Source: Pseudomonadota bacterium
Lineage (GTDB): Bacteria > Pseudomonadota > Gammaproteobacteria > Xanthomonadales > Xanthomonadaceae
Direction of reading: 5' to 3'
Length of the DNA: 64,000 nt
NCBI GenBank assembly: GCA_018241125.1
Contig: JAFEEL010000044.1
Location: 62,001-126,000, forward strand
Of this stretch, positions 1 to 64,000 are shown piece by piece. Numbering within the stretch: position 1 is the first letter of the stretch; every line of letters starts with the position of its first letter. A program made the position numbers and the translations under genes. The notes below the pieces were generated by a model that searched no databases, was not told the origin of the DNA, and worked only from the letters and a program-made list of their open reading frames with translations.

Positions 1-497
1 TGCTGCGCGATGCCAAGGCGGCGATCGCCAAAATCGCGCCCGAGGTGGTGCTCGACCACGAGCAAAGCCGCACGCTGAACGACTTGCGCGAGCGCTCGTT
101 CAAGTCCAATCGCGCCATGACCGGCGTGCTGGTGGGCGTGATCGTCGCATTGCTGGGCGTGACCGCATTGGGAATCGTGGGTCTGGCCAGCTTCTGGGTG
201 GCGCAACGGCGCCGGCAGATCGGCATCCGTCGCGCGCTGGGCGCCACGCGCAACGACATCCTGCGCTACTTCCAGGTCGAGAACTTCCTGATCGTCACTT
301 TCGGCGTCGTGCTCGGGCTCGGGCTTGCGATCGGGATCAACCTTGCGCTGATGAAATGGTTCGAGGTCGCGCGCATGCCGCTGTGGTACCTGCCGGTCGG
401 CGCGATCGCATTGTGGGTGCTCGGGCAGCTGGCGGTGCTGGCGCCGGCGCTGCGCGCCGCCGACGTGCCGCCGGTGGTGGCGACAAGAAGCGTGTGA
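1..497 (+). CDS. ABC transporter permease, MacB/FtsX type (C-terminal part)
   Basis: The gene enters from the left edge, reading in the frame that begins at base 3, so only about 164 C-terminal residues are visible. They show the end of a periplasmic segment, then three hydrophobic helices. Between the first two is a basic cytoplasmic stretch with RRRQIGIRRALGA, the usual signature of FtsX/MacB-like permeases. Such proteins couple an ATPase to mechanical work or export of peptides and macrolides in the inner membrane. The response regulator and kinase downstream may control this transporter, but two toxin-antitoxin genes lie between, so the link is only positional. The substrate cannot be told. 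Confidence 0.85.
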   Translation, partial: LRDAKAAIAKIAPEVVLDHEQSRTLNDLRERSFKSNRAMTGVLVGVIVALLGVTALGIVGLASFWVAQRRRQIGIRRALGATRNDILRYFQVENFLIVTFGVVLGLGLAIGINLALMKWFEVARMPLWYLPVGAIALWVLGQLAVLAPALRAADVPPVVATRSV

Positions 498-498
498 T

Positions 499-515
499 TT
501 GGCCAACATGGCCAA
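499..515. promoter_or_regulatory. Inverted repeat upstream of the Phd/PIN pair, candidate operator
   Basis: TTGGCC-AACAT-GGCCAA is a perfect 6-bp inverted repeat with a 5-nt spacer, 43 bp before the antitoxin start. Phd-family antitoxins autoregulate through short palindromes near their promoter, so this is a plausible operator. It is followed by TATGCT/TAGCCT, which could be a -10 box. Function is inferred from position only. Confidence 0.4.
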
Positions 516-557
516 GTATGCTAGCCTTATCGGATCGTTGGTCAGTCGCAGCATGCC

Positions 558-821
558 ATGCGTGTAAATATCCTCGAAGCGAAAAACAATTTGTCGCGAC
601 TCATCAAGTCAGCCCAGGCGGGAGAAGACGTGGTGATTGCCAATCGCGGCGAGCCGGTGGTGCGGCTGGTGCCGGTGGCGGTGGACAAACGCAAACGAGG
701 CAAGGGTAATGGACGCGCCATTCTCGAGTGGCTCAAGGCGCACCCGCTCCCCGACTACGCACGGCGCAGCGAGAAGGAAATCGAGGCCGACATCCAGGAA
801 GCCAGAAATTCATGGGATTGA
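558..821 (+). CDS. Type II antitoxin, Phd/YefM family
   Basis: 87 residues. The N-terminal half (MRVNILEAKNNLSRLI, then AGEDVVIANRGEPVVRLVP) is the standard Phd/YefM fold that binds DNA and dimerises. The C-terminal part (KAHPLPDYARRSEKEIEADI) is charged and would be the flexible segment that wraps the toxin. The stop overlaps the start of the PIN-domain gene by 10 bp, the usual translational coupling of toxin-antitoxin pairs. The palindrome at 499-515 may be its operator. Family assignment is secure; the specific partner is inferred from adjacency. Confidence 0.88.
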   Translation: MRVNILEAKNNLSRLIKSAQAGEDVVIANRGEPVVRLVPVAVDKRKRGKGNGRAILEWLKAHPLPDYARRSEKEIEADIQEARNSWD

Positions 822-1207
822 TCTATCTGGATGCATGTCTGGTCATCTATCTCGCGGAACGCCATGTCCGCTGGGGCAAGTTGGTCGCTGATGCGATGGA
901 CGAATTCCCGGATGTCGATTTCGTCATCTCACCACTGGTAAAACTGGAGTGTCTCGTCGTGCCGATCCGGCGCGCAGATCTGGTGGTGCAACGTGCCTTT
1001 GCCGATGTGTTCGAACCCTTCGGAACATTGGCAATGCCAGAGTCGGTGTATTTGCAAGCCGCGCAGTTGCGCGCGCGTTTCGGCTTGAAGACGCCGGACG
1101 CCTTGCATCTGGCCTGCGCTCAGCATCATCGCTGCCAAGCGTTGTGGACGAACGACAATCGTCTGGCGCAAGCCTCGCACGGCTTGGCACGCAAAATACT
1201 GAAATGA
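812..1207 (+). CDS. Type II toxin, PIN-domain ribonuclease (VapC-like)
   Basis: 131 residues. I chose the ATG at 812 because it places the conserved IYLD at the extreme N-terminus and overlaps the antitoxin stop by 10 bp; the open frame extends further upstream without need. The acidic PIN quartet is visible: D7 (YLDAC), E46 (KLECLV), D97 (KTPDALHLA) and D115 (WTNDNRL). PIN toxins are Mg2+-dependent endoribonucleases that cut tRNA or rRNA. The catalytic residues look intact, so the enzyme is probably active when free of its antitoxin. Confidence 0.9.
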   Translation: MGLIYLDACLVIYLAERHVRWGKLVADAMDEFPDVDFVISPLVKLECLVVPIRRADLVVQRAFADVFEPFGTLAMPESVYLQAAQLRARFGLKTPDALHLACAQHHRCQALWTNDNRLAQASHGLARKILK

Positions 1208-1262
1208 ATCTTGCAACCGTTTGCCATCGCGCCGCAGCCAACGCGGCAGGTGCCGAGGAACC

Positions 1263-2603
1263 ATGCGTACCGTCCTGATCATCGACGACAACCCGGCGAT
1301 CGGGCAGGCGCTGTCGCTGCTGCTGTCATTGCACGATATCCGCCCGTTGATTGCGCTGTCGCCGGATGACGGTTTGGCCACGCTCGCGCGCGAGTCGGTG
1401 GACGTGGTCGTCGCCGACATGAATTTCAGCGCCGATACCACCTCGGGCGAGGAGGGTGTCGCGTTGTTCCGTGCCATCCGTGCCCGGCACCCCGATCTGC
1501 CGGTGATCTTGCTCACCGCGTGGACGCATCTGGAAGCGGCCGTCGGTCTGGTCAAGGCTGGCGCGGCCGACTATCTGGGCAAGCCGTGGGACGATGCCAA
1601 GCTGCTGGCGACGATCGAGAACTTGCTGGAACTGTCCGAAACCGCACGCGCCGTGGAAGCCACGCGGGTATCGCGCCGCCGCCGCCGGCGGGTGCTGGAA
1701 GACCAATACGATTTGTGCGGCACCGTGTTTGCATCCGATGAAATCCTGAGCGTGCTGGAGCTGGCTTGCCGCGTGGCGCGTGCCGACGTGCCGGTGTTGA
1801 TCACCGGTCCGAACGGCGTCGGCAAGGATCGTATCGCGCAGGTGGTGCACGCCAACTCCGCGGTGCGCGCCAAACCGCTGCTCACCGTGAACTGCGGTGC
1901 CCTGCCCGGTGAGCTGATCGAAGCCGAATTGTTCGGCGCCGAGGCCGGCGCGTTCACCGGTGCGCTGCGTGCCCGCGAAGGCCGTTTCGAAGCAGCCGAT
2001 GGCGGCAGCTTGTTCCTCGACGAGATCGGCAACCTGCCGCTGGCAGGGCAGATGAAGCTGCTGCGCGTGCTGGAAACCGGGCAGTTCGAGCGGCTGGGTT
2101 CGACGCGCACGCGCCGGGTGAAGGTTCGCCTGATCAGCGCCACCAACGCCGACCTGGCGGCCGGGATCCGCGCCGGCACGTTCCGCGAAGATCTCTACTA
2201 TCGCCTCAACACCATCCAGATCGCGATCCCGCCGCTGGCCGATCGCAGCGACGACATCCTGCCCTTGGCCGAGCATTTCCTCGGCGCCGCCGCGACGCTG
2301 ACCGATATGGCCCGCGACGCGCTGCTGGGCTATCCGTGGCCGGGCAACGTGCGCGAGTTGAAGAACTGCATCGAGCGCGCGAAGCTGCTGCGCGGCGATG
2401 GCGCGATCGACGTCGAGCACCTCGGCTTGCCGGCACATGCCGCCGGCACGCCGCGCAACCTCGACGACCCGCCGCGGGAGGTGGTGGAAGCTGCGCTGAA
2501 AAAGCACGGCGGCGTGATCAGCCGCGCCGCGCGATCCATCGGATTGTCGCGGCAGGCGTTGTATCGGCGCATGCAGCGATTTGGAATTCCTGCGGATATG
2601 TGA
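1263..2603 (+). CDS. Sigma-54-dependent response regulator, NtrC family
   Basis: 446 residues from the ATG at 1263; the frame is open upstream but this start puts the receiver domain at residue 1. Receiver domain, residues 1-120: D8-D9, phosphoacceptor D52, T85 and K107. AAA+ domain, about 150-380: Walker A variant GPNGVGKD at 182-189 (the usual form is GESGTGKE), sigma-54 contact loop GAFTGA intact at 229-234, Walker B LFLDEIG near 250-256. A Fis-type helix-turn-helix fills the last 40 residues. It should activate sigma-54 promoters when phosphorylated by the histidine kinase encoded at 3102-4421. The DUF559 gene separates the two. Confidence 0.93.
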   Translation: MRTVLIIDDNPAIGQALSLLLSLHDIRPLIALSPDDGLATLARESVDVVVADMNFSADTTSGEEGVALFRAIRARHPDLPVILLTAWTHLEAAVGLVKAGAADYLGKPWDDAKLLATIENLLELSETARAVEATRVSRRRRRRVLEDQYDLCGTVFASDEILSVLELACRVARADVPVLITGPNGVGKDRIAQVVHANSAVRAKPLLTVNCGALPGELIEAELFGAEAGAFTGALRAREGRFEAADGGSLFLDEIGNLPLAGQMKLLRVLETGQFERLGSTRTRRVKVRLISATNADLAAGIRAGTFREDLYYRLNTIQIAIPPLADRSDDILPLAEHFLGAAATLTDMARDALLGYPWPGNVRELKNCIERAKLLRGDGAIDVEHLGLPAHAAGTPRNLDDPPREVVEAALKKHGGVISRAARSIGLSRQALYRRMQRFGIPADM

Positions 2604-2608
2604 GTTTT

Positions 2609-2628
2609 CTTCCTCCTTCCGGAGGAAG
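2609..2628. repeat. Inverted repeat left of the DUF559 gene
   Basis: CTTCCTCC and GGAGGAAG form a perfect 8-bp stem around TTCC, directly after the response regulator stop. A G-rich tail (GGGGGATCGAGGGGGATG) follows. There is no T-run, so it is a poor terminator. A similar hairpin lies at the other end of the DUF559 gene. Confidence 0.6.
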
Positions 2629-2691
2629 GGGGATCGAGGGGGATGTGCTTTCCTGTGCAGGGCCCGTGCGGTAACGCACAAGGAATTGAGC

Positions 2692-3096
2692 ATGGCGGAT
2701 TTGGCTACGTTGAAGCGGCGCGCCTGCGAATTGCGCAATTCGCAAACTGCCGCTGAGCGCAGACTATGGGCACGCTTGCGCTTGCGTCAGGTTTGCGGCG
2801 TGCGTTTTCTACGCCAATACGTCGTCGGTAATTTTATTTTGGACTTCTACGCCCCCGCGATCCGGCTTGCCATCGAATTGGATGGCGGACAGCACTACGA
2901 TCCTGATGTGCAGCGCTACGATGCCAGCCGCACCCACTGGCTTGTCACGCAAGGGATCAGCGTGCTGCGGTATACCCATGTCGACGTGGCGCGAATGCTC
3001 GATGATGTGATGAATGAGATTGAATTGGCAGTGTCGCGGCAACGAGCCCATCCCCCCGATGCGTTGCATCGACCCCCTTCGTTCCAAAGGGGGTGA
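2692..3096 (+). CDS. DUF559 (Vsr-like endonuclease fold) protein
   Basis: 134 residues from the ATG at 2692, preceded by AAGGAATTGAGC. The sequence shows the DUF559 pattern: AERRLWARLRLRQ, then VRFLRQYVVGNFILDFYAP, LAIELDGGQHYD and GISVLRYTH. This fold resembles the very short patch repair endonuclease, with D and E residues in FILDFY and AIELDG as likely metal ligands. The role of these stand-alone genes is unknown. It interrupts a response regulator-kinase gene pair and is bracketed by G/C-rich hairpins at 2609-2628 and 3073-3093, which suggests insertion as a small mobile cassette. The second hairpin overlaps its own 3' end. Confidence 0.85.
   Translation: MADLATLKRRACELRNSQTAAERRLWARLRLRQVCGVRFLRQYVVGNFILDFYAPAIRLAIELDGGQHYDPDVQRYDASRTHWLVTQGISVLRYTHVDVARMLDDVMNEIELAVSRQRAHPPDALHRPPSFQRG
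3073..3093. repeat. Hairpin overlapping the DUF559 gene 3' end
   Basis: CCCCCTT and AAGGGGG pair around CGTTCCA; just upstream GATGC-GTT-GCATC is a second small stem. The hairpin contributes the last codons of the DUF559 gene. The right copy resembles an inverted version of the G-rich tail left of the gene. Confidence 0.55.
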
Positions 3097-3101
3097 CCGG
3101 C

Positions 3102-4421
3102 ATGCGCGCGTTCACGCTCGAAGGCAAGCTCGCCGCGCTGCTGCTGACAACCGCGGTGCTGGCGGCGACGCTGGCTGGGTGGATCGGTGCGCGCTGGGGC
3201 GACGGGATGCTCGCGACCGTGCTGGCGCTGGCACTGCTGGTGCTGCCGCTGCTGGGGTTGGCGCGCGTCGCTATTGCCCCCGTCCGGCGCCTGCTGCGGG
3301 CACTGGCGGGCAGCGTGGCCAGTTACCGCGACGGCGATTTCAGCCTGTCGTTGGTGTCGCACCGGCGCGATGAAATCGGTGCCTTGGTCGACGCGCACAA
3401 CGCGCTCGGGCAAGCCTTGCGCAGCCAGCGGCAAAATCTCGTGCAACGCGAACTGCTGCTCGACACGGTGATGCAGCACACGCCGACCGCGCTGGTGTTG
3501 ACCGACCCGCATCAGCGCGTGGTGTATGCCAACCTTTCCGCACGGCGCTTGCTCAACGACGGCAAGAGCCCGCTCGGCCTGGACTTCGCGCAAATGCTCA
3601 GCGGCTGTCCGCCGGAACTGCGCGCCGCGCTGGGCGATGGCAACGACAGCTTGATCGGCCTGTCCCTGGATGGCGAGGACGAGGCATTCCACGTGTCCAG
3701 TCGCGATTTCCGCCTGCAGGGACGTGCGCACCGGCTGCATCTGGTGCAACGCATGACCCGTGAGCTGTCGCGACAAGAGGTGGCGGCGTGGAAGCGCGTG
3801 ATTCGCGTGCTCAGCCACGAGTTGAACAATTCACTGGCGCCGATTTCCTCGCTCGCCCATTCGGGCGCAGAGCTGGCGCGCCGCGGCGACGCGCAGCGGC
3901 TGCCGGACGTGTTGGAGAGCATCGGCGAGCGCGCCCGCCACCTGCACGGATTCATCGACGGCTACGCGGCCTTTGCACGCCTGCCGGCACCGCGCTGTGG
4001 GCCGGTGGATTGGGCGGCGTTCGTCGATGGCTTGCGTCAGCACGTCGCGTTTTCCGACGAAGGCGACTTGCCCGCGGAGCCGGGCTGGTTCGACGTGGCG
4101 CAGGTCGAGCAAGCCGTCCTCAACTTGCTCAAGAACGCACACGAGAGCGGCAGCCCGTTGGCGCACATCGGCTTGCGGGTGAGCGCCGGTGCCCAGCAAC
4201 GCATCGAAGTGCTCGATCGCGGGCCGGGCATGAGCGCCAGCGTGCTGGCGCAGGCGCTGCTGCCGTTCTACTCGACCAAGCGCGCCGGTACCGGGTTGGG
4301 GCTGGCGCTGGCGCGGGAAATCGCCGAGGGCCACGGTGGACGCATCGGGTTGGCCAACCGCGACGGCGGCGGTTTGCGCGTCGCCCTGACCCTGCCCAAT
4401 CGCCGCGGGCAACCGGTGTGA
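3102..4421 (+). CDS. Sensor histidine kinase with HAMP and PAS regions
   Basis: 439 residues from the ATG at 3102 (a GTG at 3093 is also possible). Two hydrophobic segments (about 10-28 and 36-55) leave almost no periplasmic loop. A HAMP-like linker follows, then a PAS-like region (about 118-205). The dimerisation helix carries the phosphoacceptor H239 in VLSHELNNSLAPISSL. The ATPase domain shows the N box (LLKNAHES), G1 (DRGPGM), F box (FYSTK) and G2 (GTGLGLAL). The missing sensor loop suggests it senses a membrane or cytoplasmic cue. The likely partner is the NtrC-type regulator at 1263-2603. Confidence 0.92.
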   Translation: MRAFTLEGKLAALLLTTAVLAATLAGWIGARWGDGMLATVLALALLVLPLLGLARVAIAPVRRLLRALAGSVASYRDGDFSLSLVSHRRDEIGALVDAHNALGQALRSQRQNLVQRELLLDTVMQHTPTALVLTDPHQRVVYANLSARRLLNDGKSPLGLDFAQMLSGCPPELRAALGDGNDSLIGLSLDGEDEAFHVSSRDFRLQGRAHRLHLVQRMTRELSRQEVAAWKRVIRVLSHELNNSLAPISSLAHSGAELARRGDAQRLPDVLESIGERARHLHGFIDGYAAFARLPAPRCGPVDWAAFVDGLRQHVAFSDEGDLPAEPGWFDVAQVEQAVLNLLKNAHESGSPLAHIGLRVSAGAQQRIEVLDRGPGMSASVLAQALLPFYSTKRAGTGLGLALAREIAEGHGGRIGLANRDGGGLRVALTLPNRRGQPV

Positions 4422-4465
4422 ATGGGCGTTGATGGATGTGGGGCCGGCGGGGCCGTGGTGGCCGC

Positions 4466-5803
4466 TCACTGTGCTCGCGCCAGCATCGCGATGCGCTCGC
4501 GTTCTGCGAGCAGCGCCGTGTACTGCGGGTGCGCCGGCAACATGCAGTCGAGCGCCGCTTGCAACGCCGTGAGCGCAGCCGGCAGGTCGCAGTGGCGCTG
4601 TTCCAGCAAACGCGCGGCGGCGAGCGCGTTGTCGGGAATCGCCGCATCGAACGGATAGCGCGCGGTGAAGTCGCTCAGCAACGTCAGCGCCAGGCTCGGC
4701 TGGCCGAGTGTCTCGGCTGCCTGCGCAAGTTCGGTCGTTCGTTGCGCCGATGACGGACGAAAATCCGGGTCCAGTGCCAGCGCCTCCCGGGCCAATGCGA
4801 TCGCCTCGCGCCCCGAGCCGGCGGCGAGCAGGGCGTCGATGCGCATGCGCGCGTGCGCCAATGCCGCTGCCGTATCGCCGGACAGTTGCAGCAGTTCGCG
4901 GTAGCGTGCGTGCATCTGCGCCGAGGCGTAGGGCTGGGTCGCCAGACACTCACCGAGCAGCGCCGCCGCCGCAGCGTGATCGTGGCGTGCAGCCAAATCC
5001 TCAACGCGTTGCAGCAGCGGCGCGTGGTGATCTTCCGGGCGCAACGCCCGGCGTGGTTGTGGCGTGAACCCGAGCGCATCGGCGCGGGCATGGATGGCCT
5101 GCCCCATCGCGCGAAAATACGCCACCAACGCGTAGCTCCAGACGAACGCGGCGAGCACGTCGCCCAGCACCGCCAGCAGCCCGTTCCCTGCCAGCAGTCC
5201 AGCGATTTGCGTGCGCCCGCCCAAGCCGATCGCCGATGACATGGTCATCAGGTAGGCGCGCGCGCCGGAGAAGATCGAACTGGCATATTGCTCGATCAAG
5301 CCCATGCCCAAGCTGGCGACCACCAGCCATGCATAGACGGCACTCAGCGCGTTGATCACGCGCAGCACGAGGGCCAGGTTCAGGCCGCTGGCCAGTCGCC
5401 GCTCCATCGCGGCGGTCAGCGTCATCGCCGGTTGCAGCACGGCCAGCAGGGTCAGCCCGAGCAGGCGCGGCAGCGGCTCGTACACCGCCACGTGCAGCAG
5501 CCAGGCGGCCAGCGCGAAGGCCAGTTGCAGCCACAGCAAGCGCCAACCGATGCCGTCTTGTTCCGGGGTGAACTCCGGTGCGCCAGCGGTGCCGTTGGCG
5601 CTGTGCTGGAGAACTTCCACCGCGTAGTGATAGGCCGCGGCCCAGATCACCAGCTGTACGATGTAGCCCACCGCCGGCAACATCGTCAACGGCATGCCGA
5701 CGGACAAGGCCGTCAGGGTGCTCAGGCACGCGCGTTGGGACGGGTACCGCGCGATATCCAGCAGCGGGGCAAGGGGGCGGCCGGGCGATCGGTGCGCGGG
5801 CAT
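4466..5803 (-). CDS. Membrane protein with C-terminal TPR-like region
   Basis: 445 residues from the ATG at 5803, preceded by GGAG; in-frame codons further upstream would run into the promoter of the divergent lytic transglycosylase gene. The N-terminal 260 residues hold five or six hydrophobic helices and resemble DUF4013-like integral membrane proteins. The last 180 residues are helical, alanine- and leucine-rich pairs (AAALLGECLATQPYASAQMH, then GREAIALAREALALDPDF), consistent with tetratricopeptide repeats facing the cytoplasm. It ends convergently with the histidine kinase gene, 44 bp away. I do not recognise a specific function. Confidence 0.75.
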   Translation of the reverse strand: MPAHRSPGRPLAPLLDIARYPSQRACLSTLTALSVGMPLTMLPAVGYIVQLVIWAAAYHYAVEVLQHSANGTAGAPEFTPEQDGIGWRLLWLQLAFALAAWLLHVAVYEPLPRLLGLTLLAVLQPAMTLTAAMERRLASGLNLALVLRVINALSAVYAWLVVASLGMGLIEQYASSIFSGARAYLMTMSSAIGLGGRTQIAGLLAGNGLLAVLGDVLAAFVWSYALVAYFRAMGQAIHARADALGFTPQPRRALRPEDHHAPLLQRVEDLAARHDHAAAAALLGECLATQPYASAQMHARYRELLQLSGDTAAALAHARMRIDALLAAGSGREAIALAREALALDPDFRPSSAQRTTELAQAAETLGQPSLALTLLSDFTARYPFDAAIPDNALAAARLLEQRHCDLPAALTALQAALDCMLPAHPQYTALLAERERIAMLARAQ

Positions 5804-5948
5804 GCTCGAAGGCTCCGTCTTGCCGCCCGCGATGGCGCGCCGGAAGATCGATTCTACGCGCATGAACTGGGCTGCGACAGGCGTTTTTCGCCTGCGGCTC
5901 GGGTGATAGTCTGCCGACCGGACCTTGTCGACACCCGGAATATCATTC

Positions 5949-7499
5949 ATGCGTTCGATCGCCTTGTTGCTCTCGTGCTGCGCACTGGCCGCGTGCGCGA
6001 CCACCCAGACCGCGCAGACCACGACCTCCCCGCACAAACCGTCCACGGCGGCGCGCACCGGCATTCCGGCAGTCGATGCGTTGTACGTGCGCCTGGAAAC
6101 CGATACCGCCCGCTACAACGCGGCTCTGGATTCGCTGGCGCGTGGCGATGCCGACGGCAGGGCGCTGGCGGCGGCCAGCGCCGACCTTCTGGACGCCGCC
6201 GACAAATGCCAGAGCACGCCATCGTGCGATACCAGTCGGTTCACCGCCGCCTACGATGCGCTGCTCAAGCGCCAGGCCAGCGACATCGACGGCAGCGCGG
6301 GCTTTGCCGAGGTTGGCGGCAACGGCCAGCCGCTGGGCGCGGACTTGGCGCCGGGCAGCTCGCCGGTCATTGCCAACCTGCCGGCGGCCGAACGCCCAGT
6401 GGCGATGCTCAAGGGCCGCGACCTGCGCGACATCATCACCCTCAACGAGCCGATGAAGGCCGCGCTCACCGAATGGTTGACGCAAAATCGCTCCAACCTG
6501 ATCGATGCGTGGGAAAACTACCAGTACATGCGGCAACTGATGTGGCCCGAGTACCAGCAGGCCGGCCTGCCCGAGGCGCTGCTGTTCGGCATCCTCGCGC
6601 AAGAATCCGGCGGCAAGGTGCACGCGGTGTCGCGCTCGGGCGCGGCCGGTCCGTTGCAGTTCATGCCGGCCACCGGCGCGGCCTACGGACTGGGTTTGAG
6701 CAACGGCTTCGACACCCGTTACGACCCGACTCTGGCCACGCGCGCCAATGTGGCATACCTCAACGCGCGCTTCGCCGAACTGGGCAACAATCTCGAACTG
6801 GCCGTGGCGGCCTACAACGGTGGCGAGGGCCGGGTCGCACGCCTTTACAACAGTACCGGCGGCAAGGGTTTCTGGGATCCGTCCGTTTACAGCCAGTTGC
6901 CACCGGAAACGCGCGATTACGTGCCGCGCGTGCTCGCCGCAGCGTGGTTGTTCCTGAATCCGAAGGAATATGGCTTGCAGTTCCCGCGCATCCATGCCGG
7001 CGAGCCGCAGATGCTCACGCTGGCTCGCGGTACCTCGATCAACGAGTTGACCTTGTGCCTTGGCAACTCGGGAGTGCGCGACGGCTGGTTCCGCGCCTTG
7101 CGCAACCTCAATCCGCGCTACGACCCGCGCGATGCCATCCCCGCCGGTACCGTTCTGCGGGTGCCGCCGTATGTGATGCACCTGTACAAGGACAACTGCA
7201 TCGACAATCCTGCGCGCGCGCAGATGGCCGCCGATCTGGCCGCCGCACGCAAGCCGACACTGGTTGCGAGCGTGGTGGCGCCGGTAACGCGAGCCCCGGT
7301 GTCAGCGGCGGCCGCGACCAGCTCCGATAGCCAGCAATCGACCTACACCTATGTCGCCCGGCACGGCGAGACGCTGGCGGAAATTGCCGAGCGCAAGGAT
7401 TGCGATGCCAGTCAGTTGGCGCGAGCCAACGGCATGCGCGCCAATCACCGTTTGCGCAAGGGCGAAAAGGTGAAGATGGTGGGGTGTTATCAGCGGTGA
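5949..7499 (+). CDS. Membrane-bound lytic murein transglycosylase, MltD-like, with LysM
   Basis: 516 residues. The ATG at 5949 gives a lipoprotein signal peptide with lipobox LAAC and acylated C16. Residues 20-170 are a family-specific, poorly conserved region. The SLT (GH23) domain follows, with catalytic E219 in LAQESGGKVHAVSRSGAAG, then LQFMPATG and AVAAYNGGEGRV. A single LysM domain near 463-508 (YVARHGETLAEIAERKDC) binds glycan strands; a linker rich in A, V and T precedes it. The enzyme cleaves peptidoglycan glycan chains to 1,6-anhydroMurNAc ends from the outer membrane. A GTG at 5925 is a less likely start. Confidence 0.92.
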   Translation: MRSIALLLSCCALAACATTQTAQTTTSPHKPSTAARTGIPAVDALYVRLETDTARYNAALDSLARGDADGRALAAASADLLDAADKCQSTPSCDTSRFTAAYDALLKRQASDIDGSAGFAEVGGNGQPLGADLAPGSSPVIANLPAAERPVAMLKGRDLRDIITLNEPMKAALTEWLTQNRSNLIDAWENYQYMRQLMWPEYQQAGLPEALLFGILAQESGGKVHAVSRSGAAGPLQFMPATGAAYGLGLSNGFDTRYDPTLATRANVAYLNARFAELGNNLELAVAAYNGGEGRVARLYNSTGGKGFWDPSVYSQLPPETRDYVPRVLAAAWLFLNPKEYGLQFPRIHAGEPQMLTLARGTSINELTLCLGNSGVRDGWFRALRNLNPRYDPRDAIPAGTVLRVPPYVMHLYKDNCIDNPARAQMAADLAAARKPTLVASVVAPVTRAPVSAAAATSSDSQQSTYTYVARHGETLAEIAERKDCDASQLARANGMRANHRLRKGEKVKMVGCYQR

Positions 7500-7505
7500 G
7501 GCGGC

Positions 7506-7533
7506 GGGAGCAGGGAGCGGGGAGCAGGGCTCA
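7506..7533. repeat. Short GGGAGCA heptamer array
   Basis: Four consecutive heptamers (GGGAGCA, GGGAGCG, GGGAGCA, GGGCTCA) begin 6 bp after the transglycosylase stop. They belong to the same GGGNNNN heptamer type as the arrays at 10187, 18059 and 22484. Confidence 0.65.
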
Positions 7534-7552
7534 GTGCAGCACCCCCAACGGG

Positions 7553-7636
7553 TGTCATCCCGAACACAGTGAGGGATCCGCTGTTTGCCTTTACAAGCAT
7601 GGCGCAGGCAGATCCTGCGCTGCGCTCGGGATGACC
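7553..7636. repeat. Imperfect inverted repeat, GTCATCCCGA...TCGGGATGAC type
   Basis: The 289-bp gap 7500-7788 holds no gene. Its centre is an 84-bp element with outer arms GTCATCCCGA and TCGGGATGAC and inner GGATC/GATCC segments. Both arms contain related sequence (AACACAGTGAGGGATC and GATCCTGCGCTGCGC). This kind of palindromic unit is a common dispersed repeat in proteobacterial genomes. Its number of copies elsewhere cannot be judged here. Confidence 0.6.
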
Positions 7637-7788
7637 GCATGCGGGAGGCGGTGGGCGGCATGCATGCGAGCGCTTCCCGTGCACACGCTGAATGACGACG
7701 AATTATCGCGCTCGATACGCTTGTTCGTTCGTACGCCTTGCGCGACCATTGCGCTTCATTCGCACGCCACGGCATTCGTCTCACGGTG

Positions 7789-8733
7789 ATGGTTTTTTCG
7801 CAATTTTGCCGCGCCATCGGCGCGGTTGCGCTCGGTATCCTGCTCGTCGTCGGCGTGGCGCATGCGACCCCCGCGCACGTTGCGGCCGCACGCGTGGATC
7901 CGGCCACCAACGCCATCGTCGCCAAGTCGCGGGAGATCCTCGATCAGGCGCTGACCGCGCGCAACCCGGACATCCGCAAGGCGGCAGTGCGCGCGTTGGG
8001 CTTGATCGGCCCGCACGAGCCTTACGAATCGCGGCTGATGGTGATGCTGCGCGATCCGGACGTGCAAGTGCGCGAGGCGGCGATCGCCAGCCTGATCGAT
8101 CTGCGCGACCCTGCGACGCTGCCGGCGTTGCGCCGTGCCTATGACGACCCAGTGCCGGAGGTCAGCTTCGCCGCGGCCAAGGCGTTGCATGCGTTGGGCG
8201 ATGCGAGCGGACGCGATGCGCTGATCGGGGTGTTGCAGGGCGGCGACGATGCCGCCTCCGGTTACGTCAGCCGCAACGCGCGCACGATCGCGCGCTTCTA
8301 CTACACGCCCAAGGCGACCATCCCGTTCCTGGTCGCACGCGCGATCGGCATGGCGCACGTGGCCGGCCTGGGCGCGGGGATCGCGGCGATGGAAGGCATC
8401 CTGTCCGATCAGAACGTGCCCGGTCGCGCCAGCGCCGCACTGTTGCTGGAAGGCGACCGCGATCCGCGCGTGCTGCCGGCGCTCAAGTCCGCGCTGGGCG
8501 ACAAGAACCCGCAGGTGCGCATGGCCGCCGTGCACGCGTTGGCGCTGCGCGACGATCCGGCGCTGGAAGCCGACGTGATCCCGCTGCTGGACGCCAAGAA
8601 AGGCGGCAAGGGCGGCGTGGACGTGCTCGCCGCTGCCGCCTGCCTGCGCATGGAGTTGATCGCGGCGGGGATCAAGCAGCCCGATCCGTTGCCGAACCAA
8701 CGCCAGAAAGCAGGGCGCGAGCGCGTGCGTTGA
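7789..8733 (+). CDS. Secreted HEAT-repeat protein
   Basis: 314 residues from the ATG at 7789. The N-terminus (MVFSQFCRAIGAVALGILLV, then VGVAHA) is a Sec signal peptide, cleaved after AHA. The mature part has repeated helical pairs of about 30 residues (NPDIRKAAVRALGLIG, DPDVQVREAAIASLIDL, DPVPEVSFAAAKALHAL, NPQVRMAAVHALALR), typical of HEAT or PBS-lyase-type repeats that form a protein-binding solenoid. No catalytic residues are seen. It stands alone between a repeat-rich gap and the convergent HicBA pair, so its partner is unknown. Confidence 0.85.
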   Translation: MVFSQFCRAIGAVALGILLVVGVAHATPAHVAAARVDPATNAIVAKSREILDQALTARNPDIRKAAVRALGLIGPHEPYESRLMVMLRDPDVQVREAAIASLIDLRDPATLPALRRAYDDPVPEVSFAAAKALHALGDASGRDALIGVLQGGDDAASGYVSRNARTIARFYYTPKATIPFLVARAIGMAHVAGLGAGIAAMEGILSDQNVPGRASAALLLEGDRDPRVLPALKSALGDKNPQVRMAAVHALALRDDPALEADVIPLLDAKKGGKGGVDVLAAAACLRMELIAAGIKQPDPLPNQRQKAGRERVR

Positions 8734-8756
8734 AGTTTCCGCGGCACCGCGCCGTG

Positions 8757-8969
8757 CTACAAATCGCGAGGCGACAACCCGGTGTGTTTGGCGATTCGCG
8801 CCAGCATGCGCGGGCCGATTTCATCGCCGTCGTGGAACGCGAACACGAAATCGTTCCATCCCGCGCGTGACAGCACGCGATGTGAACCGGATTGCCGCTT
8901 GAGTCGCCAGCCGATGCGCAGCAATGCACGCAGCAGTACGGCGGCGCGCACCGACGGCCACTGGCTCAC
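8757..8969 (-). CDS. hicA: HicA-family mRNA interferase toxin
   Basis: 70 residues, a full-length HicA. The dsRNA-binding-like fold is recognisable from LLRIGWRLKRQSGSHRVLSR with the catalytic H30, and the tail GDEIGPRMLARIAKHTGLS. HicA cleaves mRNA and tmRNA without ribosomes and is neutralised by HicB. Its start overlaps the HicB stop by 4 bp (ATGA). The antitoxin comes first in this pair, the reverse of the E. coli hicAB order. Confidence 0.9.
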   Translation of the reverse strand: MSQWPSVRAAVLLRALLRIGWRLKRQSGSHRVLSRAGWNDFVFAFHDGDEIGPRMLARIAKHTGLSPRDL

Positions 8970-9175
8970 GCGGCGGCAGGCAGCACGAAGTGGAAGGCGA
9001 CCGGGGCGGCCTCGCCGTGTTCGATGCGCTCGGCCAAAACGCGCAACGCGAGCACCTCCGCACGTGACATTGCCTCGTCTGCGGTCGCACCGTAGGCCAG
9101 CACACCGGCGAGCTGCGGCACTTCCGCCAGCCAGCGGCCATCTTCTTCGCGTTCGATTTCAAGGCTCAGGCGCAT
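8966..9175 (-). CDS. hicB: HicB-family antitoxin (minimal form)
   Basis: 69 residues from the ATG at 9175. The sequence (LSLEIEREEDGRWLAEVPQL, AGVLAYGATADEAMSRAEVL) is the HicB partial RNase H fold. The protein ends soon after it and lacks the C-terminal DNA-binding domain that longer HicBs carry, so autoregulation would need another contact or the complex itself. It is translated just before hicA with a 4-bp overlap. Start choice is clear because the next upstream codons belong to no family sequence. Confidence 0.9.
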   Translation of the reverse strand: MRLSLEIEREEDGRWLAEVPQLAGVLAYGATADEAMSRAEVLALRVLAERIEHGEAAPVAFHFVLPAAA

Positions 9176-9230
9176 ACGCCGTAGCCTACACGATTCGTTG
9201 TCGAACGGAGTGCCCCGCAGGGCAGGGCAC

Positions 9231-10019
9231 TCACGCGTGCCGACGGAGATCGCTGCGTGGCAACGGGTGCGGGTGCGGCGGAGGCGGCATGCGCCGTACG
9301 GTCGGCGGATTGCCGTTGAAAATCGGATGCGGCAGCGGCACCACCCGCGGCGGCGGGTTGCCGTTGCTGCCAAAGATCGGATGCGGCAGCGGGACGACGC
9401 GTGGCGGCGGATTGCCGTTGCTGCCAAAGATCGGGTGCGGCAGCGGGACGACGCGTGGCGGCGGATTGCCGTTGCTGCCAAAGATCGGGTGCGGCAGCGG
9501 GACGACGCGCGGCGGCGGATTGCCGTTGCTGCCAAAGATCGGGTGCGGCAGCGGGACGACGCGCGGCGGCGGATTGCCGTTGCTGCCAAAGATCGGGTGC
9601 GGCAGCGGCACCACGTAGGGCAGTTGCCAGCGGTACCAGCTCCAACGATCCACGTAGAACGGGTAATAGCTGTAATACGCCGGCCAGTAGCTCTGGATCG
9701 AGAACACCACGACCGGGATGCCGTAGTTGGGCGCGTATTCGGGCACCGGATACCACTGTCCGCCTTCGTCCATTTCCAGCGCGTCACCGGGCACCCAGCC
9801 GCGCTCGCCGTCGGCGGCCACGTCGCACCACGTCCAGCCGTCGGTACAGCCGCGCACATCGACCGCGTCGCCCGATTGCAGGTCGTCCACCAGCGGATAG
9901 CCTTGAGCGGGGCCGGCCATCAGGCCCACATCCTCGGTGAGATACGCCGGGCTGGCGTGCGCGAACGCCGGTACGGCCAAGCCGATGGCGGCGGCGATGA
10001 TGCAGACGATGGTTTTCAT
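9231..10019 (-). CDS. Secreted SH3-like protein with proline-rich 18-residue tandem repeats
   Basis: 262 residues from the ATG at 10019. The signal peptide (MKTIVCIIAAAIGLAVPAFA) is cleaved after AHA. Residues 25-85 form a bacterial SH3-like domain (YLTEDVGLMAGPAQGYPLVD, then WTWCDVAADGERGWVPG) related to YraI/YgiM-type periplasmic proteins. A Tyr/Trp-rich segment follows (YWPAYYSYYPFYVDRWSWYR). The C-terminal 110 residues are repeats of VVPLPHPIFGSNGNPPPR, five full copies plus a shortened one. Such proteins are thought to bind peptidoglycan or other envelope ligands; the specific role is unknown. Repeat copy number may vary between strains. Confidence 0.85.
   Translation of the reverse strand: MKTIVCIIAAAIGLAVPAFAHASPAYLTEDVGLMAGPAQGYPLVDDLQSGDAVDVRGCTDGWTWCDVAADGERGWVPGDALEMDEGGQWYPVPEYAPNYGIPVVVFSIQSYWPAYYSYYPFYVDRWSWYRWQLPYVVPLPHPIFGSNGNPPPRVVPLPHPIFGSNGNPPPRVVPLPHPIFGSNGNPPPRVVPLPHPIFGSNGNPPPRVVPLPHPIFGSNGNPPPRVVPLPHPIFNGNPPTVRRMPPPPHPHPLPRSDLRRHA
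9313..9620. repeat. 54-bp coding minisatellite
   Basis: The segment CCAAAGATCGG recurs at 9370, 9424, 9478, 9532 and 9586, exactly 54 bp apart, with only a few third-position changes between copies. A sixth, degenerate unit near 9313-9360 lacks two codons. The repeats stay in frame in the SH3-like protein. The near-identity of copies at DNA level points to recent expansion or homogenisation. Confidence 0.92.
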
Positions 10020-10186
10020 GATCGCGTCCCCGCGGCCGTTGGCCGCTGCGTCGCCCACTTGGCGACTCGCGCTCAGAGTGTGGCGCTTGCGCCACGTCTG
10101 CAATACCGGCGCAGGAATCGGTTTAGCGCGCAGATGGCGTGCGTCGTCGCCGCGTTCATGAACCAAGCCGGTAGATGAATGGCCGC

Positions 10187-10263
10187 CTCCCGTCTCCCGT
10201 CTCCCGTCTCCCGTCTCCCGTCTCCCGTCTCCCGTCTCCCGTCTCCCGTCTCCCGCCTCCCGC
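10187..10263. repeat. CTCCCGT heptamer array (11 units)
   Basis: Nine perfect CTCCCGT units are followed by two CTCCCGC units, ending 30 bp downstream of the M13 peptidase stop (which lies on the minus strand at 10293). Read on the minus strand the unit is ACGGGAG. The 273-bp gap 10020-10292 holds no gene otherwise. Confidence 0.92.
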
Positions 10264-10292
10264 TTTCTGTCCTCTGTCTTCTGTTCCTCTGC

Positions 10293-12398
10293 TCACCAAA
10301 TCCGCACCCGATCGGCCGGTTTGACGTACAACGCGTCGCCCGGCTTGATGTCGAACGCGCCGTACCACGCATCGAGGTTGCGCACCACGCCGTTGACGCG
10401 GAACTGCCGCGGCGAATGCGGATCGCTGACCACCTGCTTGCGCACGTAATCGTCGCGCACCTTGCCGCGCCAAGCCTGCGCCCAGCCGAGGAACACGCGC
10501 TGGTCGCCGGTCAGGCCGTCCAGCACCGGCGCCGGCTGGCCGTGCAACGAGGCGTGGTAGGCGTCCAGCGCCAGCGTCAGGCCGCCGAGGTCGGCGATGT
10601 TCTCGCCCATCGTCAGCGCGCCGTTGACGTGCACGCCCGGCAGCGGCTGAAAGGCCGAATACTGCGCGCCCAGCTGTTTCGCGCGCGCTTCGAACTGCTT
10701 GGCGTCGGCCGGCGTCCACCAATCGCGCAGCGCGCCGGCGGCGTCGATCTTGCGGCCCTCGTCGTCGAAACCGTGGGTGAGCTCGTGCCCGATCACTCCG
10801 CCGATGGCGCCGTAGTTGATCGCCGGATCGGCCACCGGATCGAAGATCGGCGGTTGCAGGATGCCGGCCGGGAACACGATGTCGCGCAGCGAGCCGTTGT
10901 AGGCGTCGTTGGTCTGCGGCGTCATCGACCAATCGCTGCGGTCCACCGCGCCATCCAGCCGGCCGCGGTAGAACGCCCAGTCGGCCGCGCCGGCGCGCAC
11001 CACGTTGCCGATCAGGTCGTCGTCGTCAATCACCACGTTGGAGTAATCGCGCGGATGGTCGGGATAACCGACCTTGATGTTGTAGGTGTCGAGCTTCTTC
11101 AGCGCCTGCGCCTTGGTCGCCGCGCTCATCCAGTCCAGATGCTCGATGCGCGCGTGGTAGGCCGCCTTGACGTTGGCGACCAACGCTTCGATCTTGGCCT
11201 TGGCCGCCGGCGGGAAGTATTTGTCGGTGTAAAGCTGCCCGACCGCCCAGTTCATGCTGCCGAAGCAGTCGATGCGATCGCTCGCGCCCATGCAATCGCC
11301 GCCCGACACCGCGTGCACGCCGCGCTTCCAGCGCACCGGTTGCTCGGGTTGTCCGGCGAGCGTTTTTTCATGCAGGTCGAACCACGCATCGGCGAACGGT
11401 TTGGACAGATAGAACGCGGCGTTGTCGGCGATGTGCGCGGCCTGCCACGCCTTGATGGTCGTGATCGGGGTTTGCGCGTACAACGCGGCCAGTTTCGGGA
11501 ACGCGGATTTCTCGCCGACCACGATGCGTTGCACATGGCCCAGTCCGGCCGAGTCGAGATAGCCCGACCAAGCGAAACCCGGCGCCAGCTTCTCCAGTTC
11601 GGGAACGCCCATCGGGTTGTAGACCGCCACCGGGTCGCGCTGCTGCTCGGCGCTCCAACTGGCCTGCGCGATCTGCGTCTCGAACGCAACCACGTCCTTG
11701 GCCGCGGCCTGCGGGTTCTCCCATCCAATCAGGGTGAGCAGCTTGCTCAGATAGTCCTGATAGGCTGCCTTTTGTTTGGCGAACTCGGGCTTGAGGTAGT
11801 AGTCGCGGTCGGGCAGGCCCAGCCCGCCTTGCATCACGTACAACGCGTAACGCGAAGGATCCTTGAGATCCACGTCGATGCCCACGTAGAACAGCGCGCT
11901 TTCCAGATCGGAGTTGCTGCGCCCCATCAACGCGGCCAGTTGGTCGCGGGTGCTCGCGGCGCGCACCGCATCGAGCTGCGGGGCGATGGCTTTGGCGCCC
12001 AGCGCCTCGATACGCGCCTCGTCCATGAACGCCTTGTAGAACGCTCCGACCTTGCCCGCAAGCGTCGTCGGCTGGTGGCCAGCGCTCGCGGCGGCGGCCT
12101 CCACGATCGCGTGCAAACGTTGCTCGATGGCATCGCTCATCGCCAGTCGCAGCGACACCGCCGGCTTGTCGGCGGGAATGGGTGTGCGTTGGAGCCACGC
12201 GCCGTTGGCGTATTCGAAAAAGTCGTCCCCGGGCTTGACTGCGCGATCCATGCCGCTGGCGTCGAACCCCCAGGCGCCGTATTGCGGCTTGGCAGCCGAG
12301 GGTGCCGACGCTGGTGCGGCCGATGGTGCATCGGTGGCGGCGACGCTGGCGATCGACAGGGCGGCGGCGCAGGCGCCGGCGAGCAGGCGAAGTTTCAT
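10293..12398 (-). CDS. M13-family zinc metallopeptidase (neprilysin/PepO-like)
   Basis: 701 residues from the ATG at 12398; the frame stays open far upstream through narK, but family similarity starts here. The N-terminus (MKLRLLAGACAAALSIASVA) is a signal peptide. FDASGMDRAVKPGDDFFEYA is the M13 N-terminal hallmark. Zinc ligands sit in HELTH at 538-542 and E599 of ENIADLGGL; the C-terminal VYAR/CxxW-type end is replaced by DRVRIW, as in other bacterial members. It is a periplasmic endopeptidase for short peptides. It follows narK on the same strand, but a 119-bp gap suggests independent expression. Confidence 0.94.
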   Translation of the reverse strand: MKLRLLAGACAAALSIASVAATDAPSAAPASAPSAAKPQYGAWGFDASGMDRAVKPGDDFFEYANGAWLQRTPIPADKPAVSLRLAMSDAIEQRLHAIVEAAAASAGHQPTTLAGKVGAFYKAFMDEARIEALGAKAIAPQLDAVRAASTRDQLAALMGRSNSDLESALFYVGIDVDLKDPSRYALYVMQGGLGLPDRDYYLKPEFAKQKAAYQDYLSKLLTLIGWENPQAAAKDVVAFETQIAQASWSAEQQRDPVAVYNPMGVPELEKLAPGFAWSGYLDSAGLGHVQRIVVGEKSAFPKLAALYAQTPITTIKAWQAAHIADNAAFYLSKPFADAWFDLHEKTLAGQPEQPVRWKRGVHAVSGGDCMGASDRIDCFGSMNWAVGQLYTDKYFPPAAKAKIEALVANVKAAYHARIEHLDWMSAATKAQALKKLDTYNIKVGYPDHPRDYSNVVIDDDDLIGNVVRAGAADWAFYRGRLDGAVDRSDWSMTPQTNDAYNGSLRDIVFPAGILQPPIFDPVADPAINYGAIGGVIGHELTHGFDDEGRKIDAAGALRDWWTPADAKQFEARAKQLGAQYSAFQPLPGVHVNGALTMGENIADLGGLTLALDAYHASLHGQPAPVLDGLTGDQRVFLGWAQAWRGKVRDDYVRKQVVSDPHSPRQFRVNGVVRNLDAWYGAFDIKPGDALYVKPADRVRIW

Positions 12399-12517
12399 CG
12401 GGGACTCCAGTGCGGGCGAAAAGTCGATCCTCGCCCGATCATCGCACGGCGCCATGTGCCGAAAGACAGTACCGCGATCGTCCCGCTGGCCAGCGGCTTT
12501 GGCTGGGCCGGCGCTGG

Positions 12518-13918
12518 CTAACGCTTGCGCGCGCTCGCCTTGCGCGCTGCGGCGGCTGCCGCGGCGGCGGCCTGCGCGGCGGCGTCTGCGGCAATCCGCG
12601 CCTGCTCGGCGGCGGCGACGGCCTGCATCAGCTCGGGCAGGTCGGTTTCGGTCTTCAGCTCCGGATGCAGCTTGCGGTTCAGCGCCAGCACCGAGAAATG
12701 CATCCACAGCAAGCTGACCCCGGCGACCGCGAACAACAGCATGAAGCAGCTGCTCCAGATGCCGATCGCATCGTTCATGAAGCCAAACGCGATCGGCAGC
12801 ACGAAGCCACCCAGACCACCGATCATGCCGACCACGCCGCCGACCGCACCCACGTGCTGTGGGTAATAAGTCGGGATGTGCTTGAACACCGCCGCCATGC
12901 CCAGCGCCATGAAAAATCCCAGCACGAACAGCACGCCGGCGCGCTCGGCCATGCTTGGGGCGATGGTGAACGGGATTGGCCCGCGGATGCCTTCGATCAC
13001 GTAGTGGGTGGCCGGGTAGGAGAGCAGGAACAGGCACAGCAGGCTGGCCGAGAAGGAGATGTACATCATCCGTCGCGCGCCGTAGCGGTCGGCGAGCATG
13101 CCGCCGACCGCGCGGAAGGCCGCAGTCGGGAAGGTGAAGCTGGCCGCGAGCATGCCGGCGGTGGCCAGTTCGACGTGGTACACGCCCATGTAGTAGCGCG
13201 GCAGCCACGAGGTGAGCGCGATGAAGCCACCGAACACGAGGAAGTAGTAAGTCGAAAAGCGCCAGACCTGGATGTTTTTCAGCGGCGCGATGCGTTCGGC
13301 CAGGCCGGCCGGCTTGGCGCCGCTGGCGCGACGGGCGCGGGTGAGCGGGTCTTCTTGCGCGAGCAGGAAAAACAACACCGCAGTGATCAGCATCACCGTG
13401 CCGTACACGTTGGCCGCGTGCCGCCAGTCCATCGCCGCCAGCAGCATCGGCGCGAAGAAGCTGGTCAATGCGGCACCGGCGTTGCCCATGCCGAACAGGC
13501 CCAGCGCGGTGCCTTGTTTTTCCTTCGGGAACCACGCCGAGACGTACACCACGCCGACCGAGAACGAGCCGCCGGCCAGCCCGAGGCCCAGGCCGATGGC
13601 GATCAACATGCCGTAGGTGCTGGCGAACGGCAGCAGGAAGGCGCAGCCGGCGACGATCAGCATCAGCAGCGAGTAGACGATCTTGCCGCCGTACAGTTCC
13701 GACCAGATGCCCAGTGCCAGCCGCGAGATCGAGCCGGTCAGGATCGGTGTGGCCACCAGCAGGCCGAAAGCGGTCTGCGAAAACTTCAGTTCGGTTTGCA
13801 GCTTGACGCCGACGATCGAGAAAATCACCCACACCGCGAAACAGATCGCCATCGCGAAGGTGGCCAGCGTCAGTGCACGGTAGCTGGCGGCGGGACGGAA
13901 CTCCGCGGGGGTGCTCAT
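12518..13918 (-). CDS. narK: Nitrate/nitrite MFS transporter, NarK family
   Basis: 466 residues from the ATG at 13918. Twelve hydrophobic helices are visible. The two nitrate-signature stretches are present as GLGLGLAGGSFSVGVVYVSA and GAVGGVVGMIGGLGGFVLPI, and the MFS loop as GGMLADRYGARR. It imports nitrate or exchanges nitrate for nitrite in the inner membrane, supplying NarG. The C-terminal 35 residues are an unusual alanine/lysine-rich tail (QAAAAAAAAARKASARKR). It lies downstream of narGHJI-ppiC, but a 160-bp palindromic element at 14025-14184 separates it from them. Confidence 0.94.
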   Translation of the reverse strand: MSTPAEFRPAASYRALTLATFAMAICFAVWVIFSIVGVKLQTELKFSQTAFGLLVATPILTGSISRLALGIWSELYGGKIVYSLLMLIVAGCAFLLPFASTYGMLIAIGLGLGLAGGSFSVGVVYVSAWFPKEKQGTALGLFGMGNAGAALTSFFAPMLLAAMDWRHAANVYGTVMLITAVLFFLLAQEDPLTRARRASGAKPAGLAERIAPLKNIQVWRFSTYYFLVFGGFIALTSWLPRYYMGVYHVELATAGMLAASFTFPTAAFRAVGGMLADRYGARRMMYISFSASLLCLFLLSYPATHYVIEGIRGPIPFTIAPSMAERAGVLFVLGFFMALGMAAVFKHIPTYYPQHVGAVGGVVGMIGGLGGFVLPIAFGFMNDAIGIWSSCFMLLFAVAGVSLLWMHFSVLALNRKLHPELKTETDLPELMQAVAAAEQARIAADAAAQAAAAAAAAARKASARKR

Positions 13919-14024
13919 GGGAACTCTCCGGACGAAGGTGGCAGGGCAGGGGGCGCGCGTACACCGGTCGCGGCGCGATGCCGCTCCGACAACCGGCGGT
14001 CGGCGTGACGAACGTGACGACGCG

Positions 14025-14184
14025 CTAGCAGGTTGTTGAAAAAGGGCTTTTCCGCCCTTTTTCAACGCGCCGAGTCCGGTACATGTCCGTACTCGGCTCC
14101 GCCAAATCAAACACTTGCGTGTTTGATTGGCGTGCGATCCGTCCATGGATCGCATCAGCAGGCTGCTTTTCAACAGCCTGCTAG
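14025..14184. repeat. MITE-like element with terminal inverted repeats and four internal hairpins
   Basis: Outer arms CTAGCAGGTTGTTGAAAA (14025-14042) and TTTTCAACAGCCTGCTAG (14167-14184) are inverted repeats with one mismatch. Inside lie four palindromes: GTTGAAAAAGGGC paired with GCCCTTTTTCAAC (14035-14066), GCCGAGT with ACTCGGC (14069-14097), CCAAATCAAACAC with GTGTTTGATTGG (14102-14130), and TGCGATCC with GGATCGCA (14133-14154). The right end supplies the TAG stop codon of the ppiC gene. No ORF of note is inside. It resembles a non-autonomous mobile unit or a highly structured RNA. Confidence 0.8.
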
Positions 14185-15032
14185 TCGTCCAGTCCGCGCA
14201 CTTGATAGATCTGGTGGAGCTGCCGCAGGTAGTGGTGGATGGCGTGCTGGCGCGATTGCGCTTGCAGGTAGCAGCCGATGCGCTGTGCGCAGTCGGCGTA
14301 ATCCAGCGCCTGTCCGCGCTCGATCGCATCCACGCACACCACGTGGTGGCCCCAGCGCGATTCGATGGTCAGGCCAGCCAGACCGGGCTTGAGCATGAAC
14401 AACTGACGCTCGAACTCCGGCGTGGTCTGCCCGTGCTCGATCCAGTCCAGATCGCCGCCTTCGCTGGCCGAGGGGCAGGCCGAGTGGCGCGCGGCGAACT
14501 CGGCAAAACGCGCCGGGTCGGCGCGCAGCTGTTCGATGAGTTGCTCGCCCAGTTCGCGCCCGCGCAGGCGGGCGCTGGAGTCGGCCGGGGCGGCGGCCAG
14601 CAGGATGTGGCGCACGCGCACGCGGTCGGGGCTGCGGAAGCGCTCGCGGTTGGCGTCGAAATACCGCCGACACGCGGCCTCGTCGGGGGCAGGGATCGGC
14701 GTCTGCTCGTCGAGCAGGACGCGGATGGCGGCTTCCTCGGGGGTCTCGGCACCCTCGGTTTCGATCTCCTCCATCCCGAGGCGCTCGCACTCGCGGCGCA
14801 GCAGCTCGCGGATCACCAGCGTGCGCGCGGCCTGCTGGCGCGATGCGTGCGGATCCTCGGCGCGGTGGAACTGCATTTCGCGCGCGATGTCCGCCTCGCT
14901 GATCGGGGTTTGTTCGACGAACACCCACGCCGGCGCCTGCCCGGGCAGGCCGGTGCCCGGATCGGGCGTGTGGGCGCGGGCGGCGTCGGACAGGGCGCCG
15001 GCGTCCATCACGATGGGAATGATTTTTTCCAT
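14181..15032 (-). CDS. PpiC-type (parvulin) peptidyl-prolyl isomerase of the nar operon
   Basis: 283 residues, no signal peptide, so cytoplasmic. An N-terminal helical region (EADIAREMQFHRAEDPHASR) resembles NifM/SurA-type chaperone segments. The parvulin domain spans about 135-240: VRVRHILLAAAP, RFAEFAARHSACPSASEGGD, LDWIEHGQTTPEFERQLF and ESRWGHHVVCVD. A PpiC-type gene directly after narI is a known arrangement (for example in Pseudomonas aeruginosa), where it is thought to assist nitrate reductase folding. It starts 3 bp before the narI stop region and ends at the mobile-like repeat at 14025-14184. Confidence 0.9.
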   Translation of the reverse strand: MEKIIPIVMDAGALSDAARAHTPDPGTGLPGQAPAWVFVEQTPISEADIAREMQFHRAEDPHASRQQAARTLVIRELLRRECERLGMEEIETEGAETPEEAAIRVLLDEQTPIPAPDEAACRRYFDANRERFRSPDRVRVRHILLAAAPADSSARLRGRELGEQLIEQLRADPARFAEFAARHSACPSASEGGDLDWIEHGQTTPEFERQLFMLKPGLAGLTIESRWGHHVVCVDAIERGQALDYADCAQRIGCYLQAQSRQHAIHHYLRQLHQIYQVRGLDD

Positions 15033-15035
15033 GGC

Positions 15036-15737
15036 TCAGCGCTTGGCGTAGTCCACCGCCGGCTGGCGCCGACGCACGACCTGATAGGGCCGGCGCAGGT
15101 AGCTCAGCGGGATCGACCAGATGTGCACCAGCCGGGTGAACGGCGTGATCAGGATCAAGGTCAGACCCAGGGTGATGTGCGCCTTGAAGATCCAGTGGGT
15201 GCCGGCCACCAGCGCGGCCGCACCGGGACGGAAGGTGACCACGTGCTGCGCCCAGCCCGACAGCGCCAGCATCTCGCTGCCGTCGAGGTGCTGGGCGGAG
15301 ACGAAGATCGACGACAGCCCCAGCAGCAGTTGCGCGTACAGCAAGATCAGCACCGCCAGGTCACGGCCGCCGCCGGTGGCGCGGATGCGCACGTCGAGCA
15401 GGCGGCGCAGCAGCAGGATGGTCATGCCCAGCAGGCACACCAGCCCGAACACGCCGCCGACGATCATCGCCAGCAGTTGCTTGTTTTCCACGCTGATCAC
15501 GTACTCGTACAACCAGTGCGGGGTGAGCAGGCCGACCAAATGCCCGCCGAGGATGGCCAGGATGCCGATATGGAAGGCGTTGCTGCCCAGGCGCATCCCG
15601 CGTGGCGAGAGCAACTGGCTCGACCCGCTGCGCCAGGTGTAGGCGCCCCAGTCGAAGCGCGCCCAGCAACCGATGGCGAAGATGCCCAGTGCGATGTAGG
15701 GGTAGATCTGGAAGAGGAAGAAATCCACGAAGTCCAT
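15036..15737 (-). CDS. narI: Respiratory nitrate reductase gamma subunit (cytochrome b)
   Basis: 233 residues with five hydrophobic helices. Haem b ligands are visible as the histidines of NAFHIGILAILGGHLVGL (helix 2) and GTHWIFKAHITLGL (helix 5). NarI oxidises quinol at the periplasmic face and passes electrons through two b haems to NarH. The C-terminal cytoplasmic tail (IPLSYLRRPYQVVRRR) contacts NarGH. Its start is 17 bp downstream of the narJ stop, and ppiC follows with a 3-bp gap. The product should use ubiquinol, which fits the ubiUV and ubiT genes nearby. Confidence 0.97.
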   Translation of the reverse strand: MDFVDFFLFQIYPYIALGIFAIGCWARFDWGAYTWRSGSSQLLSPRGMRLGSNAFHIGILAILGGHLVGLLTPHWLYEYVISVENKQLLAMIVGGVFGLVCLLGMTILLLRRLLDVRIRATGGGRDLAVLILLYAQLLLGLSSIFVSAQHLDGSEMLALSGWAQHVVTFRPGAAALVAGTHWIFKAHITLGLTLILITPFTRLVHIWSIPLSYLRRPYQVVRRRQPAVDYAKR

Positions 15738-15754
15738 GGGTCACCTGTGCCTGC

Positions 15755-16483
15755 TCATGCCCTCCCCGGATGGGGGCGGTGGGTGGGTGTGCAATCGTCC
15801 TGTGGCGCCTGGGTGCCGAAACGCACCGCTTCTTCTTCCCAGACCTTGTCCATCGCCTCGGCGGTGTCGTCGCGGCCTTCGGCGCGCGCCTTTTCGCGCA
15901 ATGCGGCGTCGCCGCTGCCGCCGTGCGCACCGACCAGCAAGTCGAGCACGTCGGCGTAGGGGCTGTGCCGCTCGGCCGCGCGGGCGGCCAGCAGGCTGGT
16001 GATGTGGCCGACGTGGCCCAGCCAGTCCGCCGCCTCGGCGTGTGGCCGCGAGGACAGGAACTCCAGCACCAGCGGCAGGTAGTCGGGCAGCTCGCGGCTG
16101 GCCAACTCGAAGCCGTGGCGGCGATAGGTTTCCACCAAATCCACCATCGCCTGGCCGCGGTCGCGCGATTCGCCGTGGATGTGTTCGAACAGCAACAGGC
16201 TCATCGCCCGTCCGCGGTCGAACAGCTCCAGCCAGCGTTCCTGCGCGGCCATCGGTTCGAGCGCCAGCAGCTCTTCGGTGAATGCGCGCAGGCGCTGATT
16301 GGCCGCCGTCGGCAGGGCCTGGTCGTGGCAGGCCGCGAGCAGTTCGGCGTGGTGCTCCCACAGCGCCTCACGCGGGTAGTCGAGCAGGGCGCTGAGCAGC
16401 TTGAGGGTGTGCGGCGAGGGGATCGCCGCGCCCGGCGGGCGCAGGCGCGCGGTGACGGCCTGGGTGGCTTCGCGCAGACTCAT
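15755..16483 (-). CDS. narJ: Nitrate reductase assembly chaperone
   Basis: 242 residues, all helical. The TorD/NarJ family pattern is visible: TLKLLSALLDYPREALWEH, MSLLLFEHIHGESRDRGQAM, VDLVETYRRHGFELASRELP and DYLPLVLEFLS. NarJ is a cytoplasmic, system-specific chaperone that holds apo-NarG until the molybdenum cofactor and FeS cluster are inserted. The ATG at 16483 overlaps the narH stop by 4 bp (ATGA), showing translational coupling. The acidic tail with PQDDCTPTHRPHPGRA is variable. Confidence 0.96.
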   Translation of the reverse strand: MSLREATQAVTARLRPPGAAIPSPHTLKLLSALLDYPREALWEHHAELLAACHDQALPTAANQRLRAFTEELLALEPMAAQERWLELFDRGRAMSLLLFEHIHGESRDRGQAMVDLVETYRRHGFELASRELPDYLPLVLEFLSSRPHAEAADWLGHVGHITSLLAARAAERHSPYADVLDLLVGAHGGSGDAALREKARAEGRDDTAEAMDKVWEEEAVRFGTQAPQDDCTPTHRPHPGRA

Positions 16484-18027
16484 GCCGGCTCCCGGTCGGG
16501 TTCTTGCCGCGCCGGATGCACCTGGTACGTGGTGGTGGCACGCCCGCCGAACAGCGCCTCGGCTTCCGAGCCCGGCGAGCAGCCGTTGCCGAAAGTGAAA
16601 CCGCAGCCGCCGCGTTCGCCGAAGGCGTCGTTGGCGTACTCGCGGTGCGCGGTGGGAATGACGAAGCGGTCTTCGTAGTTGGCGATGGCCAGATACCGAT
16701 ACATCTCTTCGGCCTGCTTCACGCTCAGGCCCACTTGCGTGAGCGCGCTGGTGTCCTCGATGCCGTCGACGTTGCGCGCCCGTCGCCACGCGCGCATGGC
16801 CAAGATGCGTTCGAGCGCGCGAATGACCGGCTCTTCGTCGCCGGCGGTGAGCAGGTTGGCCAGATAGCGCAGCGGGATGCGCAGCGAGCGCACGTCGGGC
16901 AGTTCGCCGTGGCGATCGACCTTGCCGGCGTCGGCGGCCGATTGCACCGGCGACAGCGGCGGCACGTACCACACCATCGGCAGGGTGCGGTATTCGGGGT
17001 GCAGCGGCAGCGCCAGCTTCCAGTCCACCGCCAGCTTGTAGACCGGCGAGGCCTGGGCGGCGTCGATCCAGTTGTCGCGGATGCCTTCGGCGCGCGCCGC
17101 CGCGATCACCTTGGGATCGAACGGGTCGAGGAAGATGTCCAGATGCGCCTGATACAGGTCTTTCTCGGCCGGCGCGTTGGCCGCTTCCTGGATGCGGTCG
17201 GCGTCGTAGAGCATCACGCCGAGGTAGCGGATGCGCCCCACGCAGGTTTCCGAGCACACCGTCGGCTCGCCCATCTCGATGCGCGGGTAGCAGAAGATGC
17301 ACTTCTCGGATTTGCCGGACTTCCAGTTGTAGTAGATCTTCTTGTACGGGCAGCCCGATACGCACATGCGCCAGCCGCGGCACTTGTCCTGATCGATCAG
17401 GACGATGCCGTCTTCCTCGCGCTTGTAGATGGCCCCGGACGGGCACGAGGCCACGCACGCCGGGTTCAGGCAGTGCTCGCACAAGCGCGGTAGGTACATC
17501 ATGAAGGTCTTTTCGAAGGCGCCGTAGATGTCCTTCTGCACGCCTTCGAAGTTGACGTCCTTGCTGCGCTTGGCGAACTCGGTGCCGAGGATTTCTTCCC
17601 AGTTCGGGCCCCAGTGGATCTTCTGCATGCGCTGGCCGGTGATCAGCGAGCGCGGGCGGGCGGTCGGCTGGTGCTCGCCGGACGGCGCCTCGTGCAAGTT
17701 CTGGTAGTCGAAGTCGAACGGCTCGTAGTAGTCGTCGATCTGCGGCAGGTCGGGGTTGGCGAAGATCTTGGCGAGCATGCGCAGGCGGCCGCCGGCCTTG
17801 AGCTGCAACTTGCCCGATGCCGTGCGCACCCAGCCGCCGTTCCACTTGCGCTGGTTTTCCCATTCCTTCGGGTAGCCCACGCCGGGTTTGGTCTCGACGT
17901 TGTTGAACCAGGCGTACTCGACGCCCTCGCGGGAGGTCCAGACGTTCTTGCAGGTGATCGAGCAGGTGTGGCAGCCGATGCACTTGTCGAGGTTGAGCAC
18001 CATGGCGATCTGGGCGCGAACTTTCAT
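16480..18027 (-). CDS. narH: Respiratory nitrate reductase beta subunit (FeS)
   Basis: 515 residues from the ATG at 18027. Four ferredoxin-like cysteine groups are visible: CIGCHTCSITC starting at C16, CEHCLNPACVASCP, CRGWRMCVSGCP (tryptophan in place of a cysteine, the mark of the 3Fe-4S cluster) and CIFCYPRIEMGEPTVCSETC. The protein wires electrons from NarI to NarG at the cytoplasmic face of the membrane. Upstream codons remain open through a heptamer array but encode only the repeats, so I reject them as coding. The 202-bp gap to narG is unusual, since narG and narH normally abut. Confidence 0.97.
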   Translation of the reverse strand: MKVRAQIAMVLNLDKCIGCHTCSITCKNVWTSREGVEYAWFNNVETKPGVGYPKEWENQRKWNGGWVRTASGKLQLKAGGRLRMLAKIFANPDLPQIDDYYEPFDFDYQNLHEAPSGEHQPTARPRSLITGQRMQKIHWGPNWEEILGTEFAKRSKDVNFEGVQKDIYGAFEKTFMMYLPRLCEHCLNPACVASCPSGAIYKREEDGIVLIDQDKCRGWRMCVSGCPYKKIYYNWKSGKSEKCIFCYPRIEMGEPTVCSETCVGRIRYLGVMLYDADRIQEAANAPAEKDLYQAHLDIFLDPFDPKVIAAARAEGIRDNWIDAAQASPVYKLAVDWKLALPLHPEYRTLPMVWYVPPLSPVQSAADAGKVDRHGELPDVRSLRIPLRYLANLLTAGDEEPVIRALERILAMRAWRRARNVDGIEDTSALTQVGLSVKQAEEMYRYLAIANYEDRFVIPTAHREYANDAFGERGGCGFTFGNGCSPGSEAEALFGGRATTTYQVHPARQEPDREPA

Positions 18028-18058
18028 GACGGCTCCGGTGGAACGAAATGGGTGAAGC

Positions 18059-18228
18059 GGGACTCGGGACTCGGGACTCGGGAAGCGGGAAGCGGGAAGC
18101 GGGACTCGGGAAGCGGGACTCGGGAAGCGTGGCTCGGGACTCGGGACTCGGGACTCGGGAAGCGAAAAACGGAAAACGGAAAACGGAAAACGGAAAACGG
18201 AAAACGGAAAACGGAAAACGGAAAACGT
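18059..18228. repeat. Two abutting heptamer arrays between narG and narH
   Basis: Block one (18059 to about 18161) mixes GGGACTC and GGGAAGC heptamers in strings of two or three. Block two (18166-18228) has eight perfect AAAACGG units followed by AAAACGT. Together they fill the 202-bp narG-narH spacer. In the nar mRNA, which runs on the minus strand, the segment would read as repeated CCGTTTT then GAGTCCC/GCTTCCC. No stem with a T-run is formed, so it is not a classic terminator. Confidence 0.92.
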
Positions 18229-18229
18229 C

Positions 18230-21200
18230 TCAGGTCGTTCCCGCCTCGACGTCGGCCGGCACCGGCTCACCATCGTGCCACTCGACCTTGCGCATCTTGC
18301 GCACGATCACCAGCTCGTCGCGGTTGGATCCGATGGTGCCGTAGTAGTTGAAGCCATAGGCGAACTGCGCGTAGCTGCCGATCATGTGCGTGGGCTTGAC
18401 CACCACCCGGGTGACCGAGTTGTGGATGCCGCCGCGGGTGCCGGTGATCTCCGATCCGGGCGTGTTGATGATGCGTTCTTGCGCGTGGTACATCATGGCG
18501 ATGCCCGGCATCATGCGCTGGCTCACCACGGCGCGGGCGGCGATCGCGCCGTTGACGTTGAACAGGTCGATCCAGTCGTTGTCCTCGATGCCCGCTTCGC
18601 GCGCATCGGTCTCGCTGATCCACACGATCGGCCCGCCGCGCGAGAGCGTCTGCATGATCAGGTTGTCGGAGTAGGTGCTGTGGATGCCCCACTTCTGGTG
18701 CGGGGTGATCCAGTTGAGCACGATCTCCTTGTGCCCGTTGGGCTTGGCGCCGAGCATCGGGGCGATGGTCTTGGTGTCCACCGGCGGGCGGTAGGCCATG
18801 AAGCCCTCGCCGAAGGCGCGCATCCATTCGTGATCCATGTAGAACTGCTGGCGACCGGTCAGCGTGCGCCACGGGATCAGCTCGTGCACGTTGGTGTAGC
18901 CGGCGTTGTAGCTGACGTGGTCATCCTCCAGCCCCGACCAGATCGGCGAGGAGATGATCTTGCGCGGCTGCGCCTGGATGTCGCGGAAGCGGATCGCCTC
19001 GTGTTCCTTGCCCACCGCCAGATGGGTGTGGTCGCGCCCGGTGAAGGTGCCCAGCGACTCCCACGCCTTCACCGCGACGTGGCCGTTGGTCTCCGGCGCC
19101 AGATGCAGCACCACCTCGCAGGCGTCGATGGCCGAAACGATCTGCGGCCGGCCCTTGCTGATGCCTTCTTCGACCACTTCATGGTTGAGCTTGCCGAGGA
19201 AGGCGACCTCGTCGCGCGTATCCCACTGCATGCCCTTGCCGCCGTTGCCCAGTTTGTCCAGCAGTGGCCCCAGCGAGGTGAACTTCTTGTACAAGTTGGG
19301 GTAGTCGCGCTCGACCACCGCCATGGCCGGCATGGTCTTGCCGGGGATGGGCTCGCACTCGCCTTTTTTCCAGTCGCGCACGTCCAGCGGCATCGACAGT
19401 TCGTTCGGGGTGTCGTGCAGGGTGGGCGAGAGCACCAGATCCTTGACCACGCCGAGCACGCCCGGCGCCATCGCGCTGACCGTGCGGGCGATGCCCTTGA
19501 AGATGTCCCAGTCGCTGCGCGCCTCCCACGCCGGATCCACCGCCTTGGACAGCGGGTGGATGAACGGGTGCATGTCGGAGGTGTTGAGGTCGTTCTTCTC
19601 GTACCAGGTCGCGGTCGGCAGCACCACGTCCGAATACAGCGCGGTGGTGCACATGCGGAAGTCGAGGGTGACCAGCAGGTCGAGCTTGCCTTCGGGCGTT
19701 GGATCGCGCCATTTGATCTCTGCGGGCTTGGGCGCGCCGCGCTCGCCCAGGTCCTTGCCCTGCAAGCCGTGGCGGGTGCCGAGCATGTGCCGCAGCATGT
19801 ACTCGTGGCCCTTGCCCGAGGAACCCAGCAGGTTGGAGCGCCACACGAACATGTTGCGCGGGAAGTTCTGCGGCGCGTCGGGGTCGGCGAAGGCGAAATC
19901 CAGCGTGCCTTGCTTGAACTGCGCCAGCGCGTAGTCCACCGGCGCCATCCCGGCCGCTTCGGCCTCGCGTACCACCTTGAGCGGGTTGCGGTCGAGCTGC
20001 GGGGCGCACGGCAGCCAGCCCATGCGCACCGCGCGCAGGTTGAAGTCGGCCATCGAACCGCCGTATTTCTTGGGATCGGCCAGCGGCGACAGCAGTTCAT
20101 CCACGCCGACCTTTTCGTAGCGCCACTGATCGGTGTTGAAGTAGTAGTACGAGGTGCCGTTCATCTGCCGCGGTGGGCGGTTCCAGTCCAGCGCGAAGGT
20201 CAGCGGCAGCCAGCCGGTCTGCGGGCGCAGTTTTTCCTGACCCACGTAATGCGCCCAGCCGCCGCCGGTCTGGCCCACGCAGCCGCACATCACCAGCATG
20301 TTGATCAGCCCGCGATAGTTCATGTCGCAGTGGTACCAGTGGTTCATGCCGGCACCGACGATGATCATCGAGCGGCCTCGGGTCTTGTCGGCGTTGCGCG
20401 CGAACTCGCGGGCGATGCGGATCACCTGATCGCGCGGCACGCCGGTGATCTTTTCCTGCCACGCCGGGGTGCCGGGCACGTTGTCGTCGTAGCTGGCCGC
20501 GACGTTGGCGCCGCCGAAGCCGCGATCCACGCCGTACTGCGCCATCAGCAGGTCGTACACGGTGGCGACCGCCCACTGCTTGCCGTCGGCCAGTTGCAGG
20601 TGACGCACCGGCACGTTGCGTTCGAGGATGGAATCGAACTTCGCGGCGGTCCAGTGCTCGTGCTCGACGCCGCCGAAGTACGGGAAGCTCACCGCCTCGA
20701 CGCCGTCATTGGCGTCTTTCAGGCTCAGGCGCAGCTTGGTGTCGCGGCCGGCGCTGTCTTTTTCCTCGATGTTCCACTTGCCCTTTTCGCCCCAGCGGAA
20801 GCCCACCGAGCCGTTGGGCACGCTCATCTGCCCGGTGTTTTCATCGAACGCCAGCGTCTTCCATTCCGGATTGTTGCTCTCGCCCAGCCCGCCCAGGTCG
20901 GACGCGCGCAGGTAGCGCTCGGCGACCAGTCGCCCGTCGGCGCGCTTTTCCAGGCGCACCAGCAAGGGCATGTCCGAATACTGGCGGCAGTAATCGACGA
21001 AATACGCCGACGGGTGGTCGACGTGGAACTCCTTGAGGATCACGTGCCCGAAGGCGAATGCCAGCGCCGCATCGGTGCCCTGCTTGGGGTGCAGCCAGTT
21101 GTCGCACAGCTTGGCGACTTCGGAGTAATCCGGGGTGATGGCCACCGTCTTGGTGCCGTTGTAACGCGCCTCGGTGAAGAAGTGCGCGTCGGGCGTGCGC

Positions 21201-21976
21201 GTCTGCGGCACGTTGCTGCCCCAGGCGATGATGTAGCGGCTGTTGTACCAGTCGGCCGACTCGGGCACGTCGGTCTGCTCGCCCCACACCTGCGGCGAGG
21301 ACGGCGGCAGGTCGCAGTACCAGTCGTAGAAGCTCAGGCACACCCCGCCCAGCAGCGAGAGGTAGCGCGCGCCGGAGGCGTAGGAGATCATCGACATCGC
21401 CGGGATCGGCGAGAAGCCGATCACCCGATCCGGCCCATAGGTCTTGACCGTGTACAAGTTGGCGGCGGCGACGATTTCGTTGGCTTCGTCCCAGTGCACG
21501 CGCACGAAGCCGCCCATGCCGCGCTTGGTCTTGTATTGCTTCGTCTTGGCCGGATCCTCGACGATGCTGCCCCAGGCATCCACCGGGGACTTGTCCTTGC
21601 GCGCCTCGCGCCACAGGCGCAGCAACTGGCTGCGCACCAGCGGATATTTCAGGCGGTTGGCGCTGTACAGGTACCACGAATAGCTGGCCCCGCGCGGACA
21701 GCCGCGCGGCTCGTGGTTGGGTAGGTCCGGGCGGGTGCGCGGGTAGTCGGTCTGCTGGGTTTCCCACGTCACCAGCCCGTTCTTGACGTATACCTTCCAG
21801 CTGCACGAGCCGGTGCAGTTCACCCCGTGCGTGGAGCGCACGATCTTGTCGTACTGCCAGCGCCGCCGGTAGCTGTCTTCCCACGAGCGATCCTGGGTGC
21901 GGGTGACGCCGTGACCGTCGGAAAAGTCCTCGTCGGCGGTCTTGAAGAAGTTGAGGCGGTCGAGGAAATAGCTCAT
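18230..21976 (-). CDS. narG: Respiratory nitrate reductase alpha subunit (molybdopterin)
   Basis: 1248 residues, full length. The FS0 cluster ligands are H50, C54, C58 and C93 (STHGVNCTGSCSW and RGCPRGAS). The FYDWYCDLPP segment near 216-225, which carries the aspartate molybdenum ligand in the E. coli enzyme, is intact, as is GRSMIIVGAGMNHWYHCDMN. It reduces nitrate to nitrite at a Mo-bisMGD centre on the cytoplasmic side. Similarity to E. coli NarG is high over the whole length. A probable FNR-type box (22057-22070) and a -10 hexamer lie 50-95 bp upstream. It is the first gene of narGHJI-ppiC. Confidence 0.98.
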   Translation of the reverse strand: MSYFLDRLNFFKTADEDFSDGHGVTRTQDRSWEDSYRRRWQYDKIVRSTHGVNCTGSCSWKVYVKNGLVTWETQQTDYPRTRPDLPNHEPRGCPRGASYSWYLYSANRLKYPLVRSQLLRLWREARKDKSPVDAWGSIVEDPAKTKQYKTKRGMGGFVRVHWDEANEIVAAANLYTVKTYGPDRVIGFSPIPAMSMISYASGARYLSLLGGVCLSFYDWYCDLPPSSPQVWGEQTDVPESADWYNSRYIIAWGSNVPQTRTPDAHFFTEARYNGTKTVAITPDYSEVAKLCDNWLHPKQGTDAALAFAFGHVILKEFHVDHPSAYFVDYCRQYSDMPLLVRLEKRADGRLVAERYLRASDLGGLGESNNPEWKTLAFDENTGQMSVPNGSVGFRWGEKGKWNIEEKDSAGRDTKLRLSLKDANDGVEAVSFPYFGGVEHEHWTAAKFDSILERNVPVRHLQLADGKQWAVATVYDLLMAQYGVDRGFGGANVAASYDDNVPGTPAWQEKITGVPRDQVIRIAREFARNADKTRGRSMIIVGAGMNHWYHCDMNYRGLINMLVMCGCVGQTGGGWAHYVGQEKLRPQTGWLPLTFALDWNRPPRQMNGTSYYYFNTDQWRYEKVGVDELLSPLADPKKYGGSMADFNLRAVRMGWLPCAPQLDRNPLKVVREAEAAGMAPVDYALAQFKQGTLDFAFADPDAPQNFPRNMFVWRSNLLGSSGKGHEYMLRHMLGTRHGLQGKDLGERGAPKPAEIKWRDPTPEGKLDLLVTLDFRMCTTALYSDVVLPTATWYEKNDLNTSDMHPFIHPLSKAVDPAWEARSDWDIFKGIARTVSAMAPGVLGVVKDLVLSPTLHDTPNELSMPLDVRDWKKGECEPIPGKTMPAMAVVERDYPNLYKKFTSLGPLLDKLGNGGKGMQWDTRDEVAFLGKLNHEVVEEGISKGRPQIVSAIDACEVVLHLAPETNGHVAVKAWESLGTFTGRDHTHLAVGKEHEAIRFRDIQAQPRKIISSPIWSGLEDDHVSYNAGYTNVHELIPWRTLTGRQQFYMDHEWMRAFGEGFMAYRPPVDTKTIAPMLGAKPNGHKEIVLNWITPHQKWGIHSTYSDNLIMQTLSRGGPIVWISETDAREAGIEDNDWIDLFNVNGAIAARAVVSQRMMPGIAMMYHAQERIINTPGSEITGTRGGIHNSVTRVVVKPTHMIGSYAQFAYGFNYYGTIGSNRDELVIVRKMRKVEWHDGEPVPADVEAGTT

Positions 21977-22028
21977 CGGGGGTCGCCCTTGGCAAGTGGA
22001 AGTGAAGTGACGGCGGCGCTCGGGCGGA

Positions 22029-22070
22029 ACCTTATCCGGGCCGGCGTGCGCCGATGCTGATCTGCGTCAA
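22029..22070 (-). promoter_or_regulatory. Probable FNR/Anr-activated promoter of narG
   Basis: On the plus strand CTGAT-CTGC-GTCAA (22057-22070) keeps one good half site of the FNR consensus TTGAT-N4-ATCAA and one weaker half. On the minus strand TAAGGT (22034 to 22029) is centred 32 bp away, the spacing of a class II FNR promoter. It would give a leader of roughly 45 nt to narG. The box overlaps the 3' end of the preceding gene. Match quality is moderate. Confidence 0.5.
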
Positions 22071-22468
22071 CTGCGCGTGGCACGCGAATCGGCATCGAGG
22101 TTGACGGCGTCGACAGCATCGGCAATGGGTCTGGGGCCCGCTCGGCGCCGCGCGCCGCGCAAGCGGACACTATCGCGCACGTCCACCGCGAAGTCCAAGC
22201 GCGGGCCGTCGACGATGTCGAATGACAACGATTCGCGACGGGGCAGGGTGGCGACGTAGGCATCCAATCGCGCCCGATCCAGACGCACCGACCACACGCC
22301 AGCTCTGGCGGTGAAAGCAAAGCCCTCGCCCAACCGCACCACCGCGTCGAGCAAGGTACAGCCGGCGATGACGGGCGCCAGACGCAAGGTTGCGCCGGCC
22401 TCCAGCTTGGCCAGTTCGGCCTCGTCGATGCGCACGCGCAGGTGATCGGGGGCGATTTGCAGTTTCAT
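22067..22468 (-). CDS. Conserved hypothetical protein between moaA and narG
   Basis: 133 residues. MKLQIAPDHLRVRIDEAELA, KLEAGATLRLAPVI and GWSVRLDRARL-type beta-strand patterns recall the small DUF7009-like family of unknown function. No signal peptide, cysteine motif or membrane segment. The C-terminus is arginine- and alanine-rich and looks disordered. It sits downstream of moaA across a repeat-filled gap, and its stop overlaps the likely narG FNR box. A role in nitrate respiration is suggested only by position. It lacks the terminal GG of MoaD. Confidence 0.6.
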   Translation of the reverse strand: MKLQIAPDHLRVRIDEAELAKLEAGATLRLAPVIAGCTLLDAVVRLGEGFAFTARAGVWSVRLDRARLDAYVATLPRRESLSFDIVDGPRLDFAVDVRDSVRLRGARRRAGPRPIADAVDAVNLDADSRATRS

Positions 22469-22483
22469 GGGCAGGGAGGGAGC

Positions 22484-22546
22484 GGGGGCGAGGGGCGAGG
22501 GGCGAGGGAGCAGGGGCGAGGGGCCAGGGGCGAGGGGCGAGGGGCG
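22484..22546. repeat. AGGGGCG heptamer array between moaA and the unknown gene
   Basis: Nine heptamers, mostly AGGGGCG with variants GGGGGCG, AGGGAGC and AGGGGCC, occupy the start of the 138-bp gap. It is the fourth heptamer array in this window, all placed directly next to a gene end. Confidence 0.85.
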
Positions 22547-22561
22547 GGGGCTGCTGCAACC

Positions 22562-22585
22562 CCTTCCCCCGCTGGCGGGGGAAGG
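22562..22585. repeat. Perfect 11-bp stem-loop downstream of moaA
   Basis: CCTTCCCCCGC and GCGGGGGAAGG pair across a TG loop, 21 bp after the moaA stop on the minus strand. It could slow or end moaA transcription, but neither strand has a clear T-run (AACCCC on one side, TTGGG on the other). The sequence resembles the G/C hairpins that flank the DUF559 gene. Confidence 0.55.
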
Positions 22586-22606
22586 TTGGGATGGGGGTTT
22601 TGGGCG

Positions 22607-23590
22607 TTATCCGCCGATCGAGGCCAGGTGCGGGGTCAGGCCGGTCAACCCCGCGTGCAGGCCGTGCCCGGCCGCCTTCAGGCCGAGTTGGCTGAGCAGG
22701 TGGGCCTGCAGCACGTCCGGGTCGGAGTCGGCCTGCAGCAGCGGCCGCAGCGGGATACCGAGGTTGCCGAACAGGCACAGGCGCAAGTCGCCGCGGGCGG
22801 TCACCCGCAGGCGGTTGCAGCCGGCGCAGAAGTCCTTGGAATACGGGGCGATGATGCCGATGCGTCCGCGGTAATCGGGGTGCGCGTACTCGCGCGCCGG
22901 GCCGGCGTTGGGGCCGCGCTCGCGCAGGCGCCAGCCTTGCGCCGACAAGGCCTCTTCCAGCCCCTGCGCGCGCAGGTGGTGGCGTTGGAAATACTCGCCA
23001 TTGGTGCCGGTACGCATCAGTTCGATGAAGCGCACCGCCAGCGGCCGCTCGCGCAGGTAATCCAGCCACTGCGGCAGTTGTTCGTCGTTCAACCCGCGCA
23101 GCAACACCGCATTGAGCTTGAGGGTGGGGAAACCATCGGCCAGCGCGTCGTCGATTCCCGCCAGGATGTCGTGCAGGCGGTCGTGCCCGGTGATGGCCGC
23201 GAAACGCTGCCGATTCAGCGCGTCCACGCTGACGTTCAGCGCGTTCAGGCCGGCCTGCCTCCAGCTTGCCCAGCGCTTGCGCAGCAGGCAGCCGTTGGTG
23301 GTCATGGCCAGCGTTTGGATACCCGCAATGGCCGCAGCGGCGGCGATGATTTCCGGCAAATCGCGGCGCAACGTCGGCTCGCCGCCGGTCAGGCGCAGCT
23401 TGCGCAGGCCCACGCCGGAAAAAGCGCGCAGCAGGCGCTCGATCTCGTCCACGCGCAGCGGCGCCGGCGCCCCGGGCGCGGCCACATAGCCATTGGGCAG
23501 GCAATAGCTGCAACTGAAGTTGCACGCCTCGATCACCGACAGGCGCAGATACGGGAAGCGACGGCCGAAGCGGTCGACCAATTCGGTCAT
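22607..23590 (-). CDS. moaA: GTP 3',8-cyclase, molybdenum cofactor biosynthesis
   Basis: 327 residues. Radical SAM cluster cysteines C23, C27 and C30 lie in IEACNFSCSYCLPNG. The second 4Fe-4S cluster motif is CAGCNRLRVTARGDLRLCLFG-like near residues 245-265, and the C-terminal IGG is the GG tail needed for activity. With MoaC it converts GTP to cyclic pyranopterin monophosphate, the first step to the cofactor NarG needs. Transcription probably starts from the FNR-type promoter at 23614-23655, shared in a divergent region with ubiU. Other moa genes are not in the window. Confidence 0.96.
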   Translation of the reverse strand: MTELVDRFGRRFPYLRLSVIEACNFSCSYCLPNGYVAAPGAPAPLRVDEIERLLRAFSGVGLRKLRLTGGEPTLRRDLPEIIAAAAAIAGIQTLAMTTNGCLLRKRWASWRQAGLNALNVSVDALNRQRFAAITGHDRLHDILAGIDDALADGFPTLKLNAVLLRGLNDEQLPQWLDYLRERPLAVRFIELMRTGTNGEYFQRHHLRAQGLEEALSAQGWRLRERGPNAGPAREYAHPDYRGRIGIIAPYSKDFCAGCNRLRVTARGDLRLCLFGNLGIPLRPLLQADSDPDVLQAHLLSQLGLKAAGHGLHAGLTGLTPHLASIGG

Positions 23591-23613
23591 GGGCAGTCCT
23601 TGCGGGCCTGGGC

Positions 23614-23655
23614 ATGCTAACCGCGCGTGTCGGCCGCCTCCTTGAGGCAGGTCAA
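23614..23655 (-). promoter_or_regulatory. FNR/Anr-type promoter for moaA
   Basis: TTGAG-GCAG-GTCAA at 23642-23655 has perfect TTGA-N6-TCAA ends. On the minus strand TAGCAT (23619 to 23614) is centred exactly 32 bp away, as in class II FNR promoters, leaving a leader of about 17 nt before the moaA ATG at 23590. Confidence 0.7.
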
Positions 23656-23694
23656 GGACGCCGCCTGCACGCTGGCCGTGCGATCGCCGCGCGG

Positions 23695-23708
23695 GTGATC
23701 CAGATCAA
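23695..23708 (+). promoter_or_regulatory. FNR/Anr-type box for ubiU-ubiV
   Basis: GTGAT-CCAG-ATCAA differs from TTGAT-N4-ATCAA at the first base only. A weak -10 (GACCAT, 23731-23736) is centred 32 bp downstream, giving a leader of about 20 nt to ubiU at 23764. Together with the box at 23642 each divergent gene would own one site. Confidence 0.6.
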
Positions 23709-23763
23709 GGCCCGGGGGCGCCGATGCCGCGACCATGCCCGGATGGTGGCAGTGGAGGCGCGC

Positions 23764-24762
23764 ATGCATCTGGTTTGTCCGGCTGGCAATCTGCCGGCGT
23801 TGATCGCTGCGGTCGACCACGGCGCCGATGCGGTGTATGTGGGGTTTCGCGACCAGACCAACGCCCGCGCCTTTCCTGGACTCAACTTCGGCGACGACGA
23901 CCTGCGCCGCGGCGTGCACTACGCGCATGCGCGCGGTCGCAAGGTCTATCTGGCGCTCAACACTTATCCGGAGTCCGTGCGTCTACCGGAGTGGGAAGCG
24001 GCGGTGGATCGCGCTGCCGCACTGCGCATCGATGCGATCATCGCCGCCGACATGGCGGTGCTCGACTACGCCGCGCGCACCCACCCGCAGATGCCCCGGC
24101 ACTTGTCGGTGCAAGGTTCGGCCACCACCCAGGCGGCGCTGCGCTATTACGTCGAGCGCTTCGGCATCGCCCGCGCGGTGCTGCCGCGGGTGCTGGCGAT
24201 CGGGCAGGTCGAGCGCCTGTGCGAGAACGCACCGGTGCCGCTGGAAGTGTTCGCGTTCGGCAGCCTGTGCATCATGGTGGAAGGCCGCTGCCAGTTGTCC
24301 AGCTATGTCACCGGCGCCTCGCCCAACCGGCACGGCGTGTGCTCGCCGGCGAAGTTCGTGCGCTGGGAGGAAGGCGCGGACGGCCAGCGCACGGTGCGCC
24401 TGAACGGGGTGCTGATGGATCGCTACGCGCCCGGCGAGCCGGCCGGTTATCCGACCGTGTGCAAGGGCCGCTTCGATGTCGCTGGCGAGGTCTTCCATGC
24501 ACTGGAAGAACCGACCAGCCTCAATACTCTGGAACTGCTGCCGCGGCTGGCGCGCGCCGGCGTGGCCGCGCTCAAGATCGAAGGCCGCCAGCGCGGCGTG
24601 GCCTATGTGTCCTCGGTGACGCGGGTGTGGCGGCAGGCCATCGATGCGCTCGAACGCCAACCCGAGGGCTGGGGCGTGCGCGCCGACTGGCAAGCGACGC
24701 TGGGCGCGCATGCCGAAGGGCACCAGACCACGCTGGGCCCCTACCACCGCAGTTGGCACTGA
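23764..24762 (+). CDS. ubiU: O2-independent ubiquinone hydroxylation protein UbiU (U32 peptidase family)
   Basis: 332 residues from the ATG at 23764, matching the family length; longer in-frame starts would cover the FNR box. The four 4Fe-4S ligands known from E. coli are placed almost identically: C169 and C176 (GSLCIMVEGRCQLS), C193 (RHGVCSPAKF) and C233 (PTVCKGRFDV). The N-terminus MHLVCPAGNLPALIAAVDHG is typical. UbiU works as a heterodimer with UbiV to hydroxylate ubiquinone precursors anaerobically, using prephenate as oxygen donor in E. coli. UbiV follows after 12 bp. This supports nitrate respiration on ubiquinol. Confidence 0.95.
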   Translation: MHLVCPAGNLPALIAAVDHGADAVYVGFRDQTNARAFPGLNFGDDDLRRGVHYAHARGRKVYLALNTYPESVRLPEWEAAVDRAAALRIDAIIAADMAVLDYAARTHPQMPRHLSVQGSATTQAALRYYVERFGIARAVLPRVLAIGQVERLCENAPVPLEVFAFGSLCIMVEGRCQLSSYVTGASPNRHGVCSPAKFVRWEEGADGQRTVRLNGVLMDRYAPGEPAGYPTVCKGRFDVAGEVFHALEEPTSLNTLELLPRLARAGVAALKIEGRQRGVAYVSSVTRVWRQAIDALERQPEGWGVRADWQATLGAHAEGHQTTLGPYHRSWH

Positions 24763-24774
24763 GCGGAACTTCCG

Positions 24775-25650
24775 ATGCGACTGAGCCTGGGTTCCTTGCA
24801 ATACTTCTGGCCGCGCCAGCAGGTGCTGGAGTTCTATGCGCAGGCGCTGGACTGGCCGGTGGACATCGTCTATCTGGGCGAGACGGTGTGCTCCAAGCGT
24901 CGCGAGCTGCGCACCCGCGACTGGATCGAACTGGCCGGGCAGATCGCCGATGGCGGCAAGCAGGTCGTGCTGTCCACCCTGGCCTTGCTGGAGGCCGAAT
25001 CGGAGCTGGGCGCGCTGCAGCGGCTGGTTGAAAACGGCCGCTTTCTGGTCGAGGCCAACGACATGTCGGCGGTGCAACTGTGCCGCGAGCGCGGCTTGCC
25101 GTTCGTGTGCGGGCCGAGCGTGAACGTGTACAACGCCCGCGATTTGCAACTGCTGCGCGAAGATGGGCTGTGCCGGCTGGTGCTCGGAGTCGAGCAGGGC
25201 CGCCGCCTGCTCGACGAACTGCGCCAGTGCACCGCCGCCGGCGGACAGCGCATGCCGGAACTGGAAGTGATCGCCTGGGGCCGCCTTCCGCTGGCCTATT
25301 CGGCGCGCTGCTTCACCGCCCGCGCCCACGACGTGCCCAAGGATCAATGCGGCTTTCGCTGCATCGAGCATGCTCAAGGGATGCCGCTGGACACGCGCGA
25401 GGGTCAGCCGTTGCTGCGCATCAACGGCATCCAGATCCTGAGCCATGCCGTCACCGACATGGCCCCGGAGCTGCCGAGCCTGCAAGCGGCCGGGGTGGAT
25501 ATCTTGCGCCTGTACCCGCAACCGGACGGCATGCAGGCCGTGGTGGCGCGCTTCCACGCCGCGCTGAGCGCCGCCGAGCCGCCGCCGCGGGTGGGTGCAC
25601 GCAACGGCTATTGGTTCGACGAAGCGGGGATGGAGCCGGTGGTTGCCTGA
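24775..25650 (+). CDS. ubiV: O2-independent ubiquinone hydroxylation protein UbiV
   Basis: 291 residues. The cluster cysteines C39 (GETVCSKRRE), C179, C192 and C196 (SARCFTARAHDVPKDQCGFRC region) keep the spacing of the E. coli protein. LSLGSLQYFWPRQQVLEFYA is the usual N-terminus. It partners UbiU, 12 bp upstream, in the same short operon. The third member of the system, UbiT, is encoded at 30018-30935 as part of a fusion. The gene ends convergently with fabB, 47 bp away. Confidence 0.95.
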   Translation: MRLSLGSLQYFWPRQQVLEFYAQALDWPVDIVYLGETVCSKRRELRTRDWIELAGQIADGGKQVVLSTLALLEAESELGALQRLVENGRFLVEANDMSAVQLCRERGLPFVCGPSVNVYNARDLQLLREDGLCRLVLGVEQGRRLLDELRQCTAAGGQRMPELEVIAWGRLPLAYSARCFTARAHDVPKDQCGFRCIEHAQGMPLDTREGQPLLRINGIQILSHAVTDMAPELPSLQAAGVDILRLYPQPDGMQAVVARFHAALSAAEPPPRVGARNGYWFDEAGMEPVVA

Positions 25651-25697
25651 GCCCGGGCAGAGTCACTCGACCACGCCGAGATCGGGCGCCGACGACG

Positions 25698-26906
25698 CTA
25701 CACCCTTGCGAACACCAGGCTGGCGTTGGTGCCGCCGAAGCCGAAGCTGTTGGACATCACCGTGTGCAGCTGCGCCGGGCGGCTTTCGCGCACGATCGGG
25801 AAGCCGTCGGCGCGCGGGTCGAGGGTGTCGATGTTGGCCGAGCCGGCGATGAAGCCTTCCTTCATCATCAGCAGGCTGAAGATGGCTTCGTGCACGCTGG
25901 CCGCGCCCAATGAATGACCGGTCAGGGCCTTGGTCGAGGACAGCGCCGGCACGCCCTCGCCGAACACTTGGCGCAACGCGTCCAGTTCGACCACGTCGCC
26001 CAGCGGGGTGGCGGTGCCGTGGGTGTTGACGTAGTCGATCGGTGCGGTCACGTCGGCAAGCGCCATGCGCATGCAGCGCACTGCACCCTCGCCGGTGGGC
26101 GCGACCATGTCGGCGCCGTCGGAGGTAACACCGTAGCCGATCAGCTCGGCATGGATGTGCGCATCACGCGCGCGAGCGTGTTCGTAGTCCTCCAGCACCA
26201 GCATGCCGCCGCCGCCGCCGATCACGAAGCCGTCGCGGGCCGCGTCGTAGGGCCGCGAGGCGTGCTCGGGGGAGGCGTTGAAGGCCGACGACAGCGCGCC
26301 CATCGCGTCGAACTGCGCGGTCATGCCCCAGTGCAGTTCCTCGCCGCCGCCGGCGAACACGATGTCCTGCGCGCCGTGGCGAATGAGATTTGCGGCCGCG
26401 CCGATGCAGTGCGCGGAGGTTGCGCAAGCCGCGGCGATGGAATAACTCAGGCCGAGGATGCCGAAGGCGGTGGCAAGGCTCGCCGACACCGTCGAGCACA
26501 TCGTGCGCGGCACCATGTACGGGCCGACCCGGCGCACGCCCTTGTCGCGCAGCAGGTCGCCGGTTTCGATCTGCCAGTGCGACGAGCCGCCGCCGGAGCC
26601 GGCGATCACCCCGATGCGCGGGCTGCGGATGCGCTCCAGCGCCAGCCCGGCGTCGTTGATCGCATCGCGCATGGCGACGTAGGCGTAGGCCGCCGCATCG
26701 CCCATGAAGCGCTTGAGCTTGCGGTCGATCACCGCGGCCAGGTCGATGTCGGGCATGCCCGCGACCTGGCTGCGCAAGCCGCGCTCGACGTATTCGGGCA
26801 TCGCGCGGATGCCGCTGATGCCATCGCGCAGCTTGCGCGTCACGCTGTCGGCCATGTTGCCAAGGCACGACGCGATCCCCATGCCGGTCACTACCACGCG
26901 GCGCAT
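25698..26906 (-). CDS. fabB: Beta-ketoacyl-ACP synthase I
   Basis: 402 residues. Catalytic triad: C161 in [14 protein letters not shown], then the histidines of [11 protein letters not shown] and TGHSLGAA. The C-terminal [14 protein letters not shown] is diagnostic of KAS I/II. In the FabA-FabB pathway it elongates the cis-3-decenoyl intermediate for unsaturated fatty acids. The ATG at 26906 overlaps the fabA stop by one base (TGATG), so the two are translationally coupled, the standard fabAB operon. Confidence 0.96.
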
Positions 26907-27421
26907 CACATGCCCTCGGTCGATTGGAACAGGCCCACGCGCAAATCCTTGGCGGTGTAGATCAGGCGATCGTCGACGAAGGTGCGCCCGTCGGCCACCA
27001 CCACCTTCAGCCGCCCGCGCACCACCCGCGTCACGTCGATGACGTAGCGCACGCGCTTGGCGCTGGGCAGCACTTGCCCGGTGAACTTCACCTCGCCCAC
27101 GCCCAGCGCACGGCCGCGGCCGGACTCGCCCAGCCACGGCAGGAAGAAGCCGGCCAGCTGCCACATCGCATCCAGCCCGAGGCAGCCGGGCATCACCGGG
27201 TCGCCCTCGAAATGGCAGCCGAAGAACCACAGGTCCGGGTGGATGTCGAGCTCGGCCTCCAGCAGGCCCTTGCCGTGCGCGCCGCCGTGTTCTTCGACGC
27301 GCACGATGCGGTCGAACATCAGCATCGGCGGTGCCGGCAGGCGCGCGTTGTCGGGGCCGAACAGGTGGCCCTGGGCGCAGGCTTGGAGTTGCTCGCGGTC
27401 GAGCGCGACGGGTCGTTGCAT
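26906..27421 (-). CDS. fabA: 3-hydroxydecanoyl-ACP dehydratase/isomerase
   Basis: 171 residues, the family length, from the ATG at 27421. Active-site H70 ([20 protein letters not shown]) and D84 match E. coli numbering exactly. The enzyme dehydrates 3-hydroxydecanoyl-ACP and isomerises trans-2 to cis-3, committing carbon to unsaturated fatty acids. It is followed immediately by fabB. The 64-bp spacer to the nadB stop has no clear terminator; fabA may have its own promoter there. Confidence 0.97.
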
Positions 27422-27485
27422 GGCGGCTGCCGCAGGCGTGGCAGTCAGGATGGATCGAGCATGCTGGGCGATGTGCGCGGCGACG

Positions 27486-28955
27486 TCAAGCGCTTTGCGC
27501 CATGCGTGACAGTATGGCGGGGGTCTGGGCATCCTCGCGCCAATGCGCACCCAGGCTGGCGCGCCGATCCAGCGCCGCACCGAGCAAGGCGGCAGCCAGA
27601 CGCATCTGCCAGCCGGCAGCACCGGCGTCCTGGCAGTGCCGCCACGCGGCGGCCAGCTGCGTGCCGTTGCGCACCGGGCCGGCGGCATCCCAGAGCAACC
27701 CGCGCAGGGCTTCGCGTTGCCCATCGGGCAAGCCGGGGCCGCGCTCGCTCCATCGCGCCGGGCCGGTTGCGCTGGCGTGGGCGCGCATCGCCAGCGCTGC
27801 GCCCAGCCGACGCCCGCAGGCCACGCCTTCGAGCAGCGAGTTGCTCGCCAGCCGGTTGGCGCCGTGCACGCCGTTGCAGGCCGCTTCGCCGACCGCGTAC
27901 AGCCCGGCGATCGAGGTGTTGCCGTGGAAATCCGTCGCCAGCCCGCCCATGTGGAAGTGCGCGGCCGGGGTGATCGGGATGGGTTGCCGGCGCGGGTCGA
28001 TGCCGTGTTCCAGGCACGCCGCCAGCACGGTCGGAAAGCGCTGCGCCCAGTCGCCGGTGACGGTGCTGGCATCCAGAAAGATCCGTCGGCCGGTCTGCTG
28101 CGCGCGCCACACCGTGCGCGCGACGATGTCGCGCGGGGCCAGATCGCCGCGTGGGTCGATTGCGGCCATCACGGCGCGCCCGCCGTCGTCGTGCAAGCGT
28201 GCGCCGGCCCCGCGCAGCGCCTCGGTGATCAGCGGCAGGCTGCGTGCGCCGGGCAGGTCGAGCGCGGTGGGGTGGAACTGCACGAACTCCAGATCGCGCA
28301 CCCGCGCGCCGGCGGCCATGCCCAGCGCCAGCCCGGCGCCGTCGGCGCCCGGTGGGTTGCTGGAGCGCGCGAATGCCGCACCGATGCCGCCGGTCGCCAG
28401 CACCACCCCGCGCGCTTCGATCTCGCGCACGTCGCCGGCACGCGAGCGGGTACGCACGCCGGCGACCACCGCACCGCGCAGCAACAGCGCCTCGACGTCG
28501 GCGTCGTCTTGCCAGTGGATGTGCGCGGCGGCTTGCGCGCGTTCGCGCAGCGCCTGCATCAGGCGCGCGCCGGTGGCGTCGCCGCCGGCATGCACGATGC
28601 GCGCTTGCCCGTGCCCGCCCTCGCGTCCCAGTTGCAGCGCGCCATCGGCATCGCGGTCGAAAGCCACGCCTTGGCGCTCCAGCCACGCGATGGTCGCCGG
28701 CGCCTGCGCGCACAGCCAGTGCACCATCGCCGGGTCGTTGTAGTGCGCGCCGGCGATCAGGGTGTCGCGGGCGTGCGCCTGCGCCGCATCGCCGGGCCCT
28801 AGGGCGGCGGCGATGCCGCCTTGCGCCATCGTGCTGGCCGGACGCCGGGCGCCGCCGCTGCGGTTGAGCAGCAGCACCGGGGTCGGCGCGGCGGCCAGCG
28901 CGGTGGCGATGCCGGCGATGCCGGCGCCCACGATCAGCAGCGGCTCGGAAGTCAC
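27486..28955 (-). CDS. nadB: L-aspartate oxidase
   Basis: 489 residues from a GTG at 28955, preceded by GAGGGG at a good distance and placing the FAD motif [15 protein letters not shown] near the start. Other family marks: [31 protein letters not shown] and [40 protein letters not shown]. It oxidises aspartate to iminoaspartate, the substrate of NadA; fumarate can replace oxygen as acceptor anaerobically. It starts 10 bp after the nadA stop, in the osmC-ubiT-nadA-nadB string. Confidence 0.95.
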
Positions 28956-28965
28956 GCTGTGCCCC

Positions 28966-30021
28966 TCACGCCGCTTCGCGCCGGCCCACCGCCAGCATGC
29001 GCTGCAAGGCGCGGCGGGCGCGAGCGGCGACTTCCGGCGCCACCTCCACCGCGAACTGCCGGTGCAGCAGGGCGGCATGGATGTTGGGCAGGGTGATCTT
29101 CCTCATGTGCGGGCACAGGTTGCACGGCTTGATGAACTGCACCTGCGGGAACTGCTCGCGCAGGTTGTCGGCCATCGAGCACTCGGTGATCATCGCCACC
29201 CGCTGCGGCTGTTCGCGTGCCAGCCACTTGCCCATCGCGCTGGTGGAACCGACGAAATCGGCCTCGGCCAGCACTTCGGGCGGGCACTCGGGGTGCGCCA
29301 CGATCTTCGCGTCGAAGCGTTCGCGGGTGTGCCGGGCTTGCTGCGCGGTGAACTTCTCGTGCACCTCGCACTGGCCGTGCCACAGGATCAACTTCACGTC
29401 GGTCTGGGTGGCCACCCATGAGCCGAGGAAGCGATCGGGCAGGAAGATCACCGCGTCGGCGGCAAACTCTGCGGCGACCGCCTCGACCACCTGCACCGCG
29501 TTGGCCGAGGTGCAGCAGGCGTCCGATTCGGCCTTCACCGCCGCGCTGGTGTTGACGTAGCTGACCACCGGCACGCCCGGATGGGCCGCGCGCAGCGCCA
29601 GCACGTCGGCGGCGGTGATCGAGGACGCCAGCGAGCAGCCGGCTTGCGGGTCGGGGATGAGCACGGTCTTGTGCGGGGCGAGGATCTTCGCGCTTTCGGC
29701 CATGAAGTGGACGCCGCACAGCACGATCAGATCCGACTCGCAGGTGGCCGCCACCTGCGCCAGCGCCAGCGAATCGCCGGTGACATCGGCCACGCCGTGG
29801 AAGATTTCCGGGGTCTGGTAGCTGTGCGCCAGGATGGTCGCGCCGCGCTGCTTCTTGAGCTGCACGATGGCGTCGATCCACGGCAACTGCATCTGCCATT
29901 CCATGCACGGCAGCGTTTGCGCCAGCTTCTGGCCCAGATCGGCGTATTCGCGCAACAGGTCGTCGCGCCAGCGCGGCTGGGCGAGATCGGCGGCGATCGG
30001 TGCGGGGTGGTTGGGGTTCAT
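28966..30021 (-). CDS. nadA: Quinolinate synthase
   Basis: 351 residues. Conserved cysteine-bearing segments of the 4Fe-4S enzyme are visible: LCGVHFMAES (C102), HGQCEVHEKF and IKPCNLCPHMRK, together with ATILAHSYQTPEI, PDPQAGCSLA and GSTSAMGKWL. It condenses iminoaspartate with dihydroxyacetone phosphate to quinolinate for NAD synthesis. The ATG at 30021 overlaps the stop of the chorismate mutase-UbiT gene by 4 bp (ATGA), so it is translated from the same message. The oxygen-sensitive cluster fits an anaerobically induced operon. Confidence 0.95.
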   Translation of the reverse strand: MNPNHPAPIAADLAQPRWRDDLLREYADLGQKLAQTLPCMEWQMQLPWIDAIVQLKKQRGATILAHSYQTPEIFHGVADVTGDSLALAQVAATCESDLIVLCGVHFMAESAKILAPHKTVLIPDPQAGCSLASSITAADVLALRAAHPGVPVVSYVNTSAAVKAESDACCTSANAVQVVEAVAAEFAADAVIFLPDRFLGSWVATQTDVKLILWHGQCEVHEKFTAQQARHTRERFDAKIVAHPECPPEVLAEADFVGSTSAMGKWLAREQPQRVAMITECSMADNLREQFPQVQFIKPCNLCPHMRKITLPNIHAALLHRQFAVEVAPEVAARARRALQRMLAVGRREAA

Positions 30022-30935
30022 CGGGCGCTCGCGGACGGGCCGCCGCGGTGGGCCGCGCGGGCGTCGGCGGCCAGCCCGGCGGCGCGGTGCAGGACGATGC
30101 GGGCGCCCAGTGGCACGTCCTGCCACGGCAACTGGTCGAGCAGGTTGCGCGCGGTCAGGCCTAGATCGACATCACCGGTCAGCTGCAAACGGCGCTGGAA
30201 AAACAAAGTGTCGGCGTCCTCGCGGCGGCTGGCCAGCAGCAGCAGATCGACCGCGCTGCCGCACACGACGGCTTCGGCCGACGCGCCGTCGACCTCGACG
30301 CGCAACATGCGGTCGCGCACGCACACCACGAAAGCCAGGCCCAGATCACTGACTGCGATGCCGACGCGCCGGCCTTCGATGGGATCGAACAAGCCGCTGG
30401 CCAGCGGTTCACGCAGGGCGCGCCGTGCCAGGGCCGCGAACGAATGCGCGCGCGCAGCCGCCGGGACGGTCGCCAGCAGCGGGCGCCAGCGCCACGGCGG
30501 CGGCAACAAACGCAACCAGAATTGCGAGTGCAGGTCGGGGATGGGCCGGTCGTCGTACCGTGCTGCGTCACCGCCGTCGCCAGCGGGCGCATCGCCCTGT
30601 ACCCCCTGCAAGTCGCAGGCATCGGCAATCAGCGCGTCCAGCAGCCGGCCGCTGCTGGCTTCGGGGACGCCCAGCCGCGCACCCAGGCGCTGCGCGCGGG
30701 CGCGCACCGCGCCCTCGCGATCCGGATCGCGCGCCGGCAGCCCGGCCGCGGCTTTGCGCCGCGCGGCCACGCCGACCAGGCGGCGACGCCCGGCGAGCAG
30801 CGCCACCGCGGCATCGTCGATGCCGTCGATCAGCCGGCGTACCAGCGACAGCGCCAAGTCGTGCGCGGCCGGCGCCGGTGGCGCCGAGACGGGCACGAGC
30901 GCGCTGCCAGCGCTGGCGGGAGCGGCTACCGCCAT
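30018..30935 (-). CDS. Fusion of AroQ-type chorismate mutase and UbiT-like SCP2 domain
   Basis: 305 residues from the ATG at 30935. Residues 27-111 align without gaps, at a constant offset of 22, to the chorismate mutase domain of E. coli PheA as I recall it. R33, R50, K61, D70, R73, E74 and Q110 match its active-site R11, R28, K39, D48, R51, E52 and Q88; its S84 is A106 here. Residues 132-275 are an SCP2 lipid-binding domain of the UbiT/YhbT type, with the hallmark DTLFFQRRLQLTGDVDLGLT and ARNLLDQL. UbiT carries ubiquinone intermediates for UbiUV. The gene is coupled to osmC upstream (TGATG) and nadA downstream (ATGA). The domain pairing is unexpected to me. Confidence 0.88.
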   Translation of the reverse strand: MAVAAPASAGSALVPVSAPPAPAAHDLALSLVRRLIDGIDDAAVALLAGRRRLVGVAARRKAAAGLPARDPDREGAVRARAQRLGARLGVPEASSGRLLDALIADACDLQGVQGDAPAGDGGDAARYDDRPIPDLHSQFWLRLLPPPWRWRPLLATVPAAARAHSFAALARRALREPLASGLFDPIEGRRVGIAVSDLGLAFVVCVRDRMLRVEVDGASAEAVVCGSAVDLLLLASRREDADTLFFQRRLQLTGDVDLGLTARNLLDQLPWQDVPLGARIVLHRAAGLAADARAAHRGGPSASAR

Positions 30936-31372
30936 CACGCGTCGACCTCGACGCTGGCTTGCAGTGTGCCGCTGGCCTTGAGCGAGTTGGAAATCAGGCA
31001 GCGGTGTTCGCTGTCTTGCAACAGGCGCAAGGCGAGATCGCGGTCGCTTGCCGCCGGTACCTGCAACTGCGCGTGCACGGTGTAGGCGGTGAAGCGCAGG
31101 CCCTCGTCGGTGCGCGCCAGCGTGCCTTCGACATGGCACTCCAGCGCCGTCCACGCCAGTGCCTTGGCACGCGCCAGCGCGCGGAAGGTCAGCGCGTAGC
31201 AATCGGCGATCGCCCCGACCAGCAGGGTTTCCGGCGACCAGTAGCCGCCCGGCCCACCGAACTCCGGCGGTGACAGTGACGGCAACGGCGCGGCGTCGGA
31301 GTGCGACAAGACGACCTCGCCCTCCGGGCCGGACGTGGAAACGACCTGATAGTGATGCGGCAGGGGATGCAT
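30935..31372 (-). CDS. OsmC/Ohr-family protein
   Basis: 145 residues from the ATG at 31372 (a TTG at 31411 is possible but unlikely). The pattern GGYWSPETLLVGAIADCYAL contains the first conserved cysteine (ADCYALTF), and EHRCLISNSLKASG the second. OsmC/Ohr proteins reduce organic hydroperoxides through this cysteine pair. It is first in the operon osmC-ubiT fusion-nadA-nadB and overlaps the next start by one base. An FNR-type box lies about 100 bp upstream. A peroxidase here may protect the oxygen-labile enzymes during shifts in aeration (inference). Confidence 0.9.
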   Translation of the reverse strand: MHPLPHHYQVVSTSGPEGEVVLSHSDAAPLPSLSPPEFGGPGGYWSPETLLVGAIADCYALTFRALARAKALAWTALECHVEGTLARTDEGLRFTAYTVHAQLQVPAASDRDLALRLLQDSEHRCLISNSLKASGTLQASVEVDA

Positions 31373-31444
31373 GGCGGCTACGGCTCCGGGCGATGGCAGG
31401 TGGGCGCGCAAGTACCTTTCGCCGGCCCGCTGCGCTGGCCGCAG

Positions 31445-31485
31445 ATGCTAGGCGCTTGCCGCGGGCGCGCCTTGACTTCGATCAA
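31445..31485 (-). promoter_or_regulatory. FNR/Anr-type promoter for osmC-ubiT-nadAB
   Basis: TTGAC-TTCG-ATCAA (31472-31485) is a full match to the FNR/Anr consensus TTGAY-N4-RTCAA. On the minus strand the hexamer TAGCAT (31450 to 31445) is centred 31 bp away; the same hexamer serves moaA. This favours control of the minus-strand operon over the divergent peroxidase gene, whose -10-like TACAGT is misplaced by about 8 bp. Confidence 0.75.
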
Positions 31486-31548
31486 GCCGGCGGCGCGGCG
31501 GCTGTGCTTTCGCGGTACAGTGGCCAGCCCGCCCCCTGCGAACGCGCC

Positions 31549-32031
31549 ATGGCCAGCGTCTACGACTTTTCCGCCCAGACCATCGACGGCAAGGAGCTAT
31601 CCCTGTCGGTGTATCGCGGCAAGGCCTTGTTGATCGTCAATGTCGCCAGCAAGTGCGGATTCACCCCGCAATACACCGGGCTGGAGGCGATGTACCGGAA
31701 GCATCAGGCCGAGGGTCTGGAAGTGCTGGGCTTTCCCTGCGACCAGTTCGGCCATCAGGAGCCGGGCGACGCCGAGGAAATCAAGCGATTCTGCGCGATC
31801 TCCTACGACGTGACCTTCCCGATGTTCGCCAGGATCGAGGTCAACGGCGCCAACGCACACCCGCTGTGGAAATGGTTGAAGCAGCAAAAAGGCGGCATTC
31901 TCGGACTCGATGCGATCAAGTGGAACTTCAGCAAGTTCCTCGTCGGCCGCGACGGGCAAGTGGTGAAGCGTTATGCGCCGATCGACACCCCGGACAAGAT
32001 CGAACACGACCTTGCCGGCGTGCTGGGCTGA
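31549..32031 (+). CDS. Glutathione/thioredoxin peroxidase (BtuE/GPx family)
   Basis: 160 residues from the ATG at 31549. The peroxidatic cysteine sits in NVASKCGFTPQYTGLEA. The family motifs FPCDQFGHQEPG (resolving cysteine candidate) and IKWNFSKFLVGRDG supply the conserved Q, W and N. It reduces hydrogen and lipid peroxides in the cytoplasm or periplasm; no signal peptide is present, so cytoplasmic. It is transcribed divergently from the osmC operon across a region with an FNR box. Confidence 0.95.
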   Translation: MASVYDFSAQTIDGKELSLSVYRGKALLIVNVASKCGFTPQYTGLEAMYRKHQAEGLEVLGFPCDQFGHQEPGDAEEIKRFCAISYDVTFPMFARIEVNGANAHPLWKWLKQQKGGILGLDAIKWNFSKFLVGRDGQVVKRYAPIDTPDKIEHDLAGVLG

Positions 32032-32042
32032 AGGCACGCGTC

Positions 32043-32654
32043 GTGATCCGCCTGACCCACGCGCAATTGCTGATCGCCGACATCAGTGGCTACACCGATT
32101 TCATCGTCAACCGCACGGTGGCGCTGGAGCACGCCGAACAAATCGTCAGCGAACTGCTCGACGCGATTGCCTCAAGCAGCCGGCATCCGCTGGTGTTGAA
32201 CAAGTTCGAGGGCGACGCGGCCTTGCTGTTTGCAGAATCCGGCGACGATCCGGCGGCCGCCGCGCACGCCGTGGTTGCGCAGCTTGCGGCGATGTTCGCC
32301 GCCTTCGCGCAGCGCCGGCAACAGGTCGCCGATGCCCGGCACGGCTGCAACTGCGATGCCTGCACGAACGTGCTCGGGCTGCGCCTGAAGGCCTTCCTGC
32401 ACAGCGGGCAGATCGCGATCAAGCAACTGCACGGCTTCGTGGAACTGGCCGGCGAGCACGTGATCTTGCTGCACCGGCTGCTGAAAAACCCGGTGGGCGA
32501 ACGCGAGTACGTGCTGGCGACTGCGGACTTCTGCGTCCACTGGCCACCGGCACATGCCGTCGGTCGCGACGAGCGCGTGGCCTGCGAGGGCGTGGGCGAG
32601 GTGGATGTGCGGGTGCTGCAGCCTGCGGTACTGGCGGGTAATGCGGTGGCATGA
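32043..32654 (+). CDS. DUF2652 protein (cyclase-homology fold)
   Basis: 203 residues from the GTG at 32043, 11 bp after the peroxidase stop. LLIADISGYTDFIVNRTVAL, LNKFEGDAALLFAE and LRLKAFLHSGQIAIKQLHGF echo class III nucleotide cyclases. But the pattern around the metal and transition-state residues differs from true cyclases, as is usual for DUF2652, so catalysis is doubtful. A CNCDAC motif near residue 103 could bind metal. Function unknown; probably co-transcribed with the peroxidase gene. Confidence 0.75.
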   Translation: MIRLTHAQLLIADISGYTDFIVNRTVALEHAEQIVSELLDAIASSSRHPLVLNKFEGDAALLFAESGDDPAAAAHAVVAQLAAMFAAFAQRRQQVADARHGCNCDACTNVLGLRLKAFLHSGQIAIKQLHGFVELAGEHVILLHRLLKNPVGEREYVLATADFCVHWPPAHAVGRDERVACEGVGEVDVRVLQPAVLAGNAVA

Positions 32655-32759
32655 CGCCGCGCCGGGCTTGAATCCGTGCCCGTGCGTCCCCACCTCCGCC
32701 GGCACTGCCGGTCAAATCCAACCGATCTGCGGTGCCATCTCACTCATTCGAGGATTCCC

Positions 32760-33242
32760 ATGCAGATCGCCGAGCGCACCGTCGCGCTGTTCCACTACAC
32801 CCTGACCGATCCGGCCGGCGCGGTCATCGATGCTTCGCCGGAAGGCCAGCCGCTGGCCTATCTGCACGGTGCCGGCAATATCGTGCCGGGGCTGGAGAAC
32901 GCCATGACCGGGCGCGCTGCCGGCGATCGCTTCGATGTGCAGGTTGCGCCTGAGCAAGGCTACGGCGTGCGCGATCCGAATCTGGTGCAGGCCGTGCCGC
33001 GCGCGGCGTTCCAGGGCGTGGATGTGATCGAGCCGGGCATGCAGTTCCAGGCGCAGGGCGAACACGGCCCGATGCTGGTGACGGTGGCGGCGGTGGATGC
33101 CGACAGCGTCACCGTGGATGGCAACCATCCGCTGGCCGGGGTGCCGCTGCACTTCGCCATCGAGATCGCGCAGGTGCGTGCGGCCACCGCCGACGAACTC
33201 ACGCACGGGCATGTGCACGGCGCGGGCGGGCTCCATCATTGA
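32760..33242 (+). CDS. slyD: FKBP-type peptidyl-prolyl isomerase, SlyD-like
   Basis: 160 residues from the ATG at 32760. VALFHYTLTDPAGAVIDASP, HGAGNIVPGLENAMTG and the insert-in-flap region EQGYGVRDPNLVQAVPRAAF define SlyD. The C-terminal tail TADELTHGHVHGAGGLHH is short but histidine-rich, consistent with nickel binding. It is a cytoplasmic folding helper and, in enterobacteria, a nickel chaperone for hydrogenase. No hydrogenase genes are nearby, so a general folding role is more likely. Confidence 0.92.
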   Translation: MQIAERTVALFHYTLTDPAGAVIDASPEGQPLAYLHGAGNIVPGLENAMTGRAAGDRFDVQVAPEQGYGVRDPNLVQAVPRAAFQGVDVIEPGMQFQAQGEHGPMLVTVAAVDADSVTVDGNHPLAGVPLHFAIEIAQVRAATADELTHGHVHGAGGLHH

Positions 33243-33272
33243 GGCTGAGTCGTTGATCTTGCGTTCTTGATG

Positions 33273-33406
33273 CTCGTCATTCCCGCGCAGGCGGGAATCG
33301 CTCTTGCCAGTTCGATTCGGGCGCATGGTTCCGAAGCACTCGACGAGGCGGCCAAGGTTTTCTGACAGCATCGAGAAGCGATTCCCGCCTGCGCGGGAAT
33401 GACGAG
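33273..33406. repeat. 29-bp perfect inverted repeat pair (ATTCCCGC...GCGGGAAT type)
   Basis: Identical 29-bp arms lie in opposite orientation at 33273-33301 and 33378-33406, 76 bp apart. Each arm itself contains the palindrome ATTCCCGCGCAGGCGGGAAT or its complement. The element fills the slyD-uup gap. Such ATTCCCGC palindromes recur widely in Xanthomonadales and resemble neisserial dRS3 units. It could fold into a long hairpin in RNA. The right arm ends 8 bp before the uup start. Confidence 0.9.
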
Positions 33407-33414
33407 TGGAAACG

Positions 33415-35286
33415 ATGCCCCTGATCACCTTGCAGAACGTCCACTTCGGCGTCGGCGGCCCGGCGCTGCTTGACGACGTCGTGCTCGCCGTCGAGGCCAA
33501 CGAACGCGTCTGCGTGGTCGGGCGCAACGGTGCCGGCAAGTCCACGTTGCTGCGCTTGCTGGATCGGCAGATCGTGCCCGACGACGGCCAGATTCGTTTT
33601 TCCGACGGCCTGCGCGTGGGCCGGCTGGCTCAGGAAGTGCCGGGCGGCACCGACGGCAGCGTGTTCGACGTGGTCGCCGATGGCCTGGGCGAACTGGGCC
33701 ACTGGCTGGCCGAGTTCCACCGCATCAGCCATGCCGAGCCCATCGATACCGCTGCGCTGGCGCAGGTGCAGGCGAAAATCGAGCGCGCCAACGGTTGGGA
33801 CCTCGACCGCCGCGTCACCCAGGTGATCGGCAAGCTCGACTTGCCGGAAGACGAAGCGTTCGCCTCGTTGTCCGGTGGCATGAAGCGTCGCGTGCTGCTG
33901 GCGCGCGCGCTGGTCGCCGAACCGGATGTACTGTTGCTCGACGAGCCGACCAACCACCTCGACATCGCCTCGATCGACTGGCTGGAAGACTTCCTGCGCG
34001 GGTTTCGCGGCGCCATCGTGTTCGTCACCCACGACCGCCGCTTCCTGCGCGCGCTGGCCACGCGCATCGTCGAGATCGATCGCGGCCAGGTCAGCAGTTG
34101 GCCGGGCGATTACGACAACTACCTGCGTCGCCGCGAGGAGCGCGCGCACGCGCAGGCGCAGGAGAACGCGCGCTTCGACAAGCTGCTGGCGCAAGAAGAA
34201 GTGTGGATCCGGCAGGGCATCAAGGCCCGCCGCACCCGCGACGAGGGCCGCGTGCGCCGATTGGAAGCCATGCGCCGGCAACGCGCGCAGCGGCGCGAGC
34301 AAGTCGGCACGGTCAAGCTGGCCGCACTCGACACGCAGGCGTCGGGCAAGAAGGTGATCCAGGCCGACGCGGTGGCGTTCGCCTACGCTGGCCACGCCAT
34401 CGTGCGCGGGTTTTCCACCACCATCCTGCGCGGCGACCGCATCGGCCTGATCGGCCCCAACGGCGTCGGCAAGACCACGCTGATCGGCTTGCTGCTCGGC
34501 CAGCTTGCGCCGCAAGCCGGCGAGGTGAAGCTCGGCACGAACCTGCAAGTGGCGTATTTCGACCAGCACCGCGCCGCACTGCGCGAAGACTGGAACGCAC
34601 TGGACAACGTCTCGGAAGGCTTGGAGTTCATCGAAACCAACGGCGGGCGCAAGCACGTGCTCGCCTATTTGCAGGATTTCCTGTTCACGCCCGAGCGCGC
34701 GCGCGCGCCGATCACGCGGTTGTCCGGCGGCGAGCGCAACCGCCTGCTGCTCGCCAAACTCTTCGCGCAACCGTCCAACCTGCTGGTGATGGACGAGCCG
34801 ACCAACGATCTGGATGTGGAAACGCTGGAGTTGCTCGAAGAATTACTGGCCGACTATCCCGGCACGCTGCTGCTGGTCAGCCACGACCGCGAGTTCCTCG
34901 ATCGGGTGGTGACCGGCACGCTGGCGTTCGAGGGCGACGGGCGCATCGGCGAATACGTCGGCGGTTACTCGGATTGGCTGCGCCAGCGCCCGGTCGCGCC
35001 AGCGGTCGTCACGGCGCTGGCCCCGCAAGCCGCGGCTGCCGCGCAACCATCCACCCCGACCGCGCGGCGACGGCTCAGCTTCAAGCAGCAGCGTGAGCTG
35101 GAACAACTGCCGTCGCGCATCGAAGCGTTGGAGGCGCAGATCGCCGTGCGCACGGCGGCGATGCAGGGCCCCGACTTCTATCGCAGTGCTGCGGCGACGA
35201 TCGTCGCGGCCAATGCCGAACTCGCCACATGCCAAGCCGAACTGGACGCTGCGTACGCCCGCTGGATGGAACTGGAAGGCGGCTAG
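33415..35286 (+). CDS. uup: ABC-F family ATPase, Uup type
   Basis: 623 residues from the ATG at 33415 (a GTG at 33406 is inside the repeat). Two ABC cassettes: Walker A GRNGAGKST and GPNGVGKTT, signatures LSGGMKRR and LSGGERNR, Walker B LLLDEPTNHLD and LVMDEPTNDLD. The C-terminal domain (RRLSFKQQRELEQLPSRIEA) is the Uup coiled coil that binds DNA. No membrane domain, so it is a soluble ABC-F protein acting on ribosomes or branched DNA intermediates. E. coli uup mutants show altered transposon excision. Confidence 0.94.
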   Translation: MPLITLQNVHFGVGGPALLDDVVLAVEANERVCVVGRNGAGKSTLLRLLDRQIVPDDGQIRFSDGLRVGRLAQEVPGGTDGSVFDVVADGLGELGHWLAEFHRISHAEPIDTAALAQVQAKIERANGWDLDRRVTQVIGKLDLPEDEAFASLSGGMKRRVLLARALVAEPDVLLLDEPTNHLDIASIDWLEDFLRGFRGAIVFVTHDRRFLRALATRIVEIDRGQVSSWPGDYDNYLRRREERAHAQAQENARFDKLLAQEEVWIRQGIKARRTRDEGRVRRLEAMRRQRAQRREQVGTVKLAALDTQASGKKVIQADAVAFAYAGHAIVRGFSTTILRGDRIGLIGPNGVGKTTLIGLLLGQLAPQAGEVKLGTNLQVAYFDQHRAALREDWNALDNVSEGLEFIETNGGRKHVLAYLQDFLFTPERARAPITRLSGGERNRLLLAKLFAQPSNLLVMDEPTNDLDVETLELLEELLADYPGTLLLVSHDREFLDRVVTGTLAFEGDGRIGEYVGGYSDWLRQRPVAPAVVTALAPQAAAAAQPSTPTARRRLSFKQQRELEQLPSRIEALEAQIAVRTAAMQGPDFYRSAAATIVAANAELATCQAELDAAYARWMELEGG

Positions 35287-35518
35287 CGCCGATGCTGCGC
35301 CGCAGCAGCAAAGGCATGGATTTCATTGCAATTTCGCTCGCATTGCGGGCCGACTTGCACTACACTCCGCCCGCTGGCGTTGCAGGTCACTGTAGATCGT
35401 GACCCGATGCGTGTCTGATCGACCGATCCGCTCCATCGTCTCCATCGATGTACTCCTTGCATGACCAGTACCACCGGCCGGCGACGGCCAATCAAGACAG
35501 CAAGTATCAGGAGTTTTT

Positions 35519-35728
35519 ATGTCGGATCGTCAGATGGGCACCGTGAAGTGGTTCAACGATGCCAAGGGTTTCGGTTTCATCGCCCGCGAGAACGGTGAGG
35601 ACGTGTTCGTGCACTTCCGCGCCATCCAGGGCACTGGCTTCAAGAGCCTCAAGGAAGGCCAGAAGGTCAGCTTCAAGGTCGTGCAGGGCCAGAAGGGCCT
35701 GCAGGCGGAGGAAGTGACGCCGATGTAA
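35519..35728 (+). CDS. Cold-shock protein, CspA family
   Basis: 69 residues. RNP1 is KGFGFI and RNP2 is VFVHF, both intact; [17 protein letters not shown] is the typical opening. It binds single-stranded RNA and DNA as an RNA chaperone. The start could be the ATG at 35519 (preceded by AGGAG) or the internal ATG at 35534; the Shine-Dalgarno favours the first. A 232-bp gap precedes it, long enough for the structured leader seen in cold-shock genes, with TTGCACTACACT near 35355 as a possible -10 region. A strong terminator follows. Confidence 0.95.
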
Positions 35729-35758
35729 TCCTTGGCGCGCTCACGCGCCAGAAGACTC

Positions 35759-35789
35759 GAACCCGGAGCGGTCACGCTCCGGGTTTTTT
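35759..35789 (+). terminator. Rho-independent terminator of the cold-shock gene
   Basis: ACCCGGAGCG and CGCTCCGGGT pair across GTCA, followed by a run of six T. It lies 30 bp after the cold-shock stop codon and is a textbook intrinsic terminator. Confidence 0.93.
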
Positions 35790-35878
35790 ATTGCGCGCCT
35801 GCTTTACTGCGCGCCTGCGGCAGCAATGAGCTGTGCGCGGCTGGATACGACGAGGACTCGGTTGCCGCCCATGTGTGC

Positions 35879-36304
35879 TCAATGTGTTGGATGCGCTCGG
35901 CAACCGGCATCCACGCCGACGCGCGCGCCGACGGCGATGCCGTCCACATCGCGCTGGTTGACGATCACCTTGCGGCCATCGTCCATCTGCACGTAGATGT
36001 CGAAACCGACGGCGGATTTCGTCGCCGGCGGCTTGCCGTCGGACAACACGCCGGCGAGCACGCCGCCTTGCAAGGCTTGGCTGGCGGCCTTGGCGCCGCC
36101 GCGATCGACGATGCGCACGACCGCGCCGTCGCCGGGCGCACAGCGCTGCGCGGGCGCAGGCTTTGGCGAGGTTTGCTGAGATGCCGGGGACGGCGCTTCA
36201 CCGGGCACCGCTGGCGGCCGATACGGGCGCGATTCCCGGCTGGCGCAGGCGGCCAGCAGCAACCCCAAGGCGACCAGGGCGCTGGCGCGCAACGAGGGCG
36301 CCAT
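35879..36304 (-). CDS. Putative lipoprotein with glycine-rich C-terminal half
   Basis: 141 residues from the ATG at 36304. ASALVALGLLLAACASRES is a lipoprotein signal with lipobox LAAC. A proline-rich linker (YRPPAVPGEAPSPASQQT) follows. The C-terminal 75 residues (GAVVRIVDRGGAKAASQALQ, then VGFDIYVQMDDGRKVIVNQR and VGARV) resemble outer-membrane SlyB/glycine-zipper lipoproteins, but the glycine zipper is weak. Its start overlaps the cytochrome gene stop by one base, so the two are co-translated. Function unknown. Confidence 0.72.
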   Translation of the reverse strand: MAPSLRASALVALGLLLAACASRESRPYRPPAVPGEAPSPASQQTSPKPAPAQRCAPGDGAVVRIVDRGGAKAASQALQGGVLAGVLSDGKPPATKSAVGFDIYVQMDDGRKVIVNQRDVDGIAVGARVGVDAGCRAHPTH

Positions 36305-36708
36305 CAGTTCCTGAACTCGGAATGACAGGATTTGCATTCGTGATCGATCTTGGTCATCGCCGCGCCCAACGACGGACAATCGTCCGGCGGGGCGGCGATG
36401 GCCGCATCCAGTGCGGCGCGGAAGTTGCTGGCCTTCTGGCGGAAGTCGGCATCCTTGCCCACCGGCAGGAAGATCGGTTCCAGGTCGTTGGACAACATGC
36501 GCAGCACTTGCAGGTGCGGCAGGTTGTCGGTGCTCGCGCAGCGGTTGGCCTTGACGTTGGCGTCGAGCGCGTCCCTGTGGAAGGCCTGCATGTGCATCAG
36601 CACGCTGGTCATGTGCGGCCCGCTGCGCAGCGCACTCATCGCCATCACCGTGCCGATGACGCCCAGAACCAGACCCAAGGCAAGGGAAATCAGGACGGCG
36701 CGACGCAT
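36304..36708 (-). CDS. Membrane-anchored cytochrome c'-like protein
   Basis: 134 residues. MRRAVLISLALGLVLGVIGT is a hydrophobic N-terminus, either anchor or signal. The rest is helical and ends in HECKSCHSEFRN, a CXXCH haem c site at the extreme C-terminus, the position used by four-helix-bundle cytochromes c' and c556. Such proteins bind NO or carry electrons in the periplasm. Proximity to nitrate respiration genes makes NO handling possible, but that is inference. It is the first gene of a pair with the lipoprotein downstream. Confidence 0.8.
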   Translation of the reverse strand: MRRAVLISLALGLVLGVIGTVMAMSALRSGPHMTSVLMHMQAFHRDALDANVKANRCASTDNLPHLQVLRMLSNDLEPIFLPVGKDADFRQKASNFRAALDAAIAAPPDDCPSLGAAMTKIDHECKSCHSEFRN

Positions 36709-36783
36709 GCGACCTCCAGCGGCAACGGGATGGCGAAGGCCCGCACGATATCATGCCGACCGTTCACCACTGCCGCGCCACCC

Positions 36784-37596
36784 ATGGAATCAATCGCCCG
36801 CATCTACCGTGAACGCTTGGCCGGCATCGATCGCCTGTACGGTGCCGGCGCGGCGTTGCGCCTGCACGAGCGCCATGTGGCCGTGATCGGCTTAGGCGGC
36901 GTGGGCTCGTGGGTGGTCGAGGCGCTGGCACGCAGTGGGGTGGGGCAGTTGACCCTGATCGATGCCGACGACATCTGCCTGTCCAACACCAACCGGCAAC
37001 TGCACGCCCTCGATGGCCAGTACGGGCGCGCCAAGGCGGCGGTGCTGGCCGAACGCGCGCGGGCGATCAACCCGTGCATGCAGGTCGAGCCGCTGGTCGA
37101 GTTCCTCGTCGCGGGCAACATGGACGCGATCCTCGCCCGTGGTTTCGACCTGGTGATCGACGCCTGCGACAGCCTGCGCAGCAAGATCGAGCTGATTGCC
37201 GCCTGCAAGCGCCGCAAGATCGGGCTGATCGTTTCCGGCTCGGCTGGCGGGCGCACCGATCCGACCCTGGTGCGCGTGCGCGACTTGTCGCGCACCGAGC
37301 ACGACGCGATGCTTGCGCTGGTGCGAAAAAAGCTGCGCGCCGAGCACCGATTCCCGCGCAATCCGGAGCGTTACTTCGGCATCCCGGCGGTGTATTCGCT
37401 GGAGAATGTTAACTACCCGCAGGCCGACGGCAGCGTCTGCGGCCAGCGTCCCGTCCTCGGGCCCGACGCCGCGCTCAAGCTCGACTGCGGCGGTGGCCTG
37501 GGCGCGGCCACGCACGTCACCGGCGCGTTCGCATTCGCGGCCGCTGCAAGGGCGATGGCGGTGTTGCTCAGGCCGGCCAAGATGGGTTGCCCGTGA
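36784..37596 (+). CDS. tcdA: tRNA threonylcarbamoyladenosine dehydratase
   Basis: 270 residues from the ATG at 36784, matching E. coli TcdA/CsdL (about 268). The ATP-binding motif VAVIGLGGVGSWVVEALARS, LIDADDICLSNTNRQ and the catalytic region VIDACDSLRSKIELIAAC identify this ThiF/E1-like branch. It cyclises t6A at position 37 of ANN-decoding tRNAs to ct6A. Its stop lies 107 bp before the nucleotide cyclase operon, with no terminator visible, so read-through is possible. Confidence 0.95.
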   Translation: MESIARIYRERLAGIDRLYGAGAALRLHERHVAVIGLGGVGSWVVEALARSGVGQLTLIDADDICLSNTNRQLHALDGQYGRAKAAVLAERARAINPCMQVEPLVEFLVAGNMDAILARGFDLVIDACDSLRSKIELIAACKRRKIGLIVSGSAGGRTDPTLVRVRDLSRTEHDAMLALVRKKLRAEHRFPRNPERYFGIPAVYSLENVNYPQADGSVCGQRPVLGPDAALKLDCGGGLGAATHVTGAFAFAAAARAMAVLLRPAKMGCP

Positions 37597-37703
37597 GGCG
37601 GCGCCGGCACGCCCGCGCGGCCACGGATGCACGGTTGCGGAATTCCTAACCACCGTTTTGCCAGAATGCCGCGCCGGCGGCTGTGCCGCGTTCGCTGCAA
37701 TCC

Positions 37704-38633
37704 ATGAATACAAGAATCACGCCCGGCGCCGCAGGGCAGGCTGATGAGGCGGTACTGTTTGCCGACGTTTCCGGTAGTACCCGTCTGTACGAAACACTGG
37801 GGGACGAGGCGGCACTGCGAGTGATGCGCGCCGTGATCGACCAGTCCGTGCGCAGGATCGACCAATACGGTGGCCGTCTGATCAAGACCATCGGCGATGA
37901 AGTGATGTGCTGGTTTCCGGAAGCGGCTGCGGCCGCGCGCGCCGCCATCGCCATGCAACAGGACATTGACACCGACCCTCGTGCGCACGGATCGGGCCTG
38001 CGCATCGGGCTGTGCGCCGGACCCATGCAACACCGCGACGGGGACGTCTTCGGCGATACGGTCAACACCGCCGCGCGGCTGACGGCGCTGGCGACCAAGG
38101 GCGCCATCGTCACCAGTCGCGCCACGTTCGAATGCATGGGCACGAACGAGTTCGGCATGCGCAGCCTCGGCGCGCACCGCGTATCGGGCAAGGCGCAGGC
38201 GCTCGATTGCGTGGAGTTGTTGTGGTCGGATCAGGGTTTGACGATGGGTGCCCCCGCTGCCGCGCCGGCATCGGCGCAAGGGCTGCATCTGCAATGGCAT
38301 GGGACGGACGTGTGGTTGCGAGCCGGCGACTCGTTGAAAGTCGGGCGTCAGGAGGGCTGCGGTATCCGCATCGACGACCCCAGGGTCTCCAAGGCGCATG
38401 TGATCATCGCGTCGAGTACCGGCAATTTCACCGTGGCCGATCAGAGCACCCATGGCACGACGCTGCGTGTCGACGGACAGCCAGCGCTGCTGCTGCGCAG
38501 GGAAAAGACGCTGCTGCTCGGGCAGGGGCAAATCGTGCTGGGGCCGCTGGATGTCGTCGATCCACTGCGCACGCTGCGCTATTGCGTGACCGAGGTGGCT
38601 ACCGAGGTGCCGATGCGCGGGAGCCCAGCTTGA
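37704..38633 (+). CDS. Class III nucleotide cyclase with C-terminal FHA domain
   Basis: 309 residues from the ATG at 37704 (a GTG at 37683 is possible). Cyclase domain 15-175: metal ligands D21 (LFADVSGSTRLYE) and D65 (TIGDEVMCWF), purine-selecting K61, transition-state N121 and R125 (FGDTVNTAARL). All look intact for a soluble homodimeric cyclase. FHA domain about 205-285: GR at 214-215 (LKVGRQEGCGIRIDD), S229/H232 (VSKAHVII) and STHGT near 248-252, the phosphothreonine-binding residues. Its stop overlaps the kinase start by one base. The neighbouring kinase could therefore create the phosphopeptide its FHA reads. Confidence 0.9.
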   Translation: MNTRITPGAAGQADEAVLFADVSGSTRLYETLGDEAALRVMRAVIDQSVRRIDQYGGRLIKTIGDEVMCWFPEAAAAARAAIAMQQDIDTDPRAHGSGLRIGLCAGPMQHRDGDVFGDTVNTAARLTALATKGAIVTSRATFECMGTNEFGMRSLGAHRVSGKAQALDCVELLWSDQGLTMGAPAAAPASAQGLHLQWHGTDVWLRAGDSLKVGRQEGCGIRIDDPRVSKAHVIIASSTGNFTVADQSTHGTTLRVDGQPALLLRREKTLLLGQGQIVLGPLDVVDPLRTLRYCVTEVATEVPMRGSPA

Positions 38634-39511
38634 TGACCGATCTCCGATCCGGGGGTGTCGGCACGGATCTGCATGCCGGCGCAAAAGTGCCGTGGACGCA
38701 CGCGCCGGAGCTGACCGTGCTGGAGCAGGTGTATGGCTCGCCGACCACCGGGCGCACGGTTTTCAAGGTGGTCGATGCGCGGGTGGGCCTGACCTACGCG
38801 CTCAAGGTCGTCGAGCTGCGTGGCGGGCAGGATGCGCGGGCGGTCGAGCGCGAGGTCGTGGCCTTCAACCGGCTCGCACTGCTGCCCGATCGGCTGCCGC
38901 GTGTGCGCGCCATCGAGCAATCCGGGCCGCGCTGTTTCGTATTGATGGACTGGATGGAAGGCTCGACGCTGGATCGCTATACGGGCGGTGCGCCAGTACG
39001 AACACCCAGTGAACTGGCGATGCGCTTGCGCGTGGTCGGCGAACTGTGTGCGACCGTGGCGGCGTTGCACGACAAGCGCATGGCGCACCGCGACCTGAAG
39101 CCGCAGAACGTGGTCGTGCGCGACACGTCCGACCCATCCCGCGGCGTGGCCGTGCTCGATCTGGGCTTGGCGACGCAGACGCGCGCCAATTGGGAAGGCA
39201 GCGATGGCTACGCGGCGCCCGAACAGGCGGGGTTTCGGCAGTGGAGCCTTTCGCCGCGCACGGATGTGTTCGCGGTTGGGCAACTGCTCGCCTTTGCGAT
39301 CGCCGGCAAGCCGTTGCCGCTACGGCCCGCGTCCGACTTGCGGCACTGGGAGCAGGATGCAGGCGAAATGCTGCAAGGGACGGTTGGACTGTCGTTGCCC
39401 GAACCCCTGCGGCGCTGCGTGCGCCAGTGCACGGCGCTGGTGCCGGAACATCGCCCCGGGAACTTGAACGCGGTGCGCCACGCACTGCGCGAACTGAGCA
39501 AGGGCCGTTGA
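38633..39511 (+). CDS. Hanks-type Ser/Thr protein kinase (soluble)
   Basis: 292 residues. Kinase motifs: K58 (TYALKVVEL), E72 or E74 of VEREVVAF, catalytic loop HRDLKPQN at 152-159, DLG (176-178) in place of DFG, and GYAAPEQ (APE 195-197). The glycine loop is degenerate (YGSPTTGRTVFKV). No transmembrane or PASTA region, so cytoplasmic. The activation segment is short (LATQTRANWEGSDGYAAPEQ). ATG overlaps the cyclase stop; the helicase starts 4 bp after the kinase stop. It probably phosphorylates the cyclase-FHA protein, the helicase or the last protein of the unit. Confidence 0.92.
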   Translation: MTDLRSGGVGTDLHAGAKVPWTHAPELTVLEQVYGSPTTGRTVFKVVDARVGLTYALKVVELRGGQDARAVEREVVAFNRLALLPDRLPRVRAIEQSGPRCFVLMDWMEGSTLDRYTGGAPVRTPSELAMRLRVVGELCATVAALHDKRMAHRDLKPQNVVVRDTSDPSRGVAVLDLGLATQTRANWEGSDGYAAPEQAGFRQWSLSPRTDVFAVGQLLAFAIAGKPLPLRPASDLRHWEQDAGEMLQGTVGLSLPEPLRRCVRQCTALVPEHRPGNLNAVRHALRELSKGR

Positions 39512-39515
39512 CCCG

Positions 39516-42317
39516 ATGAAGCTGATTCCTCTCGATGAGCGCTTGCTGGTGGCGCCGCCGTGCCCGCAGGTGAGCGTGCCGACCAAGGTGCTGATCTGCC
39601 GCAACGAGCACAAAGATCAGCGCGATCCGTGGCCGAACGGCCAGACGCCGACGTGGGAGGCCATCTGTGCTGATCTCGACAAGAGCCGTTCGGCGTATTG
39701 CATCCGGACACAGAAGGATGGTCGCGACGTCATCGAGTTCCAGGCCGGGTACCTGCTGGTTCGCGCCATCTTTTCGCGCAATACCGACGGCGACGGCTAT
39801 CTGTTGCGCCTGCTCGGAGTTCGGCTGGCGAACGGGGCTGACCGCAAGCGCCTGCTCGTGGGTGGAATTGCCCTGCGTCACTCGGGGATATGGGTCGATT
39901 CCTTGCGGACTCTCGGGCGATTCGGACCGGAAGGTTCGGCGCAGGCCCTCATGGCGGGTGTGCCGGTTGCCGAGCGAGGAGCGGCAGACGGTGAGCGGGA
40001 TGAATCGACGGTCGACGAAGCCCCGCCGATGGCCGGTGCCGAGTCCGAATTGCTCGAATCGCTCGACCTGTTCGTCGAGGCCGAGCACGAGCTGGAGCAA
40101 CTCAAGGCCAGCCAGCAGGGGCAGTATGCCTACTATGCGGTGACCACCTTGCCGGGGAGTCGTCGCCTGCAGACGCAAGTACGTTTGTCCGTGGTCGAGG
40201 CCGATTGGCAGCGCTTGTCGGCCCTGCCCGCGCCGCCGGGCATGATCGCGGTCGCGAGCGAGTTCGGCGAGCCGGTGATCCTGGGCGTGGAAGGCTTGCA
40301 GCGCCAAGCCGATGCGTGTTTCTTGCTCGCCAGTTGTGCTCGTCAGGGCGGGCGGCTGGCGTTGCCCGACAACGGTACGTTCACGGCAGCGGCGCTGGAC
40401 GTGCAAAAGCGCGTCCGCATGGGTGTGGCGGCGCAGTTGCGCGACCGCTCGGCGGCCAATCCGTGGTTGGTTCAGGTCGCGGCGCGCACCGCGAACCTGC
40501 CGGACTTCGCGTGCGGCTCGTCACGCGAGTCCACCGGGCTGGACGGTCTCAATCGGTCGCAACGCGATGCCGTCACGCGCGGCCTGGCTTCGCCGGATGT
40601 GATGTTGGTTCTTGGCCCGCCGGGAACCGGCAAGACCACGGTGATCTACAACTGGGTGAATCAATTCGTGCGGACTGGTTTGCGGGTTCTGGTTGCCTCA
40701 CAGAACAACAAGGCGGTCGACAATGTGCTCGAGCGGCTTGCCCGCGACAAGGCGTTGACCTGCGTGCGGCTGGGTGACGAAAAGCGGGTCTCGTCGGGCC
40801 TCGCGGATCTGCTGATCGACAACCGCGCGGTCGAGTTGCAACGGCAGTTGCTGGCTGGATCGCGGCAGGGGCGAGAAGGCCTGCGCGATCTGCACGCGCG
40901 GGTGCAAGCCGACCCTGACCACGCCGTGCAGCCGCCCGCTTGCGACGCGAATGAGCACCCGGCGTGGCCGTGCGTCGATCCGCAGCTGCAAAGCGAGCTC
41001 GCCGGTGCGGACGCTGCCTGCGCCGCGACGGCGAGCGAGTTGGCGCGAGTCGTTGACCAACTCAAGGCGCTGCGCTCGCGACGTGGGCCGATCGCTTGGT
41101 TGCAATGGCCCTGGCGGTGGTGGGTGGGGCGGCGCGAGGCGCCATTGCGTACCCGCGCGAACCACCTGGAAGACGCACGAAACTCGATTTGCGGGCGGAT
41201 CGGCCACGCTCTGGCCGAGGCGCTGCAGGTCGTCGACGACTGGCAGACTACGCTGGACGGTTGTCGGCAAGAGGATCTGTATCCGCTGCTCATCGATCTG
41301 GTCGACGTGGTCGGCGCCACCTGCATCGGCATCAACTCCAAGCCGTGGTTCCGGGACGAGCGATTCGACGTGGCGATCGTCGATGAAGCCGGGCAAATCC
41401 AGTTGCACAACCTGATGGTGCCGTTGTCGAAGGCGCCCAAAGCCATCTTGGTGGGTGACCACAAGCAGCTTCCGCCGGTGGTTGCCGACGAGCTGATCGC
41501 GGAAGTGGAATCACGCGCCGAGGCGCTGGTATCCGACGTGGATTCGGAATTGCTGCGCAAGAGCTGGTTCGAGTGCGCCTGGGATGCATTGCCGGCCAGC
41601 CGCCGCGCCATGCTCGACACCCAGTTTCGTTGCCCATCGGCGATCAGTGATTTCATATCCGCAGCGTTCTACGAAGGCAACTACTACGCCGGCGAGGCGA
41701 TGCAGGGCAGGCAGCCGATCGACCCGATCTTCCGCAGCACGATGGTGTTCGTCGATACATCCGACCTGTCGCCGGCGCAGCGCGCCGAAAGCAGTCGCCG
41801 GGTCGATGGCCGGCAGGACGTGGCGGGCAATCGTGCGGAAACCGAATTGGTGGCGTGCGTGCTGGACTGGTTGTGCCGCAAGCATGCCGACTGCGCGCAG
41901 GCCGGCGAGATCGGCGTCATCGTGCCGTACAAGAATCATGTTGCGGAAATCCACAGACGGCTGGAGAAAGATCGCAAAGCGGGAAAGCTCGCCACCTTGC
42001 GCACTCCTATCGGCGAGTTGGTGGCGTCGGTGGACAGCTATCAGGGCCAGGAGCGCGACGTCATCGTGTTCGCGTTCTCGCGCTCCAATCCGCGCGGCGC
42101 GGTCGGCTTCCTTGCCGACTGGCGCCGCCTGAACGTGGCCATGACCCGCACGAAGCGCCAGTTGATCATGATCGGCGACTTGAGCACGCTCACCGGCCCG
42201 GCACGCGCGGATGGGCCCGACGTGAAGTTCAAGCGTGCGATGGGCCTGCTGCACGAGCATCTGGCCCGAGCAGGCCAGATCGTGCCGTCTCGACGGTTGC
42301 CGGGGATGCTGCAATGA
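39516..42317 (+). CDS. Superfamily 1 helicase/ATPase with large N-terminal region
   Basis: 933 residues. The N-terminal 340 residues are of no recognised family. Motif I GPPGTGKT is at 367-374, motif Ia VLVASQNNKAVDNVLERL, motif II DEAGQ from D623, motif III GDHKQLPP, motif IV region FRCPSAISDFIS, motif V SYQGQERDVI and motif VI RLNVAMTRTK at 871-880. About 250 residues lie between motifs Ia and II, with a WLQWPWRWWVGRRE aromatic patch. The motif set resembles Upf1-like SF1B helicases that act on RNA or DNA. Four-bp gap to the kinase and 4-bp overlap (ATGA) with the next gene. Confidence 0.9.
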   Translation: MKLIPLDERLLVAPPCPQVSVPTKVLICRNEHKDQRDPWPNGQTPTWEAICADLDKSRSAYCIRTQKDGRDVIEFQAGYLLVRAIFSRNTDGDGYLLRLLGVRLANGADRKRLLVGGIALRHSGIWVDSLRTLGRFGPEGSAQALMAGVPVAERGAADGERDESTVDEAPPMAGAESELLESLDLFVEAEHELEQLKASQQGQYAYYAVTTLPGSRRLQTQVRLSVVEADWQRLSALPAPPGMIAVASEFGEPVILGVEGLQRQADACFLLASCARQGGRLALPDNGTFTAAALDVQKRVRMGVAAQLRDRSAANPWLVQVAARTANLPDFACGSSRESTGLDGLNRSQRDAVTRGLASPDVMLVLGPPGTGKTTVIYNWVNQFVRTGLRVLVASQNNKAVDNVLERLARDKALTCVRLGDEKRVSSGLADLLIDNRAVELQRQLLAGSRQGREGLRDLHARVQADPDHAVQPPACDANEHPAWPCVDPQLQSELAGADAACAATASELARVVDQLKALRSRRGPIAWLQWPWRWWVGRREAPLRTRANHLEDARNSICGRIGHALAEALQVVDDWQTTLDGCRQEDLYPLLIDLVDVVGATCIGINSKPWFRDERFDVAIVDEAGQIQLHNLMVPLSKAPKAILVGDHKQLPPVVADELIAEVESRAEALVSDVDSELLRKSWFECAWDALPASRRAMLDTQFRCPSAISDFISAAFYEGNYYAGEAMQGRQPIDPIFRSTMVFVDTSDLSPAQRAESSRRVDGRQDVAGNRAETELVACVLDWLCRKHADCAQAGEIGVIVPYKNHVAEIHRRLEKDRKAGKLATLRTPIGELVASVDSYQGQERDVIVFAFSRSNPRGAVGFLADWRRLNVAMTRTKRQLIMIGDLSTLTGPARADGPDVKFKRAMGLLHEHLARAGQIVPSRRLPGMLQ

Positions 42318-43633
42318 ACACACGACCCAACCCTCCCAAGGCCGCGGCCGCGCTCGGCTCGATGCAGGCTTTTGCGCAACGCACCAGCGAGCGGCTGGCG
42401 TGCGCGGGAGTTCGGCTGCGCTTGATCCGGGAGAGCTTGTACCCGGTGGTGCAAGTGGACGTGGCGCTGCGCGAGCGCAGCAAGGATCGGATGAGCGATC
42501 TGGACTTGACGCTGCTGCGTCTGGTGGGTTGCGGCGTCGGCTCGATCGATGCGTTGAGCTATCTGTCCGGCTTGGCCCGGCACCGCCTCGCTCCGCGCTT
42601 GGCACCGCTGGATGCGCAAGGTCTGTTGCGGGTCGATGCGGGCGGTCGCTACCAGCTCACCGAGTTGGGAGCGCTGTCGCGCGACCACGGATGCATGACG
42701 ACGGAGTCCGTGCGCGGCATGCTCCTGTGCGGGTTGAGCGGGCGTCCGTTGCCCGCGCCGGCGTACGAGCTGCCGCGCCACACGATCGCCGACCTGCGGG
42801 AAAAGCGCTACCTGCCGCGCTGCCTGCTGGAGGGCCAACTGAGCTTGCCGCTGCATCACCTCGACGTGGGCTCGATCGAGCAGAAGAAGCGCTTCAACCT
42901 GCCTGACGAAGTGATCGGAGTGCTGGGCGTGGTCGCCGGCTCGACGCAGCTGTTGTTTCTGGAAGGCCTGATGTGTCTTGGAGTCGGGGCCAGCGGGGAG
43001 GATCGGTCTCACTTTGTGTTGCCCTGCGATCACGGCGCGCTCGACGGAGTCCCGACGGAGCAATTGCTGGGTTTGCTCGAACCGCTCGGTTCGGGCCTGC
43101 GTACCGAACCGCAGGTCGTGCTGCAAGCGATTTGCGAACACTATGCGGCGTTTGGCTTGAACATCGCAGACGCCCTGATCGACGACGACGGCAATCCGCG
43201 GCTGACACTCTGCGCGAAGGCGTGCCCCGACCTGCGTTCGGCGCCGTGGGCGACGCGCTCGTTGCTGGGCAGTGTCGGGACGCGCCGGCAGCGCGGGGCG
43301 ACGGTGCACCGATTGGCGTTGCCGTGGCCGGGCCGGCCGTTCAAGGTGGATGTGCTGGGCGGCCGCGCCTTGACCTTGCAAGCCATGCCGGACAGCCATC
43401 TGGAGGCTTGCGCGGATGCCATCCGGAGCCTGCGTGCGCTCGAAAATGCGCTGCGACGCAGGGCTGGTGAAGACGACGGCGGCGGCAGTCTGGAAGGCCT
43501 GCTTGCCGAATGCGCTGTCCTGACGGCGGCGGACGTGCAGGCTCTCGCGCACCGCTGCCATTTCGATGCGGTCGCACGTTCGATCGAGGCGATTGCGCGA
43601 TCGGCGGAACCCGATCGGGTCGTCGAAGCCTGA
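42314..43633 (+). CDS. Unknown protein with winged-helix-like segment, last gene of the kinase-helicase unit
   Basis: 439 residues. I do not recognise the family. Residues 55-120 (SDLDLTLLRLVGCGVGSIDA, LSYLSGLARHRLAPRLAPLD, then AQGLLRVDAGGRYQLTELG) have the look of a winged helix-turn-helix. The centre includes a basic segment (SIEQKKRFNLPDEV), and the C-terminus is helical (LEACADAIRSLRALENALRR). No catalytic motif or membrane segment is seen. The ATG overlaps the helicase stop by 4 bp, so both are made from one message and probably act together. Ends 119 bp from the convergent TatD gene. Confidence 0.8.
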   Translation: MNTRPNPPKAAAALGSMQAFAQRTSERLACAGVRLRLIRESLYPVVQVDVALRERSKDRMSDLDLTLLRLVGCGVGSIDALSYLSGLARHRLAPRLAPLDAQGLLRVDAGGRYQLTELGALSRDHGCMTTESVRGMLLCGLSGRPLPAPAYELPRHTIADLREKRYLPRCLLEGQLSLPLHHLDVGSIEQKKRFNLPDEVIGVLGVVAGSTQLLFLEGLMCLGVGASGEDRSHFVLPCDHGALDGVPTEQLLGLLEPLGSGLRTEPQVVLQAICEHYAAFGLNIADALIDDDGNPRLTLCAKACPDLRSAPWATRSLLGSVGTRRQRGATVHRLALPWPGRPFKVDVLGGRALTLQAMPDSHLEACADAIRSLRALENALRRRAGEDDGGGSLEGLLAECAVLTAADVQALAHRCHFDAVARSIEAIARSAEPDRVVEA

Positions 43634-43752
43634 CTGTGCATCGCTGCCTGAACCGGCCAGCGCGCGCGGGGGATCGCATGCGGCCCTGCGGACGGCATGG
43701 CCGCGACGCGGGTCGGCTGTGCGAATACGCCGAGCAGGCGCGCCCGCTGCGG

Positions 43753-44547
43753 CTACGCGGGTGCGGCGATCCCGAACAAGCGCCGCGCATTGTCCGCGGT
43801 GGCGCGTGCGATGTCTTCGGGCGATTGCCTGCGCAGTTGCGCCACCTCATCGCGTACGACGGTCAATCGCGCAGGCTCGTTGCGCTGGCCGCGGTGCGAC
43901 GCATCGGGTTGGTCGGGTGCGTCGGTTTCCAGCAGCAGGTACTCGATCGGCATGCTCGCCACGATCCGCCGCAGCCGCTGCGCACGCTCGTAGGTGACCG
44001 GGCCGCCGATGCCGAGGTGGAATCCGAGTTGGAACAGTTGTCGTGCCTGCTCGGGGCTGCCGGAGAAACTGTGCACGACACCGCGCAGCGCGTTGCCCGA
44101 GTTTGCGCGCGGGCCGCCGAAGCGGCGCAGCGTGGCGATCACCGCGTCGAATGCCTTGCGCGCGTGCACGATCACCGGCAGGTCGAAGTCGCGCGCGACC
44201 CGCAGCTGTTGTTCGAAGAAGAACTGCTGGCGCTGCACGTCCAGCCCATCGACATGGAAATCCAGCCCGCATTCGCCGATGGCGACGGGTCTGAAGTTCC
44301 ACATGAACTCCCAAAACTCCTCGATGTGTTCTTCGCGGTGTTCCGGGAGGTACATCGGATGCAGGCCGATCGCCGGGTGCAGTCCGGATCCTTGCGCGCA
44401 GATGACTCGCAAGTTTTCCCATCCGTTGGCCGCAACCGCCGGAATGACCTGCGCCACTACTCCCGCTGCGCGCGCGCGGGCGATCACGGCGCCGCGGTCG
44501 GCATCGAACTCGGGGGCGTCGAGGTGGCAGTGGGAGTCGATCAGCAC
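43753..44547 (-). CDS. TatD-family metal-dependent deoxyribonuclease
   Basis: 264 residues from a GTG at 44547, which puts the metal-binding LIDSHCHLD at the N-terminus; the open frame upstream has no family similarity. Other motifs: IGLHPMYLPEH, VAIGECGLDFH, LPVIVHARKAFD, VVHSFSGSPEQ and LLLETDAPDQPD. TatD proteins are Mg2+-dependent 3'-5' DNases/RNases acting in DNA repair or turnover. It is divergent from the polysaccharide operon; the 208-bp region between holds the promoter-like motif at 44730-44742. Confidence 0.92.
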   Translation of the reverse strand: MLIDSHCHLDAPEFDADRGAVIARARAAGVVAQVIPAVAANGWENLRVICAQGSGLHPAIGLHPMYLPEHREEHIEEFWEFMWNFRPVAIGECGLDFHVDGLDVQRQQFFFEQQLRVARDFDLPVIVHARKAFDAVIATLRRFGGPRANSGNALRGVVHSFSGSPEQARQLFQLGFHLGIGGPVTYERAQRLRRIVASMPIEYLLLETDAPDQPDASHRGQRNEPARLTVVRDEVAQLRRQSPEDIARATADNARRLFGIAAPA

Positions 44548-44729
44548 TTGGAGAGCGCGGTCGGTATCTGGAAGGTGTGGGCTACCGGGAAGCTCCTGAT
44601 CGACACGCTGTCCTCTCACATTCCGATCGGAGACTCGATTCGGACATGCCGCGTCGTCGAACTGCCGTGGCGCCGGTCGTGTCCTGTTCCGATCGCTCGC
44701 GGCGTTTCCAAGGAACGATAAGCAAGCTG

Positions 44730-44742
44730 TGCGGAGAATATG
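44730..44742 (+). promoter_or_regulatory. TGCGGAGAATATG motif before the polysaccharide operon
   Basis: This 13-mer lies 14 bp before the cpsB start and recurs exactly at 54905-54917, before the second half of the locus. It contains GAATAT, which could be a -10 box, but no convincing -35 is seen. Two identical copies at the two unit borders suggest a shared regulator or promoter. Confidence 0.45.
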
Positions 44743-44755
44743 GCAGACTACCCGG

Positions 44756-45556
44756 ATGATTGATTTGCATTGCCACATGTTGCCGGGGATCGACGACGGA
44801 GCGCCTGATCGTGCGGTAGCGGTGGCCATGGCGCGTTGTGCAGCGAACGATGGAATCACCCATACGGCGTGCACTCCGCATATCTATCCCGGGTTGTATC
44901 ACAACGACCGCGATGGAATCCTGAAGCACATCGCGGCGTTTCGCGAGGTTCTCGTGGCAGAAGGGATCACCCTGAATCTCGTAGTCGGCGCCGACACCCA
45001 TCTGACTCCGGATCTGGTGCGCGACATCAAGGCGGGGCGGATACCGACACTCAACGACACCCGCTACCTTCTGTTCGAGCCGCCGCATCATGTGGCGCCG
45101 CCCCGACTGGAGGACTCCGTCTTCAACATGCTCGCTGCCGGCATCGTGCCGGTGGTCACCCACCCCGAGCGTTTGTCGTGGATCGACTCGAACTACGAAA
45201 TTTTCGAACGAATGGTGGATGCCGGCGCGTTGATGCAAATCACTGCCGGGAGCGTCACCGGTCGCTTCGGCGGCCGTCCAAAATACTGGGCTGAGCGCAT
45301 GCTCGACGAAGGATTGGTGCATTTGCTGGCAACCGATGCCCATCACGTTGACAAGCGTCCGCCGTTGTTGCGAGAGGCTCGGGATGCAGCGGCGGCGATC
45401 GTCGGTGACGACGAGGCCGAGCACTTGGTGCTGACCCGGCCACGCATGATTCTCGAAAATCGACCGCCGGAGGAGCTTCCGCAGGTCGAAAGCAGTACAA
45501 TCGCCGACCCGGTGCCGCAGCCCGGGTTCTGGAAGCGCCTGTTCAAGGCACACTGA
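44756..45556 (+). CDS. CpsB/CapC-type protein-tyrosine phosphatase (PHP family)
   Basis: 266 residues from the ATG at 44756. The PHP metal-binding motifs are MIDLHCHMLPGIDDGA, ACTPHIYPG, VVTHPERLSWI and LLATDAHHVDKRP. The enzyme removes phosphate from the tyrosine-rich tail of the Wzc-like kinase encoded two genes on, resetting the cycle that drives polysaccharide chain assembly. It opens the exopolysaccharide operon and is separated from the Wza-like gene by 12 bp. Confidence 0.93.
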   Translation: MIDLHCHMLPGIDDGAPDRAVAVAMARCAANDGITHTACTPHIYPGLYHNDRDGILKHIAAFREVLVAEGITLNLVVGADTHLTPDLVRDIKAGRIPTLNDTRYLLFEPPHHVAPPRLEDSVFNMLAAGIVPVVTHPERLSWIDSNYEIFERMVDAGALMQITAGSVTGRFGGRPKYWAERMLDEGLVHLLATDAHHVDKRPPLLREARDAAAAIVGDDEAEHLVLTRPRMILENRPPEELPQVESSTIADPVPQPGFWKRLFKAH

Positions 45557-45568
45557 AGGCTTGAAGTG

Positions 45569-46288
45569 ATGATACGAATTGATGGCTGGATATTCGCATT
45601 GGCCGCACTGTTGTGTCTGGCGTTGGCCGGGTGCGGCGGTGGCCCGGCATTGGTTCGGGGCAATCCCAACTTGCAGGTGATGAATGGCGGCTTGCCGGCT
45701 CCAGATACGTCGAAACTGTTCGAGCCGGGCGACGACTACCGGATCGGTGCGCAGGATCTGTTGACGGTGACGGTCTTCGGTGTGCCGGACTTGACCCAGG
45801 ACGTGCGGGTGGACGCCTTGGGGCGCTTCACGCTGTCCTTGATCGGAACGGTCGATGCCGGTGGCCGCACGCCGCAGGAGCTGTCGCGCGAGATCGCCGG
45901 GAAGCTGCGTCAAGGCTACCTGCAAGATCCGCAGGTCACGGTGTTCGTGAAATCTTATGACAGCCAGCAGGTGACGGTCGGCGGGATCGTGAAGAAGCCT
46001 GGCGTGTTCCCGCTCACCGGGCCGACGACGTTGTTGCAGGTCATCGCGATGGGCGGCGGGCCGGACGATCTTGCCGATCACCGTGGCGTCGTGGTGTTCC
46101 GAACCGTCAAGGGTCAACGCATGGCTGCGGTGTTCGACATCGACGCCATTGCCAAGGGTCGCACCGACGATCCGCAGATTTACAGCCACGATGTGGTAAT
46201 GGTTGCTTTGTCCAAGTCCAAAGACCGCCTGCGTACATTCATCCAGACCGCGCCCTCGATGGGGCTGTTCCGTTTGATTTACCCCTGA
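45569..46288 (+). CDS. Outer-membrane polysaccharide export lipoprotein, Wza-like
   Basis: 239 residues from the ATG at 45569 (a GTG three bases earlier is also in frame). The lipobox is LALAGC. Poly_export domain: YRIGAQDLLTVTVFGVPDLT, VRVDALGRFTLSLIGTVDAG and LRQGYLQDPQVTVFVKSY; then one SLBB region VTVGGIVKKPGVFPLTGP. It is shorter than E. coli Wza (about 360 residues) because it has fewer SLBB repeats and lacks the C-terminal outer-membrane helix, as in EpsA/GumB-like proteins. It forms the export channel together with the Wzc-like protein. Confidence 0.93.
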   Translation: MIRIDGWIFALAALLCLALAGCGGGPALVRGNPNLQVMNGGLPAPDTSKLFEPGDDYRIGAQDLLTVTVFGVPDLTQDVRVDALGRFTLSLIGTVDAGGRTPQELSREIAGKLRQGYLQDPQVTVFVKSYDSQQVTVGGIVKKPGVFPLTGPTTLLQVIAMGGGPDDLADHRGVVVFRTVKGQRMAAVFDIDAIAKGRTDDPQIYSHDVVMVALSKSKDRLRTFIQTAPSMGLFRLIYP

Positions 46289-46302
46289 GGATCGCCTGAA
46301 TC

Positions 46303-48591
46303 ATGCAGCAAGACCATTTGATCGGCGACGGCCGCGAAACCGACCCGGGGCTTCCCGCTCCCTCGCAAGGGCGCGCATTGGCGGTCGGTCGACCGCAACA
46401 TCTCGTCGCGCGCGAGCACGACGACGAAGATCGCGGGCGTCAGGATGAAATCGATCTTCGGCACCTTCTGGACACCTTGCTCAAACGCAAGTGGACGGTG
46501 TTGACGGTATTGGGTATTGCCATTCTGGCCACCTTGCTGGTGACCTTGCTGAAGACCCCAATTTACCGGGCCAGCACGACCATCCGGATCGATCGCGACA
46601 CCATGCAAGTGGTACAGGTGCAGGGTCTGAACGATTCCAACAATTCCGTAGCCGTCAACGACGACGCCTACTACAAGACGCAGTATCAACTGTTGCAAAG
46701 CATCGCGTTGGAACGCCGGGTCGCATCGAGCCTGCACCTGCTCGACGATCCCGACTATCGCCGCTTGCGGGATGCCTCGCCGGTACGCAAGCTGCTGTCG
46801 ATGGTCTCGCCGGGTGCGAAAGATACGCGACCGGCGGATCGATCTGATCTGGCGCTCGCTCAGCTCGATGGATTCATGCAAGCGAACTTGTCGATCGATC
46901 CGGTGCGCGATACGCGCCTGGTGACGATCAACTTCGATAGCGCCAATCCAGCCTTGTCGGCGAAGATCGCCAACCAGTTCGCCAACACCTTCATGGCGAC
47001 CAATCTCGAACATAATTTCAATGCGACTGCCTATGCGCGGCAATACCTCGAAGGGCGGGTGGCGGAATTGCGAAAAAAGGTCGCCGATTCGAAGGCGCAT
47101 CTGATCGAGTTGGCGACCAAGGAAAAGCTGTTTCTGGATTCTGACGGCAAGCCGACGTTGAGCAACACCAACCTCGACGCCCTGACGATGGCGTTGGTGG
47201 GCGCGCAGGACGCTCGCGCCAAGGCCGAGGCGCGCTGGAAATTCGCGCAATCGGCCGCCGATACCGCGTTGCCGGGCGACGAGATCGTCAACTCGGCGAT
47301 CTCCGCTCTGCGCCAACAGCGGGCGACGTTGGTGGCCGACTATCAGCTCAAGCTGGCCACGTTCAAGCCCGGCTACCCGTTGATGCAAGCCGAAAAGAGC
47401 CAGATCGACGCGTTGGACAAGCAGATTTCCAAGGAGTACGCGGGCATCCGCAGCTCGATGCGTGCCGAATACGACGCGGCGCTGGCGCACGAAAAAGACA
47501 TCCACACCCAGCTCGAACAGCAAAAATCCGACGTGTTGGCGGCGCAGAGTCGAAGCATCGAATACGGGGTGGCGCTGCAGGACGTGCAGACCAACCAGCA
47601 GCTGTACAATGACATGCTCGAGCGCTACAAGGAAATCGGCATCGCCGGCGGGATCACGGCCAACAACATGAGCGTGGTCGATACGGCCGATGTTCCCACC
47701 AAGGTCTTCCGGCCGCGATTGTTGCTCAACTTGCTGGTCGGATCGGTTTTCGGCATGGGTTTTGGCATCGGCTTGGCGCTGTTGCTCGAATACTTCGACG
47801 ACACCATCAAGTCTCCCGCCGATGTCGAAAAACTGCTCGGGCTGGCGGTGTTGGGGGCCATTCCACTGCTGAAAGACACGACACCCGCCGAGGCGCTCAA
47901 AGACCTGCGTTCGGCATTCGCCGAAGCGTTCCGGTCGGTGCGAACGGCATTGCAGTTCTCGACCAACGCCGGCGTGCCGCGCACCTTGTTGGTCACCAGT
48001 GCCACGCCCAATGAAGGCAAATCGACCACCGCATCCACCATTGCCCTCAACTTCGTGCAACTGGGCAAGCGGGTGCTGTTGCTCGACGCCGACATGCGCA
48101 ATCCATCGCAACATCGAGCTCTGGGGTTGTCCAACGAAAAGGGCTTGTCCAATGTGCTGTCCGGCGTGGCCGACCCGAAGGACGTGATCCAGACCGTTGA
48201 AGAGTCGGGCTTGCACGTGATGACGTCCGGGCCGTTGCCGCCTAATCCGGCTGAACTACTTGCGGGGCCGAAGTTGCTTTCTCTGCTGACCGTGGCGATG
48301 GCTAAGTACGACCAGATCATCATCGACGCGCCGCCCACGCTTGGCATTGCCGACTCGGTGATCATCGGGCATGTCGCGACGGGCACCATCACGGTGATTT
48401 CTGCCGGCACCACGCGCCGCGCCGTCGTGAAGGGCTCGATCAAGCGCTTGCTTTCGGGCCGGGCACGCATCGTCGGCGTGGTGCTCAACAAGTTCGATCC
48501 GAAAATGGCTGGCTACGGCTACGGCTACGGCTACGGCGGCTACAGTTACTACGCATACGGTGGCGAGCATGCGCAATTGACCAAGCAATGA
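46303..48591 (+). CDS. Polysaccharide co-polymerase with tyrosine autokinase domain (Wzc-like)
   Basis: 762 residues. Wzz domain from about 50, with TM1 near 62-85 and TM2 near 470-490, bracketing a long periplasmic coiled coil. BY-kinase domain: Walker A TPNEGKST (568-575), Walker A' VLLLDADMRNP and Walker B QIIIDAPPTLG. The tyrosine cluster at the C-terminus (GYGYGYGYGGYSYYAYGG) is the autophosphorylation site that CpsB dephosphorylates. It sets chain length and gates Wza. A charged 50-residue N-terminal extension precedes the Wzz domain. The stop overlaps the J-domain gene by 4 bp. Confidence 0.95.
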   Translation: MQQDHLIGDGRETDPGLPAPSQGRALAVGRPQHLVAREHDDEDRGRQDEIDLRHLLDTLLKRKWTVLTVLGIAILATLLVTLLKTPIYRASTTIRIDRDTMQVVQVQGLNDSNNSVAVNDDAYYKTQYQLLQSIALERRVASSLHLLDDPDYRRLRDASPVRKLLSMVSPGAKDTRPADRSDLALAQLDGFMQANLSIDPVRDTRLVTINFDSANPALSAKIANQFANTFMATNLEHNFNATAYARQYLEGRVAELRKKVADSKAHLIELATKEKLFLDSDGKPTLSNTNLDALTMALVGAQDARAKAEARWKFAQSAADTALPGDEIVNSAISALRQQRATLVADYQLKLATFKPGYPLMQAEKSQIDALDKQISKEYAGIRSSMRAEYDAALAHEKDIHTQLEQQKSDVLAAQSRSIEYGVALQDVQTNQQLYNDMLERYKEIGIAGGITANNMSVVDTADVPTKVFRPRLLLNLLVGSVFGMGFGIGLALLLEYFDDTIKSPADVEKLLGLAVLGAIPLLKDTTPAEALKDLRSAFAEAFRSVRTALQFSTNAGVPRTLLVTSATPNEGKSTTASTIALNFVQLGKRVLLLDADMRNPSQHRALGLSNEKGLSNVLSGVADPKDVIQTVEESGLHVMTSGPLPPNPAELLAGPKLLSLLTVAMAKYDQIIIDAPPTLGIADSVIIGHVATGTITVISAGTTRRAVVKGSIKRLLSGRARIVGVVLNKFDPKMAGYGYGYGYGGYSYYAYGGEHAQLTKQ

Positions 48592-50189
48592 GCGATGGCG
48601 GCACCATCGACGCGCTGGAGCAAGCGCTCGCTCTGCGGGCCGCGCCGGGACGTGCGTCTATGCTGCGCAAGCGCCCGTTGCCTGACAATGTGTTGTTGTT
48701 GATCCGGATCGTCGCGGGCGATCGCAATCGTCTTGAGGGCGCCGTGCGCCGTACTGGCGAAACGGCGAACGCGGTGATGGAAGCGGCGCAACTTTATCTC
48801 CAGCAGATCCTGCTGAGCGACGATGGCGATCCGTATCGGGTTCTGGGCGTGCCTGCCGATGCCAGTGACGACACCATCAAGGCGCACTACCGGAGCCTGA
48901 TGGTCTGGCTGCATCCGGACCGTGATCCGGACCGATGGGAGACCGGATTCGCGGACCGCGTGAACGGGGCATGGAGGGCGGTCGGCTCGGCGGCCCGCAG
49001 GGCCCAGCATGATGAACAGCGACGGGTGGAACTGGCGTCCGCTCAGCGCGCTCAGGGTGCCGCGTCGCGCGCGCGCAGCCGCGCCACGGTCATTGATTTG
49101 CGTGAGTCCAGGCCTCCGCGTGCCCGACCCAACCTCGGTTGGGTGCCGTTCGCCGGCTTGGGCGCACTCGTGGTGTTGGCGGCTTTGGTGATCGGGGTTG
49201 CCTATGAGCTCCGAACGCAGACGCCGATTGCCGATGCTGACCACCCGTCGAGTCCGGCCGAGCAAGCGTCAGACGCGTCGTCCGAGCCGAAAGACGCGGT
49301 CGCTGCGACGTCTGCGCGCAGCCCCGCAATCGGATCGGGTACCGCAGTTGCCCAGCCGCCACCCAGCGCAGATGAGTCGATGCAGGCGCAAGCCGGTGCG
49401 GACAGCGGTGCGGGGGATCGGGTACAGGCGATCACCCAGCACCCATCGGTGGGCGCGCCGACCAGCGCAGCTATACCCGGGCCAGTCGTGCCTGGCCTGT
49501 CCGAGCGCGAAGTCGGCGCGACGCGCGCTTCGGTCGGGCCGAATCCCGATGCGCGGCCGCAATCTACTGTGGCGATTGCTGGTGCGGAACGGTCGCGCGC
49601 GCAGGCGGCGCTGTTTCGAAGCCCGCGTGGCGTGGGCAGTGCGGGTGGCTTGGATGCATCGCGCGCCGGGCTGGCCGGTGCCACGCGCGTCGTCCGCGAC
49701 CAGCGGATCGCTCCTGATCAGGCCGCCGCGCGCGATCCACAACGAGGTTCGGTGGTCGGGCGCGTCGTCGATGCGCCCGTCGCTCCGGCAGGGCCTGCGG
49801 CACCTGAGCAACCCGCGCCCGGCGTGTCGCCAAAAGAGGGTGCCGCCGCCATCAGCACCGCGTTTCTGGCGGCCTATTCAGACGGAAATCTTCCGCGCCT
49901 GATGCGGTTGTTTACACCGACAGCGGTCAATGATCGCGGCGGCATTGAGGCGATCGCTGCCGACTACGCCGAGTTTTTCGTTTCATCCAGATCGCGATCC
50001 TTGCGCTGGCAGCCGGTCAGCTGGGACTTCCGCCCCGACCGAATCGTCGGAGTGGGCCCCTTCGACGCGAGAATCGTGCGCAAGGGCGATCTGTTGGCTT
50101 ACGAGGTGAGGGGCTGGATGCGAATCGAGGCCGTACCCATCGGTGGGGTGTGGAAAATTCAACGAATACAGCACGGCAACAGCCAATGA
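48588..50189 (+). CDS. J-domain membrane protein with C-terminal NTF2-like domain
   Basis: 533 residues. Residues 80-145 form a J domain (DPYRVLGVPADASDDTIKAH, YRSLMVWLHPDRDP) with the HPD tripeptide that stimulates DnaK. One transmembrane helix (LGWVPFAGLGALVVLAALVI) lies near 183-205. A low-complexity A/P/S-rich linker of about 220 residues follows, then an NTF2-like domain (EGAAAISTAFLAAYSDGNLP, RLMRLFTPTAVNDRGG). The orientation would place the J domain in the cytoplasm and the NTF2-like domain in the periplasm. It is coupled by 4-bp overlaps to Wzc upstream and the next gene downstream. Its role in export is unknown. Confidence 0.82.
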   Translation: MSDGGTIDALEQALALRAAPGRASMLRKRPLPDNVLLLIRIVAGDRNRLEGAVRRTGETANAVMEAAQLYLQQILLSDDGDPYRVLGVPADASDDTIKAHYRSLMVWLHPDRDPDRWETGFADRVNGAWRAVGSAARRAQHDEQRRVELASAQRAQGAASRARSRATVIDLRESRPPRARPNLGWVPFAGLGALVVLAALVIGVAYELRTQTPIADADHPSSPAEQASDASSEPKDAVAATSARSPAIGSGTAVAQPPPSADESMQAQAGADSGAGDRVQAITQHPSVGAPTSAAIPGPVVPGLSEREVGATRASVGPNPDARPQSTVAIAGAERSRAQAALFRSPRGVGSAGGLDASRAGLAGATRVVRDQRIAPDQAAARDPQRGSVVGRVVDAPVAPAGPAAPEQPAPGVSPKEGAAAISTAFLAAYSDGNLPRLMRLFTPTAVNDRGGIEAIAADYAEFFVSSRSRSLRWQPVSWDFRPDRIVGVGPFDARIVRKGDLLAYEVRGWMRIEAVPIGGVWKIQRIQHGNSQ

Positions 50190-51748
50190 CCGTTCCCGAT
50201 TCCCCACCAGAGGCCATCGCTGCGCTGGCGGTTCAGCCGTCGTCGTCGCCTAGACAGCGCCGGCCACGTCGCCAGCGGCGCTCAAAGGTCGTGCCGGCAC
50301 GCCCGCGCTTGAGTGCTGCCGATTGGGTGCTGGTGGCCGTCGTCGCTACCATCGCGGTATGGCTGGGCTGGCGTGTGCTGACGCTGGGCATGGCCGATGC
50401 CAACGTAGACGACGATCCCCAGCAGGCGCTTGCCTGGCGCGCAGACGATCCGGATGCGATGGTCAATGTGTCGGCGCAGGATTTTGCGAATCACGATTAC
50501 GATGGTTCTTGGCGTTTTGCTTTGGCAGCCGTGCGTGCCTACCCCTTGCAAGGCCGCGCATACAGCTTGCTCGCGCAGAATGCCGATTTTTTTCATCGCA
50601 CGGATGAGGCGTTGCGTTACTACACCATCGCCCATCGCTTGGCTCCGCGGGACTTGCCGACACTGTTGTATTTGAGCAATTCCGATCTGCGTCAAGGCAA
50701 GCTCGAGGCCGGGTTCGATCAACTGGATCAGGTTCTGTTGATGTACCCGGATTTGTTGGGGCGCATCCTGCCTTCTCTGGTGATGGTGGCGCAGTCGGGC
50801 CCGGCGCAGGATCAATTGGGACGTCTGTTGCGCGCGCGGCCACGCTGGCGGGTGGCATTTCTCTCGCTGCTGGCATCGTCGGGCCCGAACTCCATGGGCG
50901 CCGATCCTGCTGCCGTGGATCGCATCTTCGGGATGCGTGGTTCCAACGATCCGCTGCCCGAGTACCCCCCGCCGGTGCCGGGAACTCCGCAACCGCTCGA
51001 CGCCGATGTCCCAACTGGTTTTACCGAGGCCGACTTGCTGATCAATCGGCAACTGGCCGACGGTCGCTGGCAGGTTGCCCGCGACACGTGGTTGGCGAGC
51101 CTGTCCAAAGGGGAGCGTGCGGTCGCTGCGCTGTTGTTCGATGGCAACTTCGTATTCGTGCCGGACTACCGCGCGATCCCGTGGCTGGGCCTGACGACCA
51201 AAGGATTCGGTTGGCAACTTCCCACCGGAGGCTCCGGATACGATGCATCGATCGGGCCACGTTGGCGCGGTGCCGACCAAAACGGTTTGAAGGTGATATT
51301 CAATGGCCTGCCGGTGGACTATCAGCCGGTACAGCAACTGGTGGTGCTGGCGCCGGGGCATTATCGCGTGTCCGGCATGGGGCAGGCCAGCGGCATGACC
51401 AACGACGTCGGGCTGCGGTGGACAGTCGCTTGCGCCCAGGACAACAATCAGCAATTCCGTCAAGAACCGGAAGTCGTGCTCACGCACTCCAAGCCGTTCA
51501 TGGGAGAAATGCCATACGGGCCGTTCGCTTTCGAGTTCGATGTCCCGGCGCCTGGCGGCACCGTCACCATCGACGGCACGCCAACGCGCGTGGCCAGCGG
51601 CTGCCCGGCGCAGTGGCTCAGACTCGATCTGGGCGATGGCTTGTACAAAGGGATTCCCATGCAGGGTGGCGTCGTTTTCGACCACCTCGCCATCACGTCG
51701 ATGGCTACCCCCCCGATGGTCACTCAACCTGTATCCACCCACTTGTAA
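50186..51748 (+). CDS. Membrane-anchored TPR-like protein of the polysaccharide operon
   Basis: 520 residues from the ATG at 50186, overlapping the previous stop by 4 bp. A basic N-terminus (SSPRQRRPRRQRRSKVVPAR) precedes a single membrane helix (VLVAVVATIAVWLGWRVLTL). Residues 90-230 look like TPRs (ALRYYTIAHRLAPRDLPTLL and LEAGFDQLDQVLLMYPDL). The C-terminal 250 residues are beta-rich (FGWQLPTGGSGYDASIGPRW, VLAPGHYRVSGMGQASGM), recalling a carbohydrate-binding or jelly-roll fold. I do not recognise the family. Probably periplasmic and acting with the Wzc/J-domain proteins. Confidence 0.75.
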   Translation: MTVPDSPPEAIAALAVQPSSSPRQRRPRRQRRSKVVPARPRLSAADWVLVAVVATIAVWLGWRVLTLGMADANVDDDPQQALAWRADDPDAMVNVSAQDFANHDYDGSWRFALAAVRAYPLQGRAYSLLAQNADFFHRTDEALRYYTIAHRLAPRDLPTLLYLSNSDLRQGKLEAGFDQLDQVLLMYPDLLGRILPSLVMVAQSGPAQDQLGRLLRARPRWRVAFLSLLASSGPNSMGADPAAVDRIFGMRGSNDPLPEYPPPVPGTPQPLDADVPTGFTEADLLINRQLADGRWQVARDTWLASLSKGERAVAALLFDGNFVFVPDYRAIPWLGLTTKGFGWQLPTGGSGYDASIGPRWRGADQNGLKVIFNGLPVDYQPVQQLVVLAPGHYRVSGMGQASGMTNDVGLRWTVACAQDNNQQFRQEPEVVLTHSKPFMGEMPYGPFAFEFDVPAPGGTVTIDGTPTRVASGCPAQWLRLDLGDGLYKGIPMQGGVVFDHLAITSMATPPMVTQPVSTHL

Positions 51749-51810
51749 TTGACGGGTACGTGCGCTAGCATCCGTCTCGTCCCGCATCAGCCACGCACGG
51801 AGTTCAAGTC

Positions 51811-52176
51811 ATGAAAGCATTTTTGGCAGTTGTACTCGTTTCGGCACTCGCTGCCACCAATGCGATGGCGGCGACGGCATCCACTGCAACCAGCGCCGCC
51901 CCGGCGACGATGGGGCAGGCGAACACGTTCTCCTTGGGCGCCGCGCCTGCCACCCATGCGGCCCAGCCTGCGCAGTACGCGCAAGCAGTGGGCTCGCAGT
52001 CTTGCAAGGACAGCCAAGGCAAGGAAGTGCCATGCTCTGGAAACGGCGAGTCCGGCGGTGGCATCAGCAGTGGTGTCGCGGCGGGCCTGATTGGTGTTGG
52101 CTTGGTGGGTCTTGCCATTGGCATGAGCCACAATTCCAACAAGCCGCTCACGGATCACTCACTCAGCCGTCCATGA
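51811..52176 (+). CDS. Small secreted protein of unknown function
   Basis: 121 residues. MKAFLAVVLVSALAATNAMA is a signal peptide. The mature part is A/Q/S-rich with two cysteines (SQSCKDSQGKEVPCSGNG) that could form a disulfide, then a glycine-rich hydrophobic helix (GVAAGLIGVGLVGLAIGM) that may anchor it. It resembles the short glycine-zipper proteins found in several exopolysaccharide clusters, but I cannot name a family. A terminator follows at 52195. Confidence 0.75.
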   Translation: MKAFLAVVLVSALAATNAMAATASTATSAAPATMGQANTFSLGAAPATHAAQPAQYAQAVGSQSCKDSQGKEVPCSGNGESGGGISSGVAAGLIGVGLVGLAIGMSHNSNKPLTDHSLSRP

Positions 52177-52194
52177 GGACTTGTCAGTTTGTCG

Positions 52195-52227
52195 AAAAGG
52201 CCGCGCTTGGCGCGGCCTTTTTGTTTT
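52195..52227 (+). terminator. Rho-independent terminator inside the polysaccharide locus
   Basis: AAAGGCCGCG and CGCGGCCTTT pair across CTTGG, followed by TTGTTTT. It lies 18 bp after the small secreted protein gene and 35 bp before the polymerase gene. This would attenuate read-through unless an RfaH-type factor overrides it. Confidence 0.88.
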
Positions 52228-52261
52228 AGTGGACTTCGTAACGTACCAGCCGGCGGGTGAC

Positions 52262-53806
52262 ATGGCCAGATCGCGGCACCATCGAAACAGTCGAACGCAC
52301 CGCGAAGGCGATGTAACTCCTTTCTGGCAAGATCCGGCTGGGGTCAGGCCAGCGACCTTCGTGCTCAGTGCGGTCATGCTAGTTGCCGCCCTGCTGCTGG
52401 GAGGAGGGGCGAGTTGGTTGGGCGACACCTCAGTGCAACTCCTCTGCCTTCCGTTGCTGGTGCTGGCCGCGGTCGAGTGGCAGCAGCAGCGATGGGCGGC
52501 GAGTGATTGGGCGCCGCTCGCCCTGCTCACCGGCATCGTCTTGTTGGGTGCGGTGCAACTGGCACCGCTTTCGCCGGGTTTCTGGGTCAGTCTGCCGGGG
52601 CGCTCGCAACTGCTTGTCGATATGCACGCGGTCGGGCAAACCCCGGCGTGGTATGCGTTGAGCCTCGATCCGTTTGCCACCGAACGCGCGTTGCAAGGGC
52701 TTCTTCCGGTGGTAGCCCTGTTGTTCGCGACGCGGTGGATGTCCGAGCGGCAACTGCGTGTCATGTTGATGGTGTTGTTCGCTACGACGTTGTTCCTCGT
52801 CGCGTTCGGTGTCTCGCAAAAATCGGCACCCGCCAGCGATGTCGTAGCCACCGTCAACGAGACGATCGCGCGAAACAATCTGGTGCTGAACACACTCGGT
52901 GACCAAGGGCCTTCGACGGCACCCGCGGTACCCGATTTCGGATTCGGCGTGTACTCCAACCGCAACCACTTCGCCACCCTGCTGGCGCTGTCGATTCCTC
53001 TTGCCTTTGCGGGAGCGCTGGCCGCATGGAGTCGCCGTCGGAAGGATGGCAAGCCCGGGCTGCCCGCGCTGAGCGTGGCGTACTTGCTCGTCCTTGGCGG
53101 CTTGCTGGCGGGCATTCTGGAGACGCGTTCACGCGCCGGGTTCTTGTTGGGCGCTGCGGTGTTGGTGGCGGCGCTGGCGATGCTGCGTGGCATGGGACTG
53201 AAGCGCAAACTGGTCTGGGGCATCGTCGCCGGGGTGGTGGTCGCGGGTTCTGCGGCGGTACTGATTGCCGGTTCCGACACGCTGACGCGCTTCGACCAAA
53301 GTGCTGGCCCCGACCTGCGTTGGAAGCTCCATGCCACGACCTTGGATGCAGCCAAGCACTTCGGCGCACTCGGCTCAGGGCTTGGCACTTTCGTCGAAGC
53401 CTATCAGCAAGTGCCCCCGCGGGAAGGGATCCTGCCGGCATACGTCAACCACGCGCACGGCGACTATCACGAAGTTTGGCTCGAAGCAGGATGGCCCGGA
53501 ATGCTGTTGGTGATGGGCTTCCTGGGCTGGTACCTGTATGCCAGCGCTCGCGTGTGGCTGCGTTCGGGTTCGGCTGCGTCCGATTTGCCAGCACGTGCAG
53601 CCAGCATCGCGATCGCCGTGGTTCTGGTGCACGGCTACATGGAATATCCGTTGCGCAAGTCCGCCATATTGGCCGCGATGGGGTTGTTGTGCGGATTGCT
53701 GCAAGCCGGTGCGCAGCGCAATTTGTCGGTAGCCGCAATGAGTGAAATCCAGCCACAGGCGCGTGATGGGGCACTGCTCCCCGGGGGGAAGGTGGAAGCG
53801 CCCTGA
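52262..53806 (+). CDS. O-antigen ligase/polymerase family membrane protein (Wzy_C)
   Basis: 514 residues from the ATG at 52262. About ten to twelve hydrophobic segments are separated by a long periplasmic loop before GVYSNRNHFATLLALSIPLA and followed by YVNHAHGDYHEVWLEAGWPG, where the conserved H and E of the Wzy_C/WaaL family sit. It either polymerises repeat units or transfers the finished glycan. Its start has no strong Shine-Dalgarno; the GGTGAC before ATG is weak. It is separated from the secreted-protein gene by a terminator, so may have its own promoter. Confidence 0.9.
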   Translation: MARSRHHRNSRTHREGDVTPFWQDPAGVRPATFVLSAVMLVAALLLGGGASWLGDTSVQLLCLPLLVLAAVEWQQQRWAASDWAPLALLTGIVLLGAVQLAPLSPGFWVSLPGRSQLLVDMHAVGQTPAWYALSLDPFATERALQGLLPVVALLFATRWMSERQLRVMLMVLFATTLFLVAFGVSQKSAPASDVVATVNETIARNNLVLNTLGDQGPSTAPAVPDFGFGVYSNRNHFATLLALSIPLAFAGALAAWSRRRKDGKPGLPALSVAYLLVLGGLLAGILETRSRAGFLLGAAVLVAALAMLRGMGLKRKLVWGIVAGVVVAGSAAVLIAGSDTLTRFDQSAGPDLRWKLHATTLDAAKHFGALGSGLGTFVEAYQQVPPREGILPAYVNHAHGDYHEVWLEAGWPGMLLVMGFLGWYLYASARVWLRSGSAASDLPARAASIAIAVVLVHGYMEYPLRKSAILAAMGLLCGLLQAGAQRNLSVAAMSEIQPQARDGALLPGGKVEAP

Positions 53807-53893
53807 TCGGTCACAAGTCCATTGCTGCCGCTTGTCTTTTCAATTGACTGGGGCTAATTTACTGACCATGTTCAAACCTTGAACGAGCTGGTC

Positions 53894-54238
53894 ATGTCGC
53901 CGACCGTCGATGAACTTGGCGTGATTCTGTTGCGCCGCCTCGCGGATCAACCGCAGGCGACCCAGCGCGAACTGGCGCATGAAACTGGCGTGTCGCTTGG
54001 CAAGCTCAACTACGCGCTGCGTGCCCTGGTCGACAGGGGCTGGGTCAAGGCCGGGAACTTTCGTCGCAGCAGCAACAAGCTCGGTTACGTCTACCTCTTG
54101 ACCGCGCACGGGATCGAAGCCAAGAGTCGACTCGCACGCGACTTCCTTGCCCGCAAGATGGACGAATACGACGCCCTGCGCAACCAAATCGAAACGCTGC
54201 GCCGCGAAGTGCAAGACGAAGCCGATGCGGGCGATTGA
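53894..54238 (+). CDS. EPS-associated MarR-family transcriptional regulator
   Basis: 114 residues from the ATG at 53894 (a TTG at 53879 is possible). A winged helix is clear: LRRLADQPQATQRELAHETG, VSLGKLNYALRALVDRGWVK and AGNFRRSSNKLGYVYLLTAHG. The C-terminus is a helix (DEYDALRNQIETLRREVQDE). It matches the MarR-like family found next to exopolysaccharide and RfaH-like genes, which probably controls the cluster. The rfaH-like gene begins 14 bp before its stop. Confidence 0.9.
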   Translation: MSPTVDELGVILLRRLADQPQATQRELAHETGVSLGKLNYALRALVDRGWVKAGNFRRSSNKLGYVYLLTAHGIEAKSRLARDFLARKMDEYDALRNQIETLRREVQDEADAGD

Positions 54239-54782
54239 CGTGCTGTCGACCTCTGCGTCCATCGCCCACTGGTACTGCGTGCGCAGCAAACCGCGCGCCG
54301 AGACGCTGGCCGTCGAACACTTGCAACGGCAGGGATACGAGTGTTTCCTGCCGCGGATTGCGCGCCGCTCGGTGTTGGCGCGACTGGGTCGACCGCGTGC
54401 AGTGATTGAGCCGCTGTTTCCGCGTTACCTGTTCGTGCGGGCCGACCCGAACGTGCAAAGCCTGGCCGCGATTCGTTCCACCCGCGGGGCGGTCGGGCTG
54501 GTGCGTTTTGCTGGGGAACCGGCGCGTGTCGCTGACGATCTCATCAAGCGTCTGCGCCGCGACGCCGACGCGCAGGGCGTGATCGTGCGGTCGGTCCCGG
54601 ATTTTCAACGCGGCGATGCAGTTCGTGTGTTGGATGGCCCGTTTGCGGGGTTGCGTGGCGTGTACGCGCAGCCGCGCGGCGAAGATCGGGCCGTGGTGTT
54701 GTTGCAATTGCTCGGTGGACAACAGCGTGTTTTGCTCAATGCGACGGTGTTGCAGGGTGTCGGAGCCGCTCGCGCTGCCTGA
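54225..54782 (+). CDS. NusG paralogue, RfaH-like transcription antiterminator
   Basis: 185 residues from the ATG at 54225. The NGN domain (WYCVRSKPRAETLAVEHLQR, QGYECFLPRIAR, PLFPRYLFVRADP) is the specialised NusG type, and the C-terminal KOW domain is VPDFQRGDAVRVLDGPFAGL. RfaH-like proteins load on RNA polymerase paused at an ops element and stop Rho-dependent and intrinsic termination. Strikingly, a perfect ops sequence lies 62 bp after its stop (54845-54858). It overlaps the MarR gene by 14 bp. Its target is probably the sugar genes from 55597 onward. Confidence 0.92.
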   Translation: MRAIDVLSTSASIAHWYCVRSKPRAETLAVEHLQRQGYECFLPRIARRSVLARLGRPRAVIEPLFPRYLFVRADPNVQSLAAIRSTRGAVGLVRFAGEPARVADDLIKRLRRDADAQGVIVRSVPDFQRGDAVRVLDGPFAGLRGVYAQPRGEDRAVVLLQLLGGQQRVLLNATVLQGVGAARAA

Positions 54783-54844
54783 GCCGGGTGCCGTTCCGTC
54801 ACAATCCAATCACGGCCCGACGGACGCTGCCGATGCAACCGTAG

Positions 54845-54858
54845 GGCGGTAGCGTGCT
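54845..54858 (+). promoter_or_regulatory. ops element (RfaH recruitment site)
   Basis: GGCGGTAGCGTGCT is identical to the enterobacterial ops core (GGCGGTAG-N2-T, usually GGCGGTAGCGTGC). It lies on the coding strand between the RfaH-like gene and the downstream sugar genes. ops works when transcribed, so RNA reading through from the upstream genes, or from a promoter in 54783-54844, would carry it. Confidence 0.85.
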
Positions 54859-54904
54859 GCTGCAGGATGCGGTGGATGGGCGGTTGTAGCAATTTTGCAC
54901 GAAT

Positions 54905-54917
54905 TGCGGAGAATATG
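54905..54917 (+). promoter_or_regulatory. Second TGCGGAGAATATG motif
   Basis: Exact copy of the 13-mer at 44730-44742, here 40 bp before the antitoxin start and 47 bp after the ops element. GAATAT could be a -10 box. It may mark a second promoter for the distal polysaccharide genes. Confidence 0.45.
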
Positions 54918-54924
54918 ACCACGA

Positions 54925-54934
54925 ATCATATGAT
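54925..54934. promoter_or_regulatory. ATCATATGAT palindrome, candidate antitoxin operator
   Basis: A perfect 10-bp palindrome 23 bp before the antitoxin start. Phd-type antitoxins bind such short palindromes to repress their own operon. Inferred from position only. Confidence 0.35.
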
Positions 54935-54957
54935 CCTAACCAACTTATGGTCGTGTT

Positions 54958-55191
54958 ATGGAAACCGAGATTTCCAAGTCCCAATTCGAGGCTCGCGTGC
55001 TGGAAATCTTTCGCCGCGTGGAAATGACCGGCGAGTCGGTAGTGGTGACCGATCATGGGACACCGTCCGTCGTCGTGCGCAAGTATGTGGCACCGCGCAC
55101 TTGCGTCCGCGATCGCCTGAAGGGTTCCGTCCTGCGCTTCGAAGCGCCGTTCGAGCCGGTGGCCGACGATGCGTGGGAAGCGCTCGGGTGA
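54958..55191 (+). CDS. Type II antitoxin, Phd/YefM-like, in the polysaccharide locus
   Basis: 77 residues. METEISKSQFEARVLEIFRR, then GESVVVTDHGTPSVVVRKY is the Phd-type N-terminal fold; the tail (RFEAPFEPVADDAWEALG) is the toxin-neutralising arm. A stop codon overlaps the toxin GTG start (GTGA). Located right after the ops element, at the head of the sugar-synthesis genes. A palindrome (54925-54934) may be its operator. Family good, exact type uncertain. Confidence 0.82.
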   Translation: METEISKSQFEARVLEIFRRVEMTGESVVVTDHGTPSVVVRKYVAPRTCVRDRLKGSVLRFEAPFEPVADDAWEALG

Positions 55192-55586
55192 TCGTGCTCG
55201 ACACTCATGCGCTCATCTGGTGGGCCAGCCAGGATACGCAGTTGTCGGCGGCGGCGAAAAAGGTGATTGAGGATGAATTGGCCGACGGCGGGACGGTGGT
55301 GGTATCTGCAATCAGCGCGTGGGAGCTGGCACAACTCGTCGATCGCGGCAGGATCGCATTGGCCATGGATCTCGATGAATGGATGCGAGCCGTCGAGAGT
55401 ATCGACGGCGTCTGGGTGGTGCCGTTGTCGGCACAGACCGCCATCCAGTCGGTCAACCTGCCGGGTGAGTTCCACAAAGATCCTGCTGATCGGAAGATCG
55501 TCGCGCTGGCGCGTGAGCGCAACGCCGTGCTGGTGACGGGGGACGAGAAAATTCAACGATACCCACATGTGAAATGGACGTGGTGA
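55188..55586 (+). CDS. Type II toxin, PIN domain, in the polysaccharide locus
   Basis: 132 residues from a GTG at 55188 overlapping the antitoxin stop (GTGA). IVLDTHALIWWASQD carries the first PIN aspartate; the glutamate is in SAISAWELAQLV, and the later aspartates in HKDPADRKIVALA and LVTGDEKIQRY. This WWAS/WELA pattern matches the VapC-like group that pairs with Phd antitoxins. It ends 10 bp before the epimerase gene and may be co-transcribed with it, so it could stabilise the variable sugar region. Confidence 0.9.
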   Translation: MIVLDTHALIWWASQDTQLSAAAKKVIEDELADGGTVVVSAISAWELAQLVDRGRIALAMDLDEWMRAVESIDGVWVVPLSAQTAIQSVNLPGEFHKDPADRKIVALARERNAVLVTGDEKIQRYPHVKWTW

Positions 55587-55596
55587 GGAAACCAAA

Positions 55597-56610
55597 GTGA
55601 AAGTGCTCGTCACCGGCACCGCCGGATTCATTGGTTCGCATCTGGCCATGCGCCTGCTCGCGCGTGGCGATGAGGTGGTCGGCATCGACAACCTCAACGA
55701 TTACTACGACGTGGGCTTGAAGAAGGCGCGGTTGGCGCGTTTCGCCGACGATCCGCGCTACACCCACGTCGCGGCGGATCTGGCTGACCGCCCCGCCATT
55801 GAACACGTGTTCGCAACGTACAAACCTGCGCGCGTGGTGAATCTGGCCGCGCAGGCCGGCGTGCGCTACGCCGCGCTCAATCCGCACGTGTACGTGACCA
55901 GCAACGTCACCGGCTTCCTGCACATTCTCGAAGGTTGCCGCCACCACGGCGTCGAGCACTTGGTATTCGCATCGACCAGTTCGGTGTACGGCGCCAACGG
56001 CGCGATGCCGTTCTCAGAGCACCAGTCCACCGAACATCCGTTGACATTGTACGCGGCCAGCAAGAAGGCCAACGAGATGATGGCGCACGGCTACGCGCAC
56101 TTGTATGGCATACCGTGCACTGGCCTGCGCTTTTTCACCGTGTACGGGCCGTGGGGCCGGCCGGACATGTCGCCGATGCTGTTCGCCAACGCGATATTGG
56201 CTGGTGAGCCGATCAAGGTGTTCAACCACGGCCACCACACTCGCAGCTTTACTTACATCGACGACATCGTGGAAGGGGTGGTTCGCGTCCTCGATACCGT
56301 TCCGGAAAAGGTTGCCACCTGGGACGCCGTGTGTCCGGATCCCGCCACCAGCGGCGTTGCTCCGTACCGAATCTACAATATCGGGCACGAACGGCCGGTC
56401 GAGCTGCTCCACTTCATCGAGCTCTTGGAGCAGGCATTTGGACGCAAGGCTCGGATGGAGATGCTGCCGCTGCAGCTTGGCGACGTGCCAGACACCCAGG
56501 CAGACGTGGCCGAGTTGATCCATGCAATCGACTTTGCGCCCCAGGTGTCGATCGAGGACGGCGTGAATCGCTTCGCCCGATGGTACAATGACCGTTTTAC
56601 TTCGACTTGA
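55597..56610 (+). CDS. NAD-dependent epimerase, UDP-glucuronate 4-epimerase-like
   Basis: 337 residues. Rossmann motif GTAGFIGSH at 7-15, catalytic S127-T128-S129 (FASTSSVYG), Y152 and K156 (LYAASKKANE). The length and the segments LNDYYDVGLKKARL and FFTVYGPWGRPDMSPMLFA fit UDP-glucuronate 4-epimerases (CapI/LpsL), which make UDP-galacturonate. An extended SDR; cytoplasmic. It is the first sugar enzyme after the ops element and the toxin-antitoxin pair. Its stop lies 19 bp before the dehydrogenase start. Confidence 0.9.
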   Translation: MKVLVTGTAGFIGSHLAMRLLARGDEVVGIDNLNDYYDVGLKKARLARFADDPRYTHVAADLADRPAIEHVFATYKPARVVNLAAQAGVRYAALNPHVYVTSNVTGFLHILEGCRHHGVEHLVFASTSSVYGANGAMPFSEHQSTEHPLTLYAASKKANEMMAHGYAHLYGIPCTGLRFFTVYGPWGRPDMSPMLFANAILAGEPIKVFNHGHHTRSFTYIDDIVEGVVRVLDTVPEKVATWDAVCPDPATSGVAPYRIYNIGHERPVELLHFIELLEQAFGRKARMEMLPLQLGDVPDTQADVAELIHAIDFAPQVSIEDGVNRFARWYNDRFTST

Positions 56611-56629
56611 CCCATCTCAAGGAAAGAGG

Positions 56630-59480
<2,851 letters not shown>

Positions 59481-59482
59481 TC

Positions 59483-59776
59483 ATGCAAGTCGAAGCCATT
59501 TTCAGGCAGGGGCGGCTGGAGCTGTTGCAGCCCTTGCGCCTCAAGCACGACGGCGTACGCGTGGTCGTGACAGTGCCGGCCGAAGAAGTCGATACCAACA
59601 ACCCATACGGTCTTTCGGACGAGGTGGTCGCGCAAGCCAGAACGACAGCCGAACGCATGGCTGCCTTGCTCGATGCGCCATTGCCGCCGGACGACGAATT
59701 GCCGGAACTGACGGAAAAGCAACTCGAGCGCATGGCCGCTTTTGAATTGCGCGATGAAGTCAAGAGGATGCGTTGA
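59483..59776 (+). CDS. Putative antitoxin (DUF104-like) between wbpD and the PIN-WbpE gene
   Basis: 97 residues from the ATG at 59483, directly after the wbpD stop. MQVEAIFRQGRLELLQPLRL, then HDGVRVVVTVPAEEV is the short beta-strand opening of DUF104/VapB-like antitoxins. The rest is charged and helical (DDELPELTEKQLERMAAFEL). Its stop precedes the PIN start by 2 bp. It should bind and neutralise the PIN domain that follows. Assignment rests on the N-terminal pattern and position. Confidence 0.75.
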   Translation: MQVEAIFRQGRLELLQPLRLKHDGVRVVVTVPAEEVDTNNPYGLSDEVVAQARTTAERMAALLDAPLPPDDELPELTEKQLERMAAFELRDEVKRMR

Positions 59777-59778
59777 CG

Positions 59779-61341
59779 ATGGATCTGCTTCTGGATGTCA
59801 ACGTCGTTCTGGATATCTGCACGCAACGCTATCCCCATGCGGAAGCGAGCACATGGGCGGTCGAGCGAGCTCTTGGCAGTGGCCGCAAGCTGTGGCTGTA
59901 TTGCGGTTCCGTGCAAACCTTGGAATACAACCTGTACGAAATCCTCAAGCGCGAGAATGGAGCCTCGATCGGTTTCGCCAGCAACAAATCATTGCTGGCG
60001 AAGGCGCGCAGGCAGTTGTCCGAATTCGTCAAAGGCAAACACTGGCTTTCGACCTTGGCCGGCGAGGGCAATGTTTTCGACGCTCCCGATCCGGAAGACG
60101 AGCAGCTCATCCGCGCCTTGGATCGTTTTCCTGCGGGCCAGATCAAGCTGCTGACGCGCGATGCACGCTTGCTTGCGCAGCACATGGAGAAAACCATTTC
60201 TCCGGTGGATTACTGCCGTCTGCCCGCTGAACCCGACAAGCCGATGGACTTCATCGACCTGGCCGCCCAGCAGGATCGCCTGCGCCCGCAACTGGAGACG
60301 GCGATCCACCGCGTCCTCCATCACGGCCAGTACATACTCGGCCCCGAAGTGGCGCGACTGGAGGACAAGCTCGCGACGTATTGCGGTGCCAAGCACTGTA
60401 TTACCGTCGCCAACGGCACCGATGCACTGCAGATCGCGCTGATGGCGTTGGGCGTGGGGCCTGGCGATGAGGTGATCACGCCGGGTTTCACATACATCGC
60501 CACCGCCGAGGCGGCCGCCGTACTCGGGGCCAAGCCGGTGTATGTGGACATCGACCCACGCACCTACAACCTCGATCCGACGTTGCTGGAAGCGGCGATC
60601 ACGCCGCGCACCAAGGCGATCATCCCGGTCTCGCTGTACGGCCAGTGCGCCGACTACGACGCCATCAACGCGATCGCGGCACGGCACCGCATCACCGTCA
60701 TCGAGGATGCCGCGCAGAGTTTCGGCGCGACCTACAAGGGACGCAAGAGCTGCAATCTCACCACCATCGCCACCACCAGCTTCTTTCCCAGCAAGCCGCT
60801 GGGCTGCTACGGCGATGGCGGTGCGATCTTTACCAGCGACGACACCTTGGCGAAGGTCATGCGCCAGATCGCCCGGCATGGGCAGGAAAAGCGCTATTAC
60901 CATGTACGTGTCGGCATGAACAGCCGACTGGACACGTTGCAGGCGGCGATACTGCTGCCGAAGCTCGAAATGCTCGACGCGGAGATCGCCTTGCGTCAGC
61001 AAGTGGCGGCCAGCTACACGCACATGTTCACGGACCGAGATTTTGCTGCCACGCCCTATGTCGAATCGCACAACGTCAGTGCTTGGGCGCAGTATACGAT
61101 CCAGATCGATCACCGAAGCCAGATGCAGGAACGCCTCAAGATGATTGGCATACCTACCGCCGTGCATTACCCCGTCCCGCTCAATCGGCAACCAGCTGTA
61201 GCAGATGCGGTCACGCGCTTGCCGATAGGAGATGCCGTAGCCAAACAGGTTATGAGCCTGCCGATGCATCCTTGCTTGGATAGGGATAGTGTGCGGGACA
61301 TTGTTTCAGCCATCATCGAAAATTGCGTTGTTGCAGCCTGA
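59779..61341 (+). CDS. PIN domain fused in frame to WbpE-type aminotransferase
   Basis: 520 residues from the ATG at 59779. Residues 1-155 are a PIN-like domain: LLLDVNVVLDICTQRYPHAE at the start, a glutamate in TLEYNLYEIL, and LLTRDARLLAQHMEKTI near the end. Residues 156-520 are a DegT/DnrJ PLP aminotransferase: FIDLAAQQDRLRPQLETAIH, ANGTDALQIALMALGVGPGD, the DAAQSFGA motif and SFFPSKPLGCYGDGGA with the PLP lysine. No stop or frameshift separates the two. The WbpE half may also start separately at ATG 60244, but I see no Shine-Dalgarno there. WbpE makes the 3-amino sugar. Confidence 0.8.
   Translation: MDLLLDVNVVLDICTQRYPHAEASTWAVERALGSGRKLWLYCGSVQTLEYNLYEILKRENGASIGFASNKSLLAKARRQLSEFVKGKHWLSTLAGEGNVFDAPDPEDEQLIRALDRFPAGQIKLLTRDARLLAQHMEKTISPVDYCRLPAEPDKPMDFIDLAAQQDRLRPQLETAIHRVLHHGQYILGPEVARLEDKLATYCGAKHCITVANGTDALQIALMALGVGPGDEVITPGFTYIATAEAAAVLGAKPVYVDIDPRTYNLDPTLLEAAITPRTKAIIPVSLYGQCADYDAINAIAARHRITVIEDAAQSFGATYKGRKSCNLTTIATTSFFPSKPLGCYGDGGAIFTSDDTLAKVMRQIARHGQEKRYYHVRVGMNSRLDTLQAAILLPKLEMLDAEIALRQQVAASYTHMFTDRDFAATPYVESHNVSAWAQYTIQIDHRSQMQERLKMIGIPTAVHYPVPLNRQPAVADAVTRLPIGDAVAKQVMSLPMHPCLDRDSVRDIVSAIIENCVVAA
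60244..61341 (+). other. wbpE: WbpE aminotransferase part, possible independent translation start
   Basis: MDFIDLAAQQDRLRPQLETA is how normal WbpE proteins begin, so this ATG probably was the ancestral start (365 residues). The 20 bp before it (GCTGAACCCGACAAGCCG) lack a purine-rich Shine-Dalgarno. In its ancestral setting wbpE would have followed wbpD. The enzyme transfers an amino group from glutamate to UDP-3-keto-GlcNAcA. Confidence 0.6.
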
Positions 61342-62660
61342 TGCTTGGCGCATGGCGTGAACGAATTGCGGCAAAATTGCCAAAAAACCGAGTTGCACGT
61401 GGAATCATCACGCTGGCCAGTGGCACGGCAATCGCGCAGGTCGTGACGATCTGTGCAATGCCGATTGTCACCCGTCTTTACACGCCCGCCCAGATCGGGG
61501 TGATATCGCTGTTCCTGGCATATTTCGGATTCTGGGCAGCGACGCTGTCATTGCGTTATGAGTTTGCATTGCTCATCTGCAAGGATGACGCAGAGTCACA
61601 TCTCGTGTACCGCCTGGCGGTTATTTCGGTTGTTGTCATGTCATTGCTCGGAATACCCGTACTTTGGATGCTTCGTTGGGCCGGAGTGTTAGGGTTCGGA
61701 TTGTTGCCGGAATGGGCCCCCTTGGCTGCTGCTCCTATACTCTTGGGCTACGGCCTTTTCATGGTAAATCGTTCCTGGGCGTTGCGCGCAGGTATCATCA
61801 ACGAAATTACGAGCGCATCCGTCGCCAGATCCATCGCAACGGCAGGTGCACGCATCCTTCTGGGTGCGATGGGTGGTGGCGTTTTCGCTTTGTTTGCCGC
61901 TGAACTTGGGGGGGCGTGGGGTGCAATGTTAAGGCTTTTGCGCAAGGTGCACGCAAATTATTCGAAAAGCCGACCGGAAAAAATCACGAGACATGACTTG
62001 ATGTCGGTTGCAAAGCGTTACATCAAATTTCCAACGTTGGAGACTCCATCATCCTGGCTTAACCAATTAACACTGGCTCTGCCACTTCCAATTATCGCAT
62101 CGACGCATGGTGTGACGGCGGCTGGCTGGTTTGGGCTTGCGCGCTCACTCGTTGCAATACCGAACACGCAGATTGGCGGTGCTGTTGCGGATGTATTGCA
62201 AATGGAAATTGCACATGCACTCCGAAAGAACGCTGTTCATGACGCGCGCAAGCTATTTTACGGTCTGATGCGAAGACTTGCACTGTTTGGATTGGTTCCG
62301 ATGATCGCAGCGGTAGTGCTTGCGCCCAGCTTGATGTCAGTGATATTTGGATCAAAGTGGGCACCGGCGGGAATGGCCGCAGCGATAATTGCGCCTTGGT
62401 TTTATATTGCTTTGGTTGTAAGCGCGTTGAGTAGGGTGTTATCCGTTTTTCAGGCGCAAGAATACAAGTTCATATACGACATACTATCCGTGTCGTCAAT
62501 GGCGGTGGTTTATGAATATGGGCAAAGCACAGGCACATCGCTAATGATGCTGATCTTCTGGCTGTCGATCGCTGGCATAATTAGTTACCTGATCTATTTA
62601 TATCTGATTGTGAAAGTCGTCAACAAACGCCTGCGAAACGCCGATGGTCACAGGACGTGA
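61341..62660 (+). CDS. Wzx-like oligosaccharide flippase (PST/MOP family)
   Basis: 439 residues from the ATG at 61341, overlapping the wbpE stop by one base. About twelve hydrophobic helices; GIITLASGTAIAQVVTICAM, PIVTRLYTPAQIGVISLFLA is the classic MOP opening, and the TPSSWLNQLTLALPLPIIAS segment the mid-protein motif. It flips lipid-linked repeat units to the periplasm. Base composition falls visibly below the upstream genes from about 61.6 kb onward, typical of the variable, transferred part of a polysaccharide locus. Confidence 0.93.
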   Translation: MLGAWRERIAAKLPKNRVARGIITLASGTAIAQVVTICAMPIVTRLYTPAQIGVISLFLAYFGFWAATLSLRYEFALLICKDDAESHLVYRLAVISVVVMSLLGIPVLWMLRWAGVLGFGLLPEWAPLAAAPILLGYGLFMVNRSWALRAGIINEITSASVARSIATAGARILLGAMGGGVFALFAAELGGAWGAMLRLLRKVHANYSKSRPEKITRHDLMSVAKRYIKFPTLETPSSWLNQLTLALPLPIIASTHGVTAAGWFGLARSLVAIPNTQIGGAVADVLQMEIAHALRKNAVHDARKLFYGLMRRLALFGLVPMIAAVVLAPSLMSVIFGSKWAPAGMAAAIIAPWFYIALVVSALSRVLSVFQAQEYKFIYDILSVSSMAVVYEYGQSTGTSLMMLIFWLSIAGIISYLIYLYLIVKVVNKRLRNADGHRT

Positions 62661-62723
62661 AATTTAAGACGTCTCTTTAAGTGATGCCTGGAAAATCGCG
62701 TAAAGCATGGAAGACAACGTCGC

Positions 62724-63815
62724 ATGATTAGCAAAAGTCGAAAATATCTGATCCTGGTCACCGCTTGGTTCGCATTGGTGACGATCGTGTTCAACAAGGG
62801 CGGCTATGCCATTAGCCGATTCAATGACAGTCTGCGTGTCTTTGTGACGACCGGTGATTTTGGCGTACGGACAGTCACCAGCGAGGGCATACCAGTATCG
62901 CATTCGGCGCGGACGCGCAAATCGTTCGTATCACCGTACTACGTTGTACACTACGGGCTCTTGTATTCGATGGCTGTGCCGCTTGCCAAACGCCACAATG
63001 TCGAAGTCTGGCGGGAAGATGAGACATTCAAGTATTGGGATATCGCTGGAGTCGATCCTGACGAAACAAAATTCAGAAATTGTGCCAATTGGCTTGTAGA
63101 CAACGCAAAGATGTTGGATGGACAGGTTCATCTTGCTTACGACTTTGATTGGCCATATGCAAATTATCCGGGTGGGGCACTGCACGCTCCTTGGTGGTCT
63201 GGGTTGACTGATGCATCTGCCATGGTGGTGCTGTTACGTGCCTACGACGCTTCAGGTGACCCGAAGTATCTTCGCGTTGCTGATGAATTGTATCGATCAG
63301 TGCTTACGCCCGCAAATCGAGGCGGGAGTTTAGTTAAGTTCAACGGCCACCCATGGATCGAGGAGTATGTTGACCCGGCCGTAAAGGACAAGCCGATGGC
63401 GTTTGTGTTGAACGGTATGGCGTATGCTGCGAACGCAGTTCAGGCGTATGAAGACTTCACCGGCACTACGAGCAGAGCGGCCGCTGGCCTGTATGCGTCG
63501 ATTGGTGAAAATTCGCCAAAGTTTGCCATGGGAGACTGGAGCTATTACGACGCCATCGGAACTCCGGCCAACATAAAATATCATATAGTGAACACAGCCT
63601 TGCTTGCCGAAGTAGGGCGTCGGCTAGGGGCGCGTTCGGTTCAGGGAACCGTGGACAGGTGGGAAGTTGGTGTACGCAACCCTGGCCTTTTTTGGGTGAT
63701 GCATGCTTCATTTACCGCTGCGTTAGCGCAGTTCGTCATGGAATACGTGCTTGTTTTGGTGGTCGGCATGATTATCATTTGGTTTGTGGTCCGGTGGACG
63801 AAATATGGTCGCTGA
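62724..63815 (+). CDS. D-glucuronyl C5-epimerase-like membrane protein
   Basis: 363 residues. A membrane helix at the N-terminus (YLILVTAWFALVTIVFNKGG) and two near the C-terminus (FVMEYVLVLVVGMIIIWFVV) flank a periplasmic domain. That domain matches the C5-epimerase C-terminal fold: APWWSGLTDASAMVVLLRAY, GGSLVKFNGHPWIEEYVD and FVLNGMAYAANAVQAY, with the conserved Tyr/Trp-rich and NG motifs. Such enzymes convert glucuronate to iduronate in an assembled polymer. Here the substrate would be the uronic acids made upstream. A 63-bp gap precedes it. Confidence 0.82.
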   Translation: MISKSRKYLILVTAWFALVTIVFNKGGYAISRFNDSLRVFVTTGDFGVRTVTSEGIPVSHSARTRKSFVSPYYVVHYGLLYSMAVPLAKRHNVEVWREDETFKYWDIAGVDPDETKFRNCANWLVDNAKMLDGQVHLAYDFDWPYANYPGGALHAPWWSGLTDASAMVVLLRAYDASGDPKYLRVADELYRSVLTPANRGGSLVKFNGHPWIEEYVDPAVKDKPMAFVLNGMAYAANAVQAYEDFTGTTSRAAAGLYASIGENSPKFAMGDWSYYDAIGTPANIKYHIVNTALLAEVGRRLGARSVQGTVDRWEVGVRNPGLFWVMHASFTAALAQFVMEYVLVLVVGMIIIWFVVRWTKYGR

Positions 63816-64000
63816 TTTGCGGTCTTGGATCAACTCGCGGGCTGCTATCGGGGCTCTGTGTTTGGTTTATTGTCTATTTATCACGTATTATTTCAGGGTT
63901 ATTGGGTTGCACTTTCAAAATGTAGTAGGATACGGGTATCATTCCTCCGAGTTAATTTTGATTTTGACTTCTTTTGCCTTCAATCTGATCCCCGTATTTA
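63805..64000 (+). CDS. Start of a membrane protein, possibly O-antigen polymerase (partial)
   Basis: An ATG at 63805, overlapping the C5-epimerase stop by 11 bp, opens a frame with no stop through the right edge (65 codons seen). The sequence has a hydrophobic stretch (AAIGALCLVYCLFITYYFRV) and a second one beginning at the edge (ELILILTSFAFNLIPVF). This fits a polytopic Wzy-type polymerase or a flippase partner, but too little is visible to assign it. Translational overlap supports it as a real gene. Confidence 0.65.
   Translation, partial: MVADLRSWINSRAAIGALCLVYCLFITYYFRVIGLHFQNVVGYGYHSSELILILTSFAFNLIPVF

Follow-up and report, generated by a model that had tools for sequence, protein, structure and literature searches.

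A chorismate mutase domain fused to UbiT in Xanthomonadales: a candidate local source of prephenate for O2-independent ubiquinone synthesis

A gene within the window, by which we mean the whole stretch of 64,000 nucleotides of Xanthomonadaceae DNA that was analyzed, encodes a protein in which a chorismate mutase (CM) domain of the AroQ type is joined to UbiT, an SCP2 protein that takes part in O2-independent ubiquinone synthesis. We consider it likely that this CM-UbiT protein is a working two-part component of the pathway and provides a dedicated source of prephenate at the site of hydroxylation. UbiU and UbiV (UbiUV) are reported to carry out the O2-independent hydroxylation of ubiquinone precursors, and UbiT to act in the same pathway (PMC6747719, PMC10470549). 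A recent review, citing PNAS 2024 e2321242121, names prephenate as the oxygen source of anaerobic ubiquinone, and adds that the exact transformation of prephenate and direct evidence for the catalyzing enzymes remain to be demonstrated (PMC11574389). Prephenate is also required for the pathway of another U32 protein, TrhP (PMC6599085).

Under the proposed mechanism, the N-terminal AroQ domain would convert chorismate to prephenate, the C-terminal UbiT/SCP2 domain would hold hydrophobic ubiquinone intermediates and presumably deliver them to UbiU-UbiV, and UbiU-UbiV would take the hydroxyl oxygen from prephenate. The fusion would place the source of prephenate at the hydroxylation site, apart from the PheA-like enzyme that the genome also encodes, and at low oxygen it would be expressed with the rest of the pathway through the FNR-type box that lies ahead of its operon. 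Local co-supply is a safer wording for such an arrangement than a channel, which implies direct transfer; the fusion could be useful without strict channeling, as an anaerobic co-supply independent of PheA would suffice. The coordinates of the relevant features are collected in Table 1.

Table 1. Features of the window discussed in the text (position 1 is the first nucleotide of the window)
Feature	Position	Strand	Basis and remarks
CM-UbiT fusion ORF	30018..30935	minus	305 aa, ATG at 30935; Pfam and NCBIfam matches
AroQ chorismate mutase domain, residues 27-111	30603..30857	minus	CM_2 match, alignment, predicted fold
Linker, residues 112-134	30534..30602	minus	lacks an in-frame Met; the best match to an FNR-type box has 5 mismatches
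UbiT SCP2 lipid-binding domain, residues 155-272	30120..30473	minus	NF047962; fold match to UbiJ-SCP2 6h6p
OsmC-family gene, adjoins the fusion upstream	30935..31411	minus	Pfam OsmC 55.8 bits; probably same operon
nadA, next gene	28966..30021	minus	Pfam NadA 357 bits; ATG proposed
FNR-type box TTGATCGAAGTCAA ahead of osmC	31472..31485	minus	1 mismatch; consensus match only
ubiU (U32 family)	23764..24762	plus	PF01136 197.7 bits at 23983-24750; start read by eye
ubiV (U32 family)	24775..25650	plus	PF01136 48.5 bits
FNR-type box GTGATCCAGATCAA ahead of ubiU	23695..23708	plus	1 mismatch

Domain structure of the fusion protein

A first-pass annotation, made from the letters of the DNA alone, had described the frame as a CM domain fused to a UbiT-like SCP2 domain, and profile searches confirm both halves. 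The Pfam family CM_2 (cut-off 27) spans residues 32-110 with 44.8 bits and an E-value of 1.5e-11, SCP2 (PF02036; cut-off 21.3) spans residues 172-267 with 49 bits, while the NCBIfam equivalog for UbiT, NF047962, spans residues 155-272 with 115.5 bits at a cut-off of 46.9. None of the CM equivalogs of NCBIfam exceeds its cut-off for the fusion, the best being PRK09239 (29.1 versus 120) and TIGR01791 (28.9 versus 66.95), so the fused domain represents a divergent AroQ without a named subfamily; no dehydratase or dehydrogenase part was found in the fusion with Pfam. With its 305 residues and CM domain the protein lacks one trait of UbiT, that of being a small single-domain protein, and its SCP2 part still qualifies as UbiT.

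The residues R11, R28, K39, D48, R51, E52, S84 and Q88, which we take to be the active-site set of E. coli CM in its usual names and numbering, align with R33, R50, K61, D70, R73, E74, A106 and Q110 of the fusion. Seven of the eight are kept, the S84 site being occupied by A106, and all eight are shifted by the same 22 residues, precisely as the first-pass annotation had read them; this register agrees with two alignments to the E. coli CM structure 1ecm, with one of them up to residue 84. A profile built from 40 aligned fusions matches 1ecm with an E-value of 1.5e-12 and rabbit SCP2 (1c44) with an E-value of 3.1e-4. The AlphaFold model of the fusion (pLDDT 87.6, pTM 0.64) contains the predicted AroQ helices (residues 24-63, 71-87 and 92-109) as well as the SCP2 domain, with low confidence at linker residues 117-121. 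In a Foldseek search with this model UbiJ-SCP2 (6h6p) ranks first, and the superposition on 1ecm gives an rmsd of 1.2 A over 84 columns at 31% identity. Alignment to the AroQ and UbiT families, which had been proposed as a check, thus assigns the N-terminal half to AroQ, with a predicted fold like that of E. coli CM. The CM_2 score, the active-site alignment, the profile match to 1ecm and the predicted fold together rule out a chance match.

Operon and genomic neighborhood

The start codon of the fusion overlaps the stop codon of osmC (TGATG, 30933-30937) and its stop codon overlaps the proposed ATG of nadA (ATGA, 30018-30021), both read by eye, so the three genes look translationally coupled. 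Expression under an FNR box had been suggested for the fusion; the box is present (TTGATCGAAGTCAA), but it precedes the whole operon, with osmC first, and not the fusion gene itself. The hexamer TAGCAT, 21 nt past the box at 31450-31445, could be a -10 element. Since the window contains 27 FNR-type matches with up to two mismatches, against 8.9 expected, one such box alone is weak evidence; the scan used a consensus rather than a trained FNR matrix, and the regulator that would bind may be any member of the FNR/CRP family. CM_2 has two matches in the window's genome, the fusion and a 412-aa frame that, judged by its length, looks like PheA. The only U32 matches of that genome are ubiU and ubiV, 4-7 kb from the fusion, which makes UbiU/UbiV the sole candidate found if prephenate feeds a U32 enzyme in this organism.

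Distribution of the fusion

The CM-UbiT fusion is a clade trait. In a sample of 149 genomes of the window's family, 34 contain UbiT over the cut-off and 33 of these encode the fused form, the exception being G104. A sample of 250 genomes from the order yielded UbiT over the cut-off in 68, of which 32 are fused, all in four families (f1, 16/16; f2, 1/1; f3, 4/4; f12, 11/12), and the fusion occurs in none of the 35 UbiT-bearing genomes of families f7, f8, f9 and f11. At the level of the class, UbiT exceeds the cut-off in 88 of 321 genomes, 85 of them outside the window's family, and no fusion was found in the 62 regions examined from these 85. A scan of named genomes, which was queried with the fusion itself and so shows where the fusion occurs while saying nothing on its frequency, kept the best 80 of 289 relatives, all 80 of them fused; they include Stenotrophomonas, Xanthomonas, Pseudoxanthomonas, Lysobacter, Thermomonas, Arenimonas, Luteimonas, Dyella, Rhodanobacter, Dokdonella and Frateuria. 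Four long open frames from elsewhere in the class (L058, L061, L062, L077) were considered as fusions and rejected, having no CM match; by eye, their upstream part looks like an untranslated frame. In G104 and G307 no CM was found within the 20-kb region around UbiT.

When the window protein and the fusions of the fetched regions are taken together (51 proteins), ubiU and/or ubiV lie within the fetched region of 43 and are absent from the region of the other 8. In one relative (L020/L126) the stop codon of ubiV, read by eye, is overlapped by the ATG of the fusion.

Separate chorismate mutase genes next to ubiT

Outside the order, a separate CM_2 gene adjoins ubiT in 4 of 62 regions, which belong to four families, with gaps between the open frames of -5 to 73 bp. 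The two genes are divergent in three cases (G641, G395, G535), and in the fourth (G503) CM follows ubiT on one strand. The CM gene of G535 precedes an apparent nitric oxide reductase gene, as judged by eye. Each of the four CMs is over the Pfam cut-off (59.5-66.8 bits). If a 3-Mb genome has about two CM genes, chance would, on a rough estimate, place a CM directly beside ubiT in well under one case per 62. The pair is kept in all seven UbiT-bearing genomes of the G395 family (12 genomes searched) and in all four of the G641 family (4 searched), on the same strand in G687; G503 and G535 are each the sole UbiT-bearing genome of the two searched in their own family. In another region, L192, a frame 3.9 kb away from ubiT has a weak resemblance to CM (E 0.005) and was not counted as a pair.

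An FNR-type box with up to two mismatches lies beside 11 of the 12 CM-ubiT pairs scanned, and nine have a box with at most one mismatch; the scan windows were set by hand and covered 12 of 13 pairs, L233, which is close to L232, being left out. For each of these nine, no more than 1 in 300 shuffles did as well. Pairs L166, L232 and L234 are not convincing (17, 25 and 47 of 300 shuffles). The recurrence of CM-ubiT pairing outside the order gives the proposed supply of prephenate independent support. Linkage is nevertheless not required, as the majority of the UbiT-bearing lineages examined show no CM linked to ubiT (58 of the 62 regions outside the order, and 35 of 35 in f7, f8, f9 and f11).

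Conservation of the active site and alternative roles of the CM domain

All 51 aligned fusions have R11, R28, D48, R51 and E52, while 50 retain K39 and 47 retain Q88; apart from the first five, only the D18 column of the CM domain is without variation. The S84 position is occupied by A in 41, G in 6, C in 3 and S in 1. The four fusions L089, L119, L120 and L146 have lost Q88, with one H, one A and two L in its place. The four separate CMs that were aligned keep R11, R28, K39, R51 and E52 and have no Q88, a loss that counts against simple catalysis in them, although no second CM_2 match was found in G535, G686 or G688 (see below). The fused CMs cluster in a single group (support 92/83) on a tree computed from 39 CM domains, of which 25 come from the 51 fusions, 12 are separate CMs and 2 belong to PheA. 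PheA and the separate CMs fall outside this group, and the separate CMs do not themselves form one group; several branches are long and the finer placing is unsure. The conservation of the active site is the pattern that selection to bind and turn over chorismate would give, and binding alone could account for much of it. A lost CM function with residual similarity is rejected by the active-site invariance for most fusions, L089, L119, L120 and L146 excepted. The supply of prephenate that the first-pass annotation envisaged gains support from the active-site conservation, the single CM group apart from PheA, and the CM-ubiT pairs, mostly with FNR-type boxes.

The alternative that survives best, although we regard it as unlikely, is that the CM domain no longer provides prephenate for UbiUV and instead acts as a chorismate or prephenate sensor that adjusts UbiT, or merely aids UbiT dimerization. 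The AroQ domain found on DAHP synthase acts as a regulator. Such joining of AroQ to DAHP synthase (PMC5526877) is a precedent for this explanation, and the loss of Q88 in 4 of 51 fusions and in the four separate CMs points the same way. Against it, variation is absent at five of the eight catalytic positions and nearly so at K39; of the other columns of the domain, only D18 is free of it. A structural domain would not have to keep every catalytic position; a sensor that binds the ligand is harder to exclude.

Considerably less probable is an active CM serving mainly the synthesis of phenylalanine and tyrosine, its link to ubiT reflecting shared anaerobic expression. In G535 (listed as 100% complete), G686 and G688 no CM_2 match was found other than the CM next to ubiT, which may therefore also serve amino-acid synthesis there. 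A second CM_2 match is nevertheless present in the window's genome, namely the 412-aa frame, and another is likewise present in all five fused genomes searched (G001, G029, G103, G183, G184), and co-expression leaves the covalent joining of CM to UbiT unexplained.

We give still less weight to the idea that the domain with the AroQ fold acts like a chorismate lyase and forms 4-hydroxybenzoate, the ring precursor. The UbiC family (PF04345) has no match in the window's genome, as this idea would have it. Xanthomonas-type bacteria, however, use XanB2, and the genome encodes a relative of the FkbO/Hyg5-type chorismatases (169.8 bits, below the cut-off of 325); an enzyme of the related XanB2 type is reported to produce 3- and 4-hydroxybenzoate (PMC3949708). 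Moreover, the E52 position of the CM active site does not vary.

Promoter-like sequences in the linker of relatives

An FNR-type box with up to two mismatches lies within the coding sequence of the linker between CM and UbiT in 51 of 100 fusions, compared with 2.3% after codon shuffling, and all 51 boxes share one reading frame. One of the 51 (L273) was counted through a match beside the box seen by eye and not on the box itself. A -10-like hexamer, NATGAT, starts 23 nt after the box, with A in second place and T in sixth place in 50 of 51 each, and an in-frame ATG follows the box at 39 nt (36 cases) or 36 nt (14 cases). A linker Met is present in 50 of the 51 fusions with a box and in 35 of the 49 without. 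In 33 of the 51 the box lies 16 nt from the Q88 codon; in the others this spacing is 10 to 67 nt. The linker motif D-x-[DGNH]-Q-G is found in 53 of 100 fusions; its second Asp is encoded by GAT in 36 of 36 cases (660 of 1775 elsewhere in these genes) and its Gln by CAA in 36 of 53 (213 of 956 elsewhere), a preference of codons by which the linker DNA itself seems to be under selection. The 100 fusions were made distinct by their UbiT sequence only and are still related, so both the box and the codon tests overstate independence.

At class II FNR promoters, about 22 nt separate the FNR-type box from the -10 element. The linker element of these relatives fits that geometry and may be an FNR-dependent promoter, which would predict free UbiT as a second product; with transcription expected to start at or just before the ATG, the mRNA for free UbiT would likely be nearly leaderless. 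Fusions with and without a linker box also differ upstream of CM. Within 600 bp, a box with at most one mismatch occurs in 16 of 47 fusions without a linker box and in 1 of 51 with one (Fisher p 2e-5), and at up to two mismatches in 27 of 47 and 14 of 51 (p 0.004), two fusions with fewer than 300 bases upstream having been left out. The window's gene has neither a linker box (best 5 mismatches) nor a linker Met, and its box lies ahead of osmC instead; in a relative of the same genus (L129) the linker box is also absent and the linker Met is present. FNR-type regulation seems to be common to the fusions while its target differs, the free carrier in some lineages and the whole fusion in others.

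That the long frame arose by chance in a GC-rich genome and UbiT alone is the real product is scarcely credible, even with the promoter-like element in 51 of 100 linkers and an in-frame Met before UbiT in 50 of those 51: the invariant active-site residues lie upstream of UbiT, one stop-free frame is common to CM and UbiT in every fusion counted, and the window's linker has no ATG (TTG or GTG starts aside) while its long frame starts overlapping osmC.

Implications

A CM-UbiT protein that co-supplies prephenate locally thus remains our preferred reading. Against it stand the replacement of S84 in 50 of 51 fusions, the losses of Q88, the two genomes G104 and G307, the many lineages in which ubiT has no CM beside it, and the UbiT without CM that the linker promoter, where it exists, would yield. 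A broader reading that accommodates both products is more tentative, and we hold it to be somewhat less than an even prospect. Anaerobic ubiquinone synthesis would have recruited CM several times, as a fusion in families of the Xanthomonadales type and as divergent or tandem pairs elsewhere, because UbiUV needs a committed source of prephenate in a complex organized by UbiT. About half of the fusion genes would then yield CM-UbiT together with free UbiT, the latter from the FNR-type linker promoter and probably on a near-leaderless mRNA, and so set the ratio of prephenate-making to plain carrier subunits; the window's gene would have kept the fused form only.

A natural protein that ties a prephenate-making domain to the substrate carrier is a compact system in which local prephenate supply can be tested. 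The fusion points to UbiT as an organizing hub, and a CM gene adjoining ubiT or a U32 gene may serve as a genomic marker for other prephenate-dependent hydroxylations.

Relation to known systems

Full-text searching of the literature collection used here returned no paper that contains both "chorismate mutase" and "UbiT", although an earlier mention is possible, for example in PNAS 2024 e2321242121. The words "fusion" and "fused" do not occur in the main text of a survey of 1566 ubiTUV sets (PMC11707229), nor in PMC13386864. The former sought FNR sites upstream of annotated starts, so sites within the linker could be missed. The FNR-type linker promoter proposed here would be a new observation and an unusual regulatory twist.

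Known UbiT proteins are reported to be about 180-200 aa long and to consist mostly of SCP2 (PMC11707229), the E. coli protein having 174 aa (PMC6747719). The fusion resembles UbiT (YhbT) in its SCP2 domain, in exceeding the cut-off of NF047962, in the proximity of ubiU-ubiV and in the FNR-type box ahead of the operon, and differs in the added N-terminal CM domain. It is like the AroQ CM of PheA/TyrA (1ecm) in predicted fold, register and seven of eight active-site residues, and unlike it in having no dehydratase or dehydrogenase part by Pfam, in the replacement of S84 by Ala and in its separate group on the tree. AroQ domains are likewise joined to a functional partner in AroQ-DAHP synthase (PMC5526877) and in the exported CM-CDT fusions (PMC10520331); there the partners act in the shikimate pathway and in aromatic amino-acid synthesis, whereas UbiT is a lipid carrier in quinone synthesis. 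A parallel on the side of UbiT is the UbiT-UbiU fusion of Zymomonas mobilis (PMC6747719), in which UbiT is also fused to a part of the same pathway; its partner there is a subunit of the hydroxylase, whereas here it would be the enzyme that makes the proposed oxygen donor.

The linker codons of the CM-UbiT gene, which joins an AroQ chorismate mutase (CM) domain to the lipid carrier UbiT, hold an FNR-type promoter-like element in 51 of 100 fusions with distinct, still related, UbiT sequences, the box, -10 and ATG standing at fixed spacing. This arrangement predicts a second product, free UbiT. CM-less UbiT is encoded at L122 (genome G104) and L117 (G307), in families whose UbiT is otherwise fused; each of these genomes has a single match to CM_2, the Pfam type II chorismate mutase family, and the frames that hold these matches, 395 and 413 aa long, by their length appear PheA-like.

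In four other families, an unfused AroQ gene adjoins ubiT. All four of the aligned separate AroQ proteins, putative chorismate mutases, lack Q88, an E. coli active-site position; in the G395 family the corresponding helix, read by eye, carries [IL]LRQ[FYH] instead. A cytochrome P450-like frame, also a by-eye call only, immediately adjoins ubiT in G641.

Two fusion loci of Dyella jiangningensis CP007444 (L273 and L274) have identical match values and perhaps represent a duplication or an assembly repeat. The fusion at L309 lies in a MAG labelled with an alphaproteobacterial name, Erythrobacter sp. 34-65-8, reflecting either mis-binning or transfer.

The window's own genome encodes a relative of FkbO/Hyg5-type chorismatases (score below the family cut-off) and no UbiC was found in it; this relative is a possible source of 4-hydroxybenzoate. 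In the window, ubiUV is preceded by a moaA-like gene and a putative nitrate reductase cluster resembling narGHJI, both recognized by eye; this suggests nitrate respiration.

Locations of the features discussed
Feature	Locus	Coordinates	Strand
Separate AroQ genes next to ubiT	L166, L198, L202, L220, L228-L234, L251-L253		
Linker element, examples	L131, L139, L125, L295, L293, L335		
P450-like frame (G641)	L166	8769-10007	minus
narGHJI-like cluster, moaA-like gene	window	14181-23590	
Chorismatase relative	L338	G000:C1:11255-11941
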